Below, piece by piece: positions 1 to 64,000 of a stretch of DNA of 64,000 nt. Origin of the DNA: Corallococcus soli (lineage in GTDB: Bacteria > Myxococcota > Myxococcia > Myxococcales > Myxococcaceae); the NCBI RefSeq assembly GCF_014930455.1, contig NZ_JAAIYO010000007.1:248001-312000 (forward strand). Direction: 5' to 3'. Within the stretch, counting starts at the first letter, position 1. Each line of letters begins with the position of its first letter. Both the position numbers and the translations under genes were made by a program. The notes below the pieces were generated by a model that did no database searches, was not told the DNA's origin, and saw only the letters and a list, made by a program, of their open reading frames with translations.

Positions 1-2
1 AG

Positions 3-848
3 GAAGGCATCTGCCTTTCTTTCTACATGCACCGCTCCCACCAAGAGGTGGGGCCCAGCGTCCTGCTCGCCCTGGACGTCTACCTGGAGGCGGTGGGCCG
101 CGATGTCCTGCGTTGGTATCCCGACATGGATGGGGATTGGCAGGAACTCACGGCCGAAGCATGGACGGGTCAGCGCACCGCCTTGCGCGAAGGAAACGCT
201 CCCAGGCTGCAATTGACCGATAGGCCGGACGGTGTCGCGGACCATGAATTCAATTATCGGGGCCAGGACCTGGGCGCGTTGTCCGAGGAAGACGCGGCCC
301 GGACTGTCTGCGCCCTCTCATGCTGGCTTCCCACGGCGTTCCTTGAACGACAAGGGCCCGCGCGCGTTCAAGGACTGGCGTTGGAGTTGGCGACGATCCT
401 CCCCTTCGATTCCGGCCACGCGGGGCTTGCCTTCCATGCCCTGTCACAGCTTTCCGGAGTGCGTGAACGTCTGGAGCAAGAACGCATCCTGTACCCAGGC
501 ATGGATGTTCCCGACGAGGATGCCTCGCAGTACCTGGGAACCCGGGTGCGTGGCATCCACTGGATGAACTTCCTGGGACCTTCCGTCCTGGGAGAACTGG
601 GCGGCGCGGAAGCCCTGCGGGCCCGACTCACGCACCCTGACACCGCCGTGCAACCGCTTGGGGAGGACCGTGCCGTGGTCACCCTGGGGGACGCACCCGA
701 CGCGGGCGATACCTCCCAGGGGAACGTGTTGCCCGCATACCGTGAGCTGACGCGGGTCCTGGAGCCGTGGCTGACGTCGCGCGAAGCGGCGCGCCCCTAC
801 CGTGAGAACGAGGCCCTGCGCCGCTGGGAGCGCAGGTTCCTCGACTGA
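3..848 (+). CDS. DUF3396 (type VI immunity family) protein, 5' end outside window
   Basis: The reading frame is open to the left edge. The first visible Met (position 27) is preceded by in-frame codons for E-G-I-C-L-S-F-Y, which match the usual start of the DUF3396 core, so the true start lies outside the window. The protein has the family hallmark PGMDVPD followed by LGTRVRG, W and FLGPSVLGELGG at about residues 155-195 from the Met. DUF3396 proteins are small cytosolic proteins that often sit behind polymorphic or type VI toxins and are called immunity proteins; that role is inferred here because any partner toxin would lie to the left. Third-position A/T is more frequent than in neighbouring genes, which fits an accessory gene. 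Confidence 0.8.
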   Translation, partial: EGICLSFYMHRSHQEVGPSVLLALDVYLEAVGRDVLRWYPDMDGDWQELTAEAWTGQRTALREGNAPRLQLTDRPDGVADHEFNYRGQDLGALSEEDAARTVCALSCWLPTAFLERQGPARVQGLALELATILPFDSGHAGLAFHALSQLSGVRERLEQERILYPGMDVPDEDASQYLGTRVRGIHWMNFLGPSVLGELGGAEALRARLTHPDTAVQPLGEDRAVVTLGDAPDAGDTSQGNVLPAYRELTRVLEPWLTSREAARPYRENEALRRWERRFLD

Positions 849-864
849 GCCACGGGGCCTGCCT

Positions 865-1779
865 TCACGGGAAAAGAATACCCGGGAACAGCGCACTGCG
901 CGTCCCCGCTGCATCCCAGATCCTCAGGGAGAAGGACCCCGGACCGTCGCGGTCCTTCACCTCGAACTCCAAGGTCGCCCGCGTTGTCGACCCGGGCGTC
1001 GCGGGGGCGGCTTGCCAGGGCGTCAGCGATTCCCACTCCTGCCCCTCGCCATTGAACAACACCGCGCGCCCGATGGTCCATGGAGCGCCGCCGCTCAATC
1101 CCAACTCAAGGTGGACGGCCCGCCGTGGCCCCCCCCGGTACGCCACGCTTTTCAAGATGCTCAGGGCACACGGCTTCTGGCACGGCGGGCCAATGTTTCT
1201 GGCTTTCGCGGAGAGGCGCTCAACCGCGCCCGCTCCCAACACGAGGGCTCGGAATCCTTCCAGCCCTTCGGGAGCCAGCGCGGCCCCCCGCGCGTCGCCC
1301 TGGCGCAAGCGCTCCAGTTCCGCACGCAGCTGTTCCGCTTCCTGGCGGTACGACTCCGCGGAACGGGACCGCCGGGAGACTTCGACCTGACGGTCCACCG
1401 CCTCGCTCTGGACCTGAAGGGTCAGCACCAGACGCGCGGGAAGGGTCGCATCCTTGTACGGAACGGACAGCTTCAGGGTCTCCCCCACACGCAGCTCCCC
1501 AGAAGGAACGAGCACGAGGAGCGCATTGCCCGTGCTCACCCGGACGAACTGAGCGCGCCCTTCCAGGCTCACCTGGTCCTGCTGGATATCCGTGTCGAAC
1601 AGCAGGGTCGTGCTCAGCCCCAAGCCCATCCGGATGGGCCGCGCCGAGGTTCCCTCCGGGCCCACCTCCACACGGAGCACCTCCCCCGCCTCCCCCTTCA
1701 CCTCCTGGTGGGGAGCAGCCGCCAGGAGGCACGTCGACCAGAGCAGGACCGGGAGCGCTACGGACAGACAGGAGGGCAC
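865..1779 (-). CDS. DUF2381 family secreted protein
   Basis: A 304-residue protein of the myxobacterial DUF2381 paralogous family (TIGR02268 type); function unknown. I chose the GTG at 1779 because it follows a GAGGAG ribosome site and gives a compact signal peptide (hydrophobic SVALPVLLW core ending near LLAAA). An in-frame GTG at 1830 is the alternative. The mature part is beta-rich with a central Glu/Arg/Leu-rich coiled-coil stretch (about residues 130-160) and two Cys (in PPCQKPC). It lies 123 bp downstream of the kinase gene on the same strand (72 bp if GTG 1830 is used), a pairing common in Myxococcus genomes. An envelope ligand or partner role for the kinase's outer domain is inferred. 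Confidence 0.8.
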   Translation of the reverse strand: MPSCLSVALPVLLWSTCLLAAAPHQEVKGEAGEVLRVEVGPEGTSARPIRMGLGLSTTLLFDTDIQQDQVSLEGRAQFVRVSTGNALLVLVPSGELRVGETLKLSVPYKDATLPARLVLTLQVQSEAVDRQVEVSRRSRSAESYRQEAEQLRAELERLRQGDARGAALAPEGLEGFRALVLGAGAVERLSAKARNIGPPCQKPCALSILKSVAYRGGPRRAVHLELGLSGGAPWTIGRAVLFNGEGQEWESLTPWQAAPATPGSTTRATLEFEVKDRDGPGSFSLRIWDAAGTRSALFPGILFP

Positions 1780-1902
1780 GGTGTGGAGGGCTCCTCGAAC
1801 CGGGGCAACAGGGGCCTCCCTGTCTACCACGAGGCTCGTCCGATGCCCCCTACCCCACGAGGCTCCCTCCCACTGGGTAGTGTGCCCCTGCGAAGGGAGC
1901 CG

Positions 1903-3843
1903 TCAGCTCTCGTCCACGTTCACGAAGGATTGCACCGGAATCACGTAGGGCAAGGAGCGCGACACGTAGCGAACCGTGGCCGTGTCCGCCGGAATTATGC
2001 CGCTCTCATCATAGGGGAACACCTCAGCGCCGAGCTGGCGATCACCCCCAATGTATTCCAGGCAGACCGGCAGGATCGTCCCATCCTCCCTGGTCAGCTC
2101 CGTGACCAGGAACCGTGTGCGGGTCTTCCCGAAGACGATCCTCACCTTGAAGTGATCGTTTCCCCGGCCCCCCCACGGAGCAGGTCCTTGAAGCCTCATG
2201 GAGCGCAATCCCTCGGAGACCGGGACCACGTCTTGCTTCTCCGCCCCGGACGTCCAGAGGGAAATCCCGTCGAGTGGCATCGGCAGCGCCCGCATGGCCC
2301 TCGCGGCGCCCCTGGGGCACGGGTCATGGGTGTCGCCCTCGATGCGGATCCTGCCAGTGCCGCCTCCGCAGGAAGCGCCCACACAGGCCGCGGTGGCCGC
2401 CCCGGCGATCTTGCGGAGGACACCCCCGTCCGTGCGCGGGGGCTTCACGGGCGTGGACGTGGCCGCGACCCTTTCGGCGTCCTGATTGGGCGCGGAGGGC
2501 GCCCCCTCGGGGGAAGTCCCCGCATCCGGGGCGGACGCCACCGCGAGCACGGAGGCGTCGGGAAGACTCGGGGTTGGGGTCACGGACGAACTTCCTTTCT
2601 CTGAATCAGGCGGGACAGCGGGGAGGCGGGTGCTCGGAGCCAAACGGAACAGACCGAAGACCAGCAGGCCCAGGAGCAGGACCCCCAGGCCCAGCACCCC
2701 GGCGGAGCGGCGGCGTCGCGCCCCGGACCGGGTTGGAGCGTCCGGAGGCGCCTCCTCCCCTGGAGCGGGCGAATCGGGCGGTGGAGACACACCCACGGAG
2801 GGGACCGGGGTCTCGACGGGCTCCGGCACCCGCGCGGGTCCAGCCGTCCCCGGGTACTGGGACAGCGACACCACGCCCCGGTCCACCAGCGGCGCCTCCC
2901 GGTCCACCGGGACGTCCAGCGACAGCTTCCACTCCTGCTGGCGCTTGTCCTTCGCGGCCTCCCAGAGCGCCTGCAGCAGCGTCTCCGTGCCCGAATAGCG
3001 GTCCTCGGGGCGCTTGGAGAGCAGCCGCATCGCGATGTCGCCCAGGGCCTGGGGCACCCTGGGGTTGACCTCGTGCGGGGCGCGCGGCACCACCGTTTCG
3101 ATGGCGGGCAGCAGCCGGTCGTAGGGCAGCCTCGGGTCGAACGCGTAACCGTCCGTCAGGGATTCGTAGAGCAGCGCGCCCAGCGCGTAGAGGTCGCCCG
3201 GCACGCCCGCGTCGAAGTTCGCGCCCGCCTTCCACGCGCCCTCGCGCAGGAAGGCCACGCATTCGGGCGGCAGCAGGTGCGGGGACGCGGGCGCCACGCC
3301 CACCGTCAGCGTGGAGGCCCCGGGAATGCGCGCGGTGCCCAGGTCGATGAGCACGGGGCGCTCGTCGGCGCGGCGGATGAGCAGGTTGTCCGCCTTCAGG
3401 TCCCGGTGGTGCACGCCCCGCCGGTGGAGGTCCGCCACCACCCGCACGACCTCCGTGTACACGGTCAGCAGGTGCGCGGCGGAGGGCTTCACCCGCCAGC
3501 GCCACTCATGGAACGTCTCTCCGTCCACGTAGTCGGTGACGTGGAAGAAGTAGCCGTCCGGCGGCGAGGGCCAGCGATCCACCGCGTGCACGCGCGGCAG
3601 GTTCGGATGCGGCGCGCAGGCGAGCAGCGCCGCCACTTCCCGCGACAGCCGGCCGTTGACGTCCTCCTCCTCCGCCGCGTGCGGCCCCGCCGGACGCAGC
3701 GCCAGCTTCAGCGCGTAGACGTGCCCGCCCCGCTCCACCTTGAACACCCGGCCGAAGCCCCCCGCGCCCAACGAGCCGACGATGCGCCACGGTCCGACGT
3801 GGTGGCCGACTTCCAGTTGGTCCGGGTGGAGCGGCGTCGTCAT
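1903..3843 (-). CDS. Membrane-anchored eukaryote-like Ser/Thr protein kinase
   Basis: 646 residues. The N-terminal kinase domain has a Gly-rich loop GAGGFG (26-31), ATP-binding Lys46, alpha-C Glu69, catalytic HRDLKADN with Asp148, and metal-binding Asp167 in DLG (instead of DFG). PPE replaces APE. A Pro/Ser/Asp-rich linker leads to one transmembrane helix at about 382-402, after a run of Arg. The C-terminal part of about 240 residues, probably periplasmic, has Cys residues but no domain I recognise. The residues needed for catalysis are present, so it is predicted active. The DUF2381 gene follows on the same strand and is likely co-transcribed. No clear ribosome site precedes the ATG. Confidence 0.93.
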   Translation of the reverse strand: MTTPLHPDQLEVGHHVGPWRIVGSLGAGGFGRVFKVERGGHVYALKLALRPAGPHAAEEEDVNGRLSREVAALLACAPHPNLPRVHAVDRWPSPPDGYFFHVTDYVDGETFHEWRWRVKPSAAHLLTVYTEVVRVVADLHRRGVHHRDLKADNLLIRRADERPVLIDLGTARIPGASTLTVGVAPASPHLLPPECVAFLREGAWKAGANFDAGVPGDLYALGALLYESLTDGYAFDPRLPYDRLLPAIETVVPRAPHEVNPRVPQALGDIAMRLLSKRPEDRYSGTETLLQALWEAAKDKRQQEWKLSLDVPVDREAPLVDRGVVSLSQYPGTAGPARVPEPVETPVPSVGVSPPPDSPAPGEEAPPDAPTRSGARRRRSAGVLGLGVLLLGLLVFGLFRLAPSTRLPAVPPDSEKGSSSVTPTPSLPDASVLAVASAPDAGTSPEGAPSAPNQDAERVAATSTPVKPPRTDGGVLRKIAGAATAACVGASCGGGTGRIRIEGDTHDPCPRGAARAMRALPMPLDGISLWTSGAEKQDVVPVSEGLRSMRLQGPAPWGGRGNDHFKVRIVFGKTRTRFLVTELTREDGTILPVCLEYIGGDRQLGAEVFPYDESGIIPADTATVRYVSRSLPYVIPVQSFVNVDES

Positions 3844-4239
3844 GGCCCTGGCTCAAGGAGCAACACAACCCGGGAGGTGGGAATGGAACGTCGGTGAAAC
3901 AAGAGCGCCGGGCAGGCCGTCCCTGTCACATCCCACCACGGAGGTTGGATTCCCCGCAAACCGCGAGCGCACCGTGCCGTTGACGGCGCGGACCACCTCG
4001 GCGGAACCACCCAGGGAGCGGTGCTCAATGCGGACAACCTCCGGGGTTGACCCTAGCCCGCCCTGCGGGGCTGTCACGTTTTTTCACGACGTCCTGGGAA
4101 GGCACATCCTTGGACGCGGGGCCAACCCGGCAGGGAGCACGGGGGCCTCCCGGTTCCGCTGAGACAGGCTGTATCGCCCGAGGACGACGGCCCGCTCCCC
4201 AGGGGACGGGCCCGCGTCACTGTCTGGGATTGCCCCGGG
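3844..4239. other. Intergenic region upstream of the kinase, downstream of tfuA
   Basis: About 400 bp without a convincing gene. It must hold the kinase promoter (leftward) and the end of the YcaO-TfuA transcript. A GC-rich imperfect hairpin at 4193-4215 lies just behind the tfuA-like stop but lacks a T-tract. A 74-codon leftward frame with a GTG start at 4077 has no ribosome site and ordinary composition; it is the only candidate for a peptide here and is weak. Confidence 0.5.
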
Positions 4240-5421
4240 TCAGTCGCCTTCGGCGCTGTCCTCGTCCGTCGCATCCGCGTGCGCCAGCAGCGCCCGGGCG
4301 GCCTGCTCCCACTGGCCTCCCAGCCGGGCCTCGGACGCCAGCGCCTCATCCCACGAGGGGCCGTCCGGCAGCAGCCGCGACGCCTGGGCCAGGGCCAGCC
4401 GCTCCAGGGCCCGCGTCTCACACAGCTGGCGCAGGCCCGGGGCGTCCAGCCCGCTGGCGGCGAGGAAGGCCTCGCGGCGCGACGCGCGCACGCCGCGCTC
4501 CTTCCACCACGCGGCCTCCTCGGCGGCCAGCTCCTCGTCCGTCACCGTGAGCCCCAGCGAGCGCACCCACCCGGCGAGCAGCGCCCGGCGCAGGCCCGCC
4601 TCCGCCCAGGCCGCCGCGTCGGGCGCGCCGCGCAGCACCTCCAGCACGCGGCCGGAGTCCACGGCGCGGCCCCCCACACGCGTCACGTCCTCCACCAGCC
4701 TGCGCCGCCGCACCAGCGACGAGGGGTTGCGCCGCGCGCCCGGCGTCGCGGGGGCGGACAGGCCCACGAACTCCGCCGCCGAGCGCACGCAGGCGATGGC
4801 GTCCAGCCGCTTGAGGTCCTCCACGCCGTCGGCGAACCACGCGTCCCAGGCCGCGAGCGTGGGGCCGGACCAGGCGGGGCCCACGGCCTCGCGGATCCGC
4901 GCCCAGGTGCGCTCCTGGTAGAAGAGGCCCGCGGCCGCGTCCACCAGGGCCTGCGCGCCGGAGCGGCCCAGCACGCGGGCCTTGCGCGCCCGCTCCGCCT
5001 CGTGGCGCACGTTGACCAGGGGCACGGTGAGGGGCCGCCAGCCGTGCTCCGCGTCCGCGTGCAGCAGCGCCACCTCCGCGTCGTCCACCACCACGCCGTC
5101 GCGGTACCAGCCGTAGATGCGGCCCACGCCCACCATGCCGTGCGAGGCCAGCTCCGCGGCGCGCAGCGCGCCCATGCTGCCACCGCCGAACACCGCCACG
5201 CCCGCCTCCATGGCCGCGAGCAATTCGTGGTGCCACACCGACGGCTGCGCCTCGAAGACGCCGTCCACCAGCACCAGCGCGCGGGGCTTGAGCGACAGCG
5301 CCCGCCACACGTCGCCCTGCCGCGCCGGCGGAAGCACCGTGCACGGCGCCAGCTTGTGCGCCTCCGCCGCGGGCAGCGACGGCCCCAGGAACACCACTAG
5401 GTCTTCGGCCCGCCGCTTCAC
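4240..5421 (-). CDS. TfuA-like protein (YcaO partner)
   Basis: 393 residues from a GTG whose bases overlap the TGA of the YcaO gene (GTGA), so translation is coupled. The N-terminal half carries the TfuA core: FLGPSLP near the start, LVDGVFEAQPSVWHHE, GGGSMGALRAAEL and GMVGVGRIYGWY at about residues 55-120, then an Asp pair and the conserved ALLH. TfuA proteins assist YcaO enzymes in peptide thioamidation (trifolitoxin, thioviridamide-type products, methyl-coenzyme M reductase). The C-terminal half is Ala/Arg/Leu-rich, helical and less conserved. The substrate of this pair is unknown. Confidence 0.88.
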   Translation of the reverse strand: MKRRAEDLVVFLGPSLPAAEAHKLAPCTVLPPARQGDVWRALSLKPRALVLVDGVFEAQPSVWHHELLAAMEAGVAVFGGGSMGALRAAELASHGMVGVGRIYGWYRDGVVVDDAEVALLHADAEHGWRPLTVPLVNVRHEAERARKARVLGRSGAQALVDAAAGLFYQERTWARIREAVGPAWSGPTLAAWDAWFADGVEDLKRLDAIACVRSAAEFVGLSAPATPGARRNPSSLVRRRRLVEDVTRVGGRAVDSGRVLEVLRGAPDAAAWAEAGLRRALLAGWVRSLGLTVTDEELAAEEAAWWKERGVRASRREAFLAASGLDAPGLRQLCETRALERLALAQASRLLPDGPSWDEALASEARLGGQWEQAARALLAHADATDEDSAEGD

Positions 5422-6596
5422 AGGAGCTCCGATACGCGCATGCCCGGCACCACGACCTTCCATACGTGCAGTCCCGGCAGCGGCGCGTCCAACGCCAGCG
5501 CCGCCACCCGCGCGAAGCCCGCGCGCTCCAGGCGCGTCAGCACCGTGCGCACCCGCGCCGCCACCGTGCGCGTGCTCCGGCTGTCCACCTCCGGCATCGC
5601 CTGCGCGAGGTGCCGGGGCCGCACCTCCGCCAGCGCCTGGGCGAACCCCAGCGCCGCGTCGCGGTCCGCGGCCTCCACGTCCTCGCGCGCGCCGTGGATG
5701 TCCGTCAGCCGCGACTGCGCGGCCTCCAGCAGGGCCTTGAGCAGCGCTTCGTCCCGCTCCAGCGCGCACGCATAGCCCGCCGTGAGCGGCACCGGCCCCT
5801 CCTCCGCGTCCACCAGCACCGCGGCCGCCACCGGCAGCCCCACCGCCCCGCGACCACCATGCCCACGGGGCGCGGGCGTCACGTCGAAGAGGTGGACGCG
5901 AAACCCGCGCGCGTGCAGCGCTTCGCACAGGGCGGCCGTGCGCGGCGCCCCGTCCCGCAGGCTCTCCGGGCGCACCATCCGCTTCACCACGCCGGCCTCC
6001 GTCCACCCCTCCGGCAGCGCGCGCGAGAGCTGGTCGCGCTCGGTGGCCTCCAGCAGCGCGTGCAGCAGGGCGCGCTCGGAGTCCGGGTGCGCCCCCGAAC
6101 CGTTCGTCGTCCAGCCCACCGACACGGGCCCCAGCTCCACCGTCCCCGAGGGCGGGCAGAACACCCCCTGCGCGGGCACCCAGACGGGCCGGTCGCCGCG
6201 CGCGTCCCTCGCCTCGCACCACGCCAGCCGCACGGCCGGCCCCGCGAGCCTGGGTACCGCCACCTGCCCCGCGGACCCCAGGGACTCCACGCCCCAGACG
6301 GGGTCGCCCGTCCGCTCCAGCTCCTCCCGGGTGCCCCAGCGCAGCCGCTCCGGGCGCACCGTCTCCGCCGCCCACAGCTCCGCGGTCTCCAGGAGCGCGC
6401 CCCGGGCCGCGTCCTCGAAGGTGAGCCCCTTGCCGTTGCAGACCTGGAGGACGTGGCCCCCGGGCCGCACCGCGCAGGCCACCTCCACGCCCGTGCGGTC
6501 CAGGCCGGTGACGCGCGCCACCCGCGTCACCCCCAGGGCGGTGGCGAGGGACGTACGGAAGGCGGCATCGTCTGGGTCGGTCCTGGCAGGCAACAC
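5418..6596 (-). CDS. YcaO-type cyclodehydratase/thioamidation ATPase
   Basis: 392 residues from a GTG at 6596; longer frames upstream read through the divergent gene and are not needed. YcaO ATP-binding motifs are visible: LLETAELWAAE, RALLHALLEATERDQL and the signature ALLKALLEAAQSRLTDIHG followed by ARED. These enzymes phosphorylate a peptide backbone amide to make azolines or thioamides. The C-terminus (ending VSELL) lacks the PxPxP tail of azoline-forming YcaOs, which fits a TfuA-dependent member. The tfuA-like gene overlaps its stop. No McbC-type dehydrogenase, E1-like protein or precursor peptide is adjacent, so the substrate may be encoded elsewhere or be a protein. Confidence 0.92.
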   Translation of the reverse strand: MLPARTDPDDAAFRTSLATALGVTRVARVTGLDRTGVEVACAVRPGGHVLQVCNGKGLTFEDAARGALLETAELWAAETVRPERLRWGTREELERTGDPVWGVESLGSAGQVAVPRLAGPAVRLAWCEARDARGDRPVWVPAQGVFCPPSGTVELGPVSVGWTTNGSGAHPDSERALLHALLEATERDQLSRALPEGWTEAGVVKRMVRPESLRDGAPRTAALCEALHARGFRVHLFDVTPAPRGHGGRGAVGLPVAAAVLVDAEEGPVPLTAGYACALERDEALLKALLEAAQSRLTDIHGAREDVEAADRDAALGFAQALAEVRPRHLAQAMPEVDSRSTRTVAARVRTVLTRLERAGFARVAALALDAPLPGLHVWKVVVPGMRVSELL

Positions 6597-6716
6597 GATG
6601 GGAGACCTTAGCCAGATTCCCGACAGGCGGGGCGACCGGCGCGCCGCGGCATGGGATGGCCGGGAAAACGTGGTAGGGGAAGGCGACCCCGCTGCCCCGG
6701 GAGGAGCGCGCACCGC

Positions 6717-7193
6717 ATGATTTCCGTCGGAGAACTCGCGCCAGACTTCGTCGCGACCGACTGCCACGGCCAGGACGTGCGGCTGTCGGGGCTGCGCGGA
6801 CGGCGGGTGGTGCTCTTCTTCTTCCCCCGCGCCTTCACGGTGGGCTGCACCATCGAGAACCGGGCGTTCCGGGACAACCACGAGCGGATCCGCGCGCTGG
6901 GCGCGGAGCTGGTCGGCGTCTCCGTGGACACCCTCAGCACCCAGTGCGACTTCGCCGAACAGGAGGGCATCCACTTCGCCCTGCTGGGGGACGACGAGCG
7001 GCGGATCAGCCGCTCCTGGGGCGTGCTGTGGCCCCTGCTCAACGTGGACCGGCGCGTCACGTTCATCATCGGCGCGGATGGCACCGTCGAGCACGTCATC
7101 CAACACGAGGTGCGCGTCTACCGGCACCTGGACGACGTGCTGAAGTACCTCCAGGCGAATCCCCTCCCTGGCGGCCCCAGCGCGGCGGCCTGA
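6717..7193 (+). CDS. Peroxiredoxin (AhpC/TSA, Bcp-like)
   Basis: 158 residues, thioredoxin fold. The active site PxxxTxxC is intact: Pro37, Thr41 and peroxidatic Cys44 in FTVGC. The Cys five residues later that resolves the disulfide in many Bcp proteins is absent; other Cys are at 16 and in STQCDF, so resolution may be atypical or 1-Cys. It should reduce H2O2 or organic peroxides in the cytoplasm. I chose the ATG at 6717 because of the GGAGGAG just upstream and the typical N-terminus. It diverges from the YcaO gene across 120 bp, which must hold both promoters. Confidence 0.93.
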   Translation: MISVGELAPDFVATDCHGQDVRLSGLRGRRVVLFFFPRAFTVGCTIENRAFRDNHERIRALGAELVGVSVDTLSTQCDFAEQEGIHFALLGDDERRISRSWGVLWPLLNVDRRVTFIIGADGTVEHVIQHEVRVYRHLDDVLKYLQANPLPGGPSAAA

Positions 7194-7373
7194 CGCTCCC
7201 CGCCGGACGCACGCGCGTCGGGTGGGCCCTCTGGCGGGTTCCCCGGGCCCGCGCCTGCTCCGGGACGGCCCCCTGCCCACCTGCCGGCCTGCCTGGCTCC
7301 GGGCTTCCCGCACCTTCGCGGGACGAAATGCCCCGAAAAATAACCTCCTGTCCCGTGGCGGGTTGGAGCCCCT
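7194..7373 (+). promoter_or_regulatory. Upstream region of the ECF sigma operon
   Basis: Most of the gap is GC-rich, but 7323-7345 is an A-rich patch (GACGAAATGCCCC then GAAAAATAA) about 30-50 bp before the sigma start. It is flanked by GGGAC/GTCCC half-sites. It is the likely promoter area. A near-identical 13-mer occurs twice before the GT2 gene at 35.95 kb. No promoter class can be assigned by eye. Confidence 0.35.
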
Positions 7374-7997
7374 GTGAGCGGACGGGTCCTAGGACTGGCG
7401 CGGCCCGGGCAGGGCGCGGGGGCCCCCACGGACGAGGCCCTGTGCGGGGCCTTCCTGGCGGGGGACGCGGCGGCGTTCGGCCAGCTCTTCGAGCGGCACC
7501 GGGGTCTCGTCTTCGCGCTGGTGCGCCGGTACACCACCAGCGCGGAGGACGCGGCGGACCTCACGCAGCAGGCCTTCCTCCGGGCACTGGAGGCCTCGCG
7601 CCGGGTGTTCGCGCGCTTCAACCCCGCCACGCCCGCGCCCTTCCGGCCCTGGCTGGTGCGCGTGGCGCTCAACCTGGCGAAGAACCACGCGCGCCAGGGC
7701 TTCCGCTGGCGGCCGGTGCTGGTGGAGGCGGTGACGGACGACGTGGCGGGCGACGTAGGGGAGAGCGTGGAGGCCACGTTGGAGCGAGCCCAGCGCGGAC
7801 AGCAGGTGCGGAAGGCCGTGCTCGCCCTGCCCCGGCGCCAGCGCGAGGTGCTGACGCTGCGGGTGGACGGCGGACTGCCGTTCAAGGACATCGCCCAGAC
7901 GCTGGGCATCACGGAGAACAACGCGAAGGTGCAGTTCCACCACGCGGTGAAACGCTTGAAGGCCGACATGGCCGTGACACCAGGGGAGAAGCCGTGA
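7374..7997 (+). CDS. ECF-type RNA polymerase sigma factor
   Basis: 207 residues from a GTG. Region 2 (about 20-90) includes FERHRGLVFALVRRYT and the DAADLTQQAFLRAL segment that binds core polymerase and the -10 element. Region 4 (about 145-200) has LPRRQREVLTLRV followed by FKDIAQTLGITENNAKVQFHHAVKRLK, a typical helix-turn-helix. Its stop overlaps the next start (TGATG), and the next gene is a zinc-finger anti-sigma factor. The three-gene set resembles cnr/ncc-like metal-response loci (sigma, anti-sigma, periplasmic sensor). Autoregulation is likely but unproven. Confidence 0.93.
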   Translation: MSGRVLGLARPGQGAGAPTDEALCGAFLAGDAAAFGQLFERHRGLVFALVRRYTTSAEDAADLTQQAFLRALEASRRVFARFNPATPAPFRPWLVRVALNLAKNHARQGFRWRPVLVEAVTDDVAGDVGESVEATLERAQRGQQVRKAVLALPRRQREVLTLRVDGGLPFKDIAQTLGITENNAKVQFHHAVKRLKADMAVTPGEKP

Positions 7998-8530
7998 TGG
8001 GTGCGTGCGTGGAATACGAGGAGCAGGCGAGCCTCCACGCCGCCGGGGCGTTGGAGGGAGAGGAGGCCACGCGCTTCCGCTCCCACCTGGAGTCCTGCGC
8101 GGCCTGCCAGGCGGAGGTGGCGTCCACCCAGGCCCTGCTGGGGCTGGTGGCGCTGCCGCCCCAGACGGCCATCGAGGCACGCGCGCAGGAAGGCCTGGGC
8201 GCGCGGACGCTGTCGGCGTGGCGCCGCGACCAGGCGCGCCGGTGGATGGGACGCCGGGCCCTGGGGTCGCTCGCCGCCGTCGCCGCGGTGGTGGCGTTGA
8301 TGCTGGGCCCGTCCGCGCTGGAGCGCCTGAGGGCGCCCCGGGCCGTGGCGCCGGACACGGGCAGGGTCGCCCAGACCGCGGCCCCCGGCGACGACCTGGA
8401 CGCGGAGACGGTGGCCGCGTTCGAGGCATGGGCCGGGCTGGAGCCGCTGGACGCGGACGCGCTGGCGTCCCTGTCCGACGGCGAGGACGAGCTGGTGGAC
8501 GGGGACTTCGACCTGGGAGAGGCACTGTGA
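7997..8530 (+). CDS. Membrane anti-sigma factor with zf-HC2 domain
   Basis: 177 residues. The N-terminal anti-sigma zinc finger has His30, Cys34 and Cys37 (HLESCAAC), followed by a helical linker and one transmembrane helix near residues 87-107 (LGSLAAVAAVVALMLG). The periplasmic tail is short and very acidic (runs of Asp/Glu near the end). It should hold the upstream sigma factor at the membrane until a periplasmic signal arrives. It is coupled to neighbours at both ends: TGATG with the sigma gene and GTGA with the downstream sensor gene. Confidence 0.9.
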   Translation: MGACVEYEEQASLHAAGALEGEEATRFRSHLESCAACQAEVASTQALLGLVALPPQTAIEARAQEGLGARTLSAWRRDQARRWMGRRALGSLAAVAAVVALMLGPSALERLRAPRAVAPDTGRVAQTAAPGDDLDAETVAAFEAWAGLEPLDADALASLSDGEDELVDGDFDLGEAL

Positions 8531-9024
8531 AGACGCTGAAGCGGATGACCGTGGCGCTGGTGTTCGCGCTGCCGATGCTGGCCCTGGCGCAGCCCGACAG
8601 GCCGGGGCCCGGCGCGCGCGACCCCGACCGCATGGCGAGGGCCGAGCAACGGCAGCGCCTGCGCCAGGTGCTGGAGCTGGCGGACACGCTGGAGCTGGAC
8701 AGCGCGCAGGCGCTGAAGATGGATGAGACGCTGCGCCGCTTCGAGGACCGGCGCCGGCCGCTGCGCGAGCAGGTGCGGGACTCGGCGCGCACGCTGCAAC
8801 GGGCGTCGCGGGGCGACAGCGCGGCGCAGGGCCAGGTGGACGCGGCGGCGCAGAAGGTCTTCGACGCGCGGGCGCAGATCGCCGCCCTGGACCGGGAGAT
8901 GTACCAGGCGCTCGCCAAGGACCTGCCCCCTCAGAAGCGCGCGCGGCTGGCCATCGTCCTGGCCCGCTCCGAGGGCGCGAAGTGGCTCAAGGGCAAGAGG
9001 GAGAAGGGACCGCACGGCGACTGA
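8527..9024 (+). CDS. Spy/CpxP-like periplasmic protein (putative metal or stress sensor)
   Basis: 165 residues from a GTG overlapping the anti-sigma stop. An N-terminal signal peptide (VALVFALPMLALAQ) precedes an all-helical Arg/Glu/Leu-rich protein resembling Spy/CpxP/CnrX family periplasmic sensors and chaperones, with repeated LExxD and DxxxxxR patterns. In comparable operons this protein senses metal or misfolded protein and controls the anti-sigma factor. No His/Met cluster for metal binding is obvious, so the stimulus is open. A general envelope-stress sensor is the main alternative. Confidence 0.75.
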   Translation: MKTLKRMTVALVFALPMLALAQPDRPGPGARDPDRMARAEQRQRLRQVLELADTLELDSAQALKMDETLRRFEDRRRPLREQVRDSARTLQRASRGDSAAQGQVDAAAQKVFDARAQIAALDREMYQALAKDLPPQKRARLAIVLARSEGAKWLKGKREKGPHGD

Positions 9025-9153
9025 GACGTCCCTCCCCGGGGGCGGAGGCGGACGGACGGGCAAGGCCGGGACATCCCCCTGGCGCATCCCCAGTGTCATG
9101 GGACCTACCGTGTCCCGTCCCAAGGGGCACTCCCCACTCCCGAGGAGTCCGCC

Positions 9154-9732
9154 ATGCGCCTGCTGTCCCGTGTCGTTCCCGTGCTCGTGGGGCTGGGGCT
9201 CGCGTCCTGTGCCGGCGTCGATGTCGGCACCAGCTACGACCCCGCGGCGGTGGAGCGGATTGAGGGCTTCCGCACCTATGCGTGGCTGTCTCAACCCCAG
9301 AAGAGCCAGGACTCGCGCATCAACAACGCCATCACCGACGCCCAGGTGAAGGAGGCGGTGGACCGCGACCTCCAGGAGCGGGGCTACCGGAAGGTGGAGG
9401 CGAACCCGGACTTCCTCATCGGGTGGCAGGGCGCCATCGACACGCGGCTGTCCGAGGAGTCGGTGGACAGCTACTACGGCTACCCGTGGGATCCGTTCTG
9501 GGGTTCGTTCTACGGGCCCTACGGAGGGGGACAGACGTACCTGCGCCAGTACGACGTGGGCACGCTCATCCTCGACGTGGTGGACGCGAAGCAGAAGACG
9601 CTCGTGTGGCGCGGCACGGCCCAGACGGACCTGGGTGACAGCCCGAGCATCCAGAGCACCGGCAACAAGCTCGACGACGGGGTGAAGAAGATGCTGGAGC
9701 GCTTCCCGCCCAAGCCCGAGAAGCCAGACTAG
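9154..9732 (+). CDS. DUF4136 outer-membrane-type lipoprotein
   Basis: 192 residues with a lipoprotein signal peptide: basic MRLLSR, a hydrophobic run and lipobox LASC with Cys20. The mature part fits DUF4136: YDPAAVERIEGFRTYAWL near the start, then PDFLIGWQG, a Tyr/Gly-rich centre, and a strand containing GTLILDVVDAKQKTLVWRGTA. The family is widespread in envelopes and of unknown function. A GAGGAG site precedes the ATG. Its stop abuts the convergent gene at 9743, with a small palindrome between. Confidence 0.88.
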   Translation: MRLLSRVVPVLVGLGLASCAGVDVGTSYDPAAVERIEGFRTYAWLSQPQKSQDSRINNAITDAQVKEAVDRDLQERGYRKVEANPDFLIGWQGAIDTRLSEESVDSYYGYPWDPFWGSFYGPYGGGQTYLRQYDVGTLILDVVDAKQKTLVWRGTAQTDLGDSPSIQSTGNKLDDGVKKMLERFPPKPEKPD

Positions 9733-9736
9733 GCCC

Positions 9737-9752
9737 GGCCCGTCAGCGGGCC
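9737..9752. terminator. Candidate bidirectional terminator hairpin
   Basis: GGCCCG-TCAG-CGGGCC is a perfect 6-bp stem with a 4-base loop, between and slightly overlapping the ends of two convergent genes. There is no T-tract on either side, so it is a modest candidate. Confidence 0.35.
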
Positions 9753-10885
9753 CGCCGCAAGGCGCGCGCGAGCCCCCACGCGCCCAGCAGCCCGCCCGCG
9801 CCCACCAACACCACCAGCAACCCCAGCCAGAGGAAGACCCGGTCCACCAGCGGCCCCAGCCGATTGAAGGCGTGGTCCACCCAGCCGCGCGCCAGCCCGT
9901 CCACCTGCTGGAGCGCGGCGACCCGCTCCGCGTGCAGCGCGTCCACCACCGCCTGCCGTTCGCGACCCACGTCCGCGAGCACCGCCTCCCGCTCGCGCGT
10001 GACGAAGCCCTGGAGGTCCAGGCGCTCGGCGTGGAGGGCGTCCAGCACCGCGCGCCTTTCGTGGGCGATGAGCGCTGGCGTGTTCGCGGCCACCGTGCCC
10101 ACGCGCTCCAGCAGGTCCACCGTGCGGCCCAGCTCCGCCAACGAGGACTGGAGCAGGGGTGAGTTCAGCGCGTCGTCCGCGACCAGCTCCGCCTGCCAGC
10201 GGGCCTGTCGGGGCAGGCTGGTCGCGTAGAGGTCCACGCGCGCCGTGAGGTCGCGGGTGTCCTCGACGAGCCCCGCCGCCGTGGAGCGCAGGCCGCCACC
10301 GGACGCCTCGGTGACGGAGGCCAGCAGCGGCGCGGTGGACACGCGCGTGACCAGTGGTCCCGTCAGGGGGTGCTGCGCGGCCCAGCCGTGCACGAGCTCC
10401 CGCGCCCGCGACACGTCCTCCCGGCCAGTCACCTCGCGCCACACGGCCTCCAGTTGGGACTCCATGTCCGCCAGCGCCTCCTGCGCGTGCGACATGAGCT
10501 CCGGCGGAGCCCCCTCCGCGTAGCGGGGCAGCGCGTCCTGGATCTGCGCCAGCAGCGCCCACGCGTCGAGGAGCGCGGCCACGGGATCCGGTTGGAAGAG
10601 CACGCTCTGCATCGTGGGCACGGCGTTGGCCTTGAAGCGCAGCATGGCGCTGGACACCCGGGGGGAGTCGGAGCGCACGGAGAGGTCGTCCGCGGTCGCC
10701 TCCAGCAGTCCCGAGAAGCGCCGGGCCAGGTCGCGCACGCGGACGCGTAGCGCCGCCACGGACACGTCGGAGCGGCCCACGCGCGCGGTCAGCTCCGAGC
10801 GCTGGGGCCCCAGCCCCGCGCACCCACCCAGGAGCGCCGCGAGCAGCAGCACGGTCACGACGCGGAGGAAGGAGACAGGGGACAT
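9743..10885 (-). CDS. Lipoprotein with long helical domain and C-terminal membrane helix
   Basis: 380 residues. The start at 10885 gives a good lipoprotein signal (SFLRVVTVLLLAALLGGC). The body is helical, with heptad-like Arg/Glu/Leu/Ala segments (for example LQGFVTREREAVLADVGRERQAV at about 275-325, which repeats an ERxAVxxxLHAER pattern three times). A transmembrane helix near 350-372 (VFLWLGLLVVLVGAGGLLGAWGL) ends in RRAR. The protein would be tethered by lipid at one end and by a helix at the other. I recognise no catalytic motif. The repeat suggests a spacer or partner-binding coiled coil. Confidence 0.7.
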   Translation of the reverse strand: MSPVSFLRVVTVLLLAALLGGCAGLGPQRSELTARVGRSDVSVAALRVRVRDLARRFSGLLEATADDLSVRSDSPRVSSAMLRFKANAVPTMQSVLFQPDPVAALLDAWALLAQIQDALPRYAEGAPPELMSHAQEALADMESQLEAVWREVTGREDVSRARELVHGWAAQHPLTGPLVTRVSTAPLLASVTEASGGGLRSTAAGLVEDTRDLTARVDLYATSLPRQARWQAELVADDALNSPLLQSSLAELGRTVDLLERVGTVAANTPALIAHERRAVLDALHAERLDLQGFVTREREAVLADVGRERQAVVDALHAERVAALQQVDGLARGWVDHAFNRLGPLVDRVFLWLGLLVVLVGAGGLLGAWGLARALRRAR

Positions 10886-11113
10886 GGGCCAGCCCCCAAG
10901 CTGCGCACGTCCGGACGAACAGCCGAGCCGCCCCCGCGAACGAATCCCTCGTCGGAAGTCGGACGGTTCCAGCGACAGCGGGGCCTCGCATCCCTCGGCT
11001 CCCACCAAGGCGCCTCACGCCGGGAATGAAGCCCGCGTCGGGCGACGCGGCACCGCCTCCGCCCCACCCCGGCGCGGACCCGCGACATCGGGCCCGGCAC
11101 CGGGAGGCGGACG

Positions 11114-11680
11114 TCACTTCTCCGCGAGCGCCTTGTCGAGCGCGGCCTTCAGCTCCGGGCTGTCCGGCGTGACGCTGCTGGGGAAGACGGCCTTCACCTG
11201 GCCGTCCTTGCCCACCACGTACTTGTGGAAGTTCCACTTGGGCTCGCCGTGGTCCTTGGCGAGGAAGGCGTAGACGGGGGACTGGCCCTCGCCCTTCGTC
11301 TTCACCTTCTCGAACATGGGGAAGGTGACCTTGAAGCGCAGCTCGCAGAACTTCGCGATCTCCTGCGACGTGCCCGGCTCCTGCCCGCCGAAGTCGTTGG
11401 ACGGGAAGCCCAGGACGACGACGCCCTTGTCCTTGTAGCCCTGGTGCAGCGCCTCCAGGCCCTTGTACTGCGGCGTGTAGCCACACTCGGACGCGGTGTT
11501 CACGACGAGGGCGACCTTGCCCTGGAAGTCCGACAGCTTCTCGGGCTTGCCGTCCAGCCGGTTGGCGGAGAGCTGATGGAAGGACATGGGGGCTTTCTTC
11601 TCCGCCTTCGTGTCCGCGGCGGAAGCCGCCGTGGAGAGGCAGAGCACCGTCGCGACGGTGAACAGCAGTGGGGTTCGCAT
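11114..11680 (-). CDS. Periplasmic glutathione peroxidase family protein
   Basis: 188 residues with a cleavable signal peptide (ending near ASAAD, residues 18-23). Catalytic Cys66 lies in NTASECGYTPQY. The partner motifs FPSNDFGGQEPG (Gln) and WNFHKY (Trp and Asn) complete the GPx tetrad. It uses Cys, not selenocysteine, so it probably works with thioredoxin-like donors to reduce lipid or hydrogen peroxides in the periplasm. The start at 11680 was chosen for the signal peptide. It lies downstream of uvrA on the same strand; the two are nearly contiguous but functionally distinct. Confidence 0.93.
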   Translation of the reverse strand: MRTPLLFTVATVLCLSTAASAADTKAEKKAPMSFHQLSANRLDGKPEKLSDFQGKVALVVNTASECGYTPQYKGLEALHQGYKDKGVVVLGFPSNDFGGQEPGTSQEIAKFCELRFKVTFPMFEKVKTKGEGQSPVYAFLAKDHGEPKWNFHKYVVGKDGQVKAVFPSSVTPDSPELKAALDKALAEK

Positions 11681-11714
11681 GCGGGGGGCAGGATGCCGGA
11701 AGGGGTTCAAGGTT

Positions 11715-14700
11715 TCACCGTCCCCGCGAAGCCACACGGGCCTTGGGTTCTTCAGTGGAAAAAACCGTCTTCAGCACCCGGCCCGTGGGCGTCTTGAGCT
11801 TCGCCACCTCGCGGGGCGTGCCCTCGCCCACGATGCGGCCACCGCCCTCGCCGCCCTCCGGCCCCAGCTCCACGACGTGGTCGCCCGCGGCGATGACGGA
11901 CGGGTGGTGCTCGATGACGACCAGCGTGTCGCCCCGGTCCACCAGCCGACCCAGGAAGGTGATGAGCTTCTCCACGTCGCCCAGGTGCAGGCCCGTGGTG
12001 GGTTCATCCAGCACGTACAGCGTGGGCTCGTGGCGGGACGTGGCCGTCAGCTCCGCGGCCAGCTTCAGCCGCTGCGCCTCGCCACCGGACAGCGTGTTGG
12101 AGCCCTGCCCCAGCTGCAGGTAGCCCACGCCCAGGTCCGCCAGGCACACCAGCGGCGCGGCCACCTTCGGGATGGAGCGGAACACGTCCTTGGCCTCGTC
12201 CGCGGACAGGCGGAGCACGTCGCCCACGGTGAGGCCGTGGTAGCGCACCTCCAGCGTGGCGGCGTCGAAGCGCGCCCCGTTGCAGGCCTCGCACGGCGTG
12301 ACGACGTCCGGCAGGAAGGACATCTCATGGGAGATGGCGCCCTGCCCTTCGCACACCTTGCAGCGGCCGCCGCTGGCCGTGTTGAAGGAGAAGCGCGCGG
12401 GCCCGAAGCCGCGAATCTTCGCCTCGGGCGTGGCCGCGAACACGCGGCGCAGCTCGTCCCAGATGCCCAGGAACGTGGCCGGCACGGAGCGCGGCGTGCG
12501 GCCGATGGGCGACTGGTCCACCGACAGCACCCGCTTGATGGACTCCACGCCCTTCAGCGAATCGAACGCGCCGGGCTTCGACGTCACCAGCCCCAGCCTG
12601 TCGCGCAGCGCCGGGTAGAGCACCTGACGGATGAGCGTGCTCTTGCCGGAGCCCGACACGCCGGAGACGACGTTGAGCCGCCCCACCGGCAGCCGCAGGT
12701 CCACGCGCTGGAGGTTGTTCGCGCGCGCGCCCTTCAGCTCCACCCACGCCTGGGGCTCGCCGCGCCCGGAGGGAGGCCGCACCTGCGCGGCCCGGAGCGC
12801 GAGCGCGGTGGGCGACTGCGACTCCAGCACCACGTCCGGAGGGCCCTCGGCCAGGATGTGGCCGCCGCCCCGCCCGCCCGTGGGCCCCAGGTCCAGCAGG
12901 TGATCCGCCGCGCGGATGGTGTCCGAGTCATGCTCCACCACCAGCACCGTGGAGCCCGTGTCCACCAGCGCGCGCAGGTTGTCGAGCAGCCGGTGCGTGT
13001 CGCGCGGGTGCAGCCCGATGGTCGGCTCATCCAGCACGTACAGCGCGCCGGTGAGGCCCGCGCCAAGCTGCGCGGACAGCCGCAGCCGCTGCATCTCTCC
13101 GCCGGACAGCGTGGCCGCGTTGCGGTCCAGGGACAGGTAGCCCAGGCCCACGCGCTCCAGGAACTCCAGCCGCCGCAGCATCTCCTGCCGGGCCGTCTCG
13201 CCCAGCAGCGCCCGGTCCCCCTTGAGCTTCCAGGTGCGCACGCGCGCGAGCGTGGACGTCACCGACGCCTGCACCACCTCGTGGTAGCGAGCGCCCTCCA
13301 GCCGCACCGCGCGCGGCATGGGCGCCAGCCGGCTGCCACCGCACGTCCGGCACGGGGCCGTCTCCCCTTCCGCCATCGCCGCCGCGCCGCCCTGCACGCC
13401 GGTGCCTTCGCACGACTCGCAGCGGCCCTGCTTCGTGTTGAAGGAGAACCAGCGCGGATCCAGCTCCGGCACGGCGGTGCCGCACTTCGGGCAGGTGCGC
13501 TCGCTGGACAGGAGCGTCTCCGCCTTGCCCGCGCGGACCTTCAGCGCGCCCTTGCCCCAGTTGAGCGAGGACTCGAACACCTCGCGCGGCAGCTTCGCGA
13601 GCTTGCCCTCGTACATCACGAGGTCGATGTCGTGCTCCTTCGTCTTCGCCAGCCGGGGCGGGTCGTCCGTGGACGCGAGCGCCCCGTCCACGATGGCCTG
13701 CGTGATGCCCGCGCGCGCCGCCGCCGTGAAGACGTCCAGATACGTGCCCTTGCGAGCGCGCACCGCGGGCGCCAGCACCTGCCCGTCCCCCTTCGTCGCG
13801 GTCACCTGCGCGAAGAGCGCCGCGGGCGTGGTGGCGCCAATGGGCGTGTCGTCGTTGGGGCAGTGCGGCTCGCCAATCTTCGCGTACATGAGCCGCAGGT
13901 AGTGGGCCACCTCCGTGACGGTGGCCACGGTGCTGGTGGCGCCCGCGCGGGACGTGCGCTGTTCCAGCGCCACGGTGGGCGGGATGCTGCTGATCCGCTC
14001 CACGTCCGGGCGCGGCAGCGTGGGCAGGAACTGCCGCGCGTACGGCGTCAGCGTCTCCAGGAAGCGGCGCTGCCCTTCGGCGAAGACGACGTCGAACACC
14101 AGCGAACTCTTGCCGGAGCCGCTGGGCCCCGTCACCACCGTCATCTTCCCCAGGGGGATGCGGCACGACACGTCCTGGAGGTTGTGCTCGCGCGCGTGCT
14201 CCACCTCGATGGCGGGCGGAGCCTCCTTGCCCGGCTTGCGCAGCTTCACCGTGCGGGCCAGCGGCTTGCCCTCGCCCCGGAGCGCGGCGGCGGTGGCGCT
14301 GCCCTTCACCTTCGCGACGTCCTCGGGCGTGCCCTCCGCCACCAGCCGGCCGCCGTCGCGACCGCCCCTGGGCCCCAGGTCGATGATCCAATCCGAGCCC
14401 TTCATCACCGACACGTCGTGGTCCACCACCAGCACGCTCGCGCCCCGGTCCACCAGCGCGTGCAGCGACGCCATCACGTGGCGCACGTCCTCCGCGTGGA
14501 GGCCGGCGCTCGGCTCGTCGATGAGGAACAGCGTGCCCTTCGCGTCGCTGGCCAGCGCGCGCGCCAGCTTCAGCCGCTGCGCCTCGCCGCCGGACAGCGT
14601 GGACAGGGGCTGCCCCAGGGGCAGGTAGCCCAGGCCCAGGCGCTGCGCCGGGCCCAGGGTGCGCTTGAGCGCCGCGTCGTCGCCGAAGTGCTGGAGCACC

Positions 14701-17018
14701 TCATCCAGCGTCATCTCCAGCACCTGCGCCACGCTGAAGCCGTGGTGCCGGACGGCGAGCACCTCCTCCTTGAAGCGCCGGCCCCGGCACACCGCGCACA
14801 GGAGGGCGACGTCCGCGAGGAACTGCATCTCCACCGTCTCGTAGCCTTCGCCCGCGCACGCCTCGCAGCGGCCCTTGTCCACGTTGAAGGAGAAGTGCGC
14901 GGACGTCAGGCCGCGCACCTCCGCCTCGGGCTCCGACGCGAAGCGCTCGCGCAGCCGGTCCCACGCCTTGGTGTACGTGGCCGCGTTGCCGCGCGACGTG
15001 CGGCCCAGCGGGGACTGGTCCACGAAGGTGATGGCCTCCACCTGCGCGCCGCCCTCCACCGCCGCCACGTCGCCGGGGGTCTCCACGTCCTTGACGCCCA
15101 GGCCGCGCGCCAGGTGTCGGTAGAGCACCTCGTCCATCAGCGTGCTCTTGCCGGAGCCGCTGGGGCCGGTGATGGCGCACAGCACGCCCAGCGGCACGCG
15201 CACGGACACGTCCTTCAGGTTGTGCTCGCGCGCCTCGCGGATGACCAGCTCGCCCGTGCGGGCGCGCGGCTTGCGCGGCGCCTCAGTGCCCCCCGCCAGC
15301 ATCCTCCCGGTGGGCAGGTCCTGACGCTTCGCCAGGGCCTCGGGGGTGCCGTCGAAGCACAGCGCCCCGCCGTGCCGGCCGGCGCCCGGGCCCAGCTCCA
15401 GCACGCGGTGCGCGGAGCGGATGACCAGCGGATCATGCTCGATGACCAGCGCGATGTTGCCCCGCTCCGCCAGCTCCGCGATGGCCTCCGTGAGCGGCGG
15501 CACGTCCCCCGGGTGCAGGCCCACGGTGGGCTCGTCCAGCACGAAGAGCGCGCCCGTGAGCGACGTGCCCAGCGCGGCGGTGAGCGACACGCGCTGCGCT
15601 TCTCCCCCCGACAGCGTGCGCGCGGGGCGGTCCAGCGTGAGGTAGCCCAGGCCCACGCGCTGGAGGTAGCGCAGGCGGCCGGCCAGCTCGCGCCGCGCCA
15701 GGTCCCCCTGCCCCGTGAGCGTCTTCAACGCCTCCAGGCGCGTGAGGCCCTCTGTCAGCTCCAGCCCGTGCCAGCCCGGCAGGTCCAGGCCGCCCACGCG
15801 CCACGCACGGGCCTGCTCGTTGAGCCGCGCGCCGTGACAGTCCCCGCAGAGCGTGTACGCGCGGTAGCGGGCCAGCAGCACGCGCACGTGCATCTTGTAC
15901 GTGCGCCCCTCCATCCACTTGAACCACGCGCGCACGCCCGGATAGGCGCGGCCCTCGTCGTAGCCCCCGGAGCCCTCCAGCACCGACTCCCGCTGCGCGG
16001 CGGTGAGCTTCTCCCACGGCTTGTCCAGCGGGATGCCCTTCTGCCGGCACCAGCGCTGGAGCATGTCCCGCTCCCAGCTCGTGGACTGGCCGGACCACGG
16101 CCGGATGGCGCCCTCCGACAGGCTCAGCGACGGGTTGGGGATCACCTTCCCCCAGTCGATGCCGATGGTGCGCCCGAAGCCGCGACACGGCGCGCACGCG
16201 CCCACCGGGCTCTGGTAGCTGAAGAGGCCCGGCCGCGCGGGCTCGAACTCCCGCGCGCACTTCGGACACACCAGGCCCCGGCGCAGCCGCTTCGGCGCGG
16301 ACTCCTGCAGGTGCAGCAGCGCCTCGCCGTCCGCGCGCGCCCACGCGTCCTCCAGCGCCTGGGTGACGCGCGACAGGTTCGCGTCCGACAGCTTCACCCG
16401 GTCCACCACCACCTGCGCCACGCCCGCGGAGTCGGTGGCCTCCCCCGGCTTGAGCGTCTCCAGCTCCTTCACCTCGCCCTGCGCCATGAGGCGGTGGTAG
16501 CCGTCCTTGAGCAGGCGGGCCCTCGCGTCCAGGAACGCGGACGTGTCCGGGATGCGCACGGGGAAGGTGAAGACGCCCGTCGCGTCCGGGTGCTCGCGCA
16601 GGGCGGCCTGGGCGGCCACGCGCGCGTCGGTGCGGACCGCCTCCAGGCCACAATCCGGGCACACCGGCATCGCTTCCCGGGTGAAGAGCGCGGACAGGTA
16701 CGGCTCCACGTCCGCGAGCGTCGCCACCGTGGAGCGCGAGCTCTTCACCGGCGCGCGGCGGTCCACCGCCACGCCCGCCGCCACCGGCTCCAGCGCCACC
16801 ATGGGCGGCCGCTCCAGCCGCTCCAGGAACTGCCGGGCATACGGGCTGAAGCTCTCCACGAACCGGCGCTGGCCTTCCGCGTAGAGGGTGTCCAGCGCGA
16901 GGCTGGATTTACCGCCTCCGGACACGCCCGTGATGCAGACGAACTCCCCCTCCGCCAGGTCGACGGAGAGATCCTTGAGGTTGTGGGTGCGGGCGCCGAC
17001 GAGGTGGGTCTTGTGCAT
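11715..17018 (-). CDS. uvrA: Tandem UvrA: two UvrA units in one chain, four ABC ATPase cassettes
   Basis: 1767 residues, nearly twice the usual 940-970. Walker A lysines lie at 37, 624, 970 and 1459, each with its own LSGGE signature and DEP Walker B. The first unit has normal UvrA spacing; the second is about 100 residues shorter between its Walker boxes. Each unit keeps UvrA zinc-finger CxxC pairs (such as CPKC/CAPC, CEAC/CAVC and CKVC/CEAC) and [11 protein letters not shown]-type or [11 protein letters not shown]-type segments. UvrA finds DNA damage in nucleotide excision repair as a dimer; here one chain could form the dimer. Start Met at 17018 precedes the conserved [12 protein letters not shown]. 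An ordinary uvrA is expected elsewhere in the genome. Confidence 0.93.
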
Positions 17019-17204
17019 GCCGGCCGGAGGTTTAACGACCTGACACTCCCGCGCCAATCACAACATGGAGGACAACACCGGCCGGAGTCCGACGCCCGGG
17101 TGGGTTGGGCGGGGGGCAGGCGGGCTGCTACAAGGATGGACGGGTGCATCCCCGACGCAGCACGCGCGGGAATGCCGGCCCGGGTTTCACAAGCGGGGGT
17201 TGCG

Positions 17205-18218
17205 ATGTCCGACGACGATCAGGCCCACAAGGCCCGGACCGACGAGGCCCTGCGCCGCGCGGGGGCTTCGCTGGTGCTGCTGGAGCTGGGCGGCCACACC
17301 GCCACGGGGTTCGTCCTCACCACGGAAGGCCACGTCGTCACCAGCCTCCACGCGGTGGCGAGCGCACGCACCATCACCGCCGTGCTGCCCGACGGGCTGC
17401 GCACCCAGGTGGTGCAGGTGGCGGCGGTGGACGAGCGGCGCGACCTGGCCCTGCTGCGGCTGTCCGTCCCGGACCTGGTGCCCGCCCTCCCGCTGGGGCC
17501 CGCCACGCTGCCCACGGAGGGCGAGTCCCTCCAGGTGCTGCACGCCCGCCCGGGACGTGGGCCCGAAGCCCGCGCGCTGGAGGTCCGCGCGGTGCAGGTG
17601 CTGGGGGACTGGCTCACCCTGCTGGAGCTGTCGCGCACCCTCCCCGAGGACGCGTCGGGCGCCCCGGTGCTGGACGCGCGGGGGCAGGTGGTGGGGCTCG
17701 CCACCGCCGCGCTCGCCAACGGTCGCGCGCTGGGGCTGGTCATCCCGGCGCGCTACATCGCGCCCCTGCTCGTGTCCCCGGGCCCTCCGCGCCCCCTGTC
17801 CGCGCTGGATGCGCCCCGGCAGCGCGCCACCCGCGTGCGCCACGTGCCCCAGCACCCGGTGAACCTGCTGGAGGGCTGCGCCACGCCCTCGGTGGAGTCC
17901 GTGGCCGCCCTGCTGGGCCACGCCATCAACGTGGGCGCCCCCGCCTACAACCGGGGCGACGTGGAGGGCTGCTACCGGCTCTATGCCCACACCGCCGAGC
18001 AGCTCATCGACGAGCGCAACGACTGCCCCGGCGTCCAGCGCGCGCTGCGCGACGGGCTCTTGCGGTGCGAGGCCCTGCGGGACGCGGAGGACCGCGCCTG
18101 GGCGCTGCGCGACACCTTCGACGGGCTGATGGACGTCATCGGCCGCTGGCGCCACGCGCGGCCCTCCCAGCCGCCCTCGCTCGCCCGGCGCCCGCCGCCC
18201 AAGACGTACCTCAACTAG
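17205..18218 (+). CDS. Trypsin-like (S1C/Do-like) serine protease without signal peptide
   Basis: 337 residues. The trypsin-like fold carries an intact-looking triad: His49 in TSLHAV, Asp80 in ERRDLALL and Ser151 in DASGAPVLD (in place of GNSGGP). A substrate strand GLVIPARYI follows. No signal peptide or membrane helix precedes the domain, so it is predicted cytoplasmic, unlike most DegP-type enzymes. There is no PDZ domain; instead the last 110 residues form a helical domain with GCYRLYAHTAEQL and several Cys. It diverges from uvrA across 186 bp. It could also be a regulated non-proteolytic relative, because GNSGG is altered. Confidence 0.8.
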   Translation: MSDDDQAHKARTDEALRRAGASLVLLELGGHTATGFVLTTEGHVVTSLHAVASARTITAVLPDGLRTQVVQVAAVDERRDLALLRLSVPDLVPALPLGPATLPTEGESLQVLHARPGRGPEARALEVRAVQVLGDWLTLLELSRTLPEDASGAPVLDARGQVVGLATAALANGRALGLVIPARYIAPLLVSPGPPRPLSALDAPRQRATRVRHVPQHPVNLLEGCATPSVESVAALLGHAINVGAPAYNRGDVEGCYRLYAHTAEQLIDERNDCPGVQRALRDGLLRCEALRDAEDRAWALRDTFDGLMDVIGRWRHARPSQPPSLARRPPPKTYLN

Positions 18219-18227
18219 CGGCGGGCC

Positions 18228-18809
18228 TCAGGCGTCGTTCCAGCGGATCCGCAGCGAATAGCCCTGGGGCGCGCGCTCCAACACGTCCACGCGGGGCAGC
18301 ACCCGCGTGCGGCGCAGCACCTGCTCCACCACGCCCGCCACGAAGTCCGGCAGCGGATCCGCGTCCACCACCGTGGCCCGCCACTCGCGCGCGCGCACCG
18401 CCTGCAGCACCAGCTTCATGTCCTCGCGGCCCGCGCGCAGGTACGTGGGCAGCCGCGCCAGGCACCGCTCCACGCCCAGCAGCGGCGCCGCCGTGGCGAA
18501 GATGCGCCCCACCAGCGTCTGCGCGAAGCCCTCCACGTAGTGGGTGCCCAGGACCCGGTTGGCCTCCTCGCCGGCCAGGCCCGGACACGCGTGCCGCCGC
18601 GCCACCGCCAGCGCCGCGCGCCAGACCTCCAGCGGGAAGTACTCCTCCGCCGACTCCAGGTCGTACCCCACGTCCCGCAGCGCCTGGGCGAACGACCCCG
18701 ACGGCCGCAGCGCGTGCTGGAACAAGCCCTCGAAGTTGCGACGCGGCACCTGCACCGCCAGCAGCGACCGCCGCGGCGCCTCCGCCGTTTCCTGAATCCA
18801 AGACTCCAT
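18228..18809 (-). CDS. DUF2378 (TIGR02265) family protein
   Basis: 193 residues of a myxobacterial paralogous family. Family features include an N-terminal FEGLFQHAL, a central YPLEVW-like segment (FPLEVWRAAL), then GTHYVEGFAQTLVGRIF and a C-terminal beta region ending in a YSLRIRW strand. The fold resembles haem-NO-binding-like helical sensors only loosely, so I assign no ligand. A related protein is encoded at 58.6 kb in this window. The start at 18809 skips a 17-residue GC-rich extension. Tail-to-tail with the protease gene, 9 bp apart. Confidence 0.82.
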   Translation of the reverse strand: MESWIQETAEAPRRSLLAVQVPRRNFEGLFQHALRPSGSFAQALRDVGYDLESAEEYFPLEVWRAALAVARRHACPGLAGEEANRVLGTHYVEGFAQTLVGRIFATAAPLLGVERCLARLPTYLRAGREDMKLVLQAVRAREWRATVVDADPLPDFVAGVVEQVLRRTRVLPRVDVLERAPQGYSLRIRWNDA

Positions 18810-19179
18810 GCGCCAACCCCCCCAGGGTCCAGCCCCCGCCCGAACCGGCCGGGAAACCATGCATCAGTGTATCAGTCCCCGCTTCCCCTCCCGCCAGGGC
18901 CCCTTTCCGTCCCGGCGGATTTTTCCAAACATTTCCGGCCTTTTTTCGCGCCATTCAACACTCGGCCGGTGACGTCCTGCGTCGGGGATTCCAGGAGTTC
19001 GAGTCCGCCTCGACCCCCACTGCAAGTAAAATCTGCGTGTCAAATGGCGCATTCACCGGAACTCAACCAATGGTTTTCACTGATTTCTGGGAAGGCGGTT
19101 TAACTTTCGCAACCCATCGGAAACTCTGAAGTTGGCTCATGCGAGAATCCTTCATCCCCCTTGCAGTGTGAGTGACCCC
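18810..19179 (+). promoter_or_regulatory. AT-enriched divergent upstream region before the M4 protease
   Basis: About 370 bp with markedly more A/T than its surroundings, containing runs such as GGATTTTTCC, CCTTTTTTCG and CAAGTAAAATC. No gene or tRNA is supported. It separates divergent genes and probably carries the M4 protease promoter with a long 5' region plus the DUF2378 promoter. A short direct repeat ATCAGT-GT-ATCAGT lies near 18864-18877. Confidence 0.4.
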
Positions 19180-21288
19180 ATGAGCATTCGCCGCACCGAA
19201 GGTCAGACGCCCGTAACGCTCCGTCCCACCACTGAGACCGCGAAGGCCCCGGCGAAGGCGCAGAACGTCCTGCGCGTGAAGGACGGCTTCGAGTCCGTCA
19301 AGGGCGTGGGTGGCACCAACACCGCCGCGGCCGTCGCGGCCCCGACGACGACGTCGACGCAGGGCGCGGCCCCGGGCCGCCTCGCGCTGGACAGCAAGGA
19401 GGCCCAGTCGGCCATCCAGACGTCGCTGAAGCACCTCACGCCTCCGATGACGGCGTCGTCGCTGCTGGCGGCCAACAAGTCCGGCCCCACGCTGGCGCCC
19501 AAGAGCGTCGAGCGCGACGCGCTGGGAATGACGCACGTTCGCCTGGACCGCGTGCACGAGGGCGTGAAGGTCTACGGCGAGCAGCTCATCAGCCACCTGG
19601 GCCAGGACGGCAAGGTGAGCAGCGTCACCGGTGAGCAGAACCCCATCCCCGCGGGCCTGGGTTCGCAGAAGCCGAAGCTGGCGCCCCAGCAGGTCATCGA
19701 CATCGCGAAGAAGGACCTGGGCGGCAAGCCGGACAAGCAGCCCTCCGCCGAGCGCGTCATCTACCAGGACGCGGAAGGCAAGTACCACTCGGCCTACCAG
19801 GTGGAGGTGACGCAGATCACCAACCAGGCCGAGCCCAAGAAGCAGAACTACATCATCGACGCGAACTCCGGGAAGGTCCTGGAGAGCTTCAACAAGATCC
19901 ACGGCTACTCGCGCCCGCTGGCCGGGGGTGACACCCAGGCGACGACGGTGCTCGCGACCCCGAACGCGCCCATCCCGGACCTGGGCAAGGCCACGTCGAA
20001 GGTCACCGTCTCGAACGACATCACGGTCGACTCGCTGAAGCTGGACCTGGACATCAAGCACACGTTCAGCGGCGACCTCACCATCAGCCTGACCAGCCCG
20101 TCCGGCAAGACGGCCGTCGTGCAGAACCGCAAGGGCGGCGGCGTGGACGACGTGAAGGGCAGCTTCGACCTGTCCGCGTTCGCGGGCGAGTCGGCCAAGG
20201 GCGACTGGACCCTCACCGTCGAGGACAAGGCCAAGCGCGACACGGGCACCCTGCAGTCGTGGGGCCTCACCGTCACGGGCAAGGGCACCACGCCTCCCCC
20301 GACGGACCCCGTGGGCACCGCGGACGACAAGACGATGTACAGCGGCAACGTCGACCTGAAGACCACGAAGAACGCGGACGGCACGTACTCGCTGGAGGAC
20401 TCGACGCGCGGCAAGGGCGTGGTGACCTACGACGCGAAGAACGCGAACACGGCCAGCGGCCAGACGAAGATCAGCGACGACAACGACAAGTGGGGCGAGG
20501 CCACCGACCCGGCGCGCGCCAAGGCCGGCATCGACGCGCACTACGGCGCGGCCGCGACGTACGACTTCATGAAGGAAGTCCTGGGCCGTGACTCCATTGA
20601 CGGCGCGGGCGAGAAGCTCGTCAGCTACGTGCACGTGCGCAACAACTACGTGAACGCGTTCTGGGACGGCGAGAAGATGAGCTACGGCGACGGCGACGGC
20701 AAGCAGTCCGGCCCGCTCACCACGCTGGACATCGCCGGCCATGAGATCGCGCACGGCCTCACCCAGCGCACCGCCAACCTCGTCTACAGCGGCGAGTCCG
20801 GCGGCCTGAACGAGTCCTTCTCCGACATCATCGGCACGGGCGTGGAGTGGCACGCCGCCCAGAAGAACCCCGACGTCAAGTGGAACTGGACCGTGGGCGA
20901 GGCCGCGTGGACGCCGACGAACGGCGACCCGCACGACGGCCTGCGCTACATGAACGACCCGACCAAGGACAACTACTCGGTCGACAACTACAAGAACTAC
21001 CCGAAGCAGACGGAGGTGCACGGCTCCAGCGGCATCTCCAACAACGCCTTCTACCTCCTGGTGGAGGGCGGCAAGAACCGCACCTCCGGCCTGGAAGTGA
21101 AGGACGGCATCGGGATGGAGGACGGCCTGAAGATCTTCGGCCGCGCCCTCACCACGTACATGACCCCGAAGACGAACTTCGCGCAGGCCCGCGAGGCCAC
21201 CATCAAGTCCGCCACGGACCTGTACGGCGCGGACTCCAACCAGGTCCAGAAGGTCAAGGACGCCTGGACCGCGGTCGGCGTGAACTAG
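19180..21288 (+). CDS. M4 (thermolysin) metalloprotease with internal P-domain, no signal peptide
   Basis: 702 residues. Order: a Thr/Ala/Pro-rich N-terminus without hydrophobic core (1-70); an FTP/PepSY-type propeptide (about 95-235, with GMTHVRLDRVHEGVKVYGEQ and YIIDANSGKVLESF); a proprotein-convertase P-domain (about 265-365, TFSGDLTISLTSPSGKT through GDWTLTVED); then the M4 domain with zinc motif HEIAH at 521-525, the third ligand in GGLNESFSD, and a C-terminal His in HGSSGISNNAF. P-domains normally follow the catalytic domain, so placement between propeptide and protease is unusual. The export route is unclear: the N-terminus has no Sec, Tat or lipobox signal. An in-frame GTG at 19168 is an alternative start. 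Confidence 0.92.
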   Translation: MSIRRTEGQTPVTLRPTTETAKAPAKAQNVLRVKDGFESVKGVGGTNTAAAVAAPTTTSTQGAAPGRLALDSKEAQSAIQTSLKHLTPPMTASSLLAANKSGPTLAPKSVERDALGMTHVRLDRVHEGVKVYGEQLISHLGQDGKVSSVTGEQNPIPAGLGSQKPKLAPQQVIDIAKKDLGGKPDKQPSAERVIYQDAEGKYHSAYQVEVTQITNQAEPKKQNYIIDANSGKVLESFNKIHGYSRPLAGGDTQATTVLATPNAPIPDLGKATSKVTVSNDITVDSLKLDLDIKHTFSGDLTISLTSPSGKTAVVQNRKGGGVDDVKGSFDLSAFAGESAKGDWTLTVEDKAKRDTGTLQSWGLTVTGKGTTPPPTDPVGTADDKTMYSGNVDLKTTKNADGTYSLEDSTRGKGVVTYDAKNANTASGQTKISDDNDKWGEATDPARAKAGIDAHYGAAATYDFMKEVLGRDSIDGAGEKLVSYVHVRNNYVNAFWDGEKMSYGDGDGKQSGPLTTLDIAGHEIAHGLTQRTANLVYSGESGGLNESFSDIIGTGVEWHAAQKNPDVKWNWTVGEAAWTPTNGDPHDGLRYMNDPTKDNYSVDNYKNYPKQTEVHGSSGISNNAFYLLVEGGKNRTSGLEVKDGIGMEDGLKIFGRALTTYMTPKTNFAQAREATIKSATDLYGADSNQVQKVKDAWTAVGVN

Positions 21289-21316
21289 TCGTCCCCCACG
21301 CTTCTTGAAGCACTCC

Positions 21317-21357
21317 GAGGCGGGTCCGGTGTCGAAGCCGGGCCCGCCTCTTCCTTT
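21317..21357 (+). terminator. Intrinsic terminator of the M4 protease gene
   Basis: A 13-bp stem (GAGGCGGGTCCGG with CCGGGCCCGCCTC, one G-U pair) closes an 8-base loop and is followed by TTCCTTT. It lies 29 bp after the stop codon. It is the clearest intrinsic terminator in the window. Confidence 0.85.
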
Positions 21358-21383
21358 GCGTCAGGCGCGGTCAGCGCCCAGGC

Positions 21384-22694
21384 TCAGGCGAAGAAGCGCG
21401 TCAGCACCGCCACCATGCGGGCCACGTCGGACGCGGCCGCCAGCTCCCGGATGGAGTGCATGGACAGCATGGGGTTGCCCACGTCCACCGTGCGGATGCC
21501 CAGCTGCCCCGCGGTGATGGGGCCAATGGTGCTGCCGCAGCCCAGGTCCGTGCGGGTGACGAAGTGCTGGGGCGTGACGCCGGCCTCCTTGCACAGCGCG
21601 GCGAAGTGGGCCCACGACTCGCCGTCCGTCGCGTAGGACTGGTTCACGTTCGTCTTGATGACCGGCCCGCCGCCCAGCTGCGGCTGGTGCTTGGGTTCGT
21701 GCATGGACGGGTAGTTGGGGTGCACCGCGTGCGCCATGTCCGCGCTCACCATGAACGAGCGGCGGATGGCGCGGTGGAACGCGTCCGCGCGGCCGTCCGC
21801 GTGCCCCTGGACGATGCGCTCCAGCAGGTCCTTCAGGAACGGCGACGCGGCGCCCTGCGCGCTGCGGCTGCCGCACTCCTCATGGTCGTAGAGCACCACG
21901 CCGCAGGTGGCCTCGCGCGGGCCGCCCGGCGACAGCAGCGCGGTGAGGCCGGTGTGGCAGGAGGCCAGGTTGTCCAGGCGGGGCGCGTGGAGGAACTCCC
22001 CGTGCAGGCCCGAGCGGGTGGACGGCTGCACGTCGTAGAGGCACAGGTCGTAACCCAGGAGGTCATCCGCGACCGCCGTCACGCCCTCCTTCGCCAGCTC
22101 CTCCACCAGCAGCGCGCGCAGCTCCGCGGGGCCCGCGCTCTCCAGGCCCAGCACCGGCACCATGTGCTCCTGCGGGTTGAGCTTGAGGCCCTCGCTGTTG
22201 ACGCCGCGGTTCAGGTGGATGGCCAGGTTGGGCACGCGCAAGAGCGGCCGGCGGAAGTCCACCAGGTGGTGCTCCGGGCGGCCGTTCTTCAGCACCACCA
22301 CGCGGCCCGCGAGCGACAGGTCGCGGTCCGTCCAGGTGTGCAGCAGCACCCCGCCGTAGACTTCGACGCCGAGCTGCTGGTAGCCGTGGCGGTTGACGGG
22401 CGCGTTCGGCTTGAGGCGCAGGTTGGGCGAGTCCGTGTGCGAGCCCACCAGCCGGAAGCCGGTGGCGTCCACCGGCTTCGTGCCCAGTTGGAAGGCGGCG
22501 ATGCTCGTGCCGCCGCGCACCACGAAGACCTTGTCCCCGGCCTTGAGGGACCAGGACTCGCGCTCGTCGAGCGCGCGGTAGCCCGCGTCGGTGAGGCGGC
22601 GCGCCGTCTCCCGCACGGCGTGGTACGGCGTGGGCGACGCGTCGATGTACTGGAGGAGGTCTCCGGCCTGCTTGTCGGTGTCGGTGGGGCTCAT
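21384..22694 (-). CDS. apeB: M18 family aminopeptidase
   Basis: 436 residues, full length for family M18. Dinuclear zinc ligands are recognisable: His in VGSHTDSPNLRLKP, Asp in APRLDNLAS, Glu pair in DHEECGS, Asp in SADMAHAVHPN and His in LSMHSIRE near the C-terminus. It is a cytosolic aminopeptidase, typically favouring acidic or neutral N-terminal residues, that finishes peptide breakdown. It starts 12 bp after the upstream oxygenase-like gene on the same strand, so both are probably one transcript. Confidence 0.95.
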   Translation of the reverse strand: MSPTDTDKQAGDLLQYIDASPTPYHAVRETARRLTDAGYRALDERESWSLKAGDKVFVVRGGTSIAAFQLGTKPVDATGFRLVGSHTDSPNLRLKPNAPVNRHGYQQLGVEVYGGVLLHTWTDRDLSLAGRVVVLKNGRPEHHLVDFRRPLLRVPNLAIHLNRGVNSEGLKLNPQEHMVPVLGLESAGPAELRALLVEELAKEGVTAVADDLLGYDLCLYDVQPSTRSGLHGEFLHAPRLDNLASCHTGLTALLSPGGPREATCGVVLYDHEECGSRSAQGAASPFLKDLLERIVQGHADGRADAFHRAIRRSFMVSADMAHAVHPNYPSMHEPKHQPQLGGGPVIKTNVNQSYATDGESWAHFAALCKEAGVTPQHFVTRTDLGCGSTIGPITAGQLGIRTVDVGNPMLSMHSIRELAAASDVARMVAVLTRFFA

Positions 22695-22706
22695 GGGCCC
22701 GGCACG

Positions 22707-23540
22707 CTAACGCCGTCCGGCCTCCATGCCACGTCCCACTGTCGTTCCCTGGACAGGCAGGCGTGCGCCCGACGGCAGGATGGTGGAGGAGGCGCGCGTC
22801 TTCGGCCCGGCATCCAGGAACGTCCCCAGGAGCACCCAGCGGCGGGCGGTCTCCTCGCGGGCCTTCTTCGCCACCAGCGGCGTCGTGTAGTGCCAGAAGG
22901 GCAGCCGGTACACGGTGACGCCGCCCACGGTGCTGACCTTCGTCAGCTCGGAGAAGTGCCCGTCCTTCGCGTACACGAGGTACTGGTGGTCCACGGCGGG
23001 CAGCGTCAGGCTGACGTGCATGTCCACGTAGCCGTGGCGCGCGTCGTCCTCCTCCGGGTGGTGGTCGGTGTGCGGGCCCGTGTAGTCGCCGGGGCTGTAG
23101 CAGAGCGTCTGGATGCCCCATCCGCGCTTGAGCGCCCGGCCGCTCACCGCCGCCGCGAAGCCCGCGAACGTGTCCGAGCGCAGGAGCGCCACCAGCCCCA
23201 GGGCCTCCGCGGCCCGCCACGAGCGCGAGCGCCGGCTCTCCAGGAGCGCGGTGCGCACGCGCACCGTCTTGGGCAGCGCCTCCGTGTAGTTCTCCACCAT
23301 GCCGGAGATGGAGTCCTCCGGGATGGGGTCCTCCATCGTCACCAGCGTGTCGCGCATCGCCACGTCCAGCATGTCGCGGACCTGGGTCGCCTTCTTCACG
23401 TCGATGACGCCTTGCAGCGCGATGAAGGGACGCGTGGGGTCCAACAACGCGCCGCAGGTCTCGGAGTCTCGACCTTCGAGAATGCGGCGGCCCTTGGGGG
23501 TGAGCAGGTCGGCGAACTGGGTGGGAAAGCGCGGGGCCAT
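22707..23540 (-). CDS. 2OG-Fe(II) oxygenase-like protein
   Basis: 277 residues. The central part has SPGDYTGPHTDHHPEED, an HxD pair typical of Fe(II)/2-oxoglutarate oxygenases. A later His in PFWHYTTPL and an Arg in ETARRWVLLGTF could supply the third iron ligand and the oxoglutarate salt bridge within a double-stranded beta-helix. The substrate is unknown. A second in-frame ATG lies 12 bp upstream at 23552. It is co-oriented with and 12 bp before the M18 aminopeptidase gene. The family call rests on motif spacing only. Confidence 0.55.
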   Translation of the reverse strand: MAPRFPTQFADLLTPKGRRILEGRDSETCGALLDPTRPFIALQGVIDVKKATQVRDMLDVAMRDTLVTMEDPIPEDSISGMVENYTEALPKTVRVRTALLESRRSRSWRAAEALGLVALLRSDTFAGFAAAVSGRALKRGWGIQTLCYSPGDYTGPHTDHHPEEDDARHGYVDMHVSLTLPAVDHQYLVYAKDGHFSELTKVSTVGGVTVYRLPFWHYTTPLVAKKAREETARRWVLLGTFLDAGPKTRASSTILPSGARLPVQGTTVGRGMEAGRR

Positions 23541-23666
23541 GGCGCGCACCATAGCGGCCCGGGGGCGGAACGCACGCGCCGGGGTGGCCGGGCACGGGGG
23601 CCAGGCAACTCCCCTGCTCGCCCGGGCGATAATCCGGTACTCCGAAATCCAGGGTAGAAGGTGACC

Positions 23667-24377
23667 ATGACGTCCGTCCGCCGCCCCCCCACCGCCGCTC
23701 CCTCCGCAGCCACGACCCGCACGCAGGCCCCGGCCGCGCAGACGACCCGGTCCAATCAGGTGACGCAGGTGTCGCGCGCGGAGGTGCTCAACCGCGCGGA
23801 GCTGGCGCGGGTGCGCTCGACGCAGCCGCCGGTGGCGCCGACGCCGGGCTCGTGGCGGGGTGGCGCGAACACGGAGGTGGGCCGCGCCATCCAGACGATG
23901 CGCTCGCGGCTGGCGGACGTGAACATCAGCATCAAGGGTGACACGCCGCAGAGCCTGTTCGACCGTGCCATCCTGGACAACAAGCACGTCACGAACGAGC
24001 AGCTCGTGGAGATGTCCAAGGTGACGCTGGAGCAGCTGGCCACGGACCCCAAGGACCGCGCGAAGGTGCTGCAGAAGGTCCCCAACGCGCGCGAGCTGCC
24101 GGTGCACAAGTTCACCGTCGCGATGCTGTCCGCGGTGACGGGCATCGACCGCGCGAAGCTGTCGGAGGCCTGTCCGGACCTGGGCCTCACGGGCGCGCCG
24201 GGCACGCCGCTGCTCTACGCGGCCAAGACGGAGCGCATGCAGCGTTCCACCGCCCTGCACGACTTCACCGACTACATGCGCGGCGCGGGCGTGAAGGGCA
24301 TGAACAAGGCCGTCTGGGGTGTGGAGAACCGCATCCTCTCCGCCATCGTCTCCGCGGCGGGCGGCGGCCGGTACTGA
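23667..24377 (+). CDS. Hypothetical protein with Thr/Ala/Gln-rich N-terminus
   Basis: 236 residues; not recognised. The first 60 residues are low-complexity (Thr, Ala, Gln, Arg, Pro) and look disordered. The rest is a compact, mostly helical domain beginning around VGRAIQTMRSRLADV and ending GVENRILSAIVSAAGGGRY. There is no signal peptide or transmembrane helix. AGAAGG five bases before the ATG supports the start at 23667 rather than the GTG at 23661. The N-terminal style resembles that of the signal-less M4 protease 4 kb upstream, which may hint at a shared export route. Confidence 0.7.
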   Translation: MTSVRRPPTAAPSAATTRTQAPAAQTTRSNQVTQVSRAEVLNRAELARVRSTQPPVAPTPGSWRGGANTEVGRAIQTMRSRLADVNISIKGDTPQSLFDRAILDNKHVTNEQLVEMSKVTLEQLATDPKDRAKVLQKVPNARELPVHKFTVAMLSAVTGIDRAKLSEACPDLGLTGAPGTPLLYAAKTERMQRSTALHDFTDYMRGAGVKGMNKAVWGVENRILSAIVSAAGGGRY

Positions 24378-24441
24378 CGTCGTCGTAGCAGCCGGGTCCA
24401 CGCGCAGGAGGCGGCACGAAGCCCCTCCCGCGCGGGCCGCT

Positions 24442-25377
24442 TCAATCCCCGCCCGTGCCCCCGGCAAGCTTCTGCCGCGCGGACTCCAGGCGCTTCCCGC
24501 GCACCTTCGCGGCCAGGTCCAGCAGGTGCCGGTCGCGCTGCCACTTCTCGCGCGTCTCCACGTCCACCCCCTCCCAGGCCGTCTCGCAGCGCTCCATCGC
24601 GCGGTGCAGCTGCGCGAGCGCACCGCCCAGCGCCACGTGCACGCCCGGGTCGCTGGGGTCCTCCTGCGACAGGGCCCGCATCAGCACCGCGACGGCGACC
24701 AGCTCCTCGCGCAGCGTCACCGGCCAGCCGCACCGCCGGCCCACCTTCAGGAGCCAGCCCAGCACGGCCAGGTTGACGTGGCAGTCCTCCACGGTGCGGA
24801 ACGGCCGCAGGTAGCGCGTGTACCCGTCCCCGGGCAGCACGTCCTCCGGGGCCACGGTGACGCCCTCCAGCCGCAGCGCCGCGTGGGGCACCTCCGGCAC
24901 GAAGTCCAGCGGGGGCAGCGGCTCCACCTGGACGCCCGGCTTCTTCGCGTCCACCACCACCATGCGCAGGCGGTTGCGCCCCTGCGCGTCGCGGCCCTCG
25001 GTGGCCACCACCAGCAGCAGCTCCGCGTACGGGCCCAGGGTGACGTAGGTCTTCACCCCGTCCAGCTTCCACCCCGCGCCGGAGGGCGTGAGCGTCGTCC
25101 CGATGGCGTTGGGGTGGCCTCCGCCGGACTCGGTGGCGCAGAGCGCGACGCGGCGGTCCGCGGGGAGCTGGGGGAAGAGCGAGCGCAGCGCGGCGTGGTA
25201 GCCGGAGGCGAACGCGTACCCCAGCCGGTCCGTCCGGAACCCGCTCGCGAGCGCCAGGTCGGCGGGGAGCGGGAAGCGCGGCAGCACCGTGAGGTGCCTT
25301 CGCCACCAGGCGTCCACCGAGTCGAGCGAGGGAGAGTCGGGGGCTTCGGTGAGCAGGAAGCGCAGGACGTCTTTCAC
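24442..25377 (-). CDS. Acyl-CoA dehydrogenase-like protein
   Basis: 311 residues, shorter than the usual 380. It keeps the middle ACAD beta-domain pattern: CATESGGGHPNAIGTTL (the T-E-x-x-G flavin/substrate segment), WKLDGVKTYVTLGPYAELLLVVA, and AALRLEGVTVAPEDVLPG. The C-terminal helical domain is short and lacks an obvious catalytic Glu, so activity on acyl-CoA is uncertain. The GTG start follows GGGAAG. It lies 52 bp downstream of the SET-domain gene on the same strand. It could be a degenerate or specialised flavoprotein. Confidence 0.62.
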   Translation of the reverse strand: MKDVLRFLLTEAPDSPSLDSVDAWWRRHLTVLPRFPLPADLALASGFRTDRLGYAFASGYHAALRSLFPQLPADRRVALCATESGGGHPNAIGTTLTPSGAGWKLDGVKTYVTLGPYAELLLVVATEGRDAQGRNRLRMVVVDAKKPGVQVEPLPPLDFVPEVPHAALRLEGVTVAPEDVLPGDGYTRYLRPFRTVEDCHVNLAVLGWLLKVGRRCGWPVTLREELVAVAVLMRALSQEDPSDPGVHVALGGALAQLHRAMERCETAWEGVDVETREKWQRDRHLLDLAAKVRGKRLESARQKLAGGTGGD

Positions 25378-25429
25378 GCTTCCCACTCTAACGCCCACCC
25401 CCGCCACGCGCGCGACCGTTTGGCGGCCT

Positions 25430-26158
25430 TCAGCTCGCCGCGCGGCGGCCCCGGACCGCGCTCTTCGTGCTCTTCGCGCGCTGGGTGCCCCGCTGCGGGC
25501 CCGCGGCGGACTTCGACGGAGAGGTCTTCCGGGACTTCGACTTCGAGGCGGCCTTGGAGGACGACTTGGCCTTCGAGGCGGGCTTCGAAGCGACCTTGGA
25601 GGACGTCTTGGACTTCGAGGCGGCCTTGGACTTCGACGGGGCCTTGGCCTTGCTCGCGGGCTTCTTGCGGCGCGCGGGGGCCTTCTTCTCCGGGGCGAGG
25701 ATGGTGCCACGGCACGAGGGCGTGCCACAGCGGCAGACGTAGAGCCCCTCGGCGTCGTCGCCCATCTCCGGCGTGCGCTCGTAGGCGTAGTCGTACGTCA
25801 GCTCCTCGCCCGGTTCGATGGCGCGCAGCGCGTAGATGTGGATGTGGCCCTTGTCGATGAGCGACTGGCAGTTGGGCTCGCACGAGTGGTTGATGTAGCG
25901 CGACTCGTTGTGCAGCGTGCCCGCGTCCAGCACCGTGTCGTCGTCCAGGTTGAAGAGGAAGGTGTGGTGGCGCTCCATCGACTCGTCGTCGTAGCGCGTG
26001 TCCGCCTGGGCCTGGGTGATGCGCTCACCGATGTACTCGATGATGCGCGCGCCCTTGCGGATGCGGCGGGTGGCGAAGGCTCCGAGTCCCTGGATGGGGG
26101 ACTGGCGCAGCTCGAAGGGAATCGACGGGGTCGGCTGGAAGGATGGAGAAGTCATCAT
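25430..26158 (-). CDS. SET-domain protein lysine methyltransferase with histone-H1-like tail
   Basis: 242 residues. The SET domain (about 14-150) has GLGAFATRRIRKG, NHSC at 90-93 followed by EPNC, and GEELTYDY at 117-124 with the catalytic Tyr pair. A post-SET zinc site follows: Cys142 and Cys144 (CRC) and Cys149. Residues 157-242 are almost only Lys, Ser, Ala, Pro, Arg and Thr, in repeats of KSK/ASK type like eukaryotic histone H1 tails. The fold methylates protein lysines using SAM; the tail suggests nucleic-acid binding. The target is unknown. Start: two consecutive ATGs at 26158. Confidence 0.92.
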   Translation of the reverse strand: MMTSPSFQPTPSIPFELRQSPIQGLGAFATRRIRKGARIIEYIGERITQAQADTRYDDESMERHHTFLFNLDDDTVLDAGTLHNESRYINHSCEPNCQSLIDKGHIHIYALRAIEPGEELTYDYAYERTPEMGDDAEGLYVCRCGTPSCRGTILAPEKKAPARRKKPASKAKAPSKSKAASKSKTSSKVASKPASKAKSSSKAASKSKSRKTSPSKSAAGPQRGTQRAKSTKSAVRGRRAAS

Positions 26159-26262
26159 CAGGGAGGGGCGCGGCTGGGGCGGGAGGCGTGTTCAACCAGG
26201 ACGCTGCCGTGAGGCGCGGTGTAGCGTGCCGCAGTCAAGCCCGCGAAGAAAGGCACTCGATC

Positions 26263-26634
26263 ATGCGGTGGTGGCTCGTGGTGGGAGCGGTGAACGCTTT
26301 CCTGTCCGTGGGGGCGGGAGCCTTCGGGGCGCATGCGTTGCGCGCCCGACTGCCCCAGGACCTTCAGGTCGTCTTCGAAACCGGCGCGCGCTACCACATG
26401 TACCACGCGCTCGCGCTGGTGGCGGTGGGGCTGCTGGGCGTCACGCGCCCCTCGCCGCTGCTGTCCGCCGCCGGGTGGGCGATGCTCGCGGGCATCGTCC
26501 TCTTCTCCGGCAGCCTCTACGCGCTCGCCCTCTCCGGGGTGCGCGTGCTGGGCGCCGTCACCCCGCTGGGCGGCCTGGGCTTCCTCGCGGGCTGGGTCCT
26601 CTTCGCCGTGGCCGCGTGGCGGACCGCGCCGTGA
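26263..26634 (+). CDS. DUF423 small inner-membrane protein
   Basis: 123 residues with four predicted transmembrane helices. Family landmarks are GAFGAHALRARL near residue 20, YHMYHALALVAVGLL, LFSGSLYALAL and TPLGGLGFLAGW. The DUF423 (YgdD-like) family is widespread and of unknown function. The ATG at 26263 sits before the first helix. It diverges from the SET gene across about 100 bp, where both promoters should lie. Confidence 0.92.
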   Translation: MRWWLVVGAVNAFLSVGAGAFGAHALRARLPQDLQVVFETGARYHMYHALALVAVGLLGVTRPSPLLSAAGWAMLAGIVLFSGSLYALALSGVRVLGAVTPLGGLGFLAGWVLFAVAAWRTAP

Positions 26635-26652
26635 GGACGCGGCCCCTCGCGC

Positions 26653-26961
26653 TCACTCCTTCAGCAGGGGTGGCAGCGGGTAGATGAGGTCCAGGTCGCG
26701 GTGGTTGCGCAGCCCGCAGGCCTCGCGCTGCACGGTGAGGTTCCAGCGCAGGCGCTCCGCCTCCTTCCAGAGCGCGCGGTACGCCCCGTAGCGAGCGGCC
26801 CGCGCCGCGCTGGACAGGGCGCGCAGCTCCCGCTCGGACTCGGCCAGCGCCGCGAGGGCCTTCTCCAGGCTGTCGCCGGAGCGGCGCAGGCCGGAGGCGC
26901 GCTCGCGCTGGAAGTCCACCTCCACGGGCAGCAGGGTCTCCACCTTCACCGGACGGGCCAT
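26653..26961 (-). CDS. Small conserved-looking hypothetical protein
   Basis: 102 residues, not recognised. It is helical and charged, with an Arg/Glu/Leu/Ala-rich centre (SGDSLEKALAALAESERELRAL) suggesting a coiled coil and a C-terminal NHRDLDLIYPLPPLL. No signal peptide or membrane helix. I chose the Met at 26961 because the 12 residues upstream are atypical. It is convergent with the DUF423 gene (18 bp) and divergent from mug. Confidence 0.6.
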   Translation of the reverse strand: MARPVKVETLLPVEVDFQRERASGLRRSGDSLEKALAALAESERELRALSSAARAARYGAYRALWKEAERLRWNLTVQREACGLRNHRDLDLIYPLPPLLKE

Positions 26962-27131
26962 GGCCTTCCGGATAACAACGACGCCGGGGGCCCGCATCGC
27001 CCGCCGGGGCCCCCTGCCCTCGCGCCCACCGGACAGGCGGCCGGGCCACGGTCCGGGGGAGCGGAAGGCCCCGGGTGGAAACCGGCGTGCGAGTCCGTAC
27101 CCGACCCGCTAGGTTTGGACTCCCAGACCCG

Positions 27132-27689
27132 ATGAAGACGCTCCACCGACCCACGAAGGACGAGCTGTTCGCCGCCACCGGCCGCACCGTGCCGGACCTG
27201 CTGGCCCCGGGCATGCGGGTGCTCTTCTGCGGCATCAACCCCAGCCTCTACTCCGCGGTGGTGGGGGTGCACTTCGCGCGGCCGGGCAACCGCTTCTGGC
27301 CCGCGATGCACTTGGCCGGCTTCACCCCGCGCCGGTTCCTGCCGTCCGAACAGGGCGAGATGAAGGCGCTCGGCCTGGGCATCACCAACGTGGTGGACCG
27401 GGCCACGGCGTCCGCGGACCAGTTGGAGGCCCAGGAGTACGTGGAGGGGCGCAGGAGCCTGGAGCGCAAGGTGAAGCGCTACCGCCCGTCCTTCCTCGCG
27501 GTGCTGGGCCTGGGCGCGTACCGGAGCGCCTTCGCCAGGCCCAAGGCGCGCTTCGGCCGCCAGGAGGAGACGCTGGGGGACACGCGGCTGTGGGTGCTGC
27601 CCAACCCGAGCGGCCTCAACGCCAGCTACCAGCTCCCGGACCTGGCGCGGCTGTTCGGAGAGCTGCGCCGCGCGGTGGACGCGGGCTGA
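27132..27689 (+). CDS. mug: G/U mismatch-specific uracil/thymine DNA glycosylase
   Basis: 185 residues of the Mug/TDG branch of the uracil-DNA glycosylases. The catalytic motif GINPS (with Asn) lies near residues 38-42 in LFCGINPSLYS, followed by FARPGNRFWPAMHLAGF. The second motif is LPNPSGLNASYQ near residues 158-169. It removes uracil or thymine opposite G and starts base excision repair, useful in a GC-rich genome prone to cytosine deamination. The Met at 27132 is the conserved-length start. Confidence 0.93.
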   Translation: MKTLHRPTKDELFAATGRTVPDLLAPGMRVLFCGINPSLYSAVVGVHFARPGNRFWPAMHLAGFTPRRFLPSEQGEMKALGLGITNVVDRATASADQLEAQEYVEGRRSLERKVKRYRPSFLAVLGLGAYRSAFARPKARFGRQEETLGDTRLWVLPNPSGLNASYQLPDLARLFGELRRAVDAG

Positions 27690-27696
27690 AGCCGCG

Positions 27697-28530
27697 TCAC
27701 TTCAAGAGGCCGGCCTCGCGGGCCACCCGCGAGACGACGGGCAGCACCTGGTCGAAGGCGGCGGCGTTGCACGCGAGCAGGCCCCGGCGGTTCTGGAGCT
27801 CGGAGCCGTCGTAGCGGTACGGCACGCCGGCCAGGTCCGTGAGGACGCCGCCCGCGGAGCGCAGGACGGCCTCTGGCGCGCAGTTGTCCCAGCGGTAGCT
27901 CTTGTCGCTGGCGTGCACGTAGAGGTCGCAGCGGGCCTCGGCCAGCAGGCCGCACTTGAGGCCCACGGAGCCGGACTCCGCCTCGCGGGTGATGCCCAGC
28001 CGCTTCACCACCCCATCCGTCACCTTCGAGCGGTGCGAGCGCGACACCACGAGCCGCAGCGCGGCCGGATCCGCCACGTCCGACACCCGCAGCGCGCGGC
28101 GGCCCTGGGGGTCCTCCACGAAGCCCTGCTCGCCGACGACGCCCGAATAGAGCACGTCCCCGACGGCGCGGTAGACGACGCCCAGCGCCGGCCTGCCCTC
28201 CACCGCGAGCCCGACGTGGACGGCGAACTCGCCGTTGCGGTTCACGAACTCCTGCGTGCCGTCGAGCGGATCCACGTACCAGCAGCGCTCGAAGCGCTTC
28301 GCGTCGGACGCGTCCTCGTTCTCCTCCGCGACCACGCCGTCGCCCGGGAAGGCCTTGCGCAGTTCGCCCACGAGGAAGGCGTTGGCGCGCTCGTCGGCCA
28401 GGGTGACGGGCCCCGCCCCGCCAGACTTCTGCGTGACGGAGAAGTCGGTGGCGTAGACCCGCAGGAGGATGTCACCAGCCTGACGCGCGATGCGCCGGGC
28501 CACTTCGAGCTCAAGGGCGAGGGCGGGCAT
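27697..28530 (-). CDS. cysQ: 3'(2'),5'-bisphosphate nucleotidase / inositol-phosphatase family
   Basis: 277 residues. The Mg-dependent phosphatase motifs are present: VVAEENED (Glu pair), YVDPLDGTQEFV, and near the C-terminus YRWDNCAPEAVLRSAGG. The Thr-Gln-Glu-Phe after DPLDG fits CysQ rather than inositol monophosphatase. It would hydrolyse PAP to AMP in sulfur assimilation. The ATG at 28530 gives the normal length. It is convergent with mug (7 bp) and divergent from a GNAT gene (118 bp). Confidence 0.88.
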   Translation of the reverse strand: MPALALELEVARRIARQAGDILLRVYATDFSVTQKSGGAGPVTLADERANAFLVGELRKAFPGDGVVAEENEDASDAKRFERCWYVDPLDGTQEFVNRNGEFAVHVGLAVEGRPALGVVYRAVGDVLYSGVVGEQGFVEDPQGRRALRVSDVADPAALRLVVSRSHRSKVTDGVVKRLGITREAESGSVGLKCGLLAEARCDLYVHASDKSYRWDNCAPEAVLRSAGGVLTDLAGVPYRYDGSELQNRRGLLACNAAAFDQVLPVVSRVAREAGLLK

Positions 28531-28648
28531 GGGGTGGCGCGAGTGTGCCCGCTCGGCGTGGCTTTGGAAACCAATGGGAAGGAAGGCTTCGACAGACGCG
28601 GCCCGGGCGGCCCATCCTTGGGCTCCCACTTCGCCGCCTGGAGTCCGC

Positions 28649-29137
28649 ATGCCCGTCGTCATCCGTCCCGCGAAGGCCCTGGACGAACCCGCGCTGGGCC
28701 GCATGGGCGCGGCGCTCGCGCGCCAGCACCACGGCTTCGACGCGCAGCGCTTCATGGTCCCCGACGACGTGGAGTCCGGCTACCGCTGGTGGCTGGGCAA
28801 GGAGGCGCGCCGCCCCGGCGAGGCCGTGGTGCTGGTGGCCGAGCTGGACGGCGAGGTCGTGGGCTACTGCTACGGCCGGCTGGAGGGCGTGGATTGGAAC
28901 ATGCTCCTCGACAAGCACGGCGCCCTGCACGACATCTGGGTGGAGGCGAAGGCGCGCGGCACCGGCACCGGCCGGCTGCTCGCGGAGGCCATGGTGCAGC
29001 GCCTCACGGAGCTGGGGGCGCCCCGCGTCGTGCTCTCCACCGCCGCGAAGAACGAAGCCGCGCGGCGCCTGTTCGAACGGCTGGGCTGGCGTCCCACCAT
29101 GGTCGAGATGACCCGTGAAACGCCGCCCCGCTCATAG
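28649..29137 (+). CDS. GNAT family N-acetyltransferase
   Basis: 162 residues, single GNAT domain. The acetyl-CoA pyrophosphate loop is IWVEAKARGTGTGRLLAEA (R-G-T-G-T-G) at about 97-115. The C-terminal AARRLFERLGWRPT is typical for motif B. Substrate unknown. The gene ends tail-to-tail with the following leftward gene: the two stop codons lie side by side (CTCATAG), so the coding regions overlap by 6 bp. Confidence 0.9.
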   Translation: MPVVIRPAKALDEPALGRMGAALARQHHGFDAQRFMVPDDVESGYRWWLGKEARRPGEAVVLVAELDGEVVGYCYGRLEGVDWNMLLDKHGALHDIWVEAKARGTGTGRLLAEAMVQRLTELGAPRVVLSTAAKNEAARRLFERLGWRPTMVEMTRETPPRS

Positions 29138-30289
29138 CCGCCCTTCGGGCACCCGGCCCTGCTGGAAGGCCTCCACCTGCGTGGGGGTGAAGGGGGGCGT
29201 GAGGAGCCCCCGGTCCTGATGACGGGCGCGGAACACGTCCACGATGAGGTTCATGCGGTCCTGCAGCGACCCCCAGTCCCGGGCCGCGCTGCCCGCGGTG
29301 TCGTCCGGCGTCCGGTCCAGCAGCTTCATCAGCGCCAGCAGCTCCGGGTGCTCCAGCCGCAGCAGGTCCGGCGGGAAGTCCCCCGTCGGCGTCAGCGCCG
29401 GGACGTCCTCCCCCAGGCGCAGCGTCCGGTCCGGCAGCTCCAGGGTCATCAGCGCGCGCGTGGACAGCTCGCGCCAGCAGCGCTCCAGCCGCTCCGCCAG
29501 CGGGGTGAAGGCCGCGAGCAGCCAGGTCTCCGGCATGCTGGAGCCCCGCGCACGCAGCGCGTCCAGCAGCTGGCCCAGGAACAGCTCCTTGAGCGGGGCC
29601 ATCATCGCGCCGAGGACGGGCTCCTGCAGCCGCACCTGCTCGTGGTAGCCCACCAGGGCGTTGGCCAGGAACACCCGCTCCGTGCGCGCCTTGCGGTGCG
29701 TCGTGCGCAGCGCGTCCTGGTAGGCGCGCACCGCCTGGATGAGCAGGTCCTGCCCTCCGGCCTCCACCGGACCCGGCCGCAGGCGGGACAGCACGCGCTC
29801 CAGCGCCGCGGGGCTCGTCGCGTCGGGGCCGGAGAAGTCCTCCAGCATCGTCACGTAGAGCGGTCCCAGCTCCTGGAACACGATGTGGTTGCCCAGGGCC
29901 ACCTGCTTCGCCACCGCGTCCATCAGCGGCTCCACCACCCGGGACAGCACGGAGGACACGCCCGCGGACACGCCCCAGGCGCCCAGCAGTTGGAGCTGCA
30001 CCCCGGCGAGCGTGCGCAGGATGCCGTCCGCCCGGGCCAGCAGGTCCCGCAGCAGCGCGGGCATCACGTCCTTGCGGATGAACGTCCCCGCCGTCTTCGA
30101 GGCCCAGGTCGCGACGCCGCACCAGGCCACGTCCCTCTCCCCCAGCACGCCGGAGAGGCTCACGCCCAGCACGTGGTACGTGTGGGTGATGTGGAGGTTG
30201 CGCAGGACGCCGTCCTCCATGCGGGAGATGGCCTCCACCTCGGCGTGCGTCGGCGGGGGCCAGGTGCGCGACAGCGGATTCGGTGCCAT
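29132..30289 (-). CDS. Conserved hypothetical all-helical protein
   Basis: 385 residues; family not identified with confidence. The N-terminal half contains MEDGVLRNLHITHTYHVLG, then CGVATWASKTAGTFIRKD, a pattern I associate with an uncharacterised bacterial family with conserved HxxY and WAS-x-x-AG. The rest is helical with VALGNHIVFQELGPLY and a C-terminal LTPPFTPTQVEAF. No signal peptide. The start at 30289 omits a 50-residue Pro/Gly/Arg-rich upstream extension. It is separated from upstream glnS by a terminator hairpin, so it is probably transcribed alone. Confidence 0.7.
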   Translation of the reverse strand: MAPNPLSRTWPPPTHAEVEAISRMEDGVLRNLHITHTYHVLGVSLSGVLGERDVAWCGVATWASKTAGTFIRKDVMPALLRDLLARADGILRTLAGVQLQLLGAWGVSAGVSSVLSRVVEPLMDAVAKQVALGNHIVFQELGPLYVTMLEDFSGPDATSPAALERVLSRLRPGPVEAGGQDLLIQAVRAYQDALRTTHRKARTERVFLANALVGYHEQVRLQEPVLGAMMAPLKELFLGQLLDALRARGSSMPETWLLAAFTPLAERLERCWRELSTRALMTLELPDRTLRLGEDVPALTPTGDFPPDLLRLEHPELLALMKLLDRTPDDTAGSAARDWGSLQDRMNLIVDVFRARHQDRGLLTPPFTPTQVEAFQQGRVPEGRL

Positions 30290-30398
30290 GTCGGGACTGT
30301 CTCCGGGAGCGGGGCGGGTGTGCCCGTCCCCAGCATGGCCCACGCCGCGAGGGGCCCGCCATGGCCCCCGGGGATGACCCGCCCCGTCGAAACGGCGA

Positions 30399-30424
30399 AG
30401 CCCCGGGCGGACAGGCCCGGGGCT
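30399..30424 (-). terminator. Terminator hairpin downstream of glnS
   Basis: A perfect 10-bp stem (AGCCCCGGGC with GCCCGGGGCT) around a 6-base loop lies 35 bp after the glnS stop in its direction of transcription. It is followed on that strand by TTCGCCGTTT, so only a partial T-tract is present. Confidence 0.7.
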
Positions 30425-30458
30425 CCGGTGGTGCATCACGAACGGCGAAGGGGCCGCC

Positions 30459-32141
30459 CTACTTCTTCTGCTCCTTCACCCACGAGTCCTTCAGCGTCAC
30501 CGTGCGGTTGAAGACGGGCGCGCCCGGCTTCGAGTCCACCGCGTCCGCGCAGAAGTACCCCAGGCGCTCGAACTGGAAGCGGTCCCCGGGGTTCGCCTGC
30601 GCGAGCGACGGCTCCACGCGCGCATCCGACACGACCTCCAGGCTGGCCGGGTTGATGAACGCCTTGAAGTCCTTCTCCTTGTCCCGGTCCGGCTGCTCCA
30701 CGGAGAAGAGCCGGTCGTACAGCCGCACCTGCGCGACGGGCGCGGTGCCCGGCACCCAGTGCAGCGTGCCCTTCACCTTGCGGCCGTCCGGCGAGTCCCC
30801 GCCGCGCGTGGCCGGATCATACGAGCAGCGCAGCTCCGTGACGTTGCCGGCGGCGTCCTTGATGACCTGCTCGCACTTGATGAAGTACGCGGAGCGCAGG
30901 CGCACCTCCTTGCCCGGCGCCAGGCGGAAGAAGCCCTTCTCCGGCACCTCCTGGAAGTCGTCCGCCTCGATGTACAGCTCGCGCGTGAAGGGCACCTTGC
31001 GCGTGCCCAGCTCCGCCTTCTTCGGGTGGTTGGCGACCTCCAGCTCCTCGGTCTGCCCCTCCGGGTAGTTCTCCACCACGACCTTGAGCGGACGCAGCAC
31101 CGCCATGGCGCGCGGCGCCGTTTCGTTCAGGTCGTCCCGGATGGACAGCTCCAGCACGCCCATGTCGATGAGGCTGTCGGACTTGCTCACGCCGATGCGC
31201 TTGGCGAAGTCGCGCAGCGACGCGGGCGTGTAGCCCCGGCGGCGCAGGCCGCTGATGGTCAGCATGCGCGGGTCGTCCCAGCCGGACACCAGCCGCTCCG
31301 TCACCATCTGGAGCAGCTTGCGCTTGCTCATCACCGCGTAGGTGAGGTTCAGCCGCGCGAACTCGTACTGGTAGGGCCGGTCGCCCTTGATGAGCGCGTT
31401 GACGATCCAGTCGTACAGCACGCGCCGGTTCTCGAACTCCAGCGTGCACACCGAATGGGTGATGCCCTCGATGGCGTCCGACAGGCAGTGCGCGAAGTCG
31501 TAGAGCGGGTAGATGCACCACTTGTCGCCCGTGCGGTGGTGGTGCGCCTTGCGGATGCGGTAGATGGGCGGATCGCGCAGCACGGGGTTGGGCGAGGTCA
31601 TGTCGATCTTCGCGCGCAGCGTGTGCTTGCCGTCCGGGAACTCGCCCGCCCTCATCCGGCGGAACAGGTCCAGGTTCTCCTCCACCGTGCGCGTGCGGTA
31701 CGGGCTGTCCCGGCCCGGCGTGGTGAAGTCACCGCGGTACGCGCTGATCTCCTCCGGCGACAGGCTGCACACGTAGGCCTGGCCCTGGGAGATGAGCTGC
31801 TCGGCGAAGGCGTAGAGCCGGTCGAAGTAGTCGGACGCGAAGAAGCGCCGGTCGTCCCAGTCGAACCCGAGCCAGCGCACGTCGCGCTGGATGGACTCCA
31901 CGTAGTCGGTGTCCTCGGTGAGCGGGTTGGTGTCGTCGAGGCGCAGGTTGCACTTGCCGCCGTACTGCTGCGCCAGCCCGAAGTTCAGCACGATGGCCTT
32001 CGCGTGGCCGATGTGGAGGTAGCCGTTGGGCTCGGGCGGAAAGCGGGTGTGGACGCGACCGCCGTGCTTGCCGGTCCGCCGGTCCTCCTCGATGACCTCC
32101 TGGAGGAAGTTGAGGCCCTGCGTCTCGTTCGTGGTCGTCAT
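30459..32141 (-). CDS. glnS: Glutaminyl-tRNA synthetase
   Basis: 560 residues, normal GlnRS length. Class I signatures: [15 protein letters not shown] (HIGH) near residues 34-48 and the KMSKS equivalent VMSKRKL. GlnRS-specific segments include [19 protein letters not shown] and the C-terminal beta-barrel anticodon-binding domain with FVEP-like and SAYFIKCE strands. It charges tRNA-Gln directly. The ATG at 32141 fits. The GT4 gene lies 89 bp upstream on the same strand, a gap with an imperfect CCGTCC/GGACGG hairpin, so the two are probably separate. Confidence 0.97.
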
Positions 32142-32230
32142 GATGGGGATGAATCCTGTTGAAGCCGGACAGGGCGGGCAAGATCTTCCTGACCCGGACC
32201 CCCGTCCTTCCTCTTTTAACCGGGACGGCG

Positions 32231-33373
32231 TCAGACGTCCGCGAGCAACGATTCCCAGGCCTTGAGGGCCCGCTCGGAGGACAGCTCCTCCGCCCGGACC
32301 AGGGCCCTTGCCCGCAGGTCGTCCCGCCAGGCCGGCTCCTTCACCAGCCGCCCCAGGGCGTCCGCCATGGCCGCGTCGTCCCCCAGCGGCACCAGCACCC
32401 CTGCCCGCCCCCCGTCCAGCGCCTCGGCGGGACCGGACGGACAGTCCGTGCTGACGATGGGGCAGCCCAGCGCGAGCGCCTCCAGCAGCACCATGGGCAG
32501 GCCCTCGAAGCGCGAGGACAGCGCGAACGCCGTCGCCCGCTTCATCAGCGCATGCGGGTTGTCCGCGAAGCCGGGCATGAACACCGACGACTCCAGGCCC
32601 AGCTCCTTCACCAGCGCCTTCAGCTCCTCCTGCAGCGACCCCACCCCCAGGATGAGCAGGTGCGTGTCCGCCCCGGCCGCCTGCATCCGGGCATGCGCGC
32701 GGATGAGCACGTCGAAGGACTTCTGCGGCTCCAGACGCCCCACGGCGATGACCACCGGCTTGCGGAACACGGCCTCCGCCCACGGCGGCAGCGGGGCGTC
32801 CGCTTCAGCGCGGATCCGCGCCGCGTCCACGAAGTTGGGGATGACCTCCAGCCGCTCCCGCTCCACGTTCACCAGCTCCGCGAACGCCTTCGCGGAGTCG
32901 TAGCCACACGCCACGATGCGGTCCATGCCCGGGTAGAGCACCTTCAGCCCCCAGAGCTGCCGGCGCGGCTGCTCGCGGTGGAAGGCCCCCCAGTCGAAGT
33001 GCACCATCCCCAGCACCGGCTTGCCCAGCATCGCCCCGGCCATCCGCGCCAGCAGCGCCGCGCGGCCCTCCTGCCCGGAGACGATGATGTCCGCCTTGCG
33101 CGCCTCGTTGAACAGCTTCCAGAGCATCCGGGGCAGCTCCCAGCGCCGGTACGCCTCCACCCCCACGCCCCAGGAGATGGGCACGTCCGCGGGGATGCGG
33201 TCGCGCGTGTCCGGCGGCGGAGGCCCGTGGTGGAAGAACAACGACGGCTCGAACCGCTCCCGGTCCAGCCCCGCCAGCACGTTGCACACCGAACGCTCGA
33301 TGCCGCCCGTGCCCATGAAGACGAGCGTGAACAACACACGCCGCCTGCCGGGCTCCAGTGCCGAGGCCGTCAT
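32231..33373 (-). CDS. Group 1 glycosyltransferase (GT4)
   Basis: 380 residues, GT-B fold. The N-terminal Rossmann start [17 protein letters not shown] has the acceptor-side GG loop. The C-terminal domain has [19 protein letters not shown], a nucleotide-sugar binding strand, and the EX7E-type segment [22 protein letters not shown]. It transfers a sugar from a nucleotide donor, probably in polysaccharide or glycolipid synthesis. The start is uncertain: the Met at 33373 leaves about ten residues before the fold, while a GTG at 33430 has GGAGG touching the codon. No partner genes are directly adjacent. Confidence 0.9.
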
Positions 33374-33578
33374 GTCTCGCTGCGCCCTCAGGTTCAATGT
33401 CTGGGTTTCCCGGAAAGAAACGATTTCCACCCTCCGTCTGGCGCTCGAACGCCCGACGGGCCCACCCTGTGGAGGGGCTGTCGATCCTTAGCCCACACAC
33501 CGCGCCATAGGTAGCGAAGGCCGCGCGGTCGCGCCAGTCCGTGGACAATTGATTGGCGTCAAAGTTTTGGATCTCCAT
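33374..33578 (-). other. Possible short reading frame with good ribosome site before the GT4 gene
   Basis: An ATG at 33578 follows AGGGGAG with ideal spacing. The frame begins MEIQNFDANQLSTDWRDR and runs in a different frame into the GT4 gene, where its composition turns into antisense-like Ala/Gly/Arg/His. Codon use in the first 60 codons is less GC3-biased (roughly three quarters) than real genes here. It could be a leader peptide, a small protein whose real end is obscured, or the remnant of a broken gene. The rest of the 33431-33727 gap shows nothing else. Confidence 0.25.
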
Positions 33579-33727
33579 CGTTGTGTCTCCCCTGAATTGA
33601 AACACGCGCCCGCCAGGCCGGCGGGCGGGTTCGGGAAACCGGCACCGCTCGGGCCGGAAAATCGGGCCCTGGCGCGGCGGCCGCTGAACGCCAGGGGGCT
33701 CCTGGCCTAGGCTCCCGCGCCAACCCC

Positions 33728-34630
33728 GTGAAGACGACCCCACGCCCCTTCCGCCCTGTCCGGATCCTCGCGTTCGCCCTGGCGGGTGTCCTCGCGCTGG
33801 CCGCCTTCATCGCGCTGCGCCACGTCCGCGCGGCCCACGCCGTGCTGCACCCCGCGCGGCAGGCCCTGAAGCCGCTGGGGGCCGCGACGCTCGCGGCGCG
33901 CACGGACGTGGCGCTGCGCACGCGCGACGGGCTGACGCTGCGAGGCTGGTACGTGCCGTCGCGCAACCGCGCCGCGGTGGTGGTGATGCACGGCTTCGCG
34001 GAGAACCGCACGCAGATGCTCTTCGAAGCGGAGGCGCTGTCGCGCGCGGGCTACGGCGTGCTGCTCTTCGACTCGCGCGGCCATGGGGAGAGCGACGGCG
34101 AGCTCGTCACCTGGGGCGACCGCGAGCGGGAGGACCTGCGCGCGGCGGTGGACTTCGTGGCAGCGCGCGCGGACGTGGAGCCCTCGCGGCTGGGCGTGCT
34201 GGGCTTCTCCATGGGCGGCACCACCGCGATGCTGGGGGCGCTGGAGGACGCGCGCCTCAAGGCGGTGGCCGCGGCGGGCGCGTATCCGTCGCTGGTCGCG
34301 GACACGCGCTACAGCTACGGCCGCTGGGGCCCGCTGAGCGTGCTGCCGGTGCTCTGGACGATGCGCCTGTCCGGCGTGGACGTGGACGCGGTGGACCCCA
34401 TGGCGCGCCTGTGCGAGCTGAAGGGCCGACCGCTGCTGCTGATCAACGGCGACGTGGACGCGTACGCGCCCGCGTTCCTCCAGGACGCGCTGTTCCAGGC
34501 CGCGTGCGAACCCAAGGCGTACTGGGTCGTGCCAGGGGCGCACCACGGCGAGTACGCCGCGAAGGCGCCAGCGGAGTACGAGCGCCGCCTGCGCGCCTTC
34601 TTCGACGCGGCGCTGCTCGGCGGCCCCTGA
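33728..34630 (+). CDS. Membrane-anchored alpha/beta hydrolase
   Basis: 300 residues. An N-terminal hydrophobic helix (ILAFALAGVLALAAFIAL) probably anchors it to the inner membrane. The hydrolase core has VVVMHGFAENRTQ (oxyanion loop), nucleophile elbow GFSMGG (Ser), Asp in INGDVDAYAP and His in PGAHHGEY, so the Ser-Asp-His triad is complete. It resembles the YqkD/BEM46-like esterase group. The substrate is unknown. The start is a GTG at 33728. It is convergent with bpt, with a small CGCCCT/AGGGCG hairpin at 34644-34662. Confidence 0.9.
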   Translation: MKTTPRPFRPVRILAFALAGVLALAAFIALRHVRAAHAVLHPARQALKPLGAATLAARTDVALRTRDGLTLRGWYVPSRNRAAVVVMHGFAENRTQMLFEAEALSRAGYGVLLFDSRGHGESDGELVTWGDREREDLRAAVDFVAARADVEPSRLGVLGFSMGGTTAMLGALEDARLKAVAAAGAYPSLVADTRYSYGRWGPLSVLPVLWTMRLSGVDVDAVDPMARLCELKGRPLLLINGDVDAYAPAFLQDALFQAACEPKAYWVVPGAHHGEYAAKAPAEYERRLRAFFDAALLGGP

Positions 34631-34654
34631 CGCCCCCGGGCAGCGCCCTCCTTC

Positions 34655-35413
34655 TCAGGGCGTGTCGGGAGACTCCGGCGCGGTCCGCCAGTGCGGGGGC
34701 TCATCCATCGCGGGCCGGCCCTCCAGCAATTCGTGCGGGCGGAAGGCGGCCTTGTAGCGCAGCGAATCACACGCGAGCACGCGGTAGCCCAGGTACACGT
34801 ACGGGATGCCCCGCTCGCGCGCCAGCTCCACCTGGAACAGCACGCTCGCCTTGCCCAGCGACAGCCGCGAGAAGGCAGGGTCATAGAAGAAGTACACCGC
34901 GCTCCACGCGCGCGGCATCTCGTCACACAGGCCCAGGCCCACCAGCTTCGGGCCCGCCGGGTCGCTGTCGTCGTACCAAGCCACCTCGCGCGCGGACGGG
35001 TGCGGGAAGGCGAACTGGAGCGAGTACTCGCGCGCCCCCAGCTCCGACGCGTCCCACTCACGCACCTGCTCCCGCTCCGCGTGCCAGGCGCGGTAGAGCG
35101 CCAGCCGCTCCTCGTCCACGCGCGGCGGCCCCACCTCCACGCGCAGGTGCGCGCACGCGGCCCGGGCCCGGCGCTGGCTGCGGTTGGGCCGGAAGTCCTC
35201 CACCGACACCCGCAGGGACACGCACTCCTGGCACGACACGCACGCGGGCCGGAAGTACTGCGGACCGAAGCGGCGCCACCCCCGCACGAGCAGGTGCTCG
35301 TATTCCCGGGGCGTGACGTTGCGCATCAACAGCGTCTCCAGGGACGCCTCCCGCCCCGGCAGATAGCTGCACGGACGCGGTGTTTCGATTTCGTGTGCCA
35401 ACAGGAGCGCCAT
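34655..35413 (-). CDS. bpt: Aspartate/glutamate leucyltransferase (N-end rule)
   Basis: 252 residues. Hallmarks of the Ate/Bpt family: PCSYLPGREASLE near the N-terminus, FGPQYFRPACVSCQECVSLRV with the Cys pair, and C-terminal VYFFYDPAFSRLSLGKASVLF then YVYLGYRV. It transfers Leu from leucyl-tRNA to N-terminal Asp or Glu, marking proteins for ClpS/ClpAP. The ATG at 35413 follows AAAGGAA. It diverges from a small acidic gene with a sigma54-type promoter in between. Confidence 0.93.
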   Translation of the reverse strand: MALLLAHEIETPRPCSYLPGREASLETLLMRNVTPREYEHLLVRGWRRFGPQYFRPACVSCQECVSLRVSVEDFRPNRSQRRARAACAHLRVEVGPPRVDEERLALYRAWHAEREQVREWDASELGAREYSLQFAFPHPSAREVAWYDDSDPAGPKLVGLGLCDEMPRAWSAVYFFYDPAFSRLSLGKASVLFQVELARERGIPYVYLGYRVLACDSLRYKAAFRPHELLEGRPAMDEPPHWRTAPESPDTP

Positions 35414-35526
35414 CGGTGTTCCTTTCCTGTCGGCCCGGCGACGCCACGTCAAGCAGTGCCTGCCTGCCCGGCGACCCACCCGCTGTCGGGAACGACCCAA
35501 CCCGACCGCCCGTTCCGTAGGGAGGG

Positions 35527-35542
35527 TGGCACAGCGACTGCA
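35527..35542 (+). promoter_or_regulatory. Sigma54-type (-24/-12) promoter
   Basis: TGGCACAGCGACTGCA matches the consensus TGGCACGNNNNTTGCW at 10 of 12 fixed positions, with the invariant GG and GC in correct spacing. Predicted transcription start near 35553, about 35 bp before the ATG of the 65-residue gene. Sigma54 promoters need an enhancer-binding activator and are frequent in developmental genes of Myxococcus. Confidence 0.6.
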
Positions 35543-35587
35543 AGTCAACGGCGGACACCGTACCGCTTGCGGAGAGGAAGAACGCAC

Positions 35588-35785
35588 ATGGCCCGCGAGG
35601 AACTGCATCCCGGATGGCTGCCGCTCGACCCGGTCGAAGAGACCGACCTGTCCGCTCACGGTGACGCCTTCCCGGAGGAGGACGCCCCTCAGCCCTTCGT
35701 CGCCAGCGTCCGGGACCTGCCCGTCGAGGACGCATCCGATGCCGCGTTCGACGAGGATTTCGACTTCGCCGTGGCCAGCTTCTGA
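35588..35785 (+). CDS. Small acidic protein of 65 residues
   Basis: Not recognised. It has GAGAGGAAG before the ATG and a sigma54-type promoter 46 bp upstream of the start. About a third of residues are Asp or Glu; there is no Cys, no signal peptide and no membrane helix. The N-terminus reads MAREELHPGWLPLDP and the C-terminus ends in alternating Asp/Phe (FDEDFDF). The composition suggests a disordered regulator, a partner for a basic protein, or a modified-peptide precursor. Codon bias is normal for the genome, which favours a real gene. Confidence 0.6.
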   Translation: MAREELHPGWLPLDPVEETDLSAHGDAFPEEDAPQPFVASVRDLPVEDASDAAFDEDFDFAVASF

Positions 35786-35903
35786 CGCATGCGGGCGGGC
35801 GGCCACGCTGTGGCAACCGTGTCGTACCCGGACAGGAAAACCTGCCGGATCCACCGCCCGTGACGCAGTAGAAACTTCCGAGAAACCGCGAGGAAGGTCC
35901 TGA

Positions 35904-35928
35904 CGCCTGCCCTGCCCTGAAGCAGGCG
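35904..35928 (+). terminator. Hairpin behind the small acidic gene
   Basis: CGCCTGC pairs with GCAGGCG (7 bp) around an 11-base loop, 119 bp after the small gene stop. No T-tract follows, so it is a weak terminator candidate. Confidence 0.3.
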
Positions 35929-35945
35929 GGTGAGCGCGGACACAG

Positions 35946-35976
35946 GGCGGAATGCCCCCGGGTGGCGAAATGCCCC
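35946..35976 (+). repeat. Tandem 13-mer direct repeat upstream of the GT2 gene
   Basis: GGCGGAATGCCCC (35946-35958) and GGCGAAATGCCCC (35964-35976) match at 12 of 13 positions, offset by 18 bp, about 80 bp before the GT2 start. A third 12-of-13 match, GACGAAATGCCCC, lies upstream of the ECF sigma gene near 7322. This may be a binding site for a shared regulator. Confidence 0.35.
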
Positions 35977-36028
35977 GCGCGCGGCCCGGAGCCCGCCGGC
36001 TCGCTTCTCAGTCGTGGGCCGCCACCGG

Positions 36029-36034
36029 TATAAG
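36029..36034 (+). promoter_or_regulatory. -10-like TATAAG immediately before the GT2 start
   Basis: TATAAG ends six bases before the ATG, and no ribosome-binding site is visible. Transcription would begin at or next to the ATG, giving a leaderless message. The -35 region is not conserved. Confidence 0.4.
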
Positions 36035-36040
36035 TCCGGC

Positions 36041-36901
36041 ATGTCCCAGATTGACGTCTCGGTGGTGATGCCGACGTACAAGCGCGAGAAGGAAGTGGTG
36101 GAAGCCATCCACTCCGCGCTGCGTCAGGAAGGCGTCCAGGTGGAGGTGCTGGTGCTGGACGACTCGCCCGAGGGCACCGCGCGCGAAGCGGTGGAGGGCC
36201 TGGGCGATGCGCGCGTGCGCTACTTCAAGCAGGAGGTGCCGTCCAAGGGCCGCCCCGCGCTGGTGCGCAACCACGGCGCCACGCTGGCCCGGGGCCGCTA
36301 CCTGCACTTCCTGGACGACGACGACCTGCTGGCCGAAGGGGCCCTGAAGGCGATGGTGTCCGCGCTGGACGCGCGGCCGGACGCGGGCGTGGCGGTGGGC
36401 TGGGTGGTGCCCTTCAGCGAGGACCCCGAGTGGCTGGAGGACAAGAGCAGCTACTTCGAGCGCGTCGCGAAGGTGGGCGCCACCACGCCCAACAGCGCGT
36501 GGACGGTGGCGCACATCCTGTTCCTGGGCACGCTGTACGTGAACTCCGCGTGCATGGTGCGCCGCGACCACTTCCAGCCCCTGGGCGGGTTCGATCCGAA
36601 CATCCCCGTCTATGAGGACGTGGACTTCTACATGCGCGGCATCCGCCGCTACGGCCACGTCTACGTCAACCGCCCCATCCTCAACTACCGGGTGGGCAGG
36701 CCGTCGCTGATGCACGACCTGGGCAAGAAGGGCGAGAAGGTGGAGAAGTCCGTGGCGGAGTCCAACGCCATCATCCACAACAAGTACCGGCGGGAGTACG
36801 GCGAGCTGGAGTACCGGCTGCTGCAACTGGCCACGCGGGCGCTGAAGAAGCGCTTCGGGCTGACGCGCTACCTCCCCCTCAAGCTGCCCCGCGCCTCCTG
36901 A
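36041..36901 (+). CDS. GT2 family glycosyltransferase
   Basis: 286 residues, GT-A fold. It opens with VSVVMPTYKREKEVVEAIHSAL, then VLVLDDSPEGT, the metal-binding DDDD in LHFLDDDDLLAEGAL, and the later acceptor segment GGFDPNIPVYEDVDFYMR containing the catalytic ED. There is no transmembrane helix. It would transfer sugars to a polysaccharide, lipid or small-molecule acceptor. A PLP decarboxylase gene follows after 13 bp, so they form an operon. The start appears leaderless (TATAAG just upstream). Confidence 0.92.
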   Translation: MSQIDVSVVMPTYKREKEVVEAIHSALRQEGVQVEVLVLDDSPEGTAREAVEGLGDARVRYFKQEVPSKGRPALVRNHGATLARGRYLHFLDDDDLLAEGALKAMVSALDARPDAGVAVGWVVPFSEDPEWLEDKSSYFERVAKVGATTPNSAWTVAHILFLGTLYVNSACMVRRDHFQPLGGFDPNIPVYEDVDFYMRGIRRYGHVYVNRPILNYRVGRPSLMHDLGKKGEKVEKSVAESNAIIHNKYRREYGELEYRLLQLATRALKKRFGLTRYLPLKLPRAS

Positions 36902-36914
36902 AAGGGCCCCCACC

Positions 36915-38360
36915 GTGAGCCTGCGTCGTCGTCTCGTTGGAACCGCCAAGCGGCAGTTGAAGCAGACCCTGGGGCCCGTGGTGCAGCGCGCGATGGCCCC
37001 CGCGCGCGCCTCCCTCCCCCCGGAGACGTGGAGCCTGGAGTCGCGCCCCGGCCAGGGCCTGTTCCTGGAGGGCGTGTCGCTGACGGAGCTGGTGAAGGAG
37101 CACGGCTCACCGCTGCACGTCGTGCACCTGGCGGCCCTGCACCGCAACGCGGCGGCGTTCCAGGCGGTGCCCCCGGGCGCGGCGGGCGGCTGTGAAGTCT
37201 ATTACTCCTACAAGACCAACCCGGTGCCCGGCGTGCTGGCCGCGCTGCACGCACGCGGGGTGGGCGCGGAGGTCATCTCCGCCTACGAGCTGTGGCTCGC
37301 GCTCAAGCTGGGCGTGGCGCCGGAGCGCATCGTCTACAACGGCCCGGTGAAGTCGGACGCGTCCATCCGCGAATCCATCACGCGCGGCATCGGCCTGCTG
37401 GCGGCGAACCACGTGGAGGAGCTGGACGTTTTTGCGCGGCACGCGCAGGAATTGCGCAAGCGTCCGCGCGTCGCGGTGCGGGTGACGACGGCGCAGGGCT
37501 GGACGTCGCAGTTCGGCACGCCCATCGCGGGCGGCATGGCCCTGGCCGCGTACCGCAAGGCGCTGGCGGCGGGCACGCTGGACGTGGTGGGCCTGCACGC
37601 GCACCGGGGCGAGCTCATCCGCACGGAGGCGGAGCTGGAGGGCTTCGTCGGCTCCGTGCTGGACTTCGCGGACGAGCTGCACCGGGAGCTGGGCCTGGAC
37701 CTGGAGGTGCTGGACCTGGGCGGCAGCCTCTGCACGCCGACGGTGGAGCACATCGAGCAGCGGGACTGGCGGCTCAACCTCACCTTCCAGCGCGACCTGC
37801 CCGCGCCGGACTTCGCGGCGGCGCTCTCCATCGAGCGCTACGTGGCGAAGGTGGTGTCCCAGGTGGAGGCGCACTACGCGAAGAAGGGCCGCGCGCGTCC
37901 GCGCATCTTCCTGGAGCCGGGCCGCGCGATGACGGGCAACACGCAGCTCTTGCTGGGCCGGGTGCACGCCCTGAAGGACGGCGGCGAGCGCACCTGGGCG
38001 GTGCTCGACATGGGCATCAACCACGCGGAGTGCGTGCGCAACGAGTACCACCAGCTCTTCCACGTCGAGCGGCCGGACGCGAAGGCGCACCGGGCCTACA
38101 CGGTGGTGGGCCCCATTTGCACCCCGGGCGACACGCTGTACCACGCGGTGCGGCTGCCGGAGCTGAAGGTGGGCGACACGCTGGCCATCATGGACGCGGG
38201 CGCGTACTTCGTGCCCTTCGGCACGTCCTTCTCCTTCCCGCAGCCCGCCATCGTCAGCGTGGAGGGCGGCAAGGTGCGCGTGCTGCGCCGGGCGGAGACG
38301 AACGAGGACCTCATCACCTTCGATGGAGAGGTCCCCGCGGCCTCGCGCGCCGCCAGCTAG
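36915..38360 (+). CDS. PLP-dependent decarboxylase (Orn/DAP/Arg decarboxylase 2 family)
   Basis: 481 residues, longer at the N-terminus than lysA-type enzymes. PLP lysine is Lys100 in YYSYKTNP. Later motifs: HAHRGEL, LDLGGSLCTPT (phosphate-binding glycines), FLEPGRAMTG, and ICTPGDTL with the Cys that reaches the partner active site. It may decarboxylate diaminopimelate-like or other amino acids, or act on a precursor linked to the adjacent GT2 and ATP-grasp genes. A dedicated lysine-pathway enzyme is less likely given the context. GTG start at 36915. Confidence 0.85.
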   Translation: MSLRRRLVGTAKRQLKQTLGPVVQRAMAPARASLPPETWSLESRPGQGLFLEGVSLTELVKEHGSPLHVVHLAALHRNAAAFQAVPPGAAGGCEVYYSYKTNPVPGVLAALHARGVGAEVISAYELWLALKLGVAPERIVYNGPVKSDASIRESITRGIGLLAANHVEELDVFARHAQELRKRPRVAVRVTTAQGWTSQFGTPIAGGMALAAYRKALAAGTLDVVGLHAHRGELIRTEAELEGFVGSVLDFADELHRELGLDLEVLDLGGSLCTPTVEHIEQRDWRLNLTFQRDLPAPDFAAALSIERYVAKVVSQVEAHYAKKGRARPRIFLEPGRAMTGNTQLLLGRVHALKDGGERTWAVLDMGINHAECVRNEYHQLFHVERPDAKAHRAYTVVGPICTPGDTLYHAVRLPELKVGDTLAIMDAGAYFVPFGTSFSFPQPAIVSVEGGKVRVLRRAETNEDLITFDGEVPAASRAAS

Positions 38361-38381
38361 CGGACGCCCGCCCGCCGCGCC

Positions 38382-39704
38382 TCAGCTCCGGTTGAAGACC
38401 ATCATCCGGAGGAAGGCGCGGGGGTGGCGCGCGGACCCGTAGGCGATGGTGGCCAGCTCCACCGCCGCGGGCATCATGTCGTCCCGGTCGATGAGCGGAT
38501 CCACGGCCTTCTCCCGGTGGGTGGTGAGCCACTGCCGCCACTGCCGGGCCTCGCTGGCCGGCAGCGCGCCGGACAGCCGCTGGAGGTTGAGCAGCATCTC
38601 CAGCGCGATGCGGTTGCAGAACACCTCTTCGTCGTGCCGCGCGCTGACGGCGCGCGCGTCCGCCACGGCGCTCGCGAGGGCTTCCCGGTCGCCCGTGGCC
38701 GCGTGGTACGCGAGCAGCGGCAGCGGCAGCCCGCGCGCGATGTCGAAGCCCATCTGCCCGTAGAAGCGCGGGTTGAAGTCGATGAGGAGGTAGGAGTCCT
38801 TCGTCTGGATGAACTCCACCTCGAAGACGCCGTGGTAGCCCAGGCGCTGGCACAGCCGCGTCAGGCCCGCGACGAGGTCCGGGCGCAGCGGGGCGGACTC
38901 GAAGCAGACGCCCACGCCCAGCTTGCGCGGGCGCTGGAGCACCTTCATCGCGGCGCGGGCCTCGAAGAGCTCGCCGGACTCATCCACGAAGCCGGAGAGG
39001 CTGTAGATGCCCTCCGCGGCCTCCGGGTGGAACTCCTGCACCATGGGGTTGACCACGGCCGGGTCGAACTTCACGAGCATGGGCGCGTACGTGTCGCGGG
39101 CGAACTCGCGGTACTCGCGCGCCAGGTCCTCCGGGGACGTCACCGGCTGGCCCTTGCGGTGGGTGGCGTGGAGGATCTGCGTGGTGGGCTTGAGCAGCAC
39201 CGGGAAGCTCGCCTCGCGGCGCACCTGCTCCAGGTCGGCCTCCGACTGGGGGAACCAGGTGCGCGGCAGGTGCAGGCCCACCTCCGTGCCCACCTCGTAG
39301 AGGCGGCGCTTGTTGAGCAGGCCGTACACCGCGTCCACGCCCGGGTCGTAGAGGTGGAAGAGGCCCTCCAGCTTGGCGCGGTGCGCGGAGATGAGCCACG
39401 CCAGCTCGTCGCTCGTCGGGTAGAGCACGTGCTTGACGGGCTCGCGCAGGCCGAAGTCCACCAGCCACTGGAGGAAGGCCTCCGGCTGGGACTCCGGCGG
39501 GCACTGCACGCGGCGGCTGACGAAGCGCGAATAGCTGGCCGGGCCCAGCCGGCCGGTGTCCGCCACCGTCACGTCCACGCCATGGCGGCCCAGGCAGCGC
39601 GCCGCGGCCAGGGTGCCGTAGAAGCTGGCGGAGAACAGCAACACGGGGGCGCGCACCGCGAGGACTACCGCGGGGGCCTCGTTGGAGACGGCCGCCTCTT
39701 GCAT
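38382..39704 (-). CDS. ATP-grasp ligase (carboxylate-amine ligase type)
   Basis: 440 residues from an ATG with GGAG six bases upstream. A pre-ATP-grasp Rossmann start (VLLFSASFYGTLAAARCLGRHG) is followed by the ATP-grasp domain: FPVLLKPTTQ, the MVQEF hinge and metal-binding EVEFIQTKDSYLLIDFNPRFYGQ (Glu and Asn). Such enzymes join a carboxylate to an amine through an acyl-phosphate, often on sugars or peptides near glycosyltransferases. An in-frame ATG at 39878 would add a signal-like leader (MNRHLLTLLTAGLMAS), implausible for an ATP-grasp enzyme. It is convergent with the GT2-decarboxylase operon, 21 bp apart. Confidence 0.85.
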   Translation of the reverse strand: MQEAAVSNEAPAVVLAVRAPVLLFSASFYGTLAAARCLGRHGVDVTVADTGRLGPASYSRFVSRRVQCPPESQPEAFLQWLVDFGLREPVKHVLYPTSDELAWLISAHRAKLEGLFHLYDPGVDAVYGLLNKRRLYEVGTEVGLHLPRTWFPQSEADLEQVRREASFPVLLKPTTQILHATHRKGQPVTSPEDLAREYREFARDTYAPMLVKFDPAVVNPMVQEFHPEAAEGIYSLSGFVDESGELFEARAAMKVLQRPRKLGVGVCFESAPLRPDLVAGLTRLCQRLGYHGVFEVEFIQTKDSYLLIDFNPRFYGQMGFDIARGLPLPLLAYHAATGDREALASAVADARAVSARHDEEVFCNRIALEMLLNLQRLSGALPASEARQWRQWLTTHREKAVDPLIDRDDMMPAAVELATIAYGSARHPRAFLRMMVFNRS

Positions 39705-40003
39705 CTCATGCTCCACGTTCGCGGGGTCGGCCTCGCCGCGGGGGCGCGAGGAGGGACGACGAAGTTGTCGGAGACGCTGCGCGAGGCGGCCCGCGCCCGC
39801 ATCGGGGGCGGTCGGACCGGCGGCCGGAGTGCTGGCCATCAGCCCCGCGGTGAGCAGCGTCAGAAGGTGCCTGTTCATGTCGAGCCATCTGCCTTCCGGA
39901 AGCCCGGGGGACCCCGGAGGGCAATTCGCGACAGAATACCTTTTCCCGCTGCGCTTGCGACCGCTCCCGGAGACGATTGCTCCTCCAAGCAATGGGGTTC
40001 CCG

Positions 40004-40819
40004 TCAGGGCGGAATGCCGCCGGGCGGGCTCCAGCGCAGGCAGCCGTGGGTCAGCAGCCAGGCATCGGTGGCGACCCCGGGAGTCGTCGCCGCGAGCCGC
40101 AGGACGGACTCCGCGAAGGCGTCTGGAGGCGCGGTGTGGCCGGCGGCGCGGGCGGCCTTCCAGGCGGAGTCCCAGGCCTGGAAGAAGGCGTGCACGGGCT
40201 CGCCGGGACGGACGCGGCGGCGCAGGTCGCGGGGCAGCCAGTCGCGCAGCAGCAGCGGCGCGAAGCCCCGGGAGAAGTCGGTGTGGAACAGGAGGCTTTC
40301 GCGCACGGGGGGCGCGTCATCCGGAGCCCGACGCAGCAGGTGGGCCACGAGCACCGCGCCGTCCGTGTCCGAGCTGCCCTCCACCAGCAGACCCGACGGC
40401 AGCAGCGGACGCGACAGCGCGTGGTGCACCTCCGGGATGCGCTCCAGGGGGCCCTGGCGCAGGAGGTTCATGGCGCGCACGACGCGGACGGGCTCCTCCT
40501 GAGACAGGGGCAGCGTGAAGCCGCCTTCGCGAAAGTGCGTGCGCGCATCCGCGTGGGCGCGCGCGGCGGCCTGGGCGCGCTCCGCGTCCAGCTCCACGCC
40601 GACGACGACCAGCTCGGGGTGGAGCGCGCGGAAGGCAGCGGCGCTCTCCAGCGTCGTCCACGGATGTTCGCCGAAGCCCACGTCCACGAAGACGGCGCGG
40701 GCCCAGGCGTCGTCCTGGCGCGTGAGGAGCGCGCCCTCGAAGTGGCACAGGTACGCATCCAGCGCGCGCAGCCGCCCCGGAGCGGTCCGTCCCCGCGTGC
40801 GGATGTCCAGGTCGGCCAT
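40004..40819 (-). CDS. Class I SAM-dependent methyltransferase-like protein
   Basis: 271 residues. A Rossmann motif I variant, VFVDVGFGEHPWTTLE, lies at about 42-57, followed by motif II VVGVELDAERAQAA. The rest is helical with LVEGSSDTDGAVL and a C-terminal WLLTHGCLRWSPP. It resembles an uncharacterised bacterial family annotated as methyltransferases; the substrate is unknown. Alternative Met at 40830. The 299-bp gap between it and the ATP-grasp gene holds only the possible N-terminal extension of that gene. Confidence 0.7.
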   Translation of the reverse strand: MADLDIRTRGRTAPGRLRALDAYLCHFEGALLTRQDDAWARAVFVDVGFGEHPWTTLESAAAFRALHPELVVVGVELDAERAQAAARAHADARTHFREGGFTLPLSQEEPVRVVRAMNLLRQGPLERIPEVHHALSRPLLPSGLLVEGSSDTDGAVLVAHLLRRAPDDAPPVRESLLFHTDFSRGFAPLLLRDWLPRDLRRRVRPGEPVHAFFQAWDSAWKAARAAGHTAPPDAFAESVLRLAATTPGVATDAWLLTHGCLRWSPPGGIPP

Positions 40820-40954
40820 CCCCCTGACATGGGCGAGCGGGAACGGGGCGTCAAGGTCCCCCCGTCCGTTCCGGGCCTTGCTCCACCGCACCTCCGCAGC
40901 CCGCGCCCGCCTGGATTTTCGTCCGATCCGCGTCGCACCTAGAGTCCTGGTCCT

Positions 40955-41998
40955 GTGAGCGACCCGTCCGCCAGCTGCCCCCGCTGTGGCGCCCCCCGCG
41001 CAGCCGGGCCCGAGTGCCCGAGCTGCGGCGTCATCTACCTGCGCGCCGAGGCCCGCGCCGCCACCCGGAATGCCGAAGCGCGCGACGCGGCACAGCGGGA
41101 CGCCGCCCTGCGCGAGGCCGAGGACCGGCGGCTCGCGTTGCGCGAAGCGCTGGAGGGCCACGCGGCCCCCACGTTCGTCCCGCCCCACATCGAAGCCATG
41201 CCCGACCGCGCGACGCCCGACATCTTCGACGGCGGCGACGTGGCGCGAGAGCGCTTCGAGGCCCGGCTGCGGTTGTGGGTCCTCCCCGCGGCGCTCCTCG
41301 TCGCCTACCTCGCGGTCCGTTCGCCGGGCTTCCACGCCTTCCTGCGCATCGTGCTCACGATGCCGGTGCACGAGGTGGGGCACGCCGTCACCGCGTGGTT
41401 CTGCGGCTTCAACGCCACGCCCTCGCTGTGGGTGACGAGCGTATCGGAGGAGCGCTCGGTCTTCATCCCACTGGCCCTGGCGGTCCTGCTGTCAGCCCTC
41501 ACGTACCAGGGCTGGAAGCGGCGCCAGTGGACGTGGCTGGGCGTGGGCGCGGTGCTGCTCCTGGCCCAGGCCGTGGGCACGCTGGGCCTGGACCGCATGC
41601 AGGGCCGGGCGATGATCACCTTCGGAGGTGATGGGGGAATGATGGTGCTGGGCGCGGCGCTGATGGCCACGTTCTACGTGCCCCCGGAGCACTACCTGCG
41701 CAGGCACGCGCTGCGCTGGGGCTTCGTCGTCATTGGCGCGGCGGCCTTCATGGACGGCTTCGAGCAGTGGTGGGCCGCGCTCTCCCATGTGGAGCGCATC
41801 CCCTTCGGCGCCATCGAGGGCGTGGGCATGAGCGACCCGAGCAAGCTGGTGCAGACCCACGGCTGGAACATCAGCCACCTCATCCGCCGGTACGTGGCGG
41901 TGGGCAGCACCTGCCTCGTCGCCCTGGGCGTCCTCTACCTGGGCGCCCTCTGGCGCGTGCGCGGCTTGCTGCGCGGCGGCGGCACGGAAGCGGGCTGA
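40955..41998 (+). CDS. Zinc-ribbon membrane protein with HEVGH motif (M50-like)
   Basis: 347 residues from a GTG. It starts with a zinc ribbon (CPRC and CPSC in the first 25 residues), an Ala/Arg/Glu-rich helix, then about seven to eight hydrophobic segments. In the second one lies MPVHEVGHAVTAWFCGF at about 137-153, an HExxH inside a membrane helix, as in M50 site-2 proteases. A second metal ligand motif (NxxPxxxLDG type) is not obvious; GFEQWW and HxxxxxRR occur late. It may be an intramembrane protease or a structural relative. The last 64 bp overlap the convergent gene. Confidence 0.65.
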   Translation: MSDPSASCPRCGAPRAAGPECPSCGVIYLRAEARAATRNAEARDAAQRDAALREAEDRRLALREALEGHAAPTFVPPHIEAMPDRATPDIFDGGDVARERFEARLRLWVLPAALLVAYLAVRSPGFHAFLRIVLTMPVHEVGHAVTAWFCGFNATPSLWVTSVSEERSVFIPLALAVLLSALTYQGWKRRQWTWLGVGAVLLLAQAVGTLGLDRMQGRAMITFGGDGGMMVLGAALMATFYVPPEHYLRRHALRWGFVVIGAAAFMDGFEQWWAALSHVERIPFGAIEGVGMSDPSKLVQTHGWNISHLIRRYVAVGSTCLVALGVLYLGALWRVRGLLRGGGTEAG

Positions 41999-43533
41999 CG
42001 CCAGTCCCCGAAGGGCCACTCGAAGCCGGGCGAGCGCCGCACCTCCGGCGACCGGGCCCCCCGCCACTTCAACGCCTCACCGGGCCGCAGGAGGAGCGCC
42101 GTCGGTCCCTCGCCCTTCTCCGTGCGCACCTCCGCCAGCCGCTCCGGATACGGATCCGCGTCCGGGTTCTCATCCAGCGAGCTGGCGCCCGTGACGGGTT
42201 CGCCCGGATAGCCCTCGTAGCGGGGCCCCATCCCCTCGCGCCAGTACCAGGGGGCGCCGCCGTCCGCGCACGGCACCACGTAGCGCGCGCCCAGGAGCGC
42301 GCCGTAGCGCAGCGCCTCCTCCGGCCCCGCCATCAAGCGCTGCGGCGTGGTGAGCGCGTCGCGCGGCACGTTGACGAGGAAGGCATCCAGCGTGGTGAAG
42401 CCGAAGAAGATGGGCGGCAGCCGGAAGCCGCGCACGCCGCAGAAGAGCACGTCCACCGGGCCCTGCTCCTTGCGCACCGCGCGGCACACCGCGTCCATGT
42501 CCCCGCGCACGTCGTGGCCCGCGTCCGCGAAGAAGGCGGCGGAGAAGTCCGGCGTGCCGAGGTGCCAGGTGTTGCCCTCGTTGAAGAGGCCCGCGTGCGG
42601 CCCCTCGCCGTCGGTGGGCTGCTCGCCGTGGAAGGGCAGCGCGCGCACCGTCACGTCGCCCACCTGCCGCGTCTCGCCCCAGCGCAGGGGCTCCACGCGC
42701 GTGAAGCCCAGCTGCTTCAGCCGCAGCGCGCAGTCCGTGGAGAAGAGGCTCTCGCGCGCCACCGTCGGCACGAAGATGCGCGTGTCGCGGGGCAGCGGCA
42801 GCAGCGAGCCCAGGTGGAAGTGGTCGCCGTGCGAATGGGTGATGACCACCGCGTCCACCCGCCCCAGGTCGCCCGCCTGCATGGGTGCGTAGCCGGGCAG
42901 GTCCGCGTCCCCGGCGGGGCGGAAGTACGGATCCACCAGCACGCGCCCTTCCCTGCCCGCCACCAGCACCGTGTTGTGCCCCACGAAGAGGGCCCCCGGG
43001 CCGGGCACGTCCACCGGGCCGTCATGGCGCACGAGCCAGCCGGCCTGCGACAGGTCGCCCAGCAGCCCGTCCAGGACCGGGACGACGGACAGGCCCCGCA
43101 GCTCCTCCGGCGTCGCGCCCCGGGCGAGCGCGGCGAACAGGTCCGCCACCACCGGCCAGTCCTTCGCGCGCACCGGCACGTCCAGGCCCAATGACTCCTG
43201 GCGCAGGTGCAGCACGCGGGGGCGGTGGCTCAGGGCATCCGGGAAGAGGACGTCCTGGCGCAGCACGCGCCGGCCCATGCGCCGCTTCGTGCCCACGCAC
43301 AGCGCGGCATAGCGGGGCGTGTCCTCCAGCCAGCGCACCAGCGCGTCCGCTTCCCGCAGCGCGCCCTCGCGGCCCAGCGCGGCGATGTGCTTCTTGAGCG
43401 GAAGCTGCGCGCGGCGCACGGGACGCGCGGTGGGCCCCTGGATGCTGCACCCCAGGTCCTCGTGGTGATCCGCCTCCGTGCGGGCGGACGCGAGGACGGC
43501 GAGGCTGACACCACGGTGCAGGGTGAGGCGCAT
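41935..43533 (-). CDS. MBL-fold metallo-hydrolase
   Basis: 532 residues. The metallo-beta-lactamase motif THSHGDH spans 232-238 with ligands His233, His235, Asp237 and His238. A later GHD and Cys/Gly-rich segments could supply remaining ligands. About 180 residues precede the core, including a helical domain with RMGRRVLRQDVLFPDALSHRP, and the C-terminus is Pro/Arg-rich. The substrate is unknown; similar long MBL proteins include lipid- or nucleotide-cleaving enzymes. The Met at 43533 gives a compact start. The tail overlaps the convergent membrane-protein gene by 64 bp. Confidence 0.82.
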   Translation of the reverse strand: MRLTLHRGVSLAVLASARTEADHHEDLGCSIQGPTARPVRRAQLPLKKHIAALGREGALREADALVRWLEDTPRYAALCVGTKRRMGRRVLRQDVLFPDALSHRPRVLHLRQESLGLDVPVRAKDWPVVADLFAALARGATPEELRGLSVVPVLDGLLGDLSQAGWLVRHDGPVDVPGPGALFVGHNTVLVAGREGRVLVDPYFRPAGDADLPGYAPMQAGDLGRVDAVVITHSHGDHFHLGSLLPLPRDTRIFVPTVARESLFSTDCALRLKQLGFTRVEPLRWGETRQVGDVTVRALPFHGEQPTDGEGPHAGLFNEGNTWHLGTPDFSAAFFADAGHDVRGDMDAVCRAVRKEQGPVDVLFCGVRGFRLPPIFFGFTTLDAFLVNVPRDALTTPQRLMAGPEEALRYGALLGARYVVPCADGGAPWYWREGMGPRYEGYPGEPVTGASSLDENPDADPYPERLAEVRTEKGEGPTALLLRPGEALKWRGARSPEVRRSPGFEWPFGDWRQPASVPPPRSKPRTRQRAPR

Positions 43534-43682
43534 GCACCGCGACGTCGCATGGCGCGGCTCCCTCCGCAAGGGCCGGCGCGCCTCACGGCGGAGTCGGCGA
43601 CGGGCCGCCGGGCCGCCCGCGTCCTTGGGGGAGGCGTCCGGTTGTGGGGGGCCGGGGAACGCCGCTACCCTCCCCCGCACCC

Positions 43683-45530
43683 ATGGCCCACCCCGCCCAA
43701 CCGCTCCCCCCGGAGCCCTCCCCCACCTTGTCGCCCGCGTCCGAGGCGGTGACCCCGCGCTTCCGCTTCCTGCCGGCGGTGAACACCTGGAAGTACCACC
43801 TGCTGCTCGCCACGGTGGCCATCCTCATCCTGGGCCCGCTGGGCGGCGTGGCCGCGTCGTACATGAACTTCAGCCTGGGCTTCTTCGTGGCCAGCCAGGT
43901 GCTCTCCGGCATCCTCGGCAGCGTCGTCACGTACGGCTACGGCGCGGAGGGCAAGCACGGCGCCAACTACATGCAGACGATGGCCGCGTCGGTGGCCTCG
44001 CTGTGCGCCATGTCCGTGCTGATCCAGGCAATGGTGTGGCTGGGCATGCCCCAGCCGCCCGCGTGGCAGCTCATGCTCTTCGTCGGCTGCGTGGGCATGT
44101 TCGGCGTGGGCGTGGGGATGCTCTACACGCCGCTGCTCGTGGACCGGCTCCAGTTGGACTACCCGTCCGGCTACGCGGTGGCCAACATCCTGCGCGCGCT
44201 CACGGACAAGCGCCTGCTCAAGGCGTCCATCGCGAAGCTGGGCGGCGGCACCGGCCTGGGCATCCTCGCCGCGTTTCTGACGGAGAAGGTCGCGGCCGTG
44301 GCCGCGCTGAGCGTGAGCAGCTCCACGGTGGGCGCCGGCATGGTGGTGGGCAGCCGCATCACCGTGCCCGCGATGTGCATGGGCCTCCTGGGCTTCGCCA
44401 TCACCCCGTTCCTGCAGGGCATCGGGTGGCTGGGGCCCGATGATCCGTACCGGAAGATCGGCTTCCTCATCTCGCTGGCGATGATCTGTGGCGCGGCGAT
44501 GGTGGACCTGGCGCTGCTGGCGGTGCAGGCGGTGGCGCGCATCCGGAGCCGCGCGCAGGCGCCGGTGGACGACGAGCCGGCCTGGAAGAAGGTCAACGTG
44601 CCCCGGCTCATCGCCTGGGTGGTGGGCTGGGGCGCGGCGGTCGTCGTCGTCGCCACGCAGGTGCTGAACCAGCCCGCGGGCTTCATCATCTTCGGGCTCG
44701 CGCTGTCGCTGCTGTTCGTGCTCATCAACGGCATCGCCTACGGCATCAGCGACAACAACCCCATCTCCAGCGCGTTCGTGATGTCGGTGCTGCTCATGTC
44801 GCTGCTGGGCCTGAAGGATCCGCTGGTGGGCCTGATGGCGTCCTCCATCCTGCTCATCTCCACGTCGGTGGGCTGCGACATGCAGCAGGACCGCTCCACC
44901 GGCTGGCGCCTGGGCACCAACCGCGTGGTGCAGTTCCGCTACCAGGTGCTGGGCATCTTCATGGGCGCGGTGCTGTGCGTGGGCCTGGCGCGCGTGTTCA
45001 TGGGCGCCTATCCGGTGCTGTCCATCAACCAGTTGGATCACCCCGACACGCAGGTGGGCCAGTGGGGCAGCGCGATGACGTACAAGTTCGTGGGCGCCAT
45101 CCGCGACCTGGGCGCGCTGTCGGAATACAAGGTGAAGGCGCTGCTCATCGGCCTGGGCATCGGCTTCACGATGGAGGTCCTGCGCAAGGTCATCCGGCGT
45201 CACCCGGCGTACCTGCGCTTCGTGCAGGGCTCGCGGCGGGGCTTCGCGGCGGGCTACGTGATGGACTCGGTGGTGCTGCCGAGCCCCTACGCGGCCGCGT
45301 TCGGTGGCTTCATCGCGCTGCCGGCCACGCTCTGGTTCGGCGTGGGCGGCGTGCTCACGTCGCTGTTCAACACCTTCTCCAAGCGCTTCACCCGCGAGCC
45401 CGCGCCGGGCGCGGCGGTCCTCCCGGAGGACATGAGCACCATGTCGCTGGTGGGCGGCGGTCTCATCGCCGGCGAGTCGCTCTTCTACCTGTTCCTCGGC
45501 CTGTTCGGCCTGCTGGCGCTGCTGAACTGA
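43683..45530 (+). CDS. OPT family oligopeptide transporter
   Basis: 615 residues with roughly 14-16 transmembrane helices. OPT landmarks include GGVAASYMNFSLGFF, TYGYGAEGKHGANYMQ, the conserved YPSGYAVANILRAL, and late GLGIGFTMEVLRKVIRRHP. It would import small peptides or metal chelates by proton symport. The Met at 43683 follows the gene start region directly after the divergent MBL gene. The ThrRS leader begins 62 bp after its stop; no terminator is evident between. Confidence 0.93.
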   Translation: MAHPAQPLPPEPSPTLSPASEAVTPRFRFLPAVNTWKYHLLLATVAILILGPLGGVAASYMNFSLGFFVASQVLSGILGSVVTYGYGAEGKHGANYMQTMAASVASLCAMSVLIQAMVWLGMPQPPAWQLMLFVGCVGMFGVGVGMLYTPLLVDRLQLDYPSGYAVANILRALTDKRLLKASIAKLGGGTGLGILAAFLTEKVAAVAALSVSSSTVGAGMVVGSRITVPAMCMGLLGFAITPFLQGIGWLGPDDPYRKIGFLISLAMICGAAMVDLALLAVQAVARIRSRAQAPVDDEPAWKKVNVPRLIAWVVGWGAAVVVVATQVLNQPAGFIIFGLALSLLFVLINGIAYGISDNNPISSAFVMSVLLMSLLGLKDPLVGLMASSILLISTSVGCDMQQDRSTGWRLGTNRVVQFRYQVLGIFMGAVLCVGLARVFMGAYPVLSINQLDHPDTQVGQWGSAMTYKFVGAIRDLGALSEYKVKALLIGLGIGFTMEVLRKVIRRHPAYLRFVQGSRRGFAAGYVMDSVVLPSPYAAAFGGFIALPATLWFGVGGVLTSLFNTFSKRFTREPAPGAAVLPEDMSTMSLVGGGLIAGESLFYLFLGLFGLLALLN

Positions 45531-45592
45531 CGGCCCCTGTCATCCCGGCGCACGGCTTGACTTTCCGTGCGTCCGGGAGCACTTCTTGTCCC

Positions 45593-45676
45593 GTGAGCCT
45601 CTTCATCACCACCACCGCGACCACGACCACCACCGCTTCGGCGGGAGTGGGACCGGTGCGCGTGTCGGTGGTCTGA
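45593..45676 (+). CDS. Threonine-rich leader peptide of the thrS-like gene
   Basis: A 27-residue peptide from GTG to TGA, MSLFITTTATTTTT followed by ASAGVGPVRVSVV. Eight of nine consecutive codons are Thr (ACC/ACG), the signature of attenuation leader peptides that sense charged tRNA-Thr. It sits 111 bp before a ThrRS-like gene. TTGACT at 45557 could be a -35 box that places the transcription start next to the GTG, giving a leaderless peptide; GGGAG lies 13 bases before the GTG. Nothing suggests function as a protein. Confidence 0.75.
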   Translation: MSLFITTTATTTTTASAGVGPVRVSVV

Positions 45677-45725
45677 CGAGCGCACGGTTTCCCGCCCCGC
45701 CGAGTTCCGGCCGGGGCGACCGTGC
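45625..45725 (+). promoter_or_regulatory. Predicted ribosome-mediated attenuator with competing hairpins
   Basis: Three mutually exclusive pairings are visible. 1:2 pairs Thr codons 45625-45631 (GACCACC) with 45667-45673 (GGTGGTC). 2:3 pairs 45656-45661 (GTGCGC) with 45680-45685 (GCGCAC). 3:4 pairs 45682-45688 (GCACGGT) with 45719-45725 (ACCGTGC), enclosing a strong inner stem (CGCCCCG at 45693 with CGGGGCG at 45712). Ribosome stalling on Thr codons would block 1:2, allow 2:3 and prevent 3:4. There is no U-tract, so termination may be Rho-aided or the hairpin may act otherwise. Confidence 0.65.
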
Positions 45726-45738
45726 AAGCACTCACGCC

Positions 45739-45777
45739 CCGTGTCCGGCCCCGGCTCCCCACCCGACCGACACACGG
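45739..45777 (+). promoter_or_regulatory. Hairpin overlapping the thrS-like ribosome site
   Basis: CCGTGT (45739-45744) pairs with ACACGG (45772-45777), whose last bases belong to the GGAG Shine-Dalgarno (45776-45779) before the ATG at 45788. It could hide the ribosome site when the upstream leader is unstructured. Confidence 0.35.
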
Positions 45778-45787
45778 AGACACGACG

Positions 45788-46990
45788 ATGCTCGACGAAC
45801 ATGACCACCGCGCGCTGGGCCAGCGCCTGGACCTCTTCCACCTGCAGGAAGAGGCCCCGGGCATGGTGTTCTGGCACCCGCGCGGACTGATGCTGTACCG
45901 CCTGCTGGAGGAGCACGTCCGCCACCGCATGCGCGACGAGGGCTACCAGGAAGTCCGTACGCCGCAGCTGTTCTCCCAGCCGCTCTGGGAGCAGAGCGGC
46001 CACTGGGAGAACTTCCGCGAGAACATGTTCTGCCTGCCCGAGGGCGACCGGTTCCTGGCCCTCAAGCCGGTGAGCTGCCCGGGCCACATCCACCTCGTGC
46101 AGCGCATGGCGCCCAGCCACCGCGACCTGCCCCTGCGCCTGGGGGAGTTCGGGCTCGTGCACCGCAGCGAGCCCAGCGGCGCGCTGCATGGGCTGTTCCG
46201 CCTGCGCCAGTTCACGCAGGACGACGGCCACATCTTCTGCGCTCCGGAGCAGGTGGAGGCGGAGGTGGTGCGCTACGTGAAGTCGCTCAAGGCGTTCTAC
46301 GCGGGCTTCGGCTTCGACGCCGTGCAGGTGGCCTTCTCCGGGCGCCCGGCCATGCGCGCCGGCAGCGACGCGCTGTGGGACCAGGCGGAGGCGTGGCTCC
46401 AGTCCGCCGCGCGGCAGGCGGGGCTCCAGTTCGAGGAGCAGCCGGGCCAGGGCGCCTTCTACGGGCCCAAGCTGGAGTTCGTGCTCCAGGACCGGCTGGG
46501 CCGCGCGTGGCAGTGCGGGACGATCCAACTGGACCTGGTGCTGCCGGAGCGCTTCGACCTGCACTACGTCGACGCGGCCGGCGCACGCATGCGCCCGGTG
46601 ATGCTTCACCGCGCGCTGTTCGGCAGCCTGGAGCGGTTCATCGGCATCCTGCTGGAGCACCACGGGGGCGCGCTGCCCGCGTGGCTCGCGCCCGAACAGG
46701 TGGTGGTGGCCTCCGTGGGCGCGGGGGCCGCCGCGTACGCGGAGCGGCTGGCGTCACGGTTGAGACAGGCGGGCTGTCGCGCGAGGGCGGACGTGCGGGA
46801 CGAGTCGCTGTCGAAGAAGGTGCTGGGCTCGCACGAGGCCAGCGTGCCCTTCCTCGCGGTGGTGGGTGGCCGCGAGGTGGAGGCGAACAACGTCCGCCTG
46901 CGCCAGCGCGACGGCGCCCAGCGCGACCTGCCCTGGGATGAGGCGGTGTCGTGGCTGTCCGCCGCGTGCCAGCCGGCCGTGGCGGGCTGA
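45788..46990 (+). CDS. thrS: Threonyl-tRNA synthetase-like protein lacking TGS and editing domains
   Basis: 400 residues against about 640 for full ThrRS. The class II catalytic core is present: FWHPRGLMLYR, PVSCPGHIH (zinc Cys), motif 2 with FGLVHRSEPSGALHGLFRLRQFTQDDGHIF, the GAFYGPKLEF and WQCGTIQLDLVLPERF strands, and motif 3 MLHRALFGSLERFIGILLEHH. An anticodon-binding domain follows (VVVASVGAGAAAYAERL). The N-terminal TGS and editing domains are absent, so it cannot remove mischarged Ser itself. It may be a second, stress- or antibiotic-related copy. An upstream Thr-rich leader suggests control by tRNA-Thr charging. Confidence 0.93.
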   Translation: MLDEHDHRALGQRLDLFHLQEEAPGMVFWHPRGLMLYRLLEEHVRHRMRDEGYQEVRTPQLFSQPLWEQSGHWENFRENMFCLPEGDRFLALKPVSCPGHIHLVQRMAPSHRDLPLRLGEFGLVHRSEPSGALHGLFRLRQFTQDDGHIFCAPEQVEAEVVRYVKSLKAFYAGFGFDAVQVAFSGRPAMRAGSDALWDQAEAWLQSAARQAGLQFEEQPGQGAFYGPKLEFVLQDRLGRAWQCGTIQLDLVLPERFDLHYVDAAGARMRPVMLHRALFGSLERFIGILLEHHGGALPAWLAPEQVVVASVGAGAAAYAERLASRLRQAGCRARADVRDESLSKKVLGSHEASVPFLAVVGGREVEANNVRLRQRDGAQRDLPWDEAVSWLSAACQPAVAG

Positions 46991-47013
46991 AGCCCGGCGC
47001 GACGCACGATGAC

Positions 47014-47058
47014 GGGCCCGGTGTTCCCCGCCCCGGTGGGGGATGCCGGGCCCTCTTC
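47014..47058. terminator. Strong terminator hairpin between thrS-like and CBS genes
   Basis: GGGCCCGG (47014-47021) pairs with CCGGGCCC (47046-47053), with an inner TCCCC/GGGGA stem, followed by TCTTC. It lies between convergent genes and may serve both. Confidence 0.7.
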
Positions 47059-47067
47059 ACCAGCGGC

Positions 47068-47487
47068 TCACGAATAGATGCTCAGGTGCTCCAGCAGCTC
47101 CCCGGGGCGGATCAGCTTGCCGGGGATGGAGGCCACGTCGTCCATGCTGAGGATGCCCACCGCGTGGCGGTCCTCGTCCACGACGACCAGCCGGCGCACG
47201 CTCTTCTCCTCCATCAGGAGCTCGCCGGCATCCAGCGTGTCGTCCTTGGAGCAGGTGAAGACGGTGGGCGTCATCGCCTCGCGCACGGGCGTGACGTTGG
47301 GGTCCTTGCCCAGCGCCGTGGAGCGCACGGCGATGTCCCGGTCCGTCAGCATGCCCACGAGCCGGCCGTTCTCCGTGACGGGCAGCGCGCCGATGTAGCA
47401 GGTGCGCATGCGCTCCGCGGCGGTGCGCAGGCACTCATCCGCGTCGATGGTCTCCACGTCCTTGTGCATCAGTTCCGAAATCCGCAT
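47068..47487 (-). CDS. Two-CBS-domain protein
   Basis: 139 residues comprising a tandem CBS (Bateman) module: first repeat with [16 protein letters not shown] and [20 protein letters not shown], second with [21 protein letters not shown] and [20 protein letters not shown]. Such free-standing CBS proteins bind adenine nucleotides and sense energy state. GGAGGTACCG just before the ATG at 47487 is one of the best ribosome sites in the window. It diverges from msrB. Confidence 0.93.
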
Positions 47488-47704
47488 CGGTACCTCCTCC
47501 AGAAGGGCGCATCCCCATGCGGAGGTAGAACCCCCATCCCCCCTTGCTTCGTGGCCCGCGCCTTTCCAGGTCCGCACGGTCGTGCGGTGCCCTTCCCGGA
47601 CGGCGGCCCCCCGCCTGCTCCCCTGCTATACGTTGCGACGGGAATCACGCTGGAGCATCCAAGGCCGTGCCCGGGCAGGCGCCCGGAACCGTGGAGGAGG
47701 ACCC

Positions 47705-48127
47705 ATGACGGACAAGCTCAATCTTTCCAATGAAGAGTGGCGCAAGCGCCTCACCCCCGAGGAGTTCGACGTGCTGCGCCGCCACGGCACGGAGTACCCG
47801 GGGACCGGTTGCTTCCTGGGCACCAAGACGCCGGGGATCTACGTATGCGCCGGCTGCAACAACCCGTTGTTCCAGTCCGGGACGAAGTTCGAGTCCGGCA
47901 CCGGCTGGCCGTCCTTCACCCAGGCCCTGACCCCGGACTCGCTCACGGAGATCCGCGACGTGTCCCACGGCATGGTGCGCACCGAGGTGCGCTGCGCCCG
48001 CTGCGACGGCCACCTGGGCCACGTCTTCCCGGATGGCCCGCCGCCCACCGGACTGCGCTACTGCATGAACTCCGTGGCCATGAAACACGTCCCCGAGGGA
48101 AATCCCCTTCCACCCGTCCTCACCTAG
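47705..48127 (+). CDS. msrB: Peptide-methionine (R)-S-oxide reductase
   Basis: 140 residues, full-length MsrB. Zinc-binding CxxC pairs are CAGC and CARC; the catalytic Cys is in RYCMNSVAM near residue 119. GTGWPSF and [11 protein letters not shown] are family signatures. It repairs methionine-R-sulfoxide using thioredoxin. A strong GGAGGAGG precedes the ATG. The 217-bp divergent gap has a TATACG -10-like element near 47627 and a 6-bp CCGGGC/GCCCGG hairpin at 47671-47686 just before the ribosome site. Confidence 0.96.
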
Positions 48128-48330
48128 GCAACAATCCCTCTCACTCGCGCGCCCCCGGTACCTCCTCCAGGGCTGGGTGCGGAACGTGACCACCCCCCTG
48201 AGATTGCTTCACCACGCCAGTCCTCGCGCGGCGTGCGAGCAGCTCGGGTGACTGGAGCAAGCAACCCGTCCCGGGCGGCGAACTCCAGCAAGCGAGGCAC
48301 GAAGCACTTTCCCTCCGAAGGTGGAACGCG

Positions 48331-50211
48331 ATGAGATGGCAATGGACGTGGTTGCTGGCGGCGATGACCCTCGGGTTGGCCTTGAGCGGGGGAGCCTTCG
48401 CCGCGCCGCCAGCCGAAGCTTCACCGCCCGCGATCACCACATGGATCTACCGGAACAAACTGGTCCTGCCCTGGGAGGACTACACCTGGGCGAAGGAACA
48501 CTCCCTGCGCAACACCAGTCCCGTGGCCTCGGGCACCTACTCCATCTCCGTGAAGATGGGCCCGTGGGAAGCCCTCTACTTCGCCCACCCGGAGCTGACC
48601 ATCGCGGCCGGCGACACGCTGGTGCTGAAGGTGAACGGGGGCAGGACCGGCGGTAACGCCGCGCTGCGCGTGCGCGCCGTCATCGGGACGCAGCAGCCGG
48701 TGGGCGTCCCCCTGGGCCCCACTTGCATGGGCGGGGCCATCCCGGCCAACAAGTGGACGACCTGCCGCGTGCCCCTGTCGAGCCTGGTGCCTGCCGGTTC
48801 GACCCGCATCACGGGGCTCTGGATCCAGGAGGACCGCGGCAAGGGCCTGCCGACGCTCTACTTCGACGACATTGGCGTGGAGGCCGCGTCCACGCCGCCT
48901 CCGCCGGTGGTGAGCGTCGCCGTCAGCCCGACGGACGTCATCCTGGTCCCCGGGGGAACCCAGGCCTTCAGCGCCACCGTGACGGGGACGCCCAACACGG
49001 CGGTGACCTGGTCCGTGCCGCAGGGCCCGGCGGGAGGGACGGTCAGCGCCACCGGCGTCTACACGGCGCCAGCGACGCCGGGCACCTTCAACGTGGTGGC
49101 CACCAGCAATGAGGACCCCCGGCAGAAGGCCACGGCCTTCGTGGTGGTGCAGGCGCCCACCAGCCAGGGCAAGTGGGTGTCGGGCTATTACACGGGCTGG
49201 AACGCGGATGAGTACCCGCCGGAGAAGGTGGACTTCACCGCGATGACGCACATCTTCGTGGGCCGGGCCATCCCCCGGGCGGATGGGACGCTCAGCACCC
49301 AGTTCGACAACGACGAAGGCCCCGCCATCGCGCGGCTCCTGTCGCAGCGCGCTCACGCGGCGGGGCGCAAGGCCGTCATCATGGTGGGCGGCTCCGGCGA
49401 ACACGACGGCTGGGTGGGCGCGGCCTCCGACGCGAACCGGGCGGCCTTCGTCAGCAACCTGCTCAAGGCCGTGGACGACTTCGGCTACGACGGGCTGGAC
49501 ATCGACTGGGAGCCGGTGGAGGTCGCGGACCGGCCGCAGCTGCTGGCGCTGGTGCGGGCGCTGCGCGCGGCGCGACCGAACATGCTGCTGACCTTCCCCA
49601 TCCATTGGATCAACACCAACTTCCCCGAGGATGCGGACCCCTGGTACGCGCAGCTCGCGCCCTCATTGGACCAGGTCAATGTCATGACCTACGAGATGAT
49701 CGGCCCATGGGACGGGTGGCAGTCCTGGCACACCTCCGCGCTCACGGGAGAGGCGGGCATGCGCCCCACGTCCGTGTCCTCCAGCCTGGCGGCGTGGGTG
49801 CAAGCGGGCATCCCGAAGGAGAAGCTGGGCATCGGCATCCCGTTCTACGGGCTGGCCTGGCGCAACATCACCGGCCCCTACCAACCCTTCACGGACTGGT
49901 CCGACTACGTGGGGGGGGACAACTCCTTCACCTACAAGAAGATCCTCGGCTATGCCCCGCAGGGCACCTACCACTGGGACCCGCAGGCCCAGTCCAGCTA
50001 CCTCACCTTCGCGCGCGGAAGCGAAGTGGAGGACGGGACGGTGAGGTGGATCTCCTATGACGGCCCGCAGGCCATCGCGGCCAAGGGCGCCTTCGTGAAG
50101 GAGCAGGGCTACGGCGGCGCCATCATCTGGACCGTGAACCAGGGCTGCACCGACCCCGTGACGGGCGCCAACCCGCTGCTGGACGCGGTGAAGGGCGCCT
50201 TCCTCCAGTAG
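48331..50211 (+). CDS. Secreted GH18 chitinase-like glycoside hydrolase
   Basis: 626 residues. Signal peptide ends near AFAAPP. Residues about 30-190 form a beta-rich, probably carbohydrate-binding domain. About 195-275 is an Ig-like (Big-type) domain with VSVAVSPTDVILVPGGTQAF. The GH18 barrel (about 283-626) starts with WVSGYYTGWNADEYPPEKVDF and has the catalytic DGLDIDWE with acid Glu394, then QVNVMTYEM and a final GGAIIWTVNQGC. It should cleave chitin or peptidoglycan-like glycans of prey. The start Met is directly followed by the signal peptide. The 200-bp upstream gap shows no clear promoter. Confidence 0.93.
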   Translation: MRWQWTWLLAAMTLGLALSGGAFAAPPAEASPPAITTWIYRNKLVLPWEDYTWAKEHSLRNTSPVASGTYSISVKMGPWEALYFAHPELTIAAGDTLVLKVNGGRTGGNAALRVRAVIGTQQPVGVPLGPTCMGGAIPANKWTTCRVPLSSLVPAGSTRITGLWIQEDRGKGLPTLYFDDIGVEAASTPPPPVVSVAVSPTDVILVPGGTQAFSATVTGTPNTAVTWSVPQGPAGGTVSATGVYTAPATPGTFNVVATSNEDPRQKATAFVVVQAPTSQGKWVSGYYTGWNADEYPPEKVDFTAMTHIFVGRAIPRADGTLSTQFDNDEGPAIARLLSQRAHAAGRKAVIMVGGSGEHDGWVGAASDANRAAFVSNLLKAVDDFGYDGLDIDWEPVEVADRPQLLALVRALRAARPNMLLTFPIHWINTNFPEDADPWYAQLAPSLDQVNVMTYEMIGPWDGWQSWHTSALTGEAGMRPTSVSSSLAAWVQAGIPKEKLGIGIPFYGLAWRNITGPYQPFTDWSDYVGGDNSFTYKKILGYAPQGTYHWDPQAQSSYLTFARGSEVEDGTVRWISYDGPQAIAAKGAFVKEQGYGGAIIWTVNQGCTDPVTGANPLLDAVKGAFLQ

Positions 50212-50219
50212 CGAAGGAA

Positions 50220-50233
50220 GGCCCCTCCGGGCC
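50220..50233. terminator. Small hairpin between convergent GH18 and purL genes
   Basis: GGCCC-CTCC-GGGCC forms a 5-bp stem in the 27-bp gap between the two stops. It is short and has no T-tract; a weak bidirectional terminator candidate. Confidence 0.3.
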
Positions 50234-50238
50234 CCGCG

Positions 50239-53200
50239 TCACCCCAGGGTGGCGCGGGCGTTGCGGAACATGCGCATCCAGGGGCCGTCCTCGCCCCACT
50301 CCGTCGGGGCCCACGAGTGCTGCACGGTGCGGTGCACGCGCTCCGGGTGCGGCATGGTGACGGTGAAGCGCCCGTCCTTCGTGGTGAGCCCCGCGATGCC
50401 CAGCGGCGAGCCGTTGGGGTTGGCCGGGTACTTCGCGGCCACCTGCCCCCGGTTGTCCACCCAGCGCGTCGTCACCAGCCCGGAGCCATCCACGCGCGCG
50501 GCCTCCTCCGCGCTGGAGAACTCCGCGCGCCCCTCGCCGTGCGACGCGACGATGAGCATCCGGCTGCCCTCCATGCCCTTGTAGAAGAGCGACGGGGACG
50601 GGGCCACCTGCACCGTGCTCAGCCGGGCCTCGAACTGTTCGGACGCGTTGCGCACGAAGCGCGGCCACGCGTCCGCGCCGGGGATGAGCTCCCGCAGCTG
50701 CGCGAACATCTGGCAGCCGTTGCACACGCCCAGGCCGAAGCTGTCCGGCCGCGCGAAGAACTGGGAGAAGGCGTCGCGCGTGCGCGGGTTGAAGAGGATG
50801 GACTTCGCCCAGCCGCCGCCCGCGCCCAGCACGTCGCCGTAGCTGAAGCCGCCGCACGCCAGGATGCCGCTGAAGTCCTCCAGCGACACGCGGCCCGCCA
50901 GCAGGTCGCTCATGTGCACGTCCACCGCGGTGAAGCCCGCGCGGGTGAACGCCGCCGCCATCTCCTGCTGGCTGTTGACGCCCTGCTCGCGCAGGACGGC
51001 CACGCGGGGCCGGGCGCCCCTGGCGATGAACGGCGCCGCCACGTCCACCGTCGGGTCGAACGTGAGCACCGGCGACAGGCCCGGGTCCTCCGGGTCGCAC
51101 TTCGCCGCGTACTCCTCCTCCGCGCAGGTGGGGTTGTCGCGCAGCTTCTGCATCTCGTAGCTGACGCGCGACCAGGTGCGCTTGAGCGCCACGGTGTTCT
51201 CGGCGAGCAGCACCCGCGTCCCCTGCCGCACGCGCACCACCTGCGCCTGCGTGGGCCGGCCCAGCTCCTGGACGTGCGCGCCCAGGCCGTGCCGGGCGAG
51301 GACTTCCCGCACCGTCGCCACGTCGCCCGCGCGCACCTGCACCACCGCGCCCAGCTCCTCGTTGAAGAGGGCCGCCACGGCGTCGCCGCCCAGCGCCGCC
51401 ACGTCCACGTCCACGCCGCAGTGGCCCGCGAAGGCCATCTCCGCGAGCGTGGCGAAGAGCCCGCCGTCGGAGCGGTCGTGGTAGGCGAGCAGCAGGCCCG
51501 CCGCCTGGAGCTCCTGCACCCCGGCGAAGAAGCCCTTGAGCCGGGCCGGGTCGTCCACATCCGGGCACTCCGGGCCCACCTGCTGGTGGACCTGCGCCAG
51601 CACGGACGCGCCCAGGCGCTGCCGGCCCGCCGCCACGTCCACCAGGAGCAGCCGCGTGTCCTCTCCCACGTCCACCAGCTGCGGCGTGAGCGCGCGGCGC
51701 GCGTCCAGCACCGGCGCGAACGCGGTGATGACGAGCGACAGGGGCGACGTCACCGCCTTCTTCGCGCCGTCCTCCTGCCACTGCGTGCGCATGGACATGG
51801 AGTCCTTGCCCACGGGGATGGCGATGCCCAGCGCGGGGCACAGCTCCATGCCCACCGCGTGCACCGCCGCGTAGAGGTTCGCGTCCTCGCCGGGGCTGCC
51901 CGCCGCCGCCATCCAGTTGGCGGACAGCTTCACGTCCGACAGTTTGTCGATGCGCGCCGCCGCCAGGTTCGTCAGCGCCTCGCCCACCGCCATGCGCGCG
52001 GAGGCCGCCGCGTCGATGAGCGCCAGCGGCGTGCGCTCGCCCAGCGCCATGGCCTCGCCGGTGGTGGACAGGATGGAGGACAGCGTCACCGCGCAGTCGG
52101 CCACCGGCACCTGCCAGGGGCCCACCATCTGGTCGCGCGCGGTGAGGCCTCCCACGGTGCGGTCACCAATGGTGATGAGGAACGACTTGTCCGCCACCGT
52201 CGGGTGCGACAGCACCGCGTGCGCCAGGGCCTTGCAGTCCTGGGGCAAGGAGAGCGGCGCGTGCTTCAGCGGCCGGGACACGCCCTCGCGGTGCATGCGC
52301 GGCGCCTTGCCGAAGAGCACGTCCATGGGCAGCGCGATGGGCGTGTCCCCCAGCTCGCGGTCGGTGAGCGTGAGCACCTCTTCCTGCGTGGCCTCGCCCA
52401 GCACCGCGAAGGGGGCGCGCTCGCGCTCGCACAGGGCCTGGAAGCGCGGCAGGTCCTCCGGCGCCACGCCCAGCACGTAGCGCTCCTGCGCCTCGTTGCA
52501 CCAGATCTCCACCGGGGACATGCCCGGCTCATCGTTGGGCACCTCGCGCAGCTCCAGCCGGCCGCCCAGGCCGTTGTCGTGCGCCAGCTCCGGCAGCGCG
52601 TTGGACAGGCCGCCCGCGCCCACGTCGTGGATGGAGCGCACGGGGTTCGCATCCCCCAGCATCCAGCACTGGTCGATGACCTCCTGACAGCGGCGCTCCA
52701 TCTCCGCGTTGTCACGCTGCACGGAGGCGAAGTCCAGGTCCGCCGCGCTCGCGCCCTGCGCCATGGAGGACGCCGCGCCGCCGCCCAGGCCAATCAGCAT
52801 CGCGGGGCCGCCCAGGACGATGAGCTTGTCCCCCGCGCGCAGCAGGGCCTTCTTCACGTGGCCCGCGCGGATGTTGCCCATGCCGCCCGCCAGCATGATG
52901 GGCTTGTGGTAGCCGCGCACCTCCACGCCGGTGGGCGTGGGGACGTGCTGTTCGAAGCTGCGGAAGTAGCCGCACAGGTTGGGCCGGCCGAACTCGTTGT
53001 TGAACGCGGCGCCGCCCAGCGGGCCATCCAGCATGATGTCCAGCGCGGACACGATGCGCTCCGGCTTGCCGTACGGCACCTCCCACGGCTGCGTGTAGCC
53101 CGGGATGCGCAGGTGGCTGACGGAGAAGCCGGTGAGCCCCGCCTTCGGCTTCGCGCCGCGCCCGGTGGCGCCCTCGTCGCGAATCTCACCGCCCGCGCCC

Positions 53201-54135
53201 GTGGCCGCGCCCGGGTACGGGGAGATGGCGGTGGGGTGGTTGTGCGTCTCCACCTTCATCATGATGTGGGCGGGCTCGCGCACGGCGCCCCACTCGCGCG
53301 CCTCGCCCTGCGGGAAGAAGCGCTCCACCTCGAAGCCCTCGATGACGGCGGAGTTGTCCTTGTACGCGGACAGCACGCCGCCGGGGCTCGCGGCGAAGGT
53401 GTTCTTGATGGCCTGGAAGAGCGAGCGCTCGCGCGGTGCGCCATCCAGCGTCCACGACGCGTTGAAGATTTTATGGCGGCAGTGCTCGCTGTTGGCCTGC
53501 GCGAACATCATCAGCTCGACGTCCGTGGGGTTGCGCTTCAGCGCCGTGAAGCGCTCCACCAGGTAGTCGATTTCATCCTCCGCCAGCGCCAGGCCCAGCT
53601 CGCCGTTGGCCAGCGCCAGCGCGGCCCGTCCTCCGCCCAGCACGTCCACGCGCGTGAGCGGCCGGGGCGCGTGCGTCTGGAAGAGCACCGCCGCGTCCTC
53701 CATCCGGGAGAGCACCGCCTGCGTCATCCGGTCGTGGAGCACCGCCTCCACGCCCTGGGCCTCCTCGGCCTCCAGGGCCCGTCCGCCAGGGCCGGTGAGG
53801 AAGAACGCGACGCCGCGCTCCATGCGCCGCACCTGGGAGAGGCCGCAGTGGTGCGCGATGTCCGTGCCCTTCGTGGACCAGGGCGACACCGTGCCCGGAC
53901 GCGGCACCACGAGCAGCAGCGTGCCCGTGCGCTCGCGCTTCGCCGCGCGGGGGCCGTACTCCAGCAGCCGCCCCAGCCGCTCCGCCTCCGCGTCCGTCAG
54001 CGGCGCGGAGGTGTCCGCGAAGTGCACGTACTCCGAATAGAGGGTGGCCACCGTGGGCACCCGCTCGCGACAACGGACGAGCAGCTTGGCGAGCCGGAAT
54101 TCGGAGAGGGCCGGAGCCCCGCGCAGCGTGAGCAT
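50239..54135 (-). CDS. purL: Phosphoribosylformylglycinamidine synthase, single-chain large form
   Basis: 1298 residues, the large single-polypeptide PurL. It contains the N-terminal linker, two AIRS-like halves with [15 protein letters not shown] and [23 protein letters not shown], and a C-terminal glutamine amidotransferase domain with nucleophile Cys1138 in GVCNGCQM and the His of PHPERV. It converts FGAR to FGAM with glutamine and ATP in purine synthesis. The start at 54135 matches the conserved N-terminus ([17 protein letters not shown]). It is divergent from the second M4 protease gene. Confidence 0.97.
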
Positions 54136-54312
54136 GGAGGACCTTGCGAACGGGTGACGGGAGGTAACAGCGGGGCCGTCCTTATCATCGCGCCCCGCGT
54201 CACAACGCCCGGACTTCGCGGCCGGATGGCTGCCCCCCGTCCAGGTGGGTGCACCGCCTCCGACGTGGGCCTGGGTGATCCGTCCATGGACTCCATGTCT
54301 TCTGAGACCTCT

Positions 54313-54325
54313 ACTGACAGTCAGT
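54313..54325 (+). promoter_or_regulatory. 13-bp inverted repeat upstream of the second M4 protease
   Basis: ACTGAC-A-GTCAGT is a perfect 6-bp inverted repeat with a single central base, 61 bp before the protease ATG in the purL-protease divergent gap. It could be an operator for a dimeric regulator. The rest of the 250-bp gap shows no clear promoter boxes. Confidence 0.35.
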
Positions 54326-54385
54326 GACCCGTGCTTTCCTTGGAAGGCTTTGAAGCAGGGCTTCGTCTTCAACGGGGGTAGATCC

Positions 54386-56296
54386 ATGACGCGTAGCAGC
54401 CGCTGGCTCCTGGCCGGCCTGACGTTCACGTTGTCCGCCTGTGGCGCGGGAGGGCCGGAGGCACAGGCGCCCGCGCCTCCGCCATCCGGAATCATCCAGG
54501 CTGCCGGCCAACGGGACGAGGCCTCGGCGGTGCTCGCGTCCCTGGCCGGTGCGCAGGTGCTGAATGCGCACAAGGATGGTGTCCCGTCGTTCCTCCACGG
54601 GGAGCTGGGGGCCACGGGCCGTCCCATCCCGGGGGCCTCGGCCAGGCAGGCGCATGCGCTGCTGGAGCCCACGCTGGTCCGGGTGCTGCCCGTCTTCCGG
54701 CTGAATCCGAAGGACGTGACGCCCGTGGGCATCCACCGCGACGGGCTGGGCCACACCCACGTGCGCTACGCCCAGGTGAAGGCGGGCCTGCCGGTGGTGG
54801 GCGAGGAGCTGCTCGTGCACCTGGACCCGGCCGGCCGGGTGTACCTGGTGAACGGCACCGCGCGCGATGGTGAAGGGACCCTGGAGCCAGCACGCATCTC
54901 CCCGGAGAGGGCGCGGGAGGCGGCCCTGGCGGCGACGTCCGGAGGCCAGACGGCGGCGGCGCCCCGGGAGGTGTTCGTGCGCCCGACGCCTGACGCGGCC
55001 CTGGTGCGGGCCTTCGAGGTGGTGGTGTCCGGCGTGGCCCCGGACGGCCTGCCGGTGCGCGACCACGTCTTCATCAGCGCGGCGGACGGCGCGGAGGTGC
55101 GGCGGACCTCGGAGATCCACACCGCCCTGGACCGGAAGGTGTGCTCGGTGGGAGGCCCGACGAATGGCGTGTGCCGTCTGGAGGGTCAGGCCGCGACCGG
55201 CGACGCGGTCCTCGACACGACGTACGAGCACCTGGGCCTCTTCTACGACTGCTTCCAGCAGAACTTCGCCCAGGATTCCTACAACGGCATGGGCGCGCCG
55301 CTGAAGGCGGTCGTGCACTACGACACGCAGACCCCGAACTCCTACTGGCTCAACAACGTGGTGGTGTGCAGCGACGGCGACGGCGTCTCGCTGGGGACGC
55401 CCTGCATGGATCCGGACGTCGTCGTGCACGAGGTCACCCACGCGGTGACGAGCCTCTCCTCCAACCTCACCTATTCGGGTGAGTCTGGCGCCCTCAACGA
55501 GTCGCTGTCGGACATCTTCGCCGCGACGTGCGGGAGCTGGGCGTCTGGCACCTGGAGCACCTCGACGGGCGTCTGGCACATCGGGGAGCAGGTCATGACG
55601 CCGAACACGCCCGGGGACGCCCTGCGCTACATGGACGACCCGGCGCTGGATGGCGCGTCGGTGGACCACTACACCCAGCTCAGCCCCGGCACGCCGGTGC
55701 ACTATGGCTCGGGCGTGCCGAACCTCGCGTTCAAGCTGCTGGCCACGGGCGGCGTGCACCCGAGGGGTAAGTCGACGGTGAACGTGCCGGCCATTGGCGT
55801 GGAGGCCACAGCGCACATCTTCTACCACGCCAACCGGAACCTCTTCGTCGCCAACACGAACCTTGACGCGGCCAAGACGGCGACGCGGTACTCGGCGCAG
55901 CTGCTGGGCTACAGCACCGCCATTCAGGACGCGGTGGACGCGGCGTGGACAGCCGTGGGCGTGGGCGTCCCGCCCCCGCCGCCGCCCTGCACGGTGCTGC
56001 CGAACAACACCACGGTCTCCAACATCTCCGGCCCGGCCGGCTCGCAGCAGTACTTCTGCTTCGACGTGCCCGCGTACACCACCGCCACCGTGAGCGTCTC
56101 CGGGGGCACCGGGGACGTGGACCTCTACACGCGCTTCGGGTCCGCGCCCACCGCGACCGCGTACAACTGCCGTCCCTACCTGAACGGCAACACCGAGACG
56201 TGCAGCCTGAACACCCAGGCGACCGCCGGCCGGCAGTGGATCCTCTTGAGGGCCTTCACGGCCTTCAGCGGCGTGTCGCTGTCCGTGAGCTACTGA
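54386..56296 (+). CDS. Secreted M4 (thermolysin-like) metalloprotease with lipobox
   Basis: 636 residues. The signal has a lipobox (TLSAC, Cys19), so it may be a lipoprotein before processing. A propeptide (about 40-260, FTP/PepSY type, with [23 protein letters not shown]) precedes the M4 domain with HEVTH starting at His348, third ligand in [11 protein letters not shown], and a later HYGSGVPN. A Pro hinge leads to a C-terminal PPC domain (about 540-636, [15 protein letters not shown]). It is a classic predatory or nutritional exoprotease, unlike the signal-less M4 protein at 19.2 kb. Confidence 0.95.
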
Positions 56297-56313
56297 CGCA
56301 CCAGGGCCTCCCG

Positions 56314-56335
56314 CCTCCACCGTGCGCGGTGGAGG
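56314..56335 (+). terminator. Hairpin downstream of the second M4 protease
   Basis: CCTCCACCG-TGCG-CGGTGGAGG is a perfect 9-bp stem with a 4-base loop, 17 bp after the stop. No T-tract follows, but the position fits a terminator. Confidence 0.6.
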
Positions 56336-56540
56336 TGGATGCAACGGGAACGGGTCAGCTCCGGGTCATCAGTGCTCACGTCGGCGTGTGCCACACGCCG
56401 GTTCCCCCCCGATGGACGACTGCCTGCGCCCGCACGTACGCGCGCCTCGCCTCCTGGATCCGCGAGCGCGTCGCTCACCAACTGTTCAAGACTGCTGACG
56501 CTGCCGGAGGCCTTCGCCCTGGTGAGCCTGGGGATGGACC

Positions 56541-58046
56541 ATGCGCGCTGACGCCCTGCTGCTGGCCCTGGTGCTGCTATCCACGGGATGTGCCTCTGTG
56601 TCGCAGGCTCCTGGGCGCGGTCAGAGCTTGAGCTACGCGCCGCGTGGCGATGGGCACCCGCGCGCCCAGGTCCCTCCTCCGTCATCCATCTCGGAGCCCG
56701 AGGCGTCCCAACGGCTGTTGCGTCGTCAGGGGCGACGCAACGACACGATGGTAGCGGGACCAGGCAGCGTGGCGGGTGCGGACGGGGGAGGAGCGCGCCG
56801 CGCCGCGCTGACACGTCAAGCAGTCCTGGAAGCCATGGACGTGGTGAAGGGTTCCATGGCCAGCGTCGAAGCCTCGGTCTCCAAGCTCGCGGCCCGTCCG
56901 CCGGCTCTCGGGGGATGGGGCCTCAGCGGCGTCTTCACGCGCTATCGCGACCAGGGCTCCCATCAGGCAACCTGGCTTCGTGACACGCTGGGGAGCGCCA
57001 CCGCGCTGACGGATGCGGCCTCGGAGGTCGGCGATCCGAGCATGGAACTGGGCCTCCTTCGCATGACGGGGCCCCGGCTCCAGGCGGCCCTGTTCGGAAC
57101 CCTGCTGCTGGCCACCTGGGTTGACTTCCTCCACCTCGCTGACGCCGTACTCCGACACTGCCCGCTGTGCAGCGTCGAGAAGCTGTTCGTCGACCTTCAT
57201 CGAGTGCAGGGGCTCATGCAGCCCACACTGACGGGCCTCGCATCACTGGACCCGGAGCGGGTCGAGGCGGCGGCGATCGCGATGCCAGAGTTGATGGGGA
57301 AGCTGACCCTTGAGTTCGACGCGCTTCATCAAGGAACCCGCTCGACCCTGAAACTCGGCGGTCAGGTCATCGCGGCGATGCAGGCGGTGGAAACGCTCAC
57401 CCTGATCTCCACACTGAAGGTGTCACTGCCACGGCGGCCTCCCTCTACACCGGCCACGCTCGGCGTGGGCCTCGTGATGGGTCCGGGTGGCGTCATGGTG
57501 GGCTCGCGGATGGTTGTCTCCGCGGAGTGGGTGGAGATGATGCGAAGGCTGGTGCAGGCGGGCGTCATCTCCGTGCCCGCCGTCAGCGCGGCCGTCCGCA
57601 TCCAGGGCGGGCAGGTCCTGATGGCACAGGCGCATCGGGACCTGCCCAAGGGCGTGCGTGACGCGCTGGGGGACAGCCCCGAAGTACGCGGTATGCACGA
57701 AACCGGCAGAGCGGGGGCGGGCATGTCCGACGCGCCCAAGCACCACGTCCTCCCAGACGAGCATTGAGCATGGTTCGAGAAGCGCGGCTTCACGGGGGAC
57801 ATGAACATCGACCAGTTCTGCGTGAGGCTGGAGCAGTCGCACCATGAAGCGATTCACGGCGGCGGCAACTGGCGCCTGGGGCGCACATGGCCCGGCGAAT
57901 GGAACCGGATGATCATGAAGGCGCTACGCACCGCGGAGGCCGAAACAGGCCGGAGGTTGACACGGAGCGAGATCTTGAAGCTCGTCGCGGGGTATTTGAA
58001 GGAATACGACATCCCGATGAACTTCACCCCTGGGAGAGGGCGATGA
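56541..58046 (+). pseudogene. SitA-like DUF2380 lipoprotein toxin interrupted by an in-frame TGA
   Basis: Lipoprotein signal with lipobox STGC (Cys17), a variable helical body, and a C-terminal DUF2380 (TIGR02269) domain. The domain begins KHHVLPDEH at residues 400-408 and is stopped by TGA at 57765-57767, then continues in the same frame as AWFEKRGF, QSHHEAIHGGG and WRLGRTWPGEWNRM to a stop at 58046. Family members have Arg here, so CGA to TGA is the likely change. His-rich KHH and SHHEAIH motifs resemble His-Me nuclease toxins. SitA lipoproteins pass between myxobacterial cells by outer-membrane exchange. An ATG at 57801 could make an 81-residue C-terminal piece. Codon use is less GC3-biased than neighbours. 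Confidence 0.8.
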
Positions 58047-58513
58047 CTGACGGACGATCCTGGCAGGGGAACTGGAAGGCCCGCCTCTACGAGCGCGTCC
58101 GCGAACACGGTTACGACTCGCTGACCGCCTTTGCCGAAGCGCGCCCCACCGCCTCACTGGTTGCACTGGCTGAAGAGCTGGGTGCGGACGACGTCGCCGG
58201 GGTGCAGGTGTTCAGCGGACTGGTGGCGGAGGCGGAGCAGCGCAAACAGGTCACACGCCTGGTGCGCGGGCAACTCGTGCGCGAGCTATTCCACCATCTT
58301 CCAGATGGATGGCCGCCCGTGCTGGATGACACGAACCGATTCGATGTGGCCCAGGCGCTCGCCCGCTGGAGCAGCTACACCCCACAGACGCATGAGGAGC
58401 GCGTGACACAGGTCAGGGCAGCGCTCCGCTCGGTACCTCCCCCTTCTGGTTGGCGCCCGCTCGGACCTGACGACGAGCTGCTCCGAACACTCCTGCCCGA
58501 CGAGGAAGCCTGA
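58043..58513 (+). CDS. Putative immunity protein of the DUF2380 toxin
   Basis: 156 residues. The ATG overlaps the toxin stop (ATGA), the arrangement expected for toxin-immunity pairs. It begins MTDGRSWQGNWKARLYERV and contains TAFAEARPTASLVALAEELG, a helical central part and a C-terminal GPDDELLRTLLPDEEA. No signal peptide or membrane helix, so it would neutralise the toxin in the cytoplasm. The frame is intact although the toxin is broken. Function is inferred from position, and the same toxin-neighbour order is known for SitA-SitI pairs. Confidence 0.75.
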   Translation: MTDGRSWQGNWKARLYERVREHGYDSLTAFAEARPTASLVALAEELGADDVAGVQVFSGLVAEAEQRKQVTRLVRGQLVRELFHHLPDGWPPVLDDTNRFDVAQALARWSSYTPQTHEERVTQVRAALRSVPPPSGWRPLGPDDELLRTLLPDEEA

Positions 58514-58616
58514 GCGGCCATGGAGCCCCTGTCGCACCGGGAACTGGCCTCCTTCCGGGCCCTGGGCGAAGAATGGGCGCCCGGGGCCCCCGTGGGTCCC
58601 TGGAAGGCACGAGGCC

Positions 58617-59174
58617 ATGCGGGACGAGCGCGTCATCTTCGGCAACACCGTGGACAGCCTGTACCGCAAGACGCTCCTGCCAGAGCTGCCGGAGGCCCTG
58701 GTGGGCCGGCTGCGCGCGCGGGGTCTGGACCTCAAGGCCCCGCTGCTCGCCGCCTATCCGCTGGCGACGTGGGTGGAGTGCCTGGACGACGTGGGCCGCA
58801 CCCTGCACCCCTCCCATCCCCTGGACACCGCGCGGCGCCTGCTGGGCAAGCGGATGATCGAGGGCTACGCGCAGACCCTGATGGGCGGCGCGGTGCTCAC
58901 GCTCGCGAAGGTGGTGGGGCCCATGCGCTCGCTGGAGCGCATGCAGCACAACTTCCGCAGCGGCAACAACTTCACGGAGACCCGACTCACCGTGCTGGGC
59001 GCCAACCAGGTGGACCTCTGGCTCAACGAGCCGGAGCTGCTGGAGGGCTTCGCGGAGGGCGTGCTGGAAGAAGGCCTGTTGCGCATCGGGGTGCAGGGCC
59101 TCACCCTGCACCGCACCCGCCACTCCCCCGACGCCGTCACCTACCACCTGGAATGGGCCGCACGGGCCTCCTGA
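58617..59174 (+). CDS. DUF2378 (TIGR02265) family protein
   Basis: 185 residues, a second member of the myxobacterial paralogous family also found at 18.2 kb. Shared landmarks are an N-terminal FGNTVDSLYRKTL, AYPLATWVECLDDV, and RLLGKRMIEGYAQTLMGGAVL, with a C-terminal beta segment ending TYHLEWAARAS. Function unknown. A Cys-rich protein gene follows after 15 bp on the same strand, suggesting co-transcription. GGAAGG lies a short way upstream of the ATG. Confidence 0.82.
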   Translation: MRDERVIFGNTVDSLYRKTLLPELPEALVGRLRARGLDLKAPLLAAYPLATWVECLDDVGRTLHPSHPLDTARRLLGKRMIEGYAQTLMGGAVLTLAKVVGPMRSLERMQHNFRSGNNFTETRLTVLGANQVDLWLNEPELLEGFAEGVLEEGLLRIGVQGLTLHRTRHSPDAVTYHLEWAARAS

Positions 59175-59189
59175 CACCGCACGCACGCC

Positions 59190-60284
59190 ATGTCCTCCAT
59201 CCTCTCGACCCTGCCCGCCCTGTACCGGGACCTGCTCCCGTCCTTCTTCCAGAAGGAGGCGCCCACGGAGACGAAGGCCACATGCGCGAAGTGCGCGATG
59301 AGCCGCACGTCCGCGCAGGCCACCGTGGAGTCCGTGGACGGCGTCGAACACCTGTTCCGGCCGGACACCAAGTGCTGCACGTACTACCCGCGCCTGCCCA
59401 ACTACCTGATTGGCGCGCTCCTGTCGGATGACTCGAAGGAGATGGCGGAGGGGCGCCGGCGCATCGAGCAGAAGATCGACAGCCGCATCGGCGTGAGCCC
59501 CCAGTGGGTGAAGGCCCCCGCGAAGTTCAACCACCTGTACAAGAACGCGCACCAGTTCTTCGGCCGCTCCGCGAACATGCGCTGCCCGTACTACGCGCTG
59601 GACTCCGGCGGCTGCACCATCTGGGCGTACCGCGAGTCGGTCTGCTCCACGTTCTTCTGCAAGTACGTGGCGGGTGCGGACGGCCGGCGCTTCTGGATGT
59701 CGCTCAAGACGTACCTGACGCTGGCGGAGTTCCAGCTCTCCCGCCACGCGCTGCTCCAGCTCATGCCGGAGTTCCTGATGGACGGGCGCGACAAGGCGGA
59801 GGTCGCCACCGTCCCGCTCACCGTGGAGGACCTGGACGACGCGCCCCCCCTGCCCAAGGTGTACGCGGCCCTCTGGAAGGAGCACGCCGGCAGGGAGCGC
59901 GACTTCTTCCGCGCCTGCTACGACGTGGTGCGGCAGGTGCCCGCGGAGGGCCTGGAGCGGATGCTGGGCCTGGATGGCACCATCGAACTGAAGGTGCTGG
60001 AGAAGCTGCACACGCAGGCCACCGCGCCTTCGCTGCCCCGCGTGCTGCGCTTCAACCCGGACGCGACCGTGAAGTGGCTGCCGGACGGCAGCGTCGCGCT
60101 GGGCTCCTACAGCGAATACGACGCGGTGGCGCTCCCAGGCGAGGCCTACTCGCTGCTGGTGGAGTTCACCGGCCAGAAGCCCGTGGAGGCGGTGCGCCAG
60201 CACCTGCGCGACCACCGGCAGGCGGACCTGGATCCAGACATCCTCCTGGAGCTGCACCGGCACCGCATCCTCGTGGAGCCCTGA
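59190..60284 (+). CDS. Cys-rich YkgJ-like protein
   Basis: 364 residues. Clustered Cys: CAKC near residues 32-35, a Cys pair in TKCCTYYPRLPNYLIGALL, and MRCPYYALDSGGCTIWAYRESVCSTFFC at about 130-158. This spacing fits the CxxxCxxC zinc- or iron-chelating YkgJ family. The C-terminal 200 residues are less characteristic, with LPRVLRFNPDATVKWLPDGSVALGSY and a final DPDILLELHRHRILV resembling a winged-helix-like end. Cytoplasmic, function unknown. It directly follows a DUF2378 gene. Confidence 0.7.
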   Translation: MSSILSTLPALYRDLLPSFFQKEAPTETKATCAKCAMSRTSAQATVESVDGVEHLFRPDTKCCTYYPRLPNYLIGALLSDDSKEMAEGRRRIEQKIDSRIGVSPQWVKAPAKFNHLYKNAHQFFGRSANMRCPYYALDSGGCTIWAYRESVCSTFFCKYVAGADGRRFWMSLKTYLTLAEFQLSRHALLQLMPEFLMDGRDKAEVATVPLTVEDLDDAPPLPKVYAALWKEHAGRERDFFRACYDVVRQVPAEGLERMLGLDGTIELKVLEKLHTQATAPSLPRVLRFNPDATVKWLPDGSVALGSYSEYDAVALPGEAYSLLVEFTGQKPVEAVRQHLRDHRQADLDPDILLELHRHRILVEP

Positions 60285-60309
60285 GCGGCGCTTGAGCGGC
60301 GCTTGAGCT

Positions 60310-61140
60310 TCAGGGCTGTCCCGCGAGCGCGCCCACGTCGCGAAGCCAGCGCGCCGTCGCCTGGGTGCGCTCCCACGCGGGCCCGGAGTCGACCAGGTGC
60401 TCCGCGAGCCACGCGCTGAAGGCCGGGTCCCCCGCGCGCAGCCACGCGGCGGACTCGGCCAGCTCTCCGGCGGCGGCCTCCCACGCGCGGCGCACGGCGC
60501 TGGCGACGGCCATCAGCTCCCCCAGACAACGGGTGAAGGACTCCACGCCCGTGCTCAGCTCCGTGGCTTCGGCGCCCACGGACAGCAGCAGCGCGCGCAG
60601 GCGGCCCAGGTCCTTGAGCAGCCCCTGCTCCAGCGCGGCGGCGGTGCCCAGCCGGGCCTGCGCGGCCCGCTGGAGCAGCTCCACGTCCTCGCTGAGCTGG
60701 CGCCAGGCCTCGTCGTCGCGGGAAGGCTGGGGGCCCCGGCGGCGCAGGCGCACCACCACCGCCTGCCAGAGGTTTCCGAAGACGAGCACCTCGTCCACGC
60801 TCCGGCGCACGTGCGGCGGGATGTGGTCCAGGAAGTCCACCGCGCACGCGCGGGCCTCGCGCAGGAAGGCGTCCTTGCGCGGGTTGGCGTCCACCACGCC
60901 CCGGGCCAGCTGGAGCACGAGCCAGGCCCACTGGAGGGCGCGCTCGGAGGTGGTGAAGAGCACTTCGATGCCGGTGCCCAGGGCGCCCGCCGCGTGGCTG
61001 GTGTCGGCGAGCGTCGGGGACGGGATGGAGGGCAGGTCGGATTCGGCGCGCACGTCGGGTGTCCGGGGGGACTTCGTCCCTCCCTCCTCCCTTTCGGGGT
61101 CGGATCCCTGGGGTCCTGGCCCCGTGTGCTCACGCCCCAT
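60310..61140 (-). CDS. Hypothetical all-alpha protein
   Basis: 276 residues, not recognised. A polar N-terminus (Gly/Pro/Glu, about 1-45) is followed by helices rich in Ala, Leu and Arg, with FTTSERALQWAWLVLQLARGVVDANPRK and later RLRALLLSVGAEATELSTGVESFTRCL. No signal peptide or transmembrane helix is clear. The Met at 61140 is the first after a region of atypical composition. It is convergent with the YkgJ-like gene (25 bp). It may be a myxobacteria-specific gene. Confidence 0.6.
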   Translation of the reverse strand: MGREHTGPGPQGSDPEREEGGTKSPRTPDVRAESDLPSIPSPTLADTSHAAGALGTGIEVLFTTSERALQWAWLVLQLARGVVDANPRKDAFLREARACAVDFLDHIPPHVRRSVDEVLVFGNLWQAVVVRLRRRGPQPSRDDEAWRQLSEDVELLQRAAQARLGTAAALEQGLLKDLGRLRALLLSVGAEATELSTGVESFTRCLGELMAVASAVRRAWEAAAGELAESAAWLRAGDPAFSAWLAEHLVDSGPAWERTQATARWLRDVGALAGQP

Positions 61141-61311
61141 GCGCTCGTCTCCAGGCCCCTGCCTTCCCGTCGGCGGAGGACCGGCGCCGAGTATCGCACG
61201 CCCCTGGAGGTCCTCCAGGACTGGATGAGGGGACGTGCGATGCACCACAAGGCGCCCTCCCCCGGGCCGGGAGGGGCGCCTCGCGATGTCCTGCACCGCG
61301 CAACCGCTCGC

Positions 61312-61749
61312 TCAGTGCAGGTTGTGCTTCAGACGGCTGAGCCGGCTGTGGGTCTGCTTCTGCGCAGGGAGCAGCTGCTGGCGCACGAAGCTGCGCGCCT
61401 CGCCGTGCAGCTTGTCCACGTCGCGGTTGTAGTCCGCCAGGCCGTGGTCCTCCCCCTGCTCCAGCGCGTCGATGGCGCGCTTCTCCCCGAGCAGGTCCGC
61501 GCCGCCCTGGACCACCTTGGCGAAGACGCCCCAGATGCCGGAGCTCTCCGCGGGGCTGCCCCCCAGCTTCTGGATGCGTTCCTTGAGCGACTCCACGCGG
61601 GCCTCGTGGTCATGGAGGCAGGCCTCCACCTCCGTGCGCGCCAGGTCGCTCTCAATGTGCTTCGTCGCGAGCCGGTAGGTCTCCACCGCGGAGATCTCAC
61701 CGCGCAGGAAGGAGTTCAGCGTCTCGATTTCGGCGGCGGCGTTGGCCAT
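61312..61749 (-). CDS. DUF2383 (PA2169-type) four-helix-bundle protein
   Basis: 145 residues, ferritin-like helical protein. It has LNSFLRGEISAVETYRLATKHIES near the N-terminus and HDHEARVESLKERIQKLGG in the middle, with Glu and His placed as in rubrerythrin-type bundles. The family is often linked to stress and envelope genes; metal binding is plausible but unproven. AAGGAGAATTCCCC before the ATG at 61749 is a strong ribosome site. It diverges from xdhC. Confidence 0.88.
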   Translation of the reverse strand: MANAAAEIETLNSFLRGEISAVETYRLATKHIESDLARTEVEACLHDHEARVESLKERIQKLGGSPAESSGIWGVFAKVVQGGADLLGEKRAIDALEQGEDHGLADYNRDVDKLHGEARSFVRQQLLPAQKQTHSRLSRLKHNLH

Positions 61750-61899
61750 GGGGAATTCTCCTTGAAAAGGGATGAGCGAAGGACGGCCCTGGCGCAAAAG
61801 GTGGTGACCCCGGCCCGCGCGACAACGAATGCCCCTGCCCTCGTCTGCTGGGCAGACAACCGGGCGTCACGGGAGGCTCCATGGCAAGCTGCGCCCTGC

Positions 61900-62718
61900 A
61901 TGTGGAACTGGGTTCACCAGCTGACGGAGTGGGGCCGCACGGACACGCCGTTCGCCGTCGTCACCGTGACGGAGTGCAAGGGCAGCACGCCCGCGGCCCC
62001 CGGCGCGAAGCTGCTGGTGCGCGCGGACGGCAGCTTCCACGGCACCATCGGGGGCGGGCACCTGGAGCAGCTGGTCCTCCAGGACGCGCGCGGGTGCCTG
62101 GAGCGGGGCGAGGCGCGCACGTTCCGCTATCCGCTGGGCGCGAAGCTGGGCCAGTGTTGTGGAGGGGTCGTGGACGTCTTCGTCGAGCCCGTCAACCACG
62201 GGCCGCAGCTCTATCTCTTCGGCGCCGGCCACGTGGGCCAGGCCCTGTGCCGCATCCTCGAAGGCACCCCGTTCCGCGTCCACCTGGTGGACGAGCGCGC
62301 CGAGTGGGTCCAGTCCCCCCAGGTGCCCGCGTCCGTCATCCGCCACGAGGAGCCCTGGGACGAGTTCGCCGCGCGCGCCACCTGGGATGCCCTGCGCACC
62401 TATGTGGCGGTGATGACGCACCGCCACGACGTGGATCAGGACATCATCGCCTTCGCCATCCAGAAGCCCGCGCGCTACATCGGGCTCATTGGCAGTGACA
62501 CGAAGTGGGCCCGCTTCCGGCAGCGGCTGGACGCGAAGGGCCTGCCCGCCCGGCAGGTGGGCCGCGTCCAGTGCCCCATGGGGCTGCCCACCGGGGGGAA
62601 GTCGCCCCAGGAGGTGGCGGTCAGCATCGCGGCGGGGCTGCTCCAGCTCCACCACGGGCTGGCGCCGGAGGTGGGGGCTCAGCCATCGCCCGCGCCCCTG
62701 CTATCCTCCGGGGAATGA
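61900..62718 (+). CDS. xdhC: XdhC: xanthine dehydrogenase maturation factor
   Basis: 272 residues. The N-terminal XdhC/CoxI domain has TVTECKGSTPAAPGAKLLVRADG, GTIGGGHLEQLVL and LGQCCGGVVDVFVEP (with the Cys pair). The C-terminal Rossmann domain has YLFGAGHVGQALCRIL, VMTHRHDVDQ and ARYIGLIGS. XdhC binds the molybdenum cofactor, helps sulfurate it and delivers it to xanthine dehydrogenase. The stop overlaps the xdhA start (ATGA), so they are coupled. Another ATG with a better ribosome site (61881) is out of frame. Confidence 0.92.
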   Translation: MWNWVHQLTEWGRTDTPFAVVTVTECKGSTPAAPGAKLLVRADGSFHGTIGGGHLEQLVLQDARGCLERGEARTFRYPLGAKLGQCCGGVVDVFVEPVNHGPQLYLFGAGHVGQALCRILEGTPFRVHLVDERAEWVQSPQVPASVIRHEEPWDEFAARATWDALRTYVAVMTHRHDVDQDIIAFAIQKPARYIGLIGSDTKWARFRQRLDAKGLPARQVGRVQCPMGLPTGGKSPQEVAVSIAAGLLQLHHGLAPEVGAQPSPAPLLSSGE

Positions 62719-64000
62719 GCACCCCTTTCGAGTTCCGGCTCAATGGCCAGACCGTCCGGGTCGACAATGAGTCGCCCAACACCACGCTGCTGGACTTCCT
62801 GCGCTCGCGCGGCCTGACGGGCACCAAGCAGGGCTGCGCCGAGGGAGACTGCGGCGCCTGCACCGTGGCGATGGTGGACCAGGACACCCGGGGCCAGAAG
62901 AACCTGCGCGCCTTCAACAGCTGCATCGCGCTGGTGCCCATGGTGGCCGGCCGCGAGCTCGTCACCGTGGAGGGCGTGGGCCAGCGCGACGCGCCCCACC
63001 CCGTGCAGCAGGCCATGGTGAAGCACTACGGGTCGCAGTGCGGCTTCTGCACCCCGGGCTTCGTCGTCTCCATGGTGGAGGCGTACTGTCGCAAGGACGC
63101 GGGTTCGCCGGAGGCCGTGGCGGATCAGCTCTGCGGCAACCTCTGTCGCTGTACCGGCTACCGCCCCATCCGCGACGCGATGATGGACGCGCTCGCCGCC
63201 CGCGACGCGAAGGGCGCCGCGCCCACGCTGCCCGGCGTCTCGCTGGAAGGGCCGCCCGCCCCCACCCCGCCCCTGCGCTACGAGGCCCGGGACGGGCTGT
63301 TCCTGCGGCCCGGCGGCTTCGAGGACCTGCTCGCGCTGAGGGCCCTGCACCCGGAGGCGATGCTCGTGGCCGGCGCCACGGAGCTGGGCGTGGACATCAC
63401 CAAGAAGTCCCGCCGCTACCCCTTCCTCATCTCCACCGAGGGCGTGGCGTCGCTGCGCGCCATCCGCCGGGAAGCGGACGGCTGGTACGTGGGCGGCGCC
63501 GCGTCGCTGGTGGACGTGGAGGACGCGCTGGGCGCGGAGGTGCCGGAGGTGGCGAAGATGCTCAACGTCTTCGCCTCGCGGCAGATCCGCCACCGCGCCA
63601 CGCTGTCGGGCAACCTCGTCACGGCGTCGCCCATCGGCGACCTGGCGCCGGTGCTGCTCGCGCTGGACGCGAGGCTGGTGCTCGCCTCCGTGCGCGGGGA
63701 GCGGACGCTCGCGCTGTCGGAGTTCTTCCTCGCCTACCGCAAGACGGCGCTCCAGCCAGACGAGGTCGTCCGCTTCATCGTCATCCCGCATGCTCCCGCG
63801 AAGGACAGCGGCCTCCTGCGCCACTCGGACAGCTTCAAGGTGTCCAAGCGCCGCGAGCTGGACATCAGCATCGTCGCGGCGGGCTTCTGCATCGAAACGG
63901 ACGCGCTGGGCATCGTGCGCACCGCGAGGCTTGGTTACGGCGGCGTGGCGGCCACGCCCGTGCGCGCGCTCAAGACCGAGGCGCTGCTCGTGGGCCACCC
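62715..64000 (+). CDS. xdhA: Xanthine dehydrogenase small subunit, 3' end beyond window
   Basis: The frame is open to the right edge (428 codons visible). The N-terminal plant-type [2Fe-2S] domain has Cys41, Cys46, Cys49 and Cys70. The second [2Fe-2S] domain has Cys109 and Cys112 (QCGFC) and Cys144 and Cys146 (CRCTGYRP). From about 195 it enters the FAD domain, with EAMLVAGATELGVDITKK and the SRQIRHRATLSGNLVTASPIGDLAP signature. It oxidises hypoxanthine and xanthine and passes electrons from the molybdenum subunit to NAD. The Moco subunit gene is expected just past the right edge. Confidence 0.95.
   Translation, partial: MSTPFEFRLNGQTVRVDNESPNTTLLDFLRSRGLTGTKQGCAEGDCGACTVAMVDQDTRGQKNLRAFNSCIALVPMVAGRELVTVEGVGQRDAPHPVQQAMVKHYGSQCGFCTPGFVVSMVEAYCRKDAGSPEAVADQLCGNLCRCTGYRPIRDAMMDALAARDAKGAAPTLPGVSLEGPPAPTPPLRYEARDGLFLRPGGFEDLLALRALHPEAMLVAGATELGVDITKKSRRYPFLISTEGVASLRAIRREADGWYVGGAASLVDVEDALGAEVPEVAKMLNVFASRQIRHRATLSGNLVTASPIGDLAPVLLALDARLVLASVRGERTLALSEFFLAYRKTALQPDEVVRFIVIPHAPAKDSGLLRHSDSFKVSKRRELDISIVAAGFCIETDALGIVRTARLGYGGVAATPVRALKTEALLVGH

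Follow-up and report, generated by a model that had tools for sequence, protein, structure and literature searches.

A conserved threonine-codon leader and alternative RNA folds upstream of a truncated threonyl-tRNA synthetase gene in Myxococcaceae

The stretch of Corallococcus soli DNA analysed here (64,000 nt, hereafter the window) carries on its plus strand a short reading frame dominated by threonine codons, followed by thrS2, a gene for a truncated second threonyl-tRNA synthetase (ThrRS). Attenuation by the Thr leader at thrS2 is very likely, and comparison of the sequences makes it probable that the leader reads the level of charged tRNA-Thr by ribosome-mediated attenuation and governs the spare ThrRS through the Shine-Dalgarno (SD) sequence of its gene. 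That a Thr-codon leader attenuator controls a ThrRS gene had been proposed in a sequence-only reading of the window, and the conserved Thr run, the conserved stems and the linkage to thrS2 lend support to the proposal; that reading overlooked a promoter-like element, the pairing GGCGGG:CCCGCC and two further pairings, termed 4:5 and 5:6 below.

The leader frame, its promoter and the gene downstream

The leader frame (45593–45676, plus strand) runs from a GTG start to a TGA stop over 27 codons, with the translation VSLFITTTATTTTTASAGVGPVRVSVV, and its codons 6–14 (TTTATTTTT, 45608–45634), which form the Thr run and the putative sensor (segment 1), include eight Thr codons in nine. The stop lies 111 nt from the ATG of thrS2 (45788–46990, plus strand), and the 400-aa product of that gene scored 454.6 bits against the NCBIfam thrS profile TIGR00418, above the curated cut-off of 383.65, so that codon reading and profile match together bear out the earlier claim of a 27-codon, Thr-rich frame before a ThrRS-like gene. 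The match begins at position 170 of the 565 in the profile, the only Pfam domains are tRNA-synt_2b and HGTP_anticodon (catalytic core plus anticodon domain), and the N-terminal TGS and editing domains of full-length bacterial ThrRS are absent. A full-length ThrRS with 47% identity to the thrS2 product is also encoded in the genome, which makes thrS2 a spare copy; the gene after the leader does encode a ThrRS, as had been stated, but a truncated second copy and not the housekeeping enzyme. Upstream of the housekeeping thrS, over 758 nt reaching to about the likely start, no frame with at least four Thr codons in nine was found. In locus L002 the housekeeping thrS is closely preceded by a tRNA-Val (GAC) gene (3447–3518); the window itself yielded a single tRNA gene, for tRNA-Ser (GGA; 5471–5568, minus strand).

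thrS2 was found in 66 of 96 Myxococcaceae genomes (E 1e-140 or better), and in all 66 loci the leader frame is kept and a Thr run with six to eight Thr codons in nine stands upstream of the gene, the distance from leader end to ATG being 100–123 nt. The runs use ACC 319 times, ACG 125 times, ACT 72 times and ACA never; two run positions are Thr in every locus, one of them written with three different codons. The four other Myxococcota loci examined all have a Thr leader (eight Thr codons in nine in L007, seven in L010, six in L148 and five in L149), and among 76 ThrRS loci screened, only L007 and L010, which are short-frame genes, have an upstream frame of less than 150 aa and, likewise, only these have a Thr leader. 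In wider searches, thrS2 was present in 67 of 145 order-level and 68 of 195 phylum-level genomes, overlapping sets to which different cut-offs were applied. A covariance model trained on 33 loci and run against the 195 phylum genomes (E 0.01, stricter filters) found the element in 65 genomes, with one hit in each, in every case just upstream of thrS2 when coordinates were compared by eye, a count to be read with the 33 training loci in mind; it gave no match in the thrS2 genomes G001, G081 and G162 or in the other 127 genomes. Conservation of the Thr run and stems, proposed earlier as a check on the attenuator, was thus seen in all 66 relatives with thrS2 and also beyond the phylum.

The agreement between codon and enzyme had been taken as strong evidence against chance. 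The Thr run alone is indecisive in this respect, and it is the conservation in 66 of 66 relatives that carries the claim. Across the 9.4-Mb genome the forward Thr-run pattern occurs at two places, one of them the leader itself, and the reversed pattern, used as a control, gave 8 + 13 occurrences. A low-complexity ACC repeat, translated or not and with no regulatory role, would fit a bare pattern that is not rare in the genome; the observed linkage of the run to thrS2 across two phyla, with synonymous codon change, strongly disfavours that reading, to which we give almost no credence. We also regard it as very improbable that a T-box, or ThrRS binding to its own mRNA, regulates the gene while the Thr-rich frame is incidental: PMC2965389 mentions that the threonyl-tRNA synthetase of E. 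coli controls its own expression, but here the Thr run is kept in all 66 loci while its Thr codons vary, no T-box or other Rfam family reached its gathering score in the window, nothing relevant appeared at E 0.5 in the scanned loci, and an Rfam scan of part of the loci returned sub-threshold microRNA models only.

Ahead of the leader stand a −35-like box (TTGACT, 45557–45562) and, with 17-nt spacing, a −10-like box (CACTTC, 45580–45585), both on the plus strand. TTGAC is present in 66 of 66 relatives, its first base lying exactly 36 nt from the leader start in 59 and 35–39 nt in all 66; the −10 box, weak in the window, reads CAYYTT in many relatives and TAGATT in most of the loci resembling that of Burkholderia arboris (B. 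arboris-like loci). A strict sigma-70 scan did not report the window promoter, whose −10 hexamer is poor. With a −10 hexamer 17 nt past the TTGAC box, transcription is expected from the leader start codon, and none of the 66 Myxococcaceae loci has an SD-like 4-mer at −16 to −4 of the leader start; the promoter spacing, which puts the start at the GTG, and the missing SD predict that the leader peptide should be leaderless. Boxes in the B. arboris-like clade come close to consensus (TTGACA with TAGATT or TACATT), the start codon lying 35 nt from the −35 box in 10 of 10 measured, and across the Pseudomonadota leaders the start lies 35–37 nt from the TTGAC box in 21 of 22 measured (L166 and L188 being near-identical). 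Retention of a leaderless leader peptide across two phyla is, to our knowledge, unusual outside Actinobacteria. An OPT-family transporter gene on the same strand (43716–45530) ends 26 nt before the −35-like box, which places the leader promoter directly behind the transporter gene.

Alternative folds and the predicted output

Beyond the Thr codons, the leader RNA was divided into the end of the leader frame (segment 2), the two arms of a strong post-stop stem (segments 3 and 4), a C-rich arm (segment 5) and the SD arm (segment 6), all on the plus strand. Segment 2 offers two pairings with segment 3: segment 2a (GGCGGG, 45640–45645) pairs with CCCGCC at 45696–45701, a pairing chosen by RNAalifold, with 99.0% of cells paired and present in the local minimum free energy (MFE) fold of 65 of 66 loci, and segment 2b (GTGCGC, 45656–45661) pairs with GCGCAC at 45680–45685, with 86.4% of cells paired and in the local MFE of 56 of 66. 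Segment 3 (GCGCACGGT...GCCCCGCC, 45680–45701) can alternatively pair with segment 4 (CCGGCCGGGGC...ACCGTGC, 45707–45725), in a stem built from GCACGGT (45682–45688) with ACCGTGC (45719–45725) and extended by GCCCCGCC (45694–45701) with CCGGCCGGGGC (45707–45717). Segment 4 can in turn pair with segment 5 (CGCCCCGTGTCCGG, 45735–45748), whose other partner is the SD arm (ACACGGAG, 45772–45779); the SD itself, GGAG at 45776–45779, is invariant in 66 of 66 Myxococcaceae loci.

The stems at 45656–45685 and 45682–45725 that had been read from the window are both present (GTGCGC/GCGCAC and GCACGGT/ACCGTGC), and of the three competing pairings suggested with them, 2:3 and 3:4 are conserved, whereas 1:2 is inconsistent by eye and found in some groups only. 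In the computed structures the segments form two mutually exclusive, apparently conserved folds, in which 3:4 with 5:6 would hide the thrS2 SD (OFF) and 2:3 with 4:5 would free it (ON). RNAalifold chose 2:3 + 4:5 unprompted on all 66 sequences and again on 33 sequences, the 4:5 pairing being part of the consensus fold, with 98.7–98.8% of cells paired and in the local MFE of 64 of 66. The four single-sequence folds inspected gave 3:4 with the SD hairpin, and the SD hairpin is present in most of the 66 local folds. The cells of 2:3 + 4:5 were 95.5% paired, against at most 57% with slid partners, and those of 3:4 + 5:6 were 92.2% paired, against at most 46%. Compared with dinucleotide shuffles, z in the window was −5.8 for 2:3, −4.0 for 3:4, −2.45 for 4:5 and −0.95 for 5:6, and the mean z of the 66 loci was −4.3, −4.0, −1.8 and −1.6, respectively.

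A short ORF rich in the cognate codon and exclusive computed structures overlapping the end of that ORF, features by which a leader-peptide attenuator is recognised, are both found here. In the mechanism we propose, transcription would begin at the leader GTG, or one or two bases from it, and a ribosome would load onto the leaderless message. With plentiful Thr-tRNA, the ribosome would reach the stop and clear segment 2, segment 3 would pair with 4, and segment 5, left free, would pair with the SD arm, leaving thrS2 untranslated. With scarce Thr-tRNA, the ribosome would stall early in the Thr run, the emerging segment 2 would pair with 3, and segment 4 would pair with 5, releasing the SD so that the spare synthetase could be produced. 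It counts against the model that stalling at the final Thr codon would place the ribosome over segment 2a.

The terminator-like stem lacks a U-tract, as had been observed for the window: no T run of at least four follows within 25 nt after the strong stem in 69 of 70 myxobacterial loci, the window included, the sole exception being L148 with a T run of four. A terminator scan of the window region left the 3:4 stem unreported and gave only another site at 45562–45579. The lack of a U-tract favours translational output in the myxobacterial loci, and the SD is paired in the default computed folds; the earlier guess of a translational or Rho-dependent output fits the absent U-tract and the conserved SD hairpin, and a translational output appears the likelier case in the window. 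The SD hairpin of the window is weak, no stronger than those of shuffles (4.3 versus 4.2 kcal/mol), and in the clade to which the window belongs it does not exceed them either. With a 5% threshold it surpasses shuffles in 28 of 70 loci, the window not among them, and it scores below shuffles in L147 and L149. Among Pseudomonadota the same threshold is passed in 15 of 25 loci, and perfect complements of the SD arm of at least 6 nt occur in many of these loci, reaching 10 nt in those resembling Caballeronia.

The main rival for the output is Rho, on account of the C-rich stretch from segment 4 to the SD (C 54% and G 20% in the window; in 39 of 66 loci, a C content at least double that of G). The same Thr sensor would then act on premature termination, in that the untranslated, C-rich stretch from the leader stop to thrS2 would recruit Rho in the unstalled state, and stalling would alter the fold and spare the transcript. 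The absent U-tract agrees with this account, but a GC-rich genome commonly has C-rich stretches, and Rho leaves unexplained a matching SD-arm partner whose bases change along with the SD arm; we hold it to be rather unlikely.

Covariation bears on the preferred SD switch unevenly. In the 66 loci, covariation of the ON helices was not beyond that of shuffles, largely because these helices hardly vary. The OFF structure has 23 cells changed on both sides, a number reached by none of 500 shuffles, and its covariation score was matched by one slid control (0.062 versus 0.057). When mapped on the thrS2 tree, the OFF double changes rest on few independent events, and at the pair adjoining the SD arm 31 sequences have T-A and 19 have A-T, a total of six changes being counted there. 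Compensatory changes, the sign earlier sought in the stems, are thus present, but they are few and come from few events.

Both states had also been put forward for folding, and two folds can indeed be computed, but plain equilibrium folding gives no switch: mean SD accessibility was 0.10–0.15 for either ribosome position, Thr run or stop codon, so that a switch would need co-transcriptional kinetics. Freeing segment 4 instead of sequestering it raised SD accessibility by more than 0.2 in only 5 of 66 loci, and since accessibility by probability is too insensitive, the cost of opening the SD was used instead. This cost averaged 8.0 kcal/mol in the OFF fold and 4.25 kcal/mol in the ON fold over the 66 loci, being higher in the OFF fold in 64 of them, and in the window it was 5.1 versus 2.3 kcal/mol. 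In the stalled context, enforcing 2:3 + 4:5 costs 0.8 kcal/mol relative to the MFE in the window and at most 2 kcal/mol in 25 of 66 loci, with an average of 5.4 and a maximum of 26 kcal/mol over the 66. With the ON fold near the MFE in the window and SD opening cheaper in it, a kinetic switch of the leader RNA is possible.

Related leaders and members in Pseudomonadota

The enterobacterial thr operon leader (Rfam RF00506, Thr_leader) also has a Thr-codon run followed by alternative hairpins, but it controls biosynthesis genes rather than a ThrRS gene, and its model scored 16.7 bits (E = 1) in the window over the full model length, the gathering score being 55. In Streptomyces lividans, leader peptides precede thrS, leuS, trpS and alaS, as given in the accessible part of PMC8079986. 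The S. lividans thrL-thrS arrangement described there resembles the present case in its leader peptide, leaderless transcript and hairpin without a U-rich stretch, and differs in having two Thr in 18 residues (MKRVRPFLETTPGFVPAR), compared with runs of six to nine here; the same part of PMC8079986 describes it without an SD hairpin or truncated paralogue, unlike thrS2, and it is by this description that the two are set apart. The cysS uORFC-8-2 motif of Rhodobacterales is likewise a leader-peptide attenuator before a synthetase gene, but has two tandem Cys codons and a U run consistent with an intrinsic terminator (PMC8632094, excerpted text). In the actinobacterial LEU element and ileS T-boxes, the SD is hidden by RNA pairing, as proposed here; the LEU element also has a leader peptide, but there it is the run of Leu codons that the SD is paired with, and the ileS elements are T-boxes and not leader peptides, unlike the thrS2 leader (excerpts of PMC1262725). 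The leuS and trpS genes of Streptomyces and hisS of bacilli are synthetase genes, some duplicated, with cognate leader peptides, as here, but the excerpts at hand describe transcription attenuation, concern other amino acids and deal with enzymes other than a short ThrRS (PMC1262725, PMC2965389). As leader peptides before synthetase genes are already known, the attenuation principle is not new; no account of the thrS2 leader element was found in searches of an open-access library, and the element represents a family missing from Rfam, the addition of which would aid the correct naming of short ThrRS genes and of the small frames upstream of them.

A short ThrRS of 407 aa is encoded on a Burkholderia arboris replicon; its leader reads MNARFVTTTTTTTTTANGGLGGGCTS, and a T run comes after the stem. 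Among 299 genomes of the Cupriavidus family (centre G196), 71 ThrRS matches were obtained at E 1e-145, and 22 of these (L167–L188), judged by open frame, have the short form; all 22 short ThrRS loci in this Cupriavidus/Burkholderia family have a Thr run of six to nine in nine codons. Apart from small variations, their stem is GCCCCGCCGG...CGGACGGGGC, similar to that of the myxobacteria, and it is followed by a T run of five to seven in 11 of 11 B. arboris-like loci (L167–L177), whereas L178–L188, of which L188 matches Caballeronia sp. SBC2 (L166), have no T run of at least five after it. In L170, nine Thr are followed by an apparent one-base frameshift in a G run, which may be a real change or an assembly error. 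A search of 398 Pseudomonadota genomes gave five matches at E 1e-150, two of them new; the leaders of these two, found by eye, are poorer in Thr. L197 and L198, which are divergent members from Pseudomonadota, have a reduced number of Thr codons (VTTTWT and TTTATA) and a similar stem with five or four T after it (five in L197), and one of them has a Trp codon inside the run.

The B. arboris-like cassette also has an intrinsic terminator, a stem with its U-tract, so that transcription is probably controlled in that clade as well. The T runs there and in L197, together with the four T of L148, speak for classical transcription attenuation in the window too, with 3:4 as an intrinsic terminator that is poor or otherwise works without a U-tract; the 69 of 70 myxobacterial loci that have no such run near the stem, and the failure of the terminator scan to report it, make this distinctly improbable. 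SD control thus stays our preferred reading for the myxobacterial loci, and the members form a natural series, one attenuator with and without a terminator, many members retaining the SD hairpin, which lends itself to direct study of a shift from transcriptional to translational output.

In a 64-row tree, 35 short ThrRS proteins stand apart from full-length ThrRS on a branch with values of 100/100 (the root serving for drawing only), and this branch splits into a myxobacterial and a Pseudomonadota group; L149 and L010 are deep, long-branched rows. The simplest reading of these sequences is one origin of the short enzyme and its leader, probably followed by transfer between phyla.

Possible roles of the short enzyme

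Zinc-ligand and active-site residues were located in the thrS2 product at what we take to be the corresponding ThrRS positions, and all residues presumed to be catalytic or zinc-binding are present. In the genome search, the thrS2 matches of G005, G006, G035 and G037 showed one in-frame stop within the aligned range, perhaps giving a slightly shorter C-terminus. A spare, editing-free synthetase suggests an emergency enzyme summoned by uncharged tRNA. More tentatively, the leaderless Thr sensor, the RNA switch and the editing-free ThrRS may together form a self-contained, horizontally spread cassette whose output switched in evolution and whose product is a costly emergency enzyme. If so, a terminator with an SD hairpin (B. 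arboris-like) would have given way to the SD hairpin alone (Caballeronia-like, Myxococcaceae), the proofreading-free synthetase would be made only when Thr-tRNA is exhausted, and starvation or a ThrRS inhibitor would be countered at the cost of Ser-for-Thr errors.

Antibiotic resistance through known residues was considered for ThrRS2 and rejected. ThrRS of the ObaO type, resistant to obafluorin and borrelidin, have Ser or Ala at E. coli Gly463, as stated in the available part of PMC11252418; by alignment, Gly226 of ThrRS2 corresponds to Gly463 and Leu252 to Leu489, and since both are retained, ThrRS2 carries no known obafluorin or borrelidin resistance change. The housekeeping ThrRS apparently has Ala at the E. 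coli Leu489 position by alignment, a site discussed for inhibitor binding in the same part of PMC11252418. A role of thrS2 in zinc stress, like that of Anabaena T2 in the excerpted text of PMC4787780, may also be envisaged, but ThrRS2 has its own Thr leader, and of four plasmid ThrRS regions examined, both with an annotated thrS encode full-length enzymes. One of these full-length plasmid genes, from Klebsiella (L163), lies beside metal transporter, hemB and dihydroorotase genes, and the other, from Acetobacter (L164), beside folE, DUF1826 and transcriptional repressor genes, each neighbourhood resembling a metal-limitation gene set.
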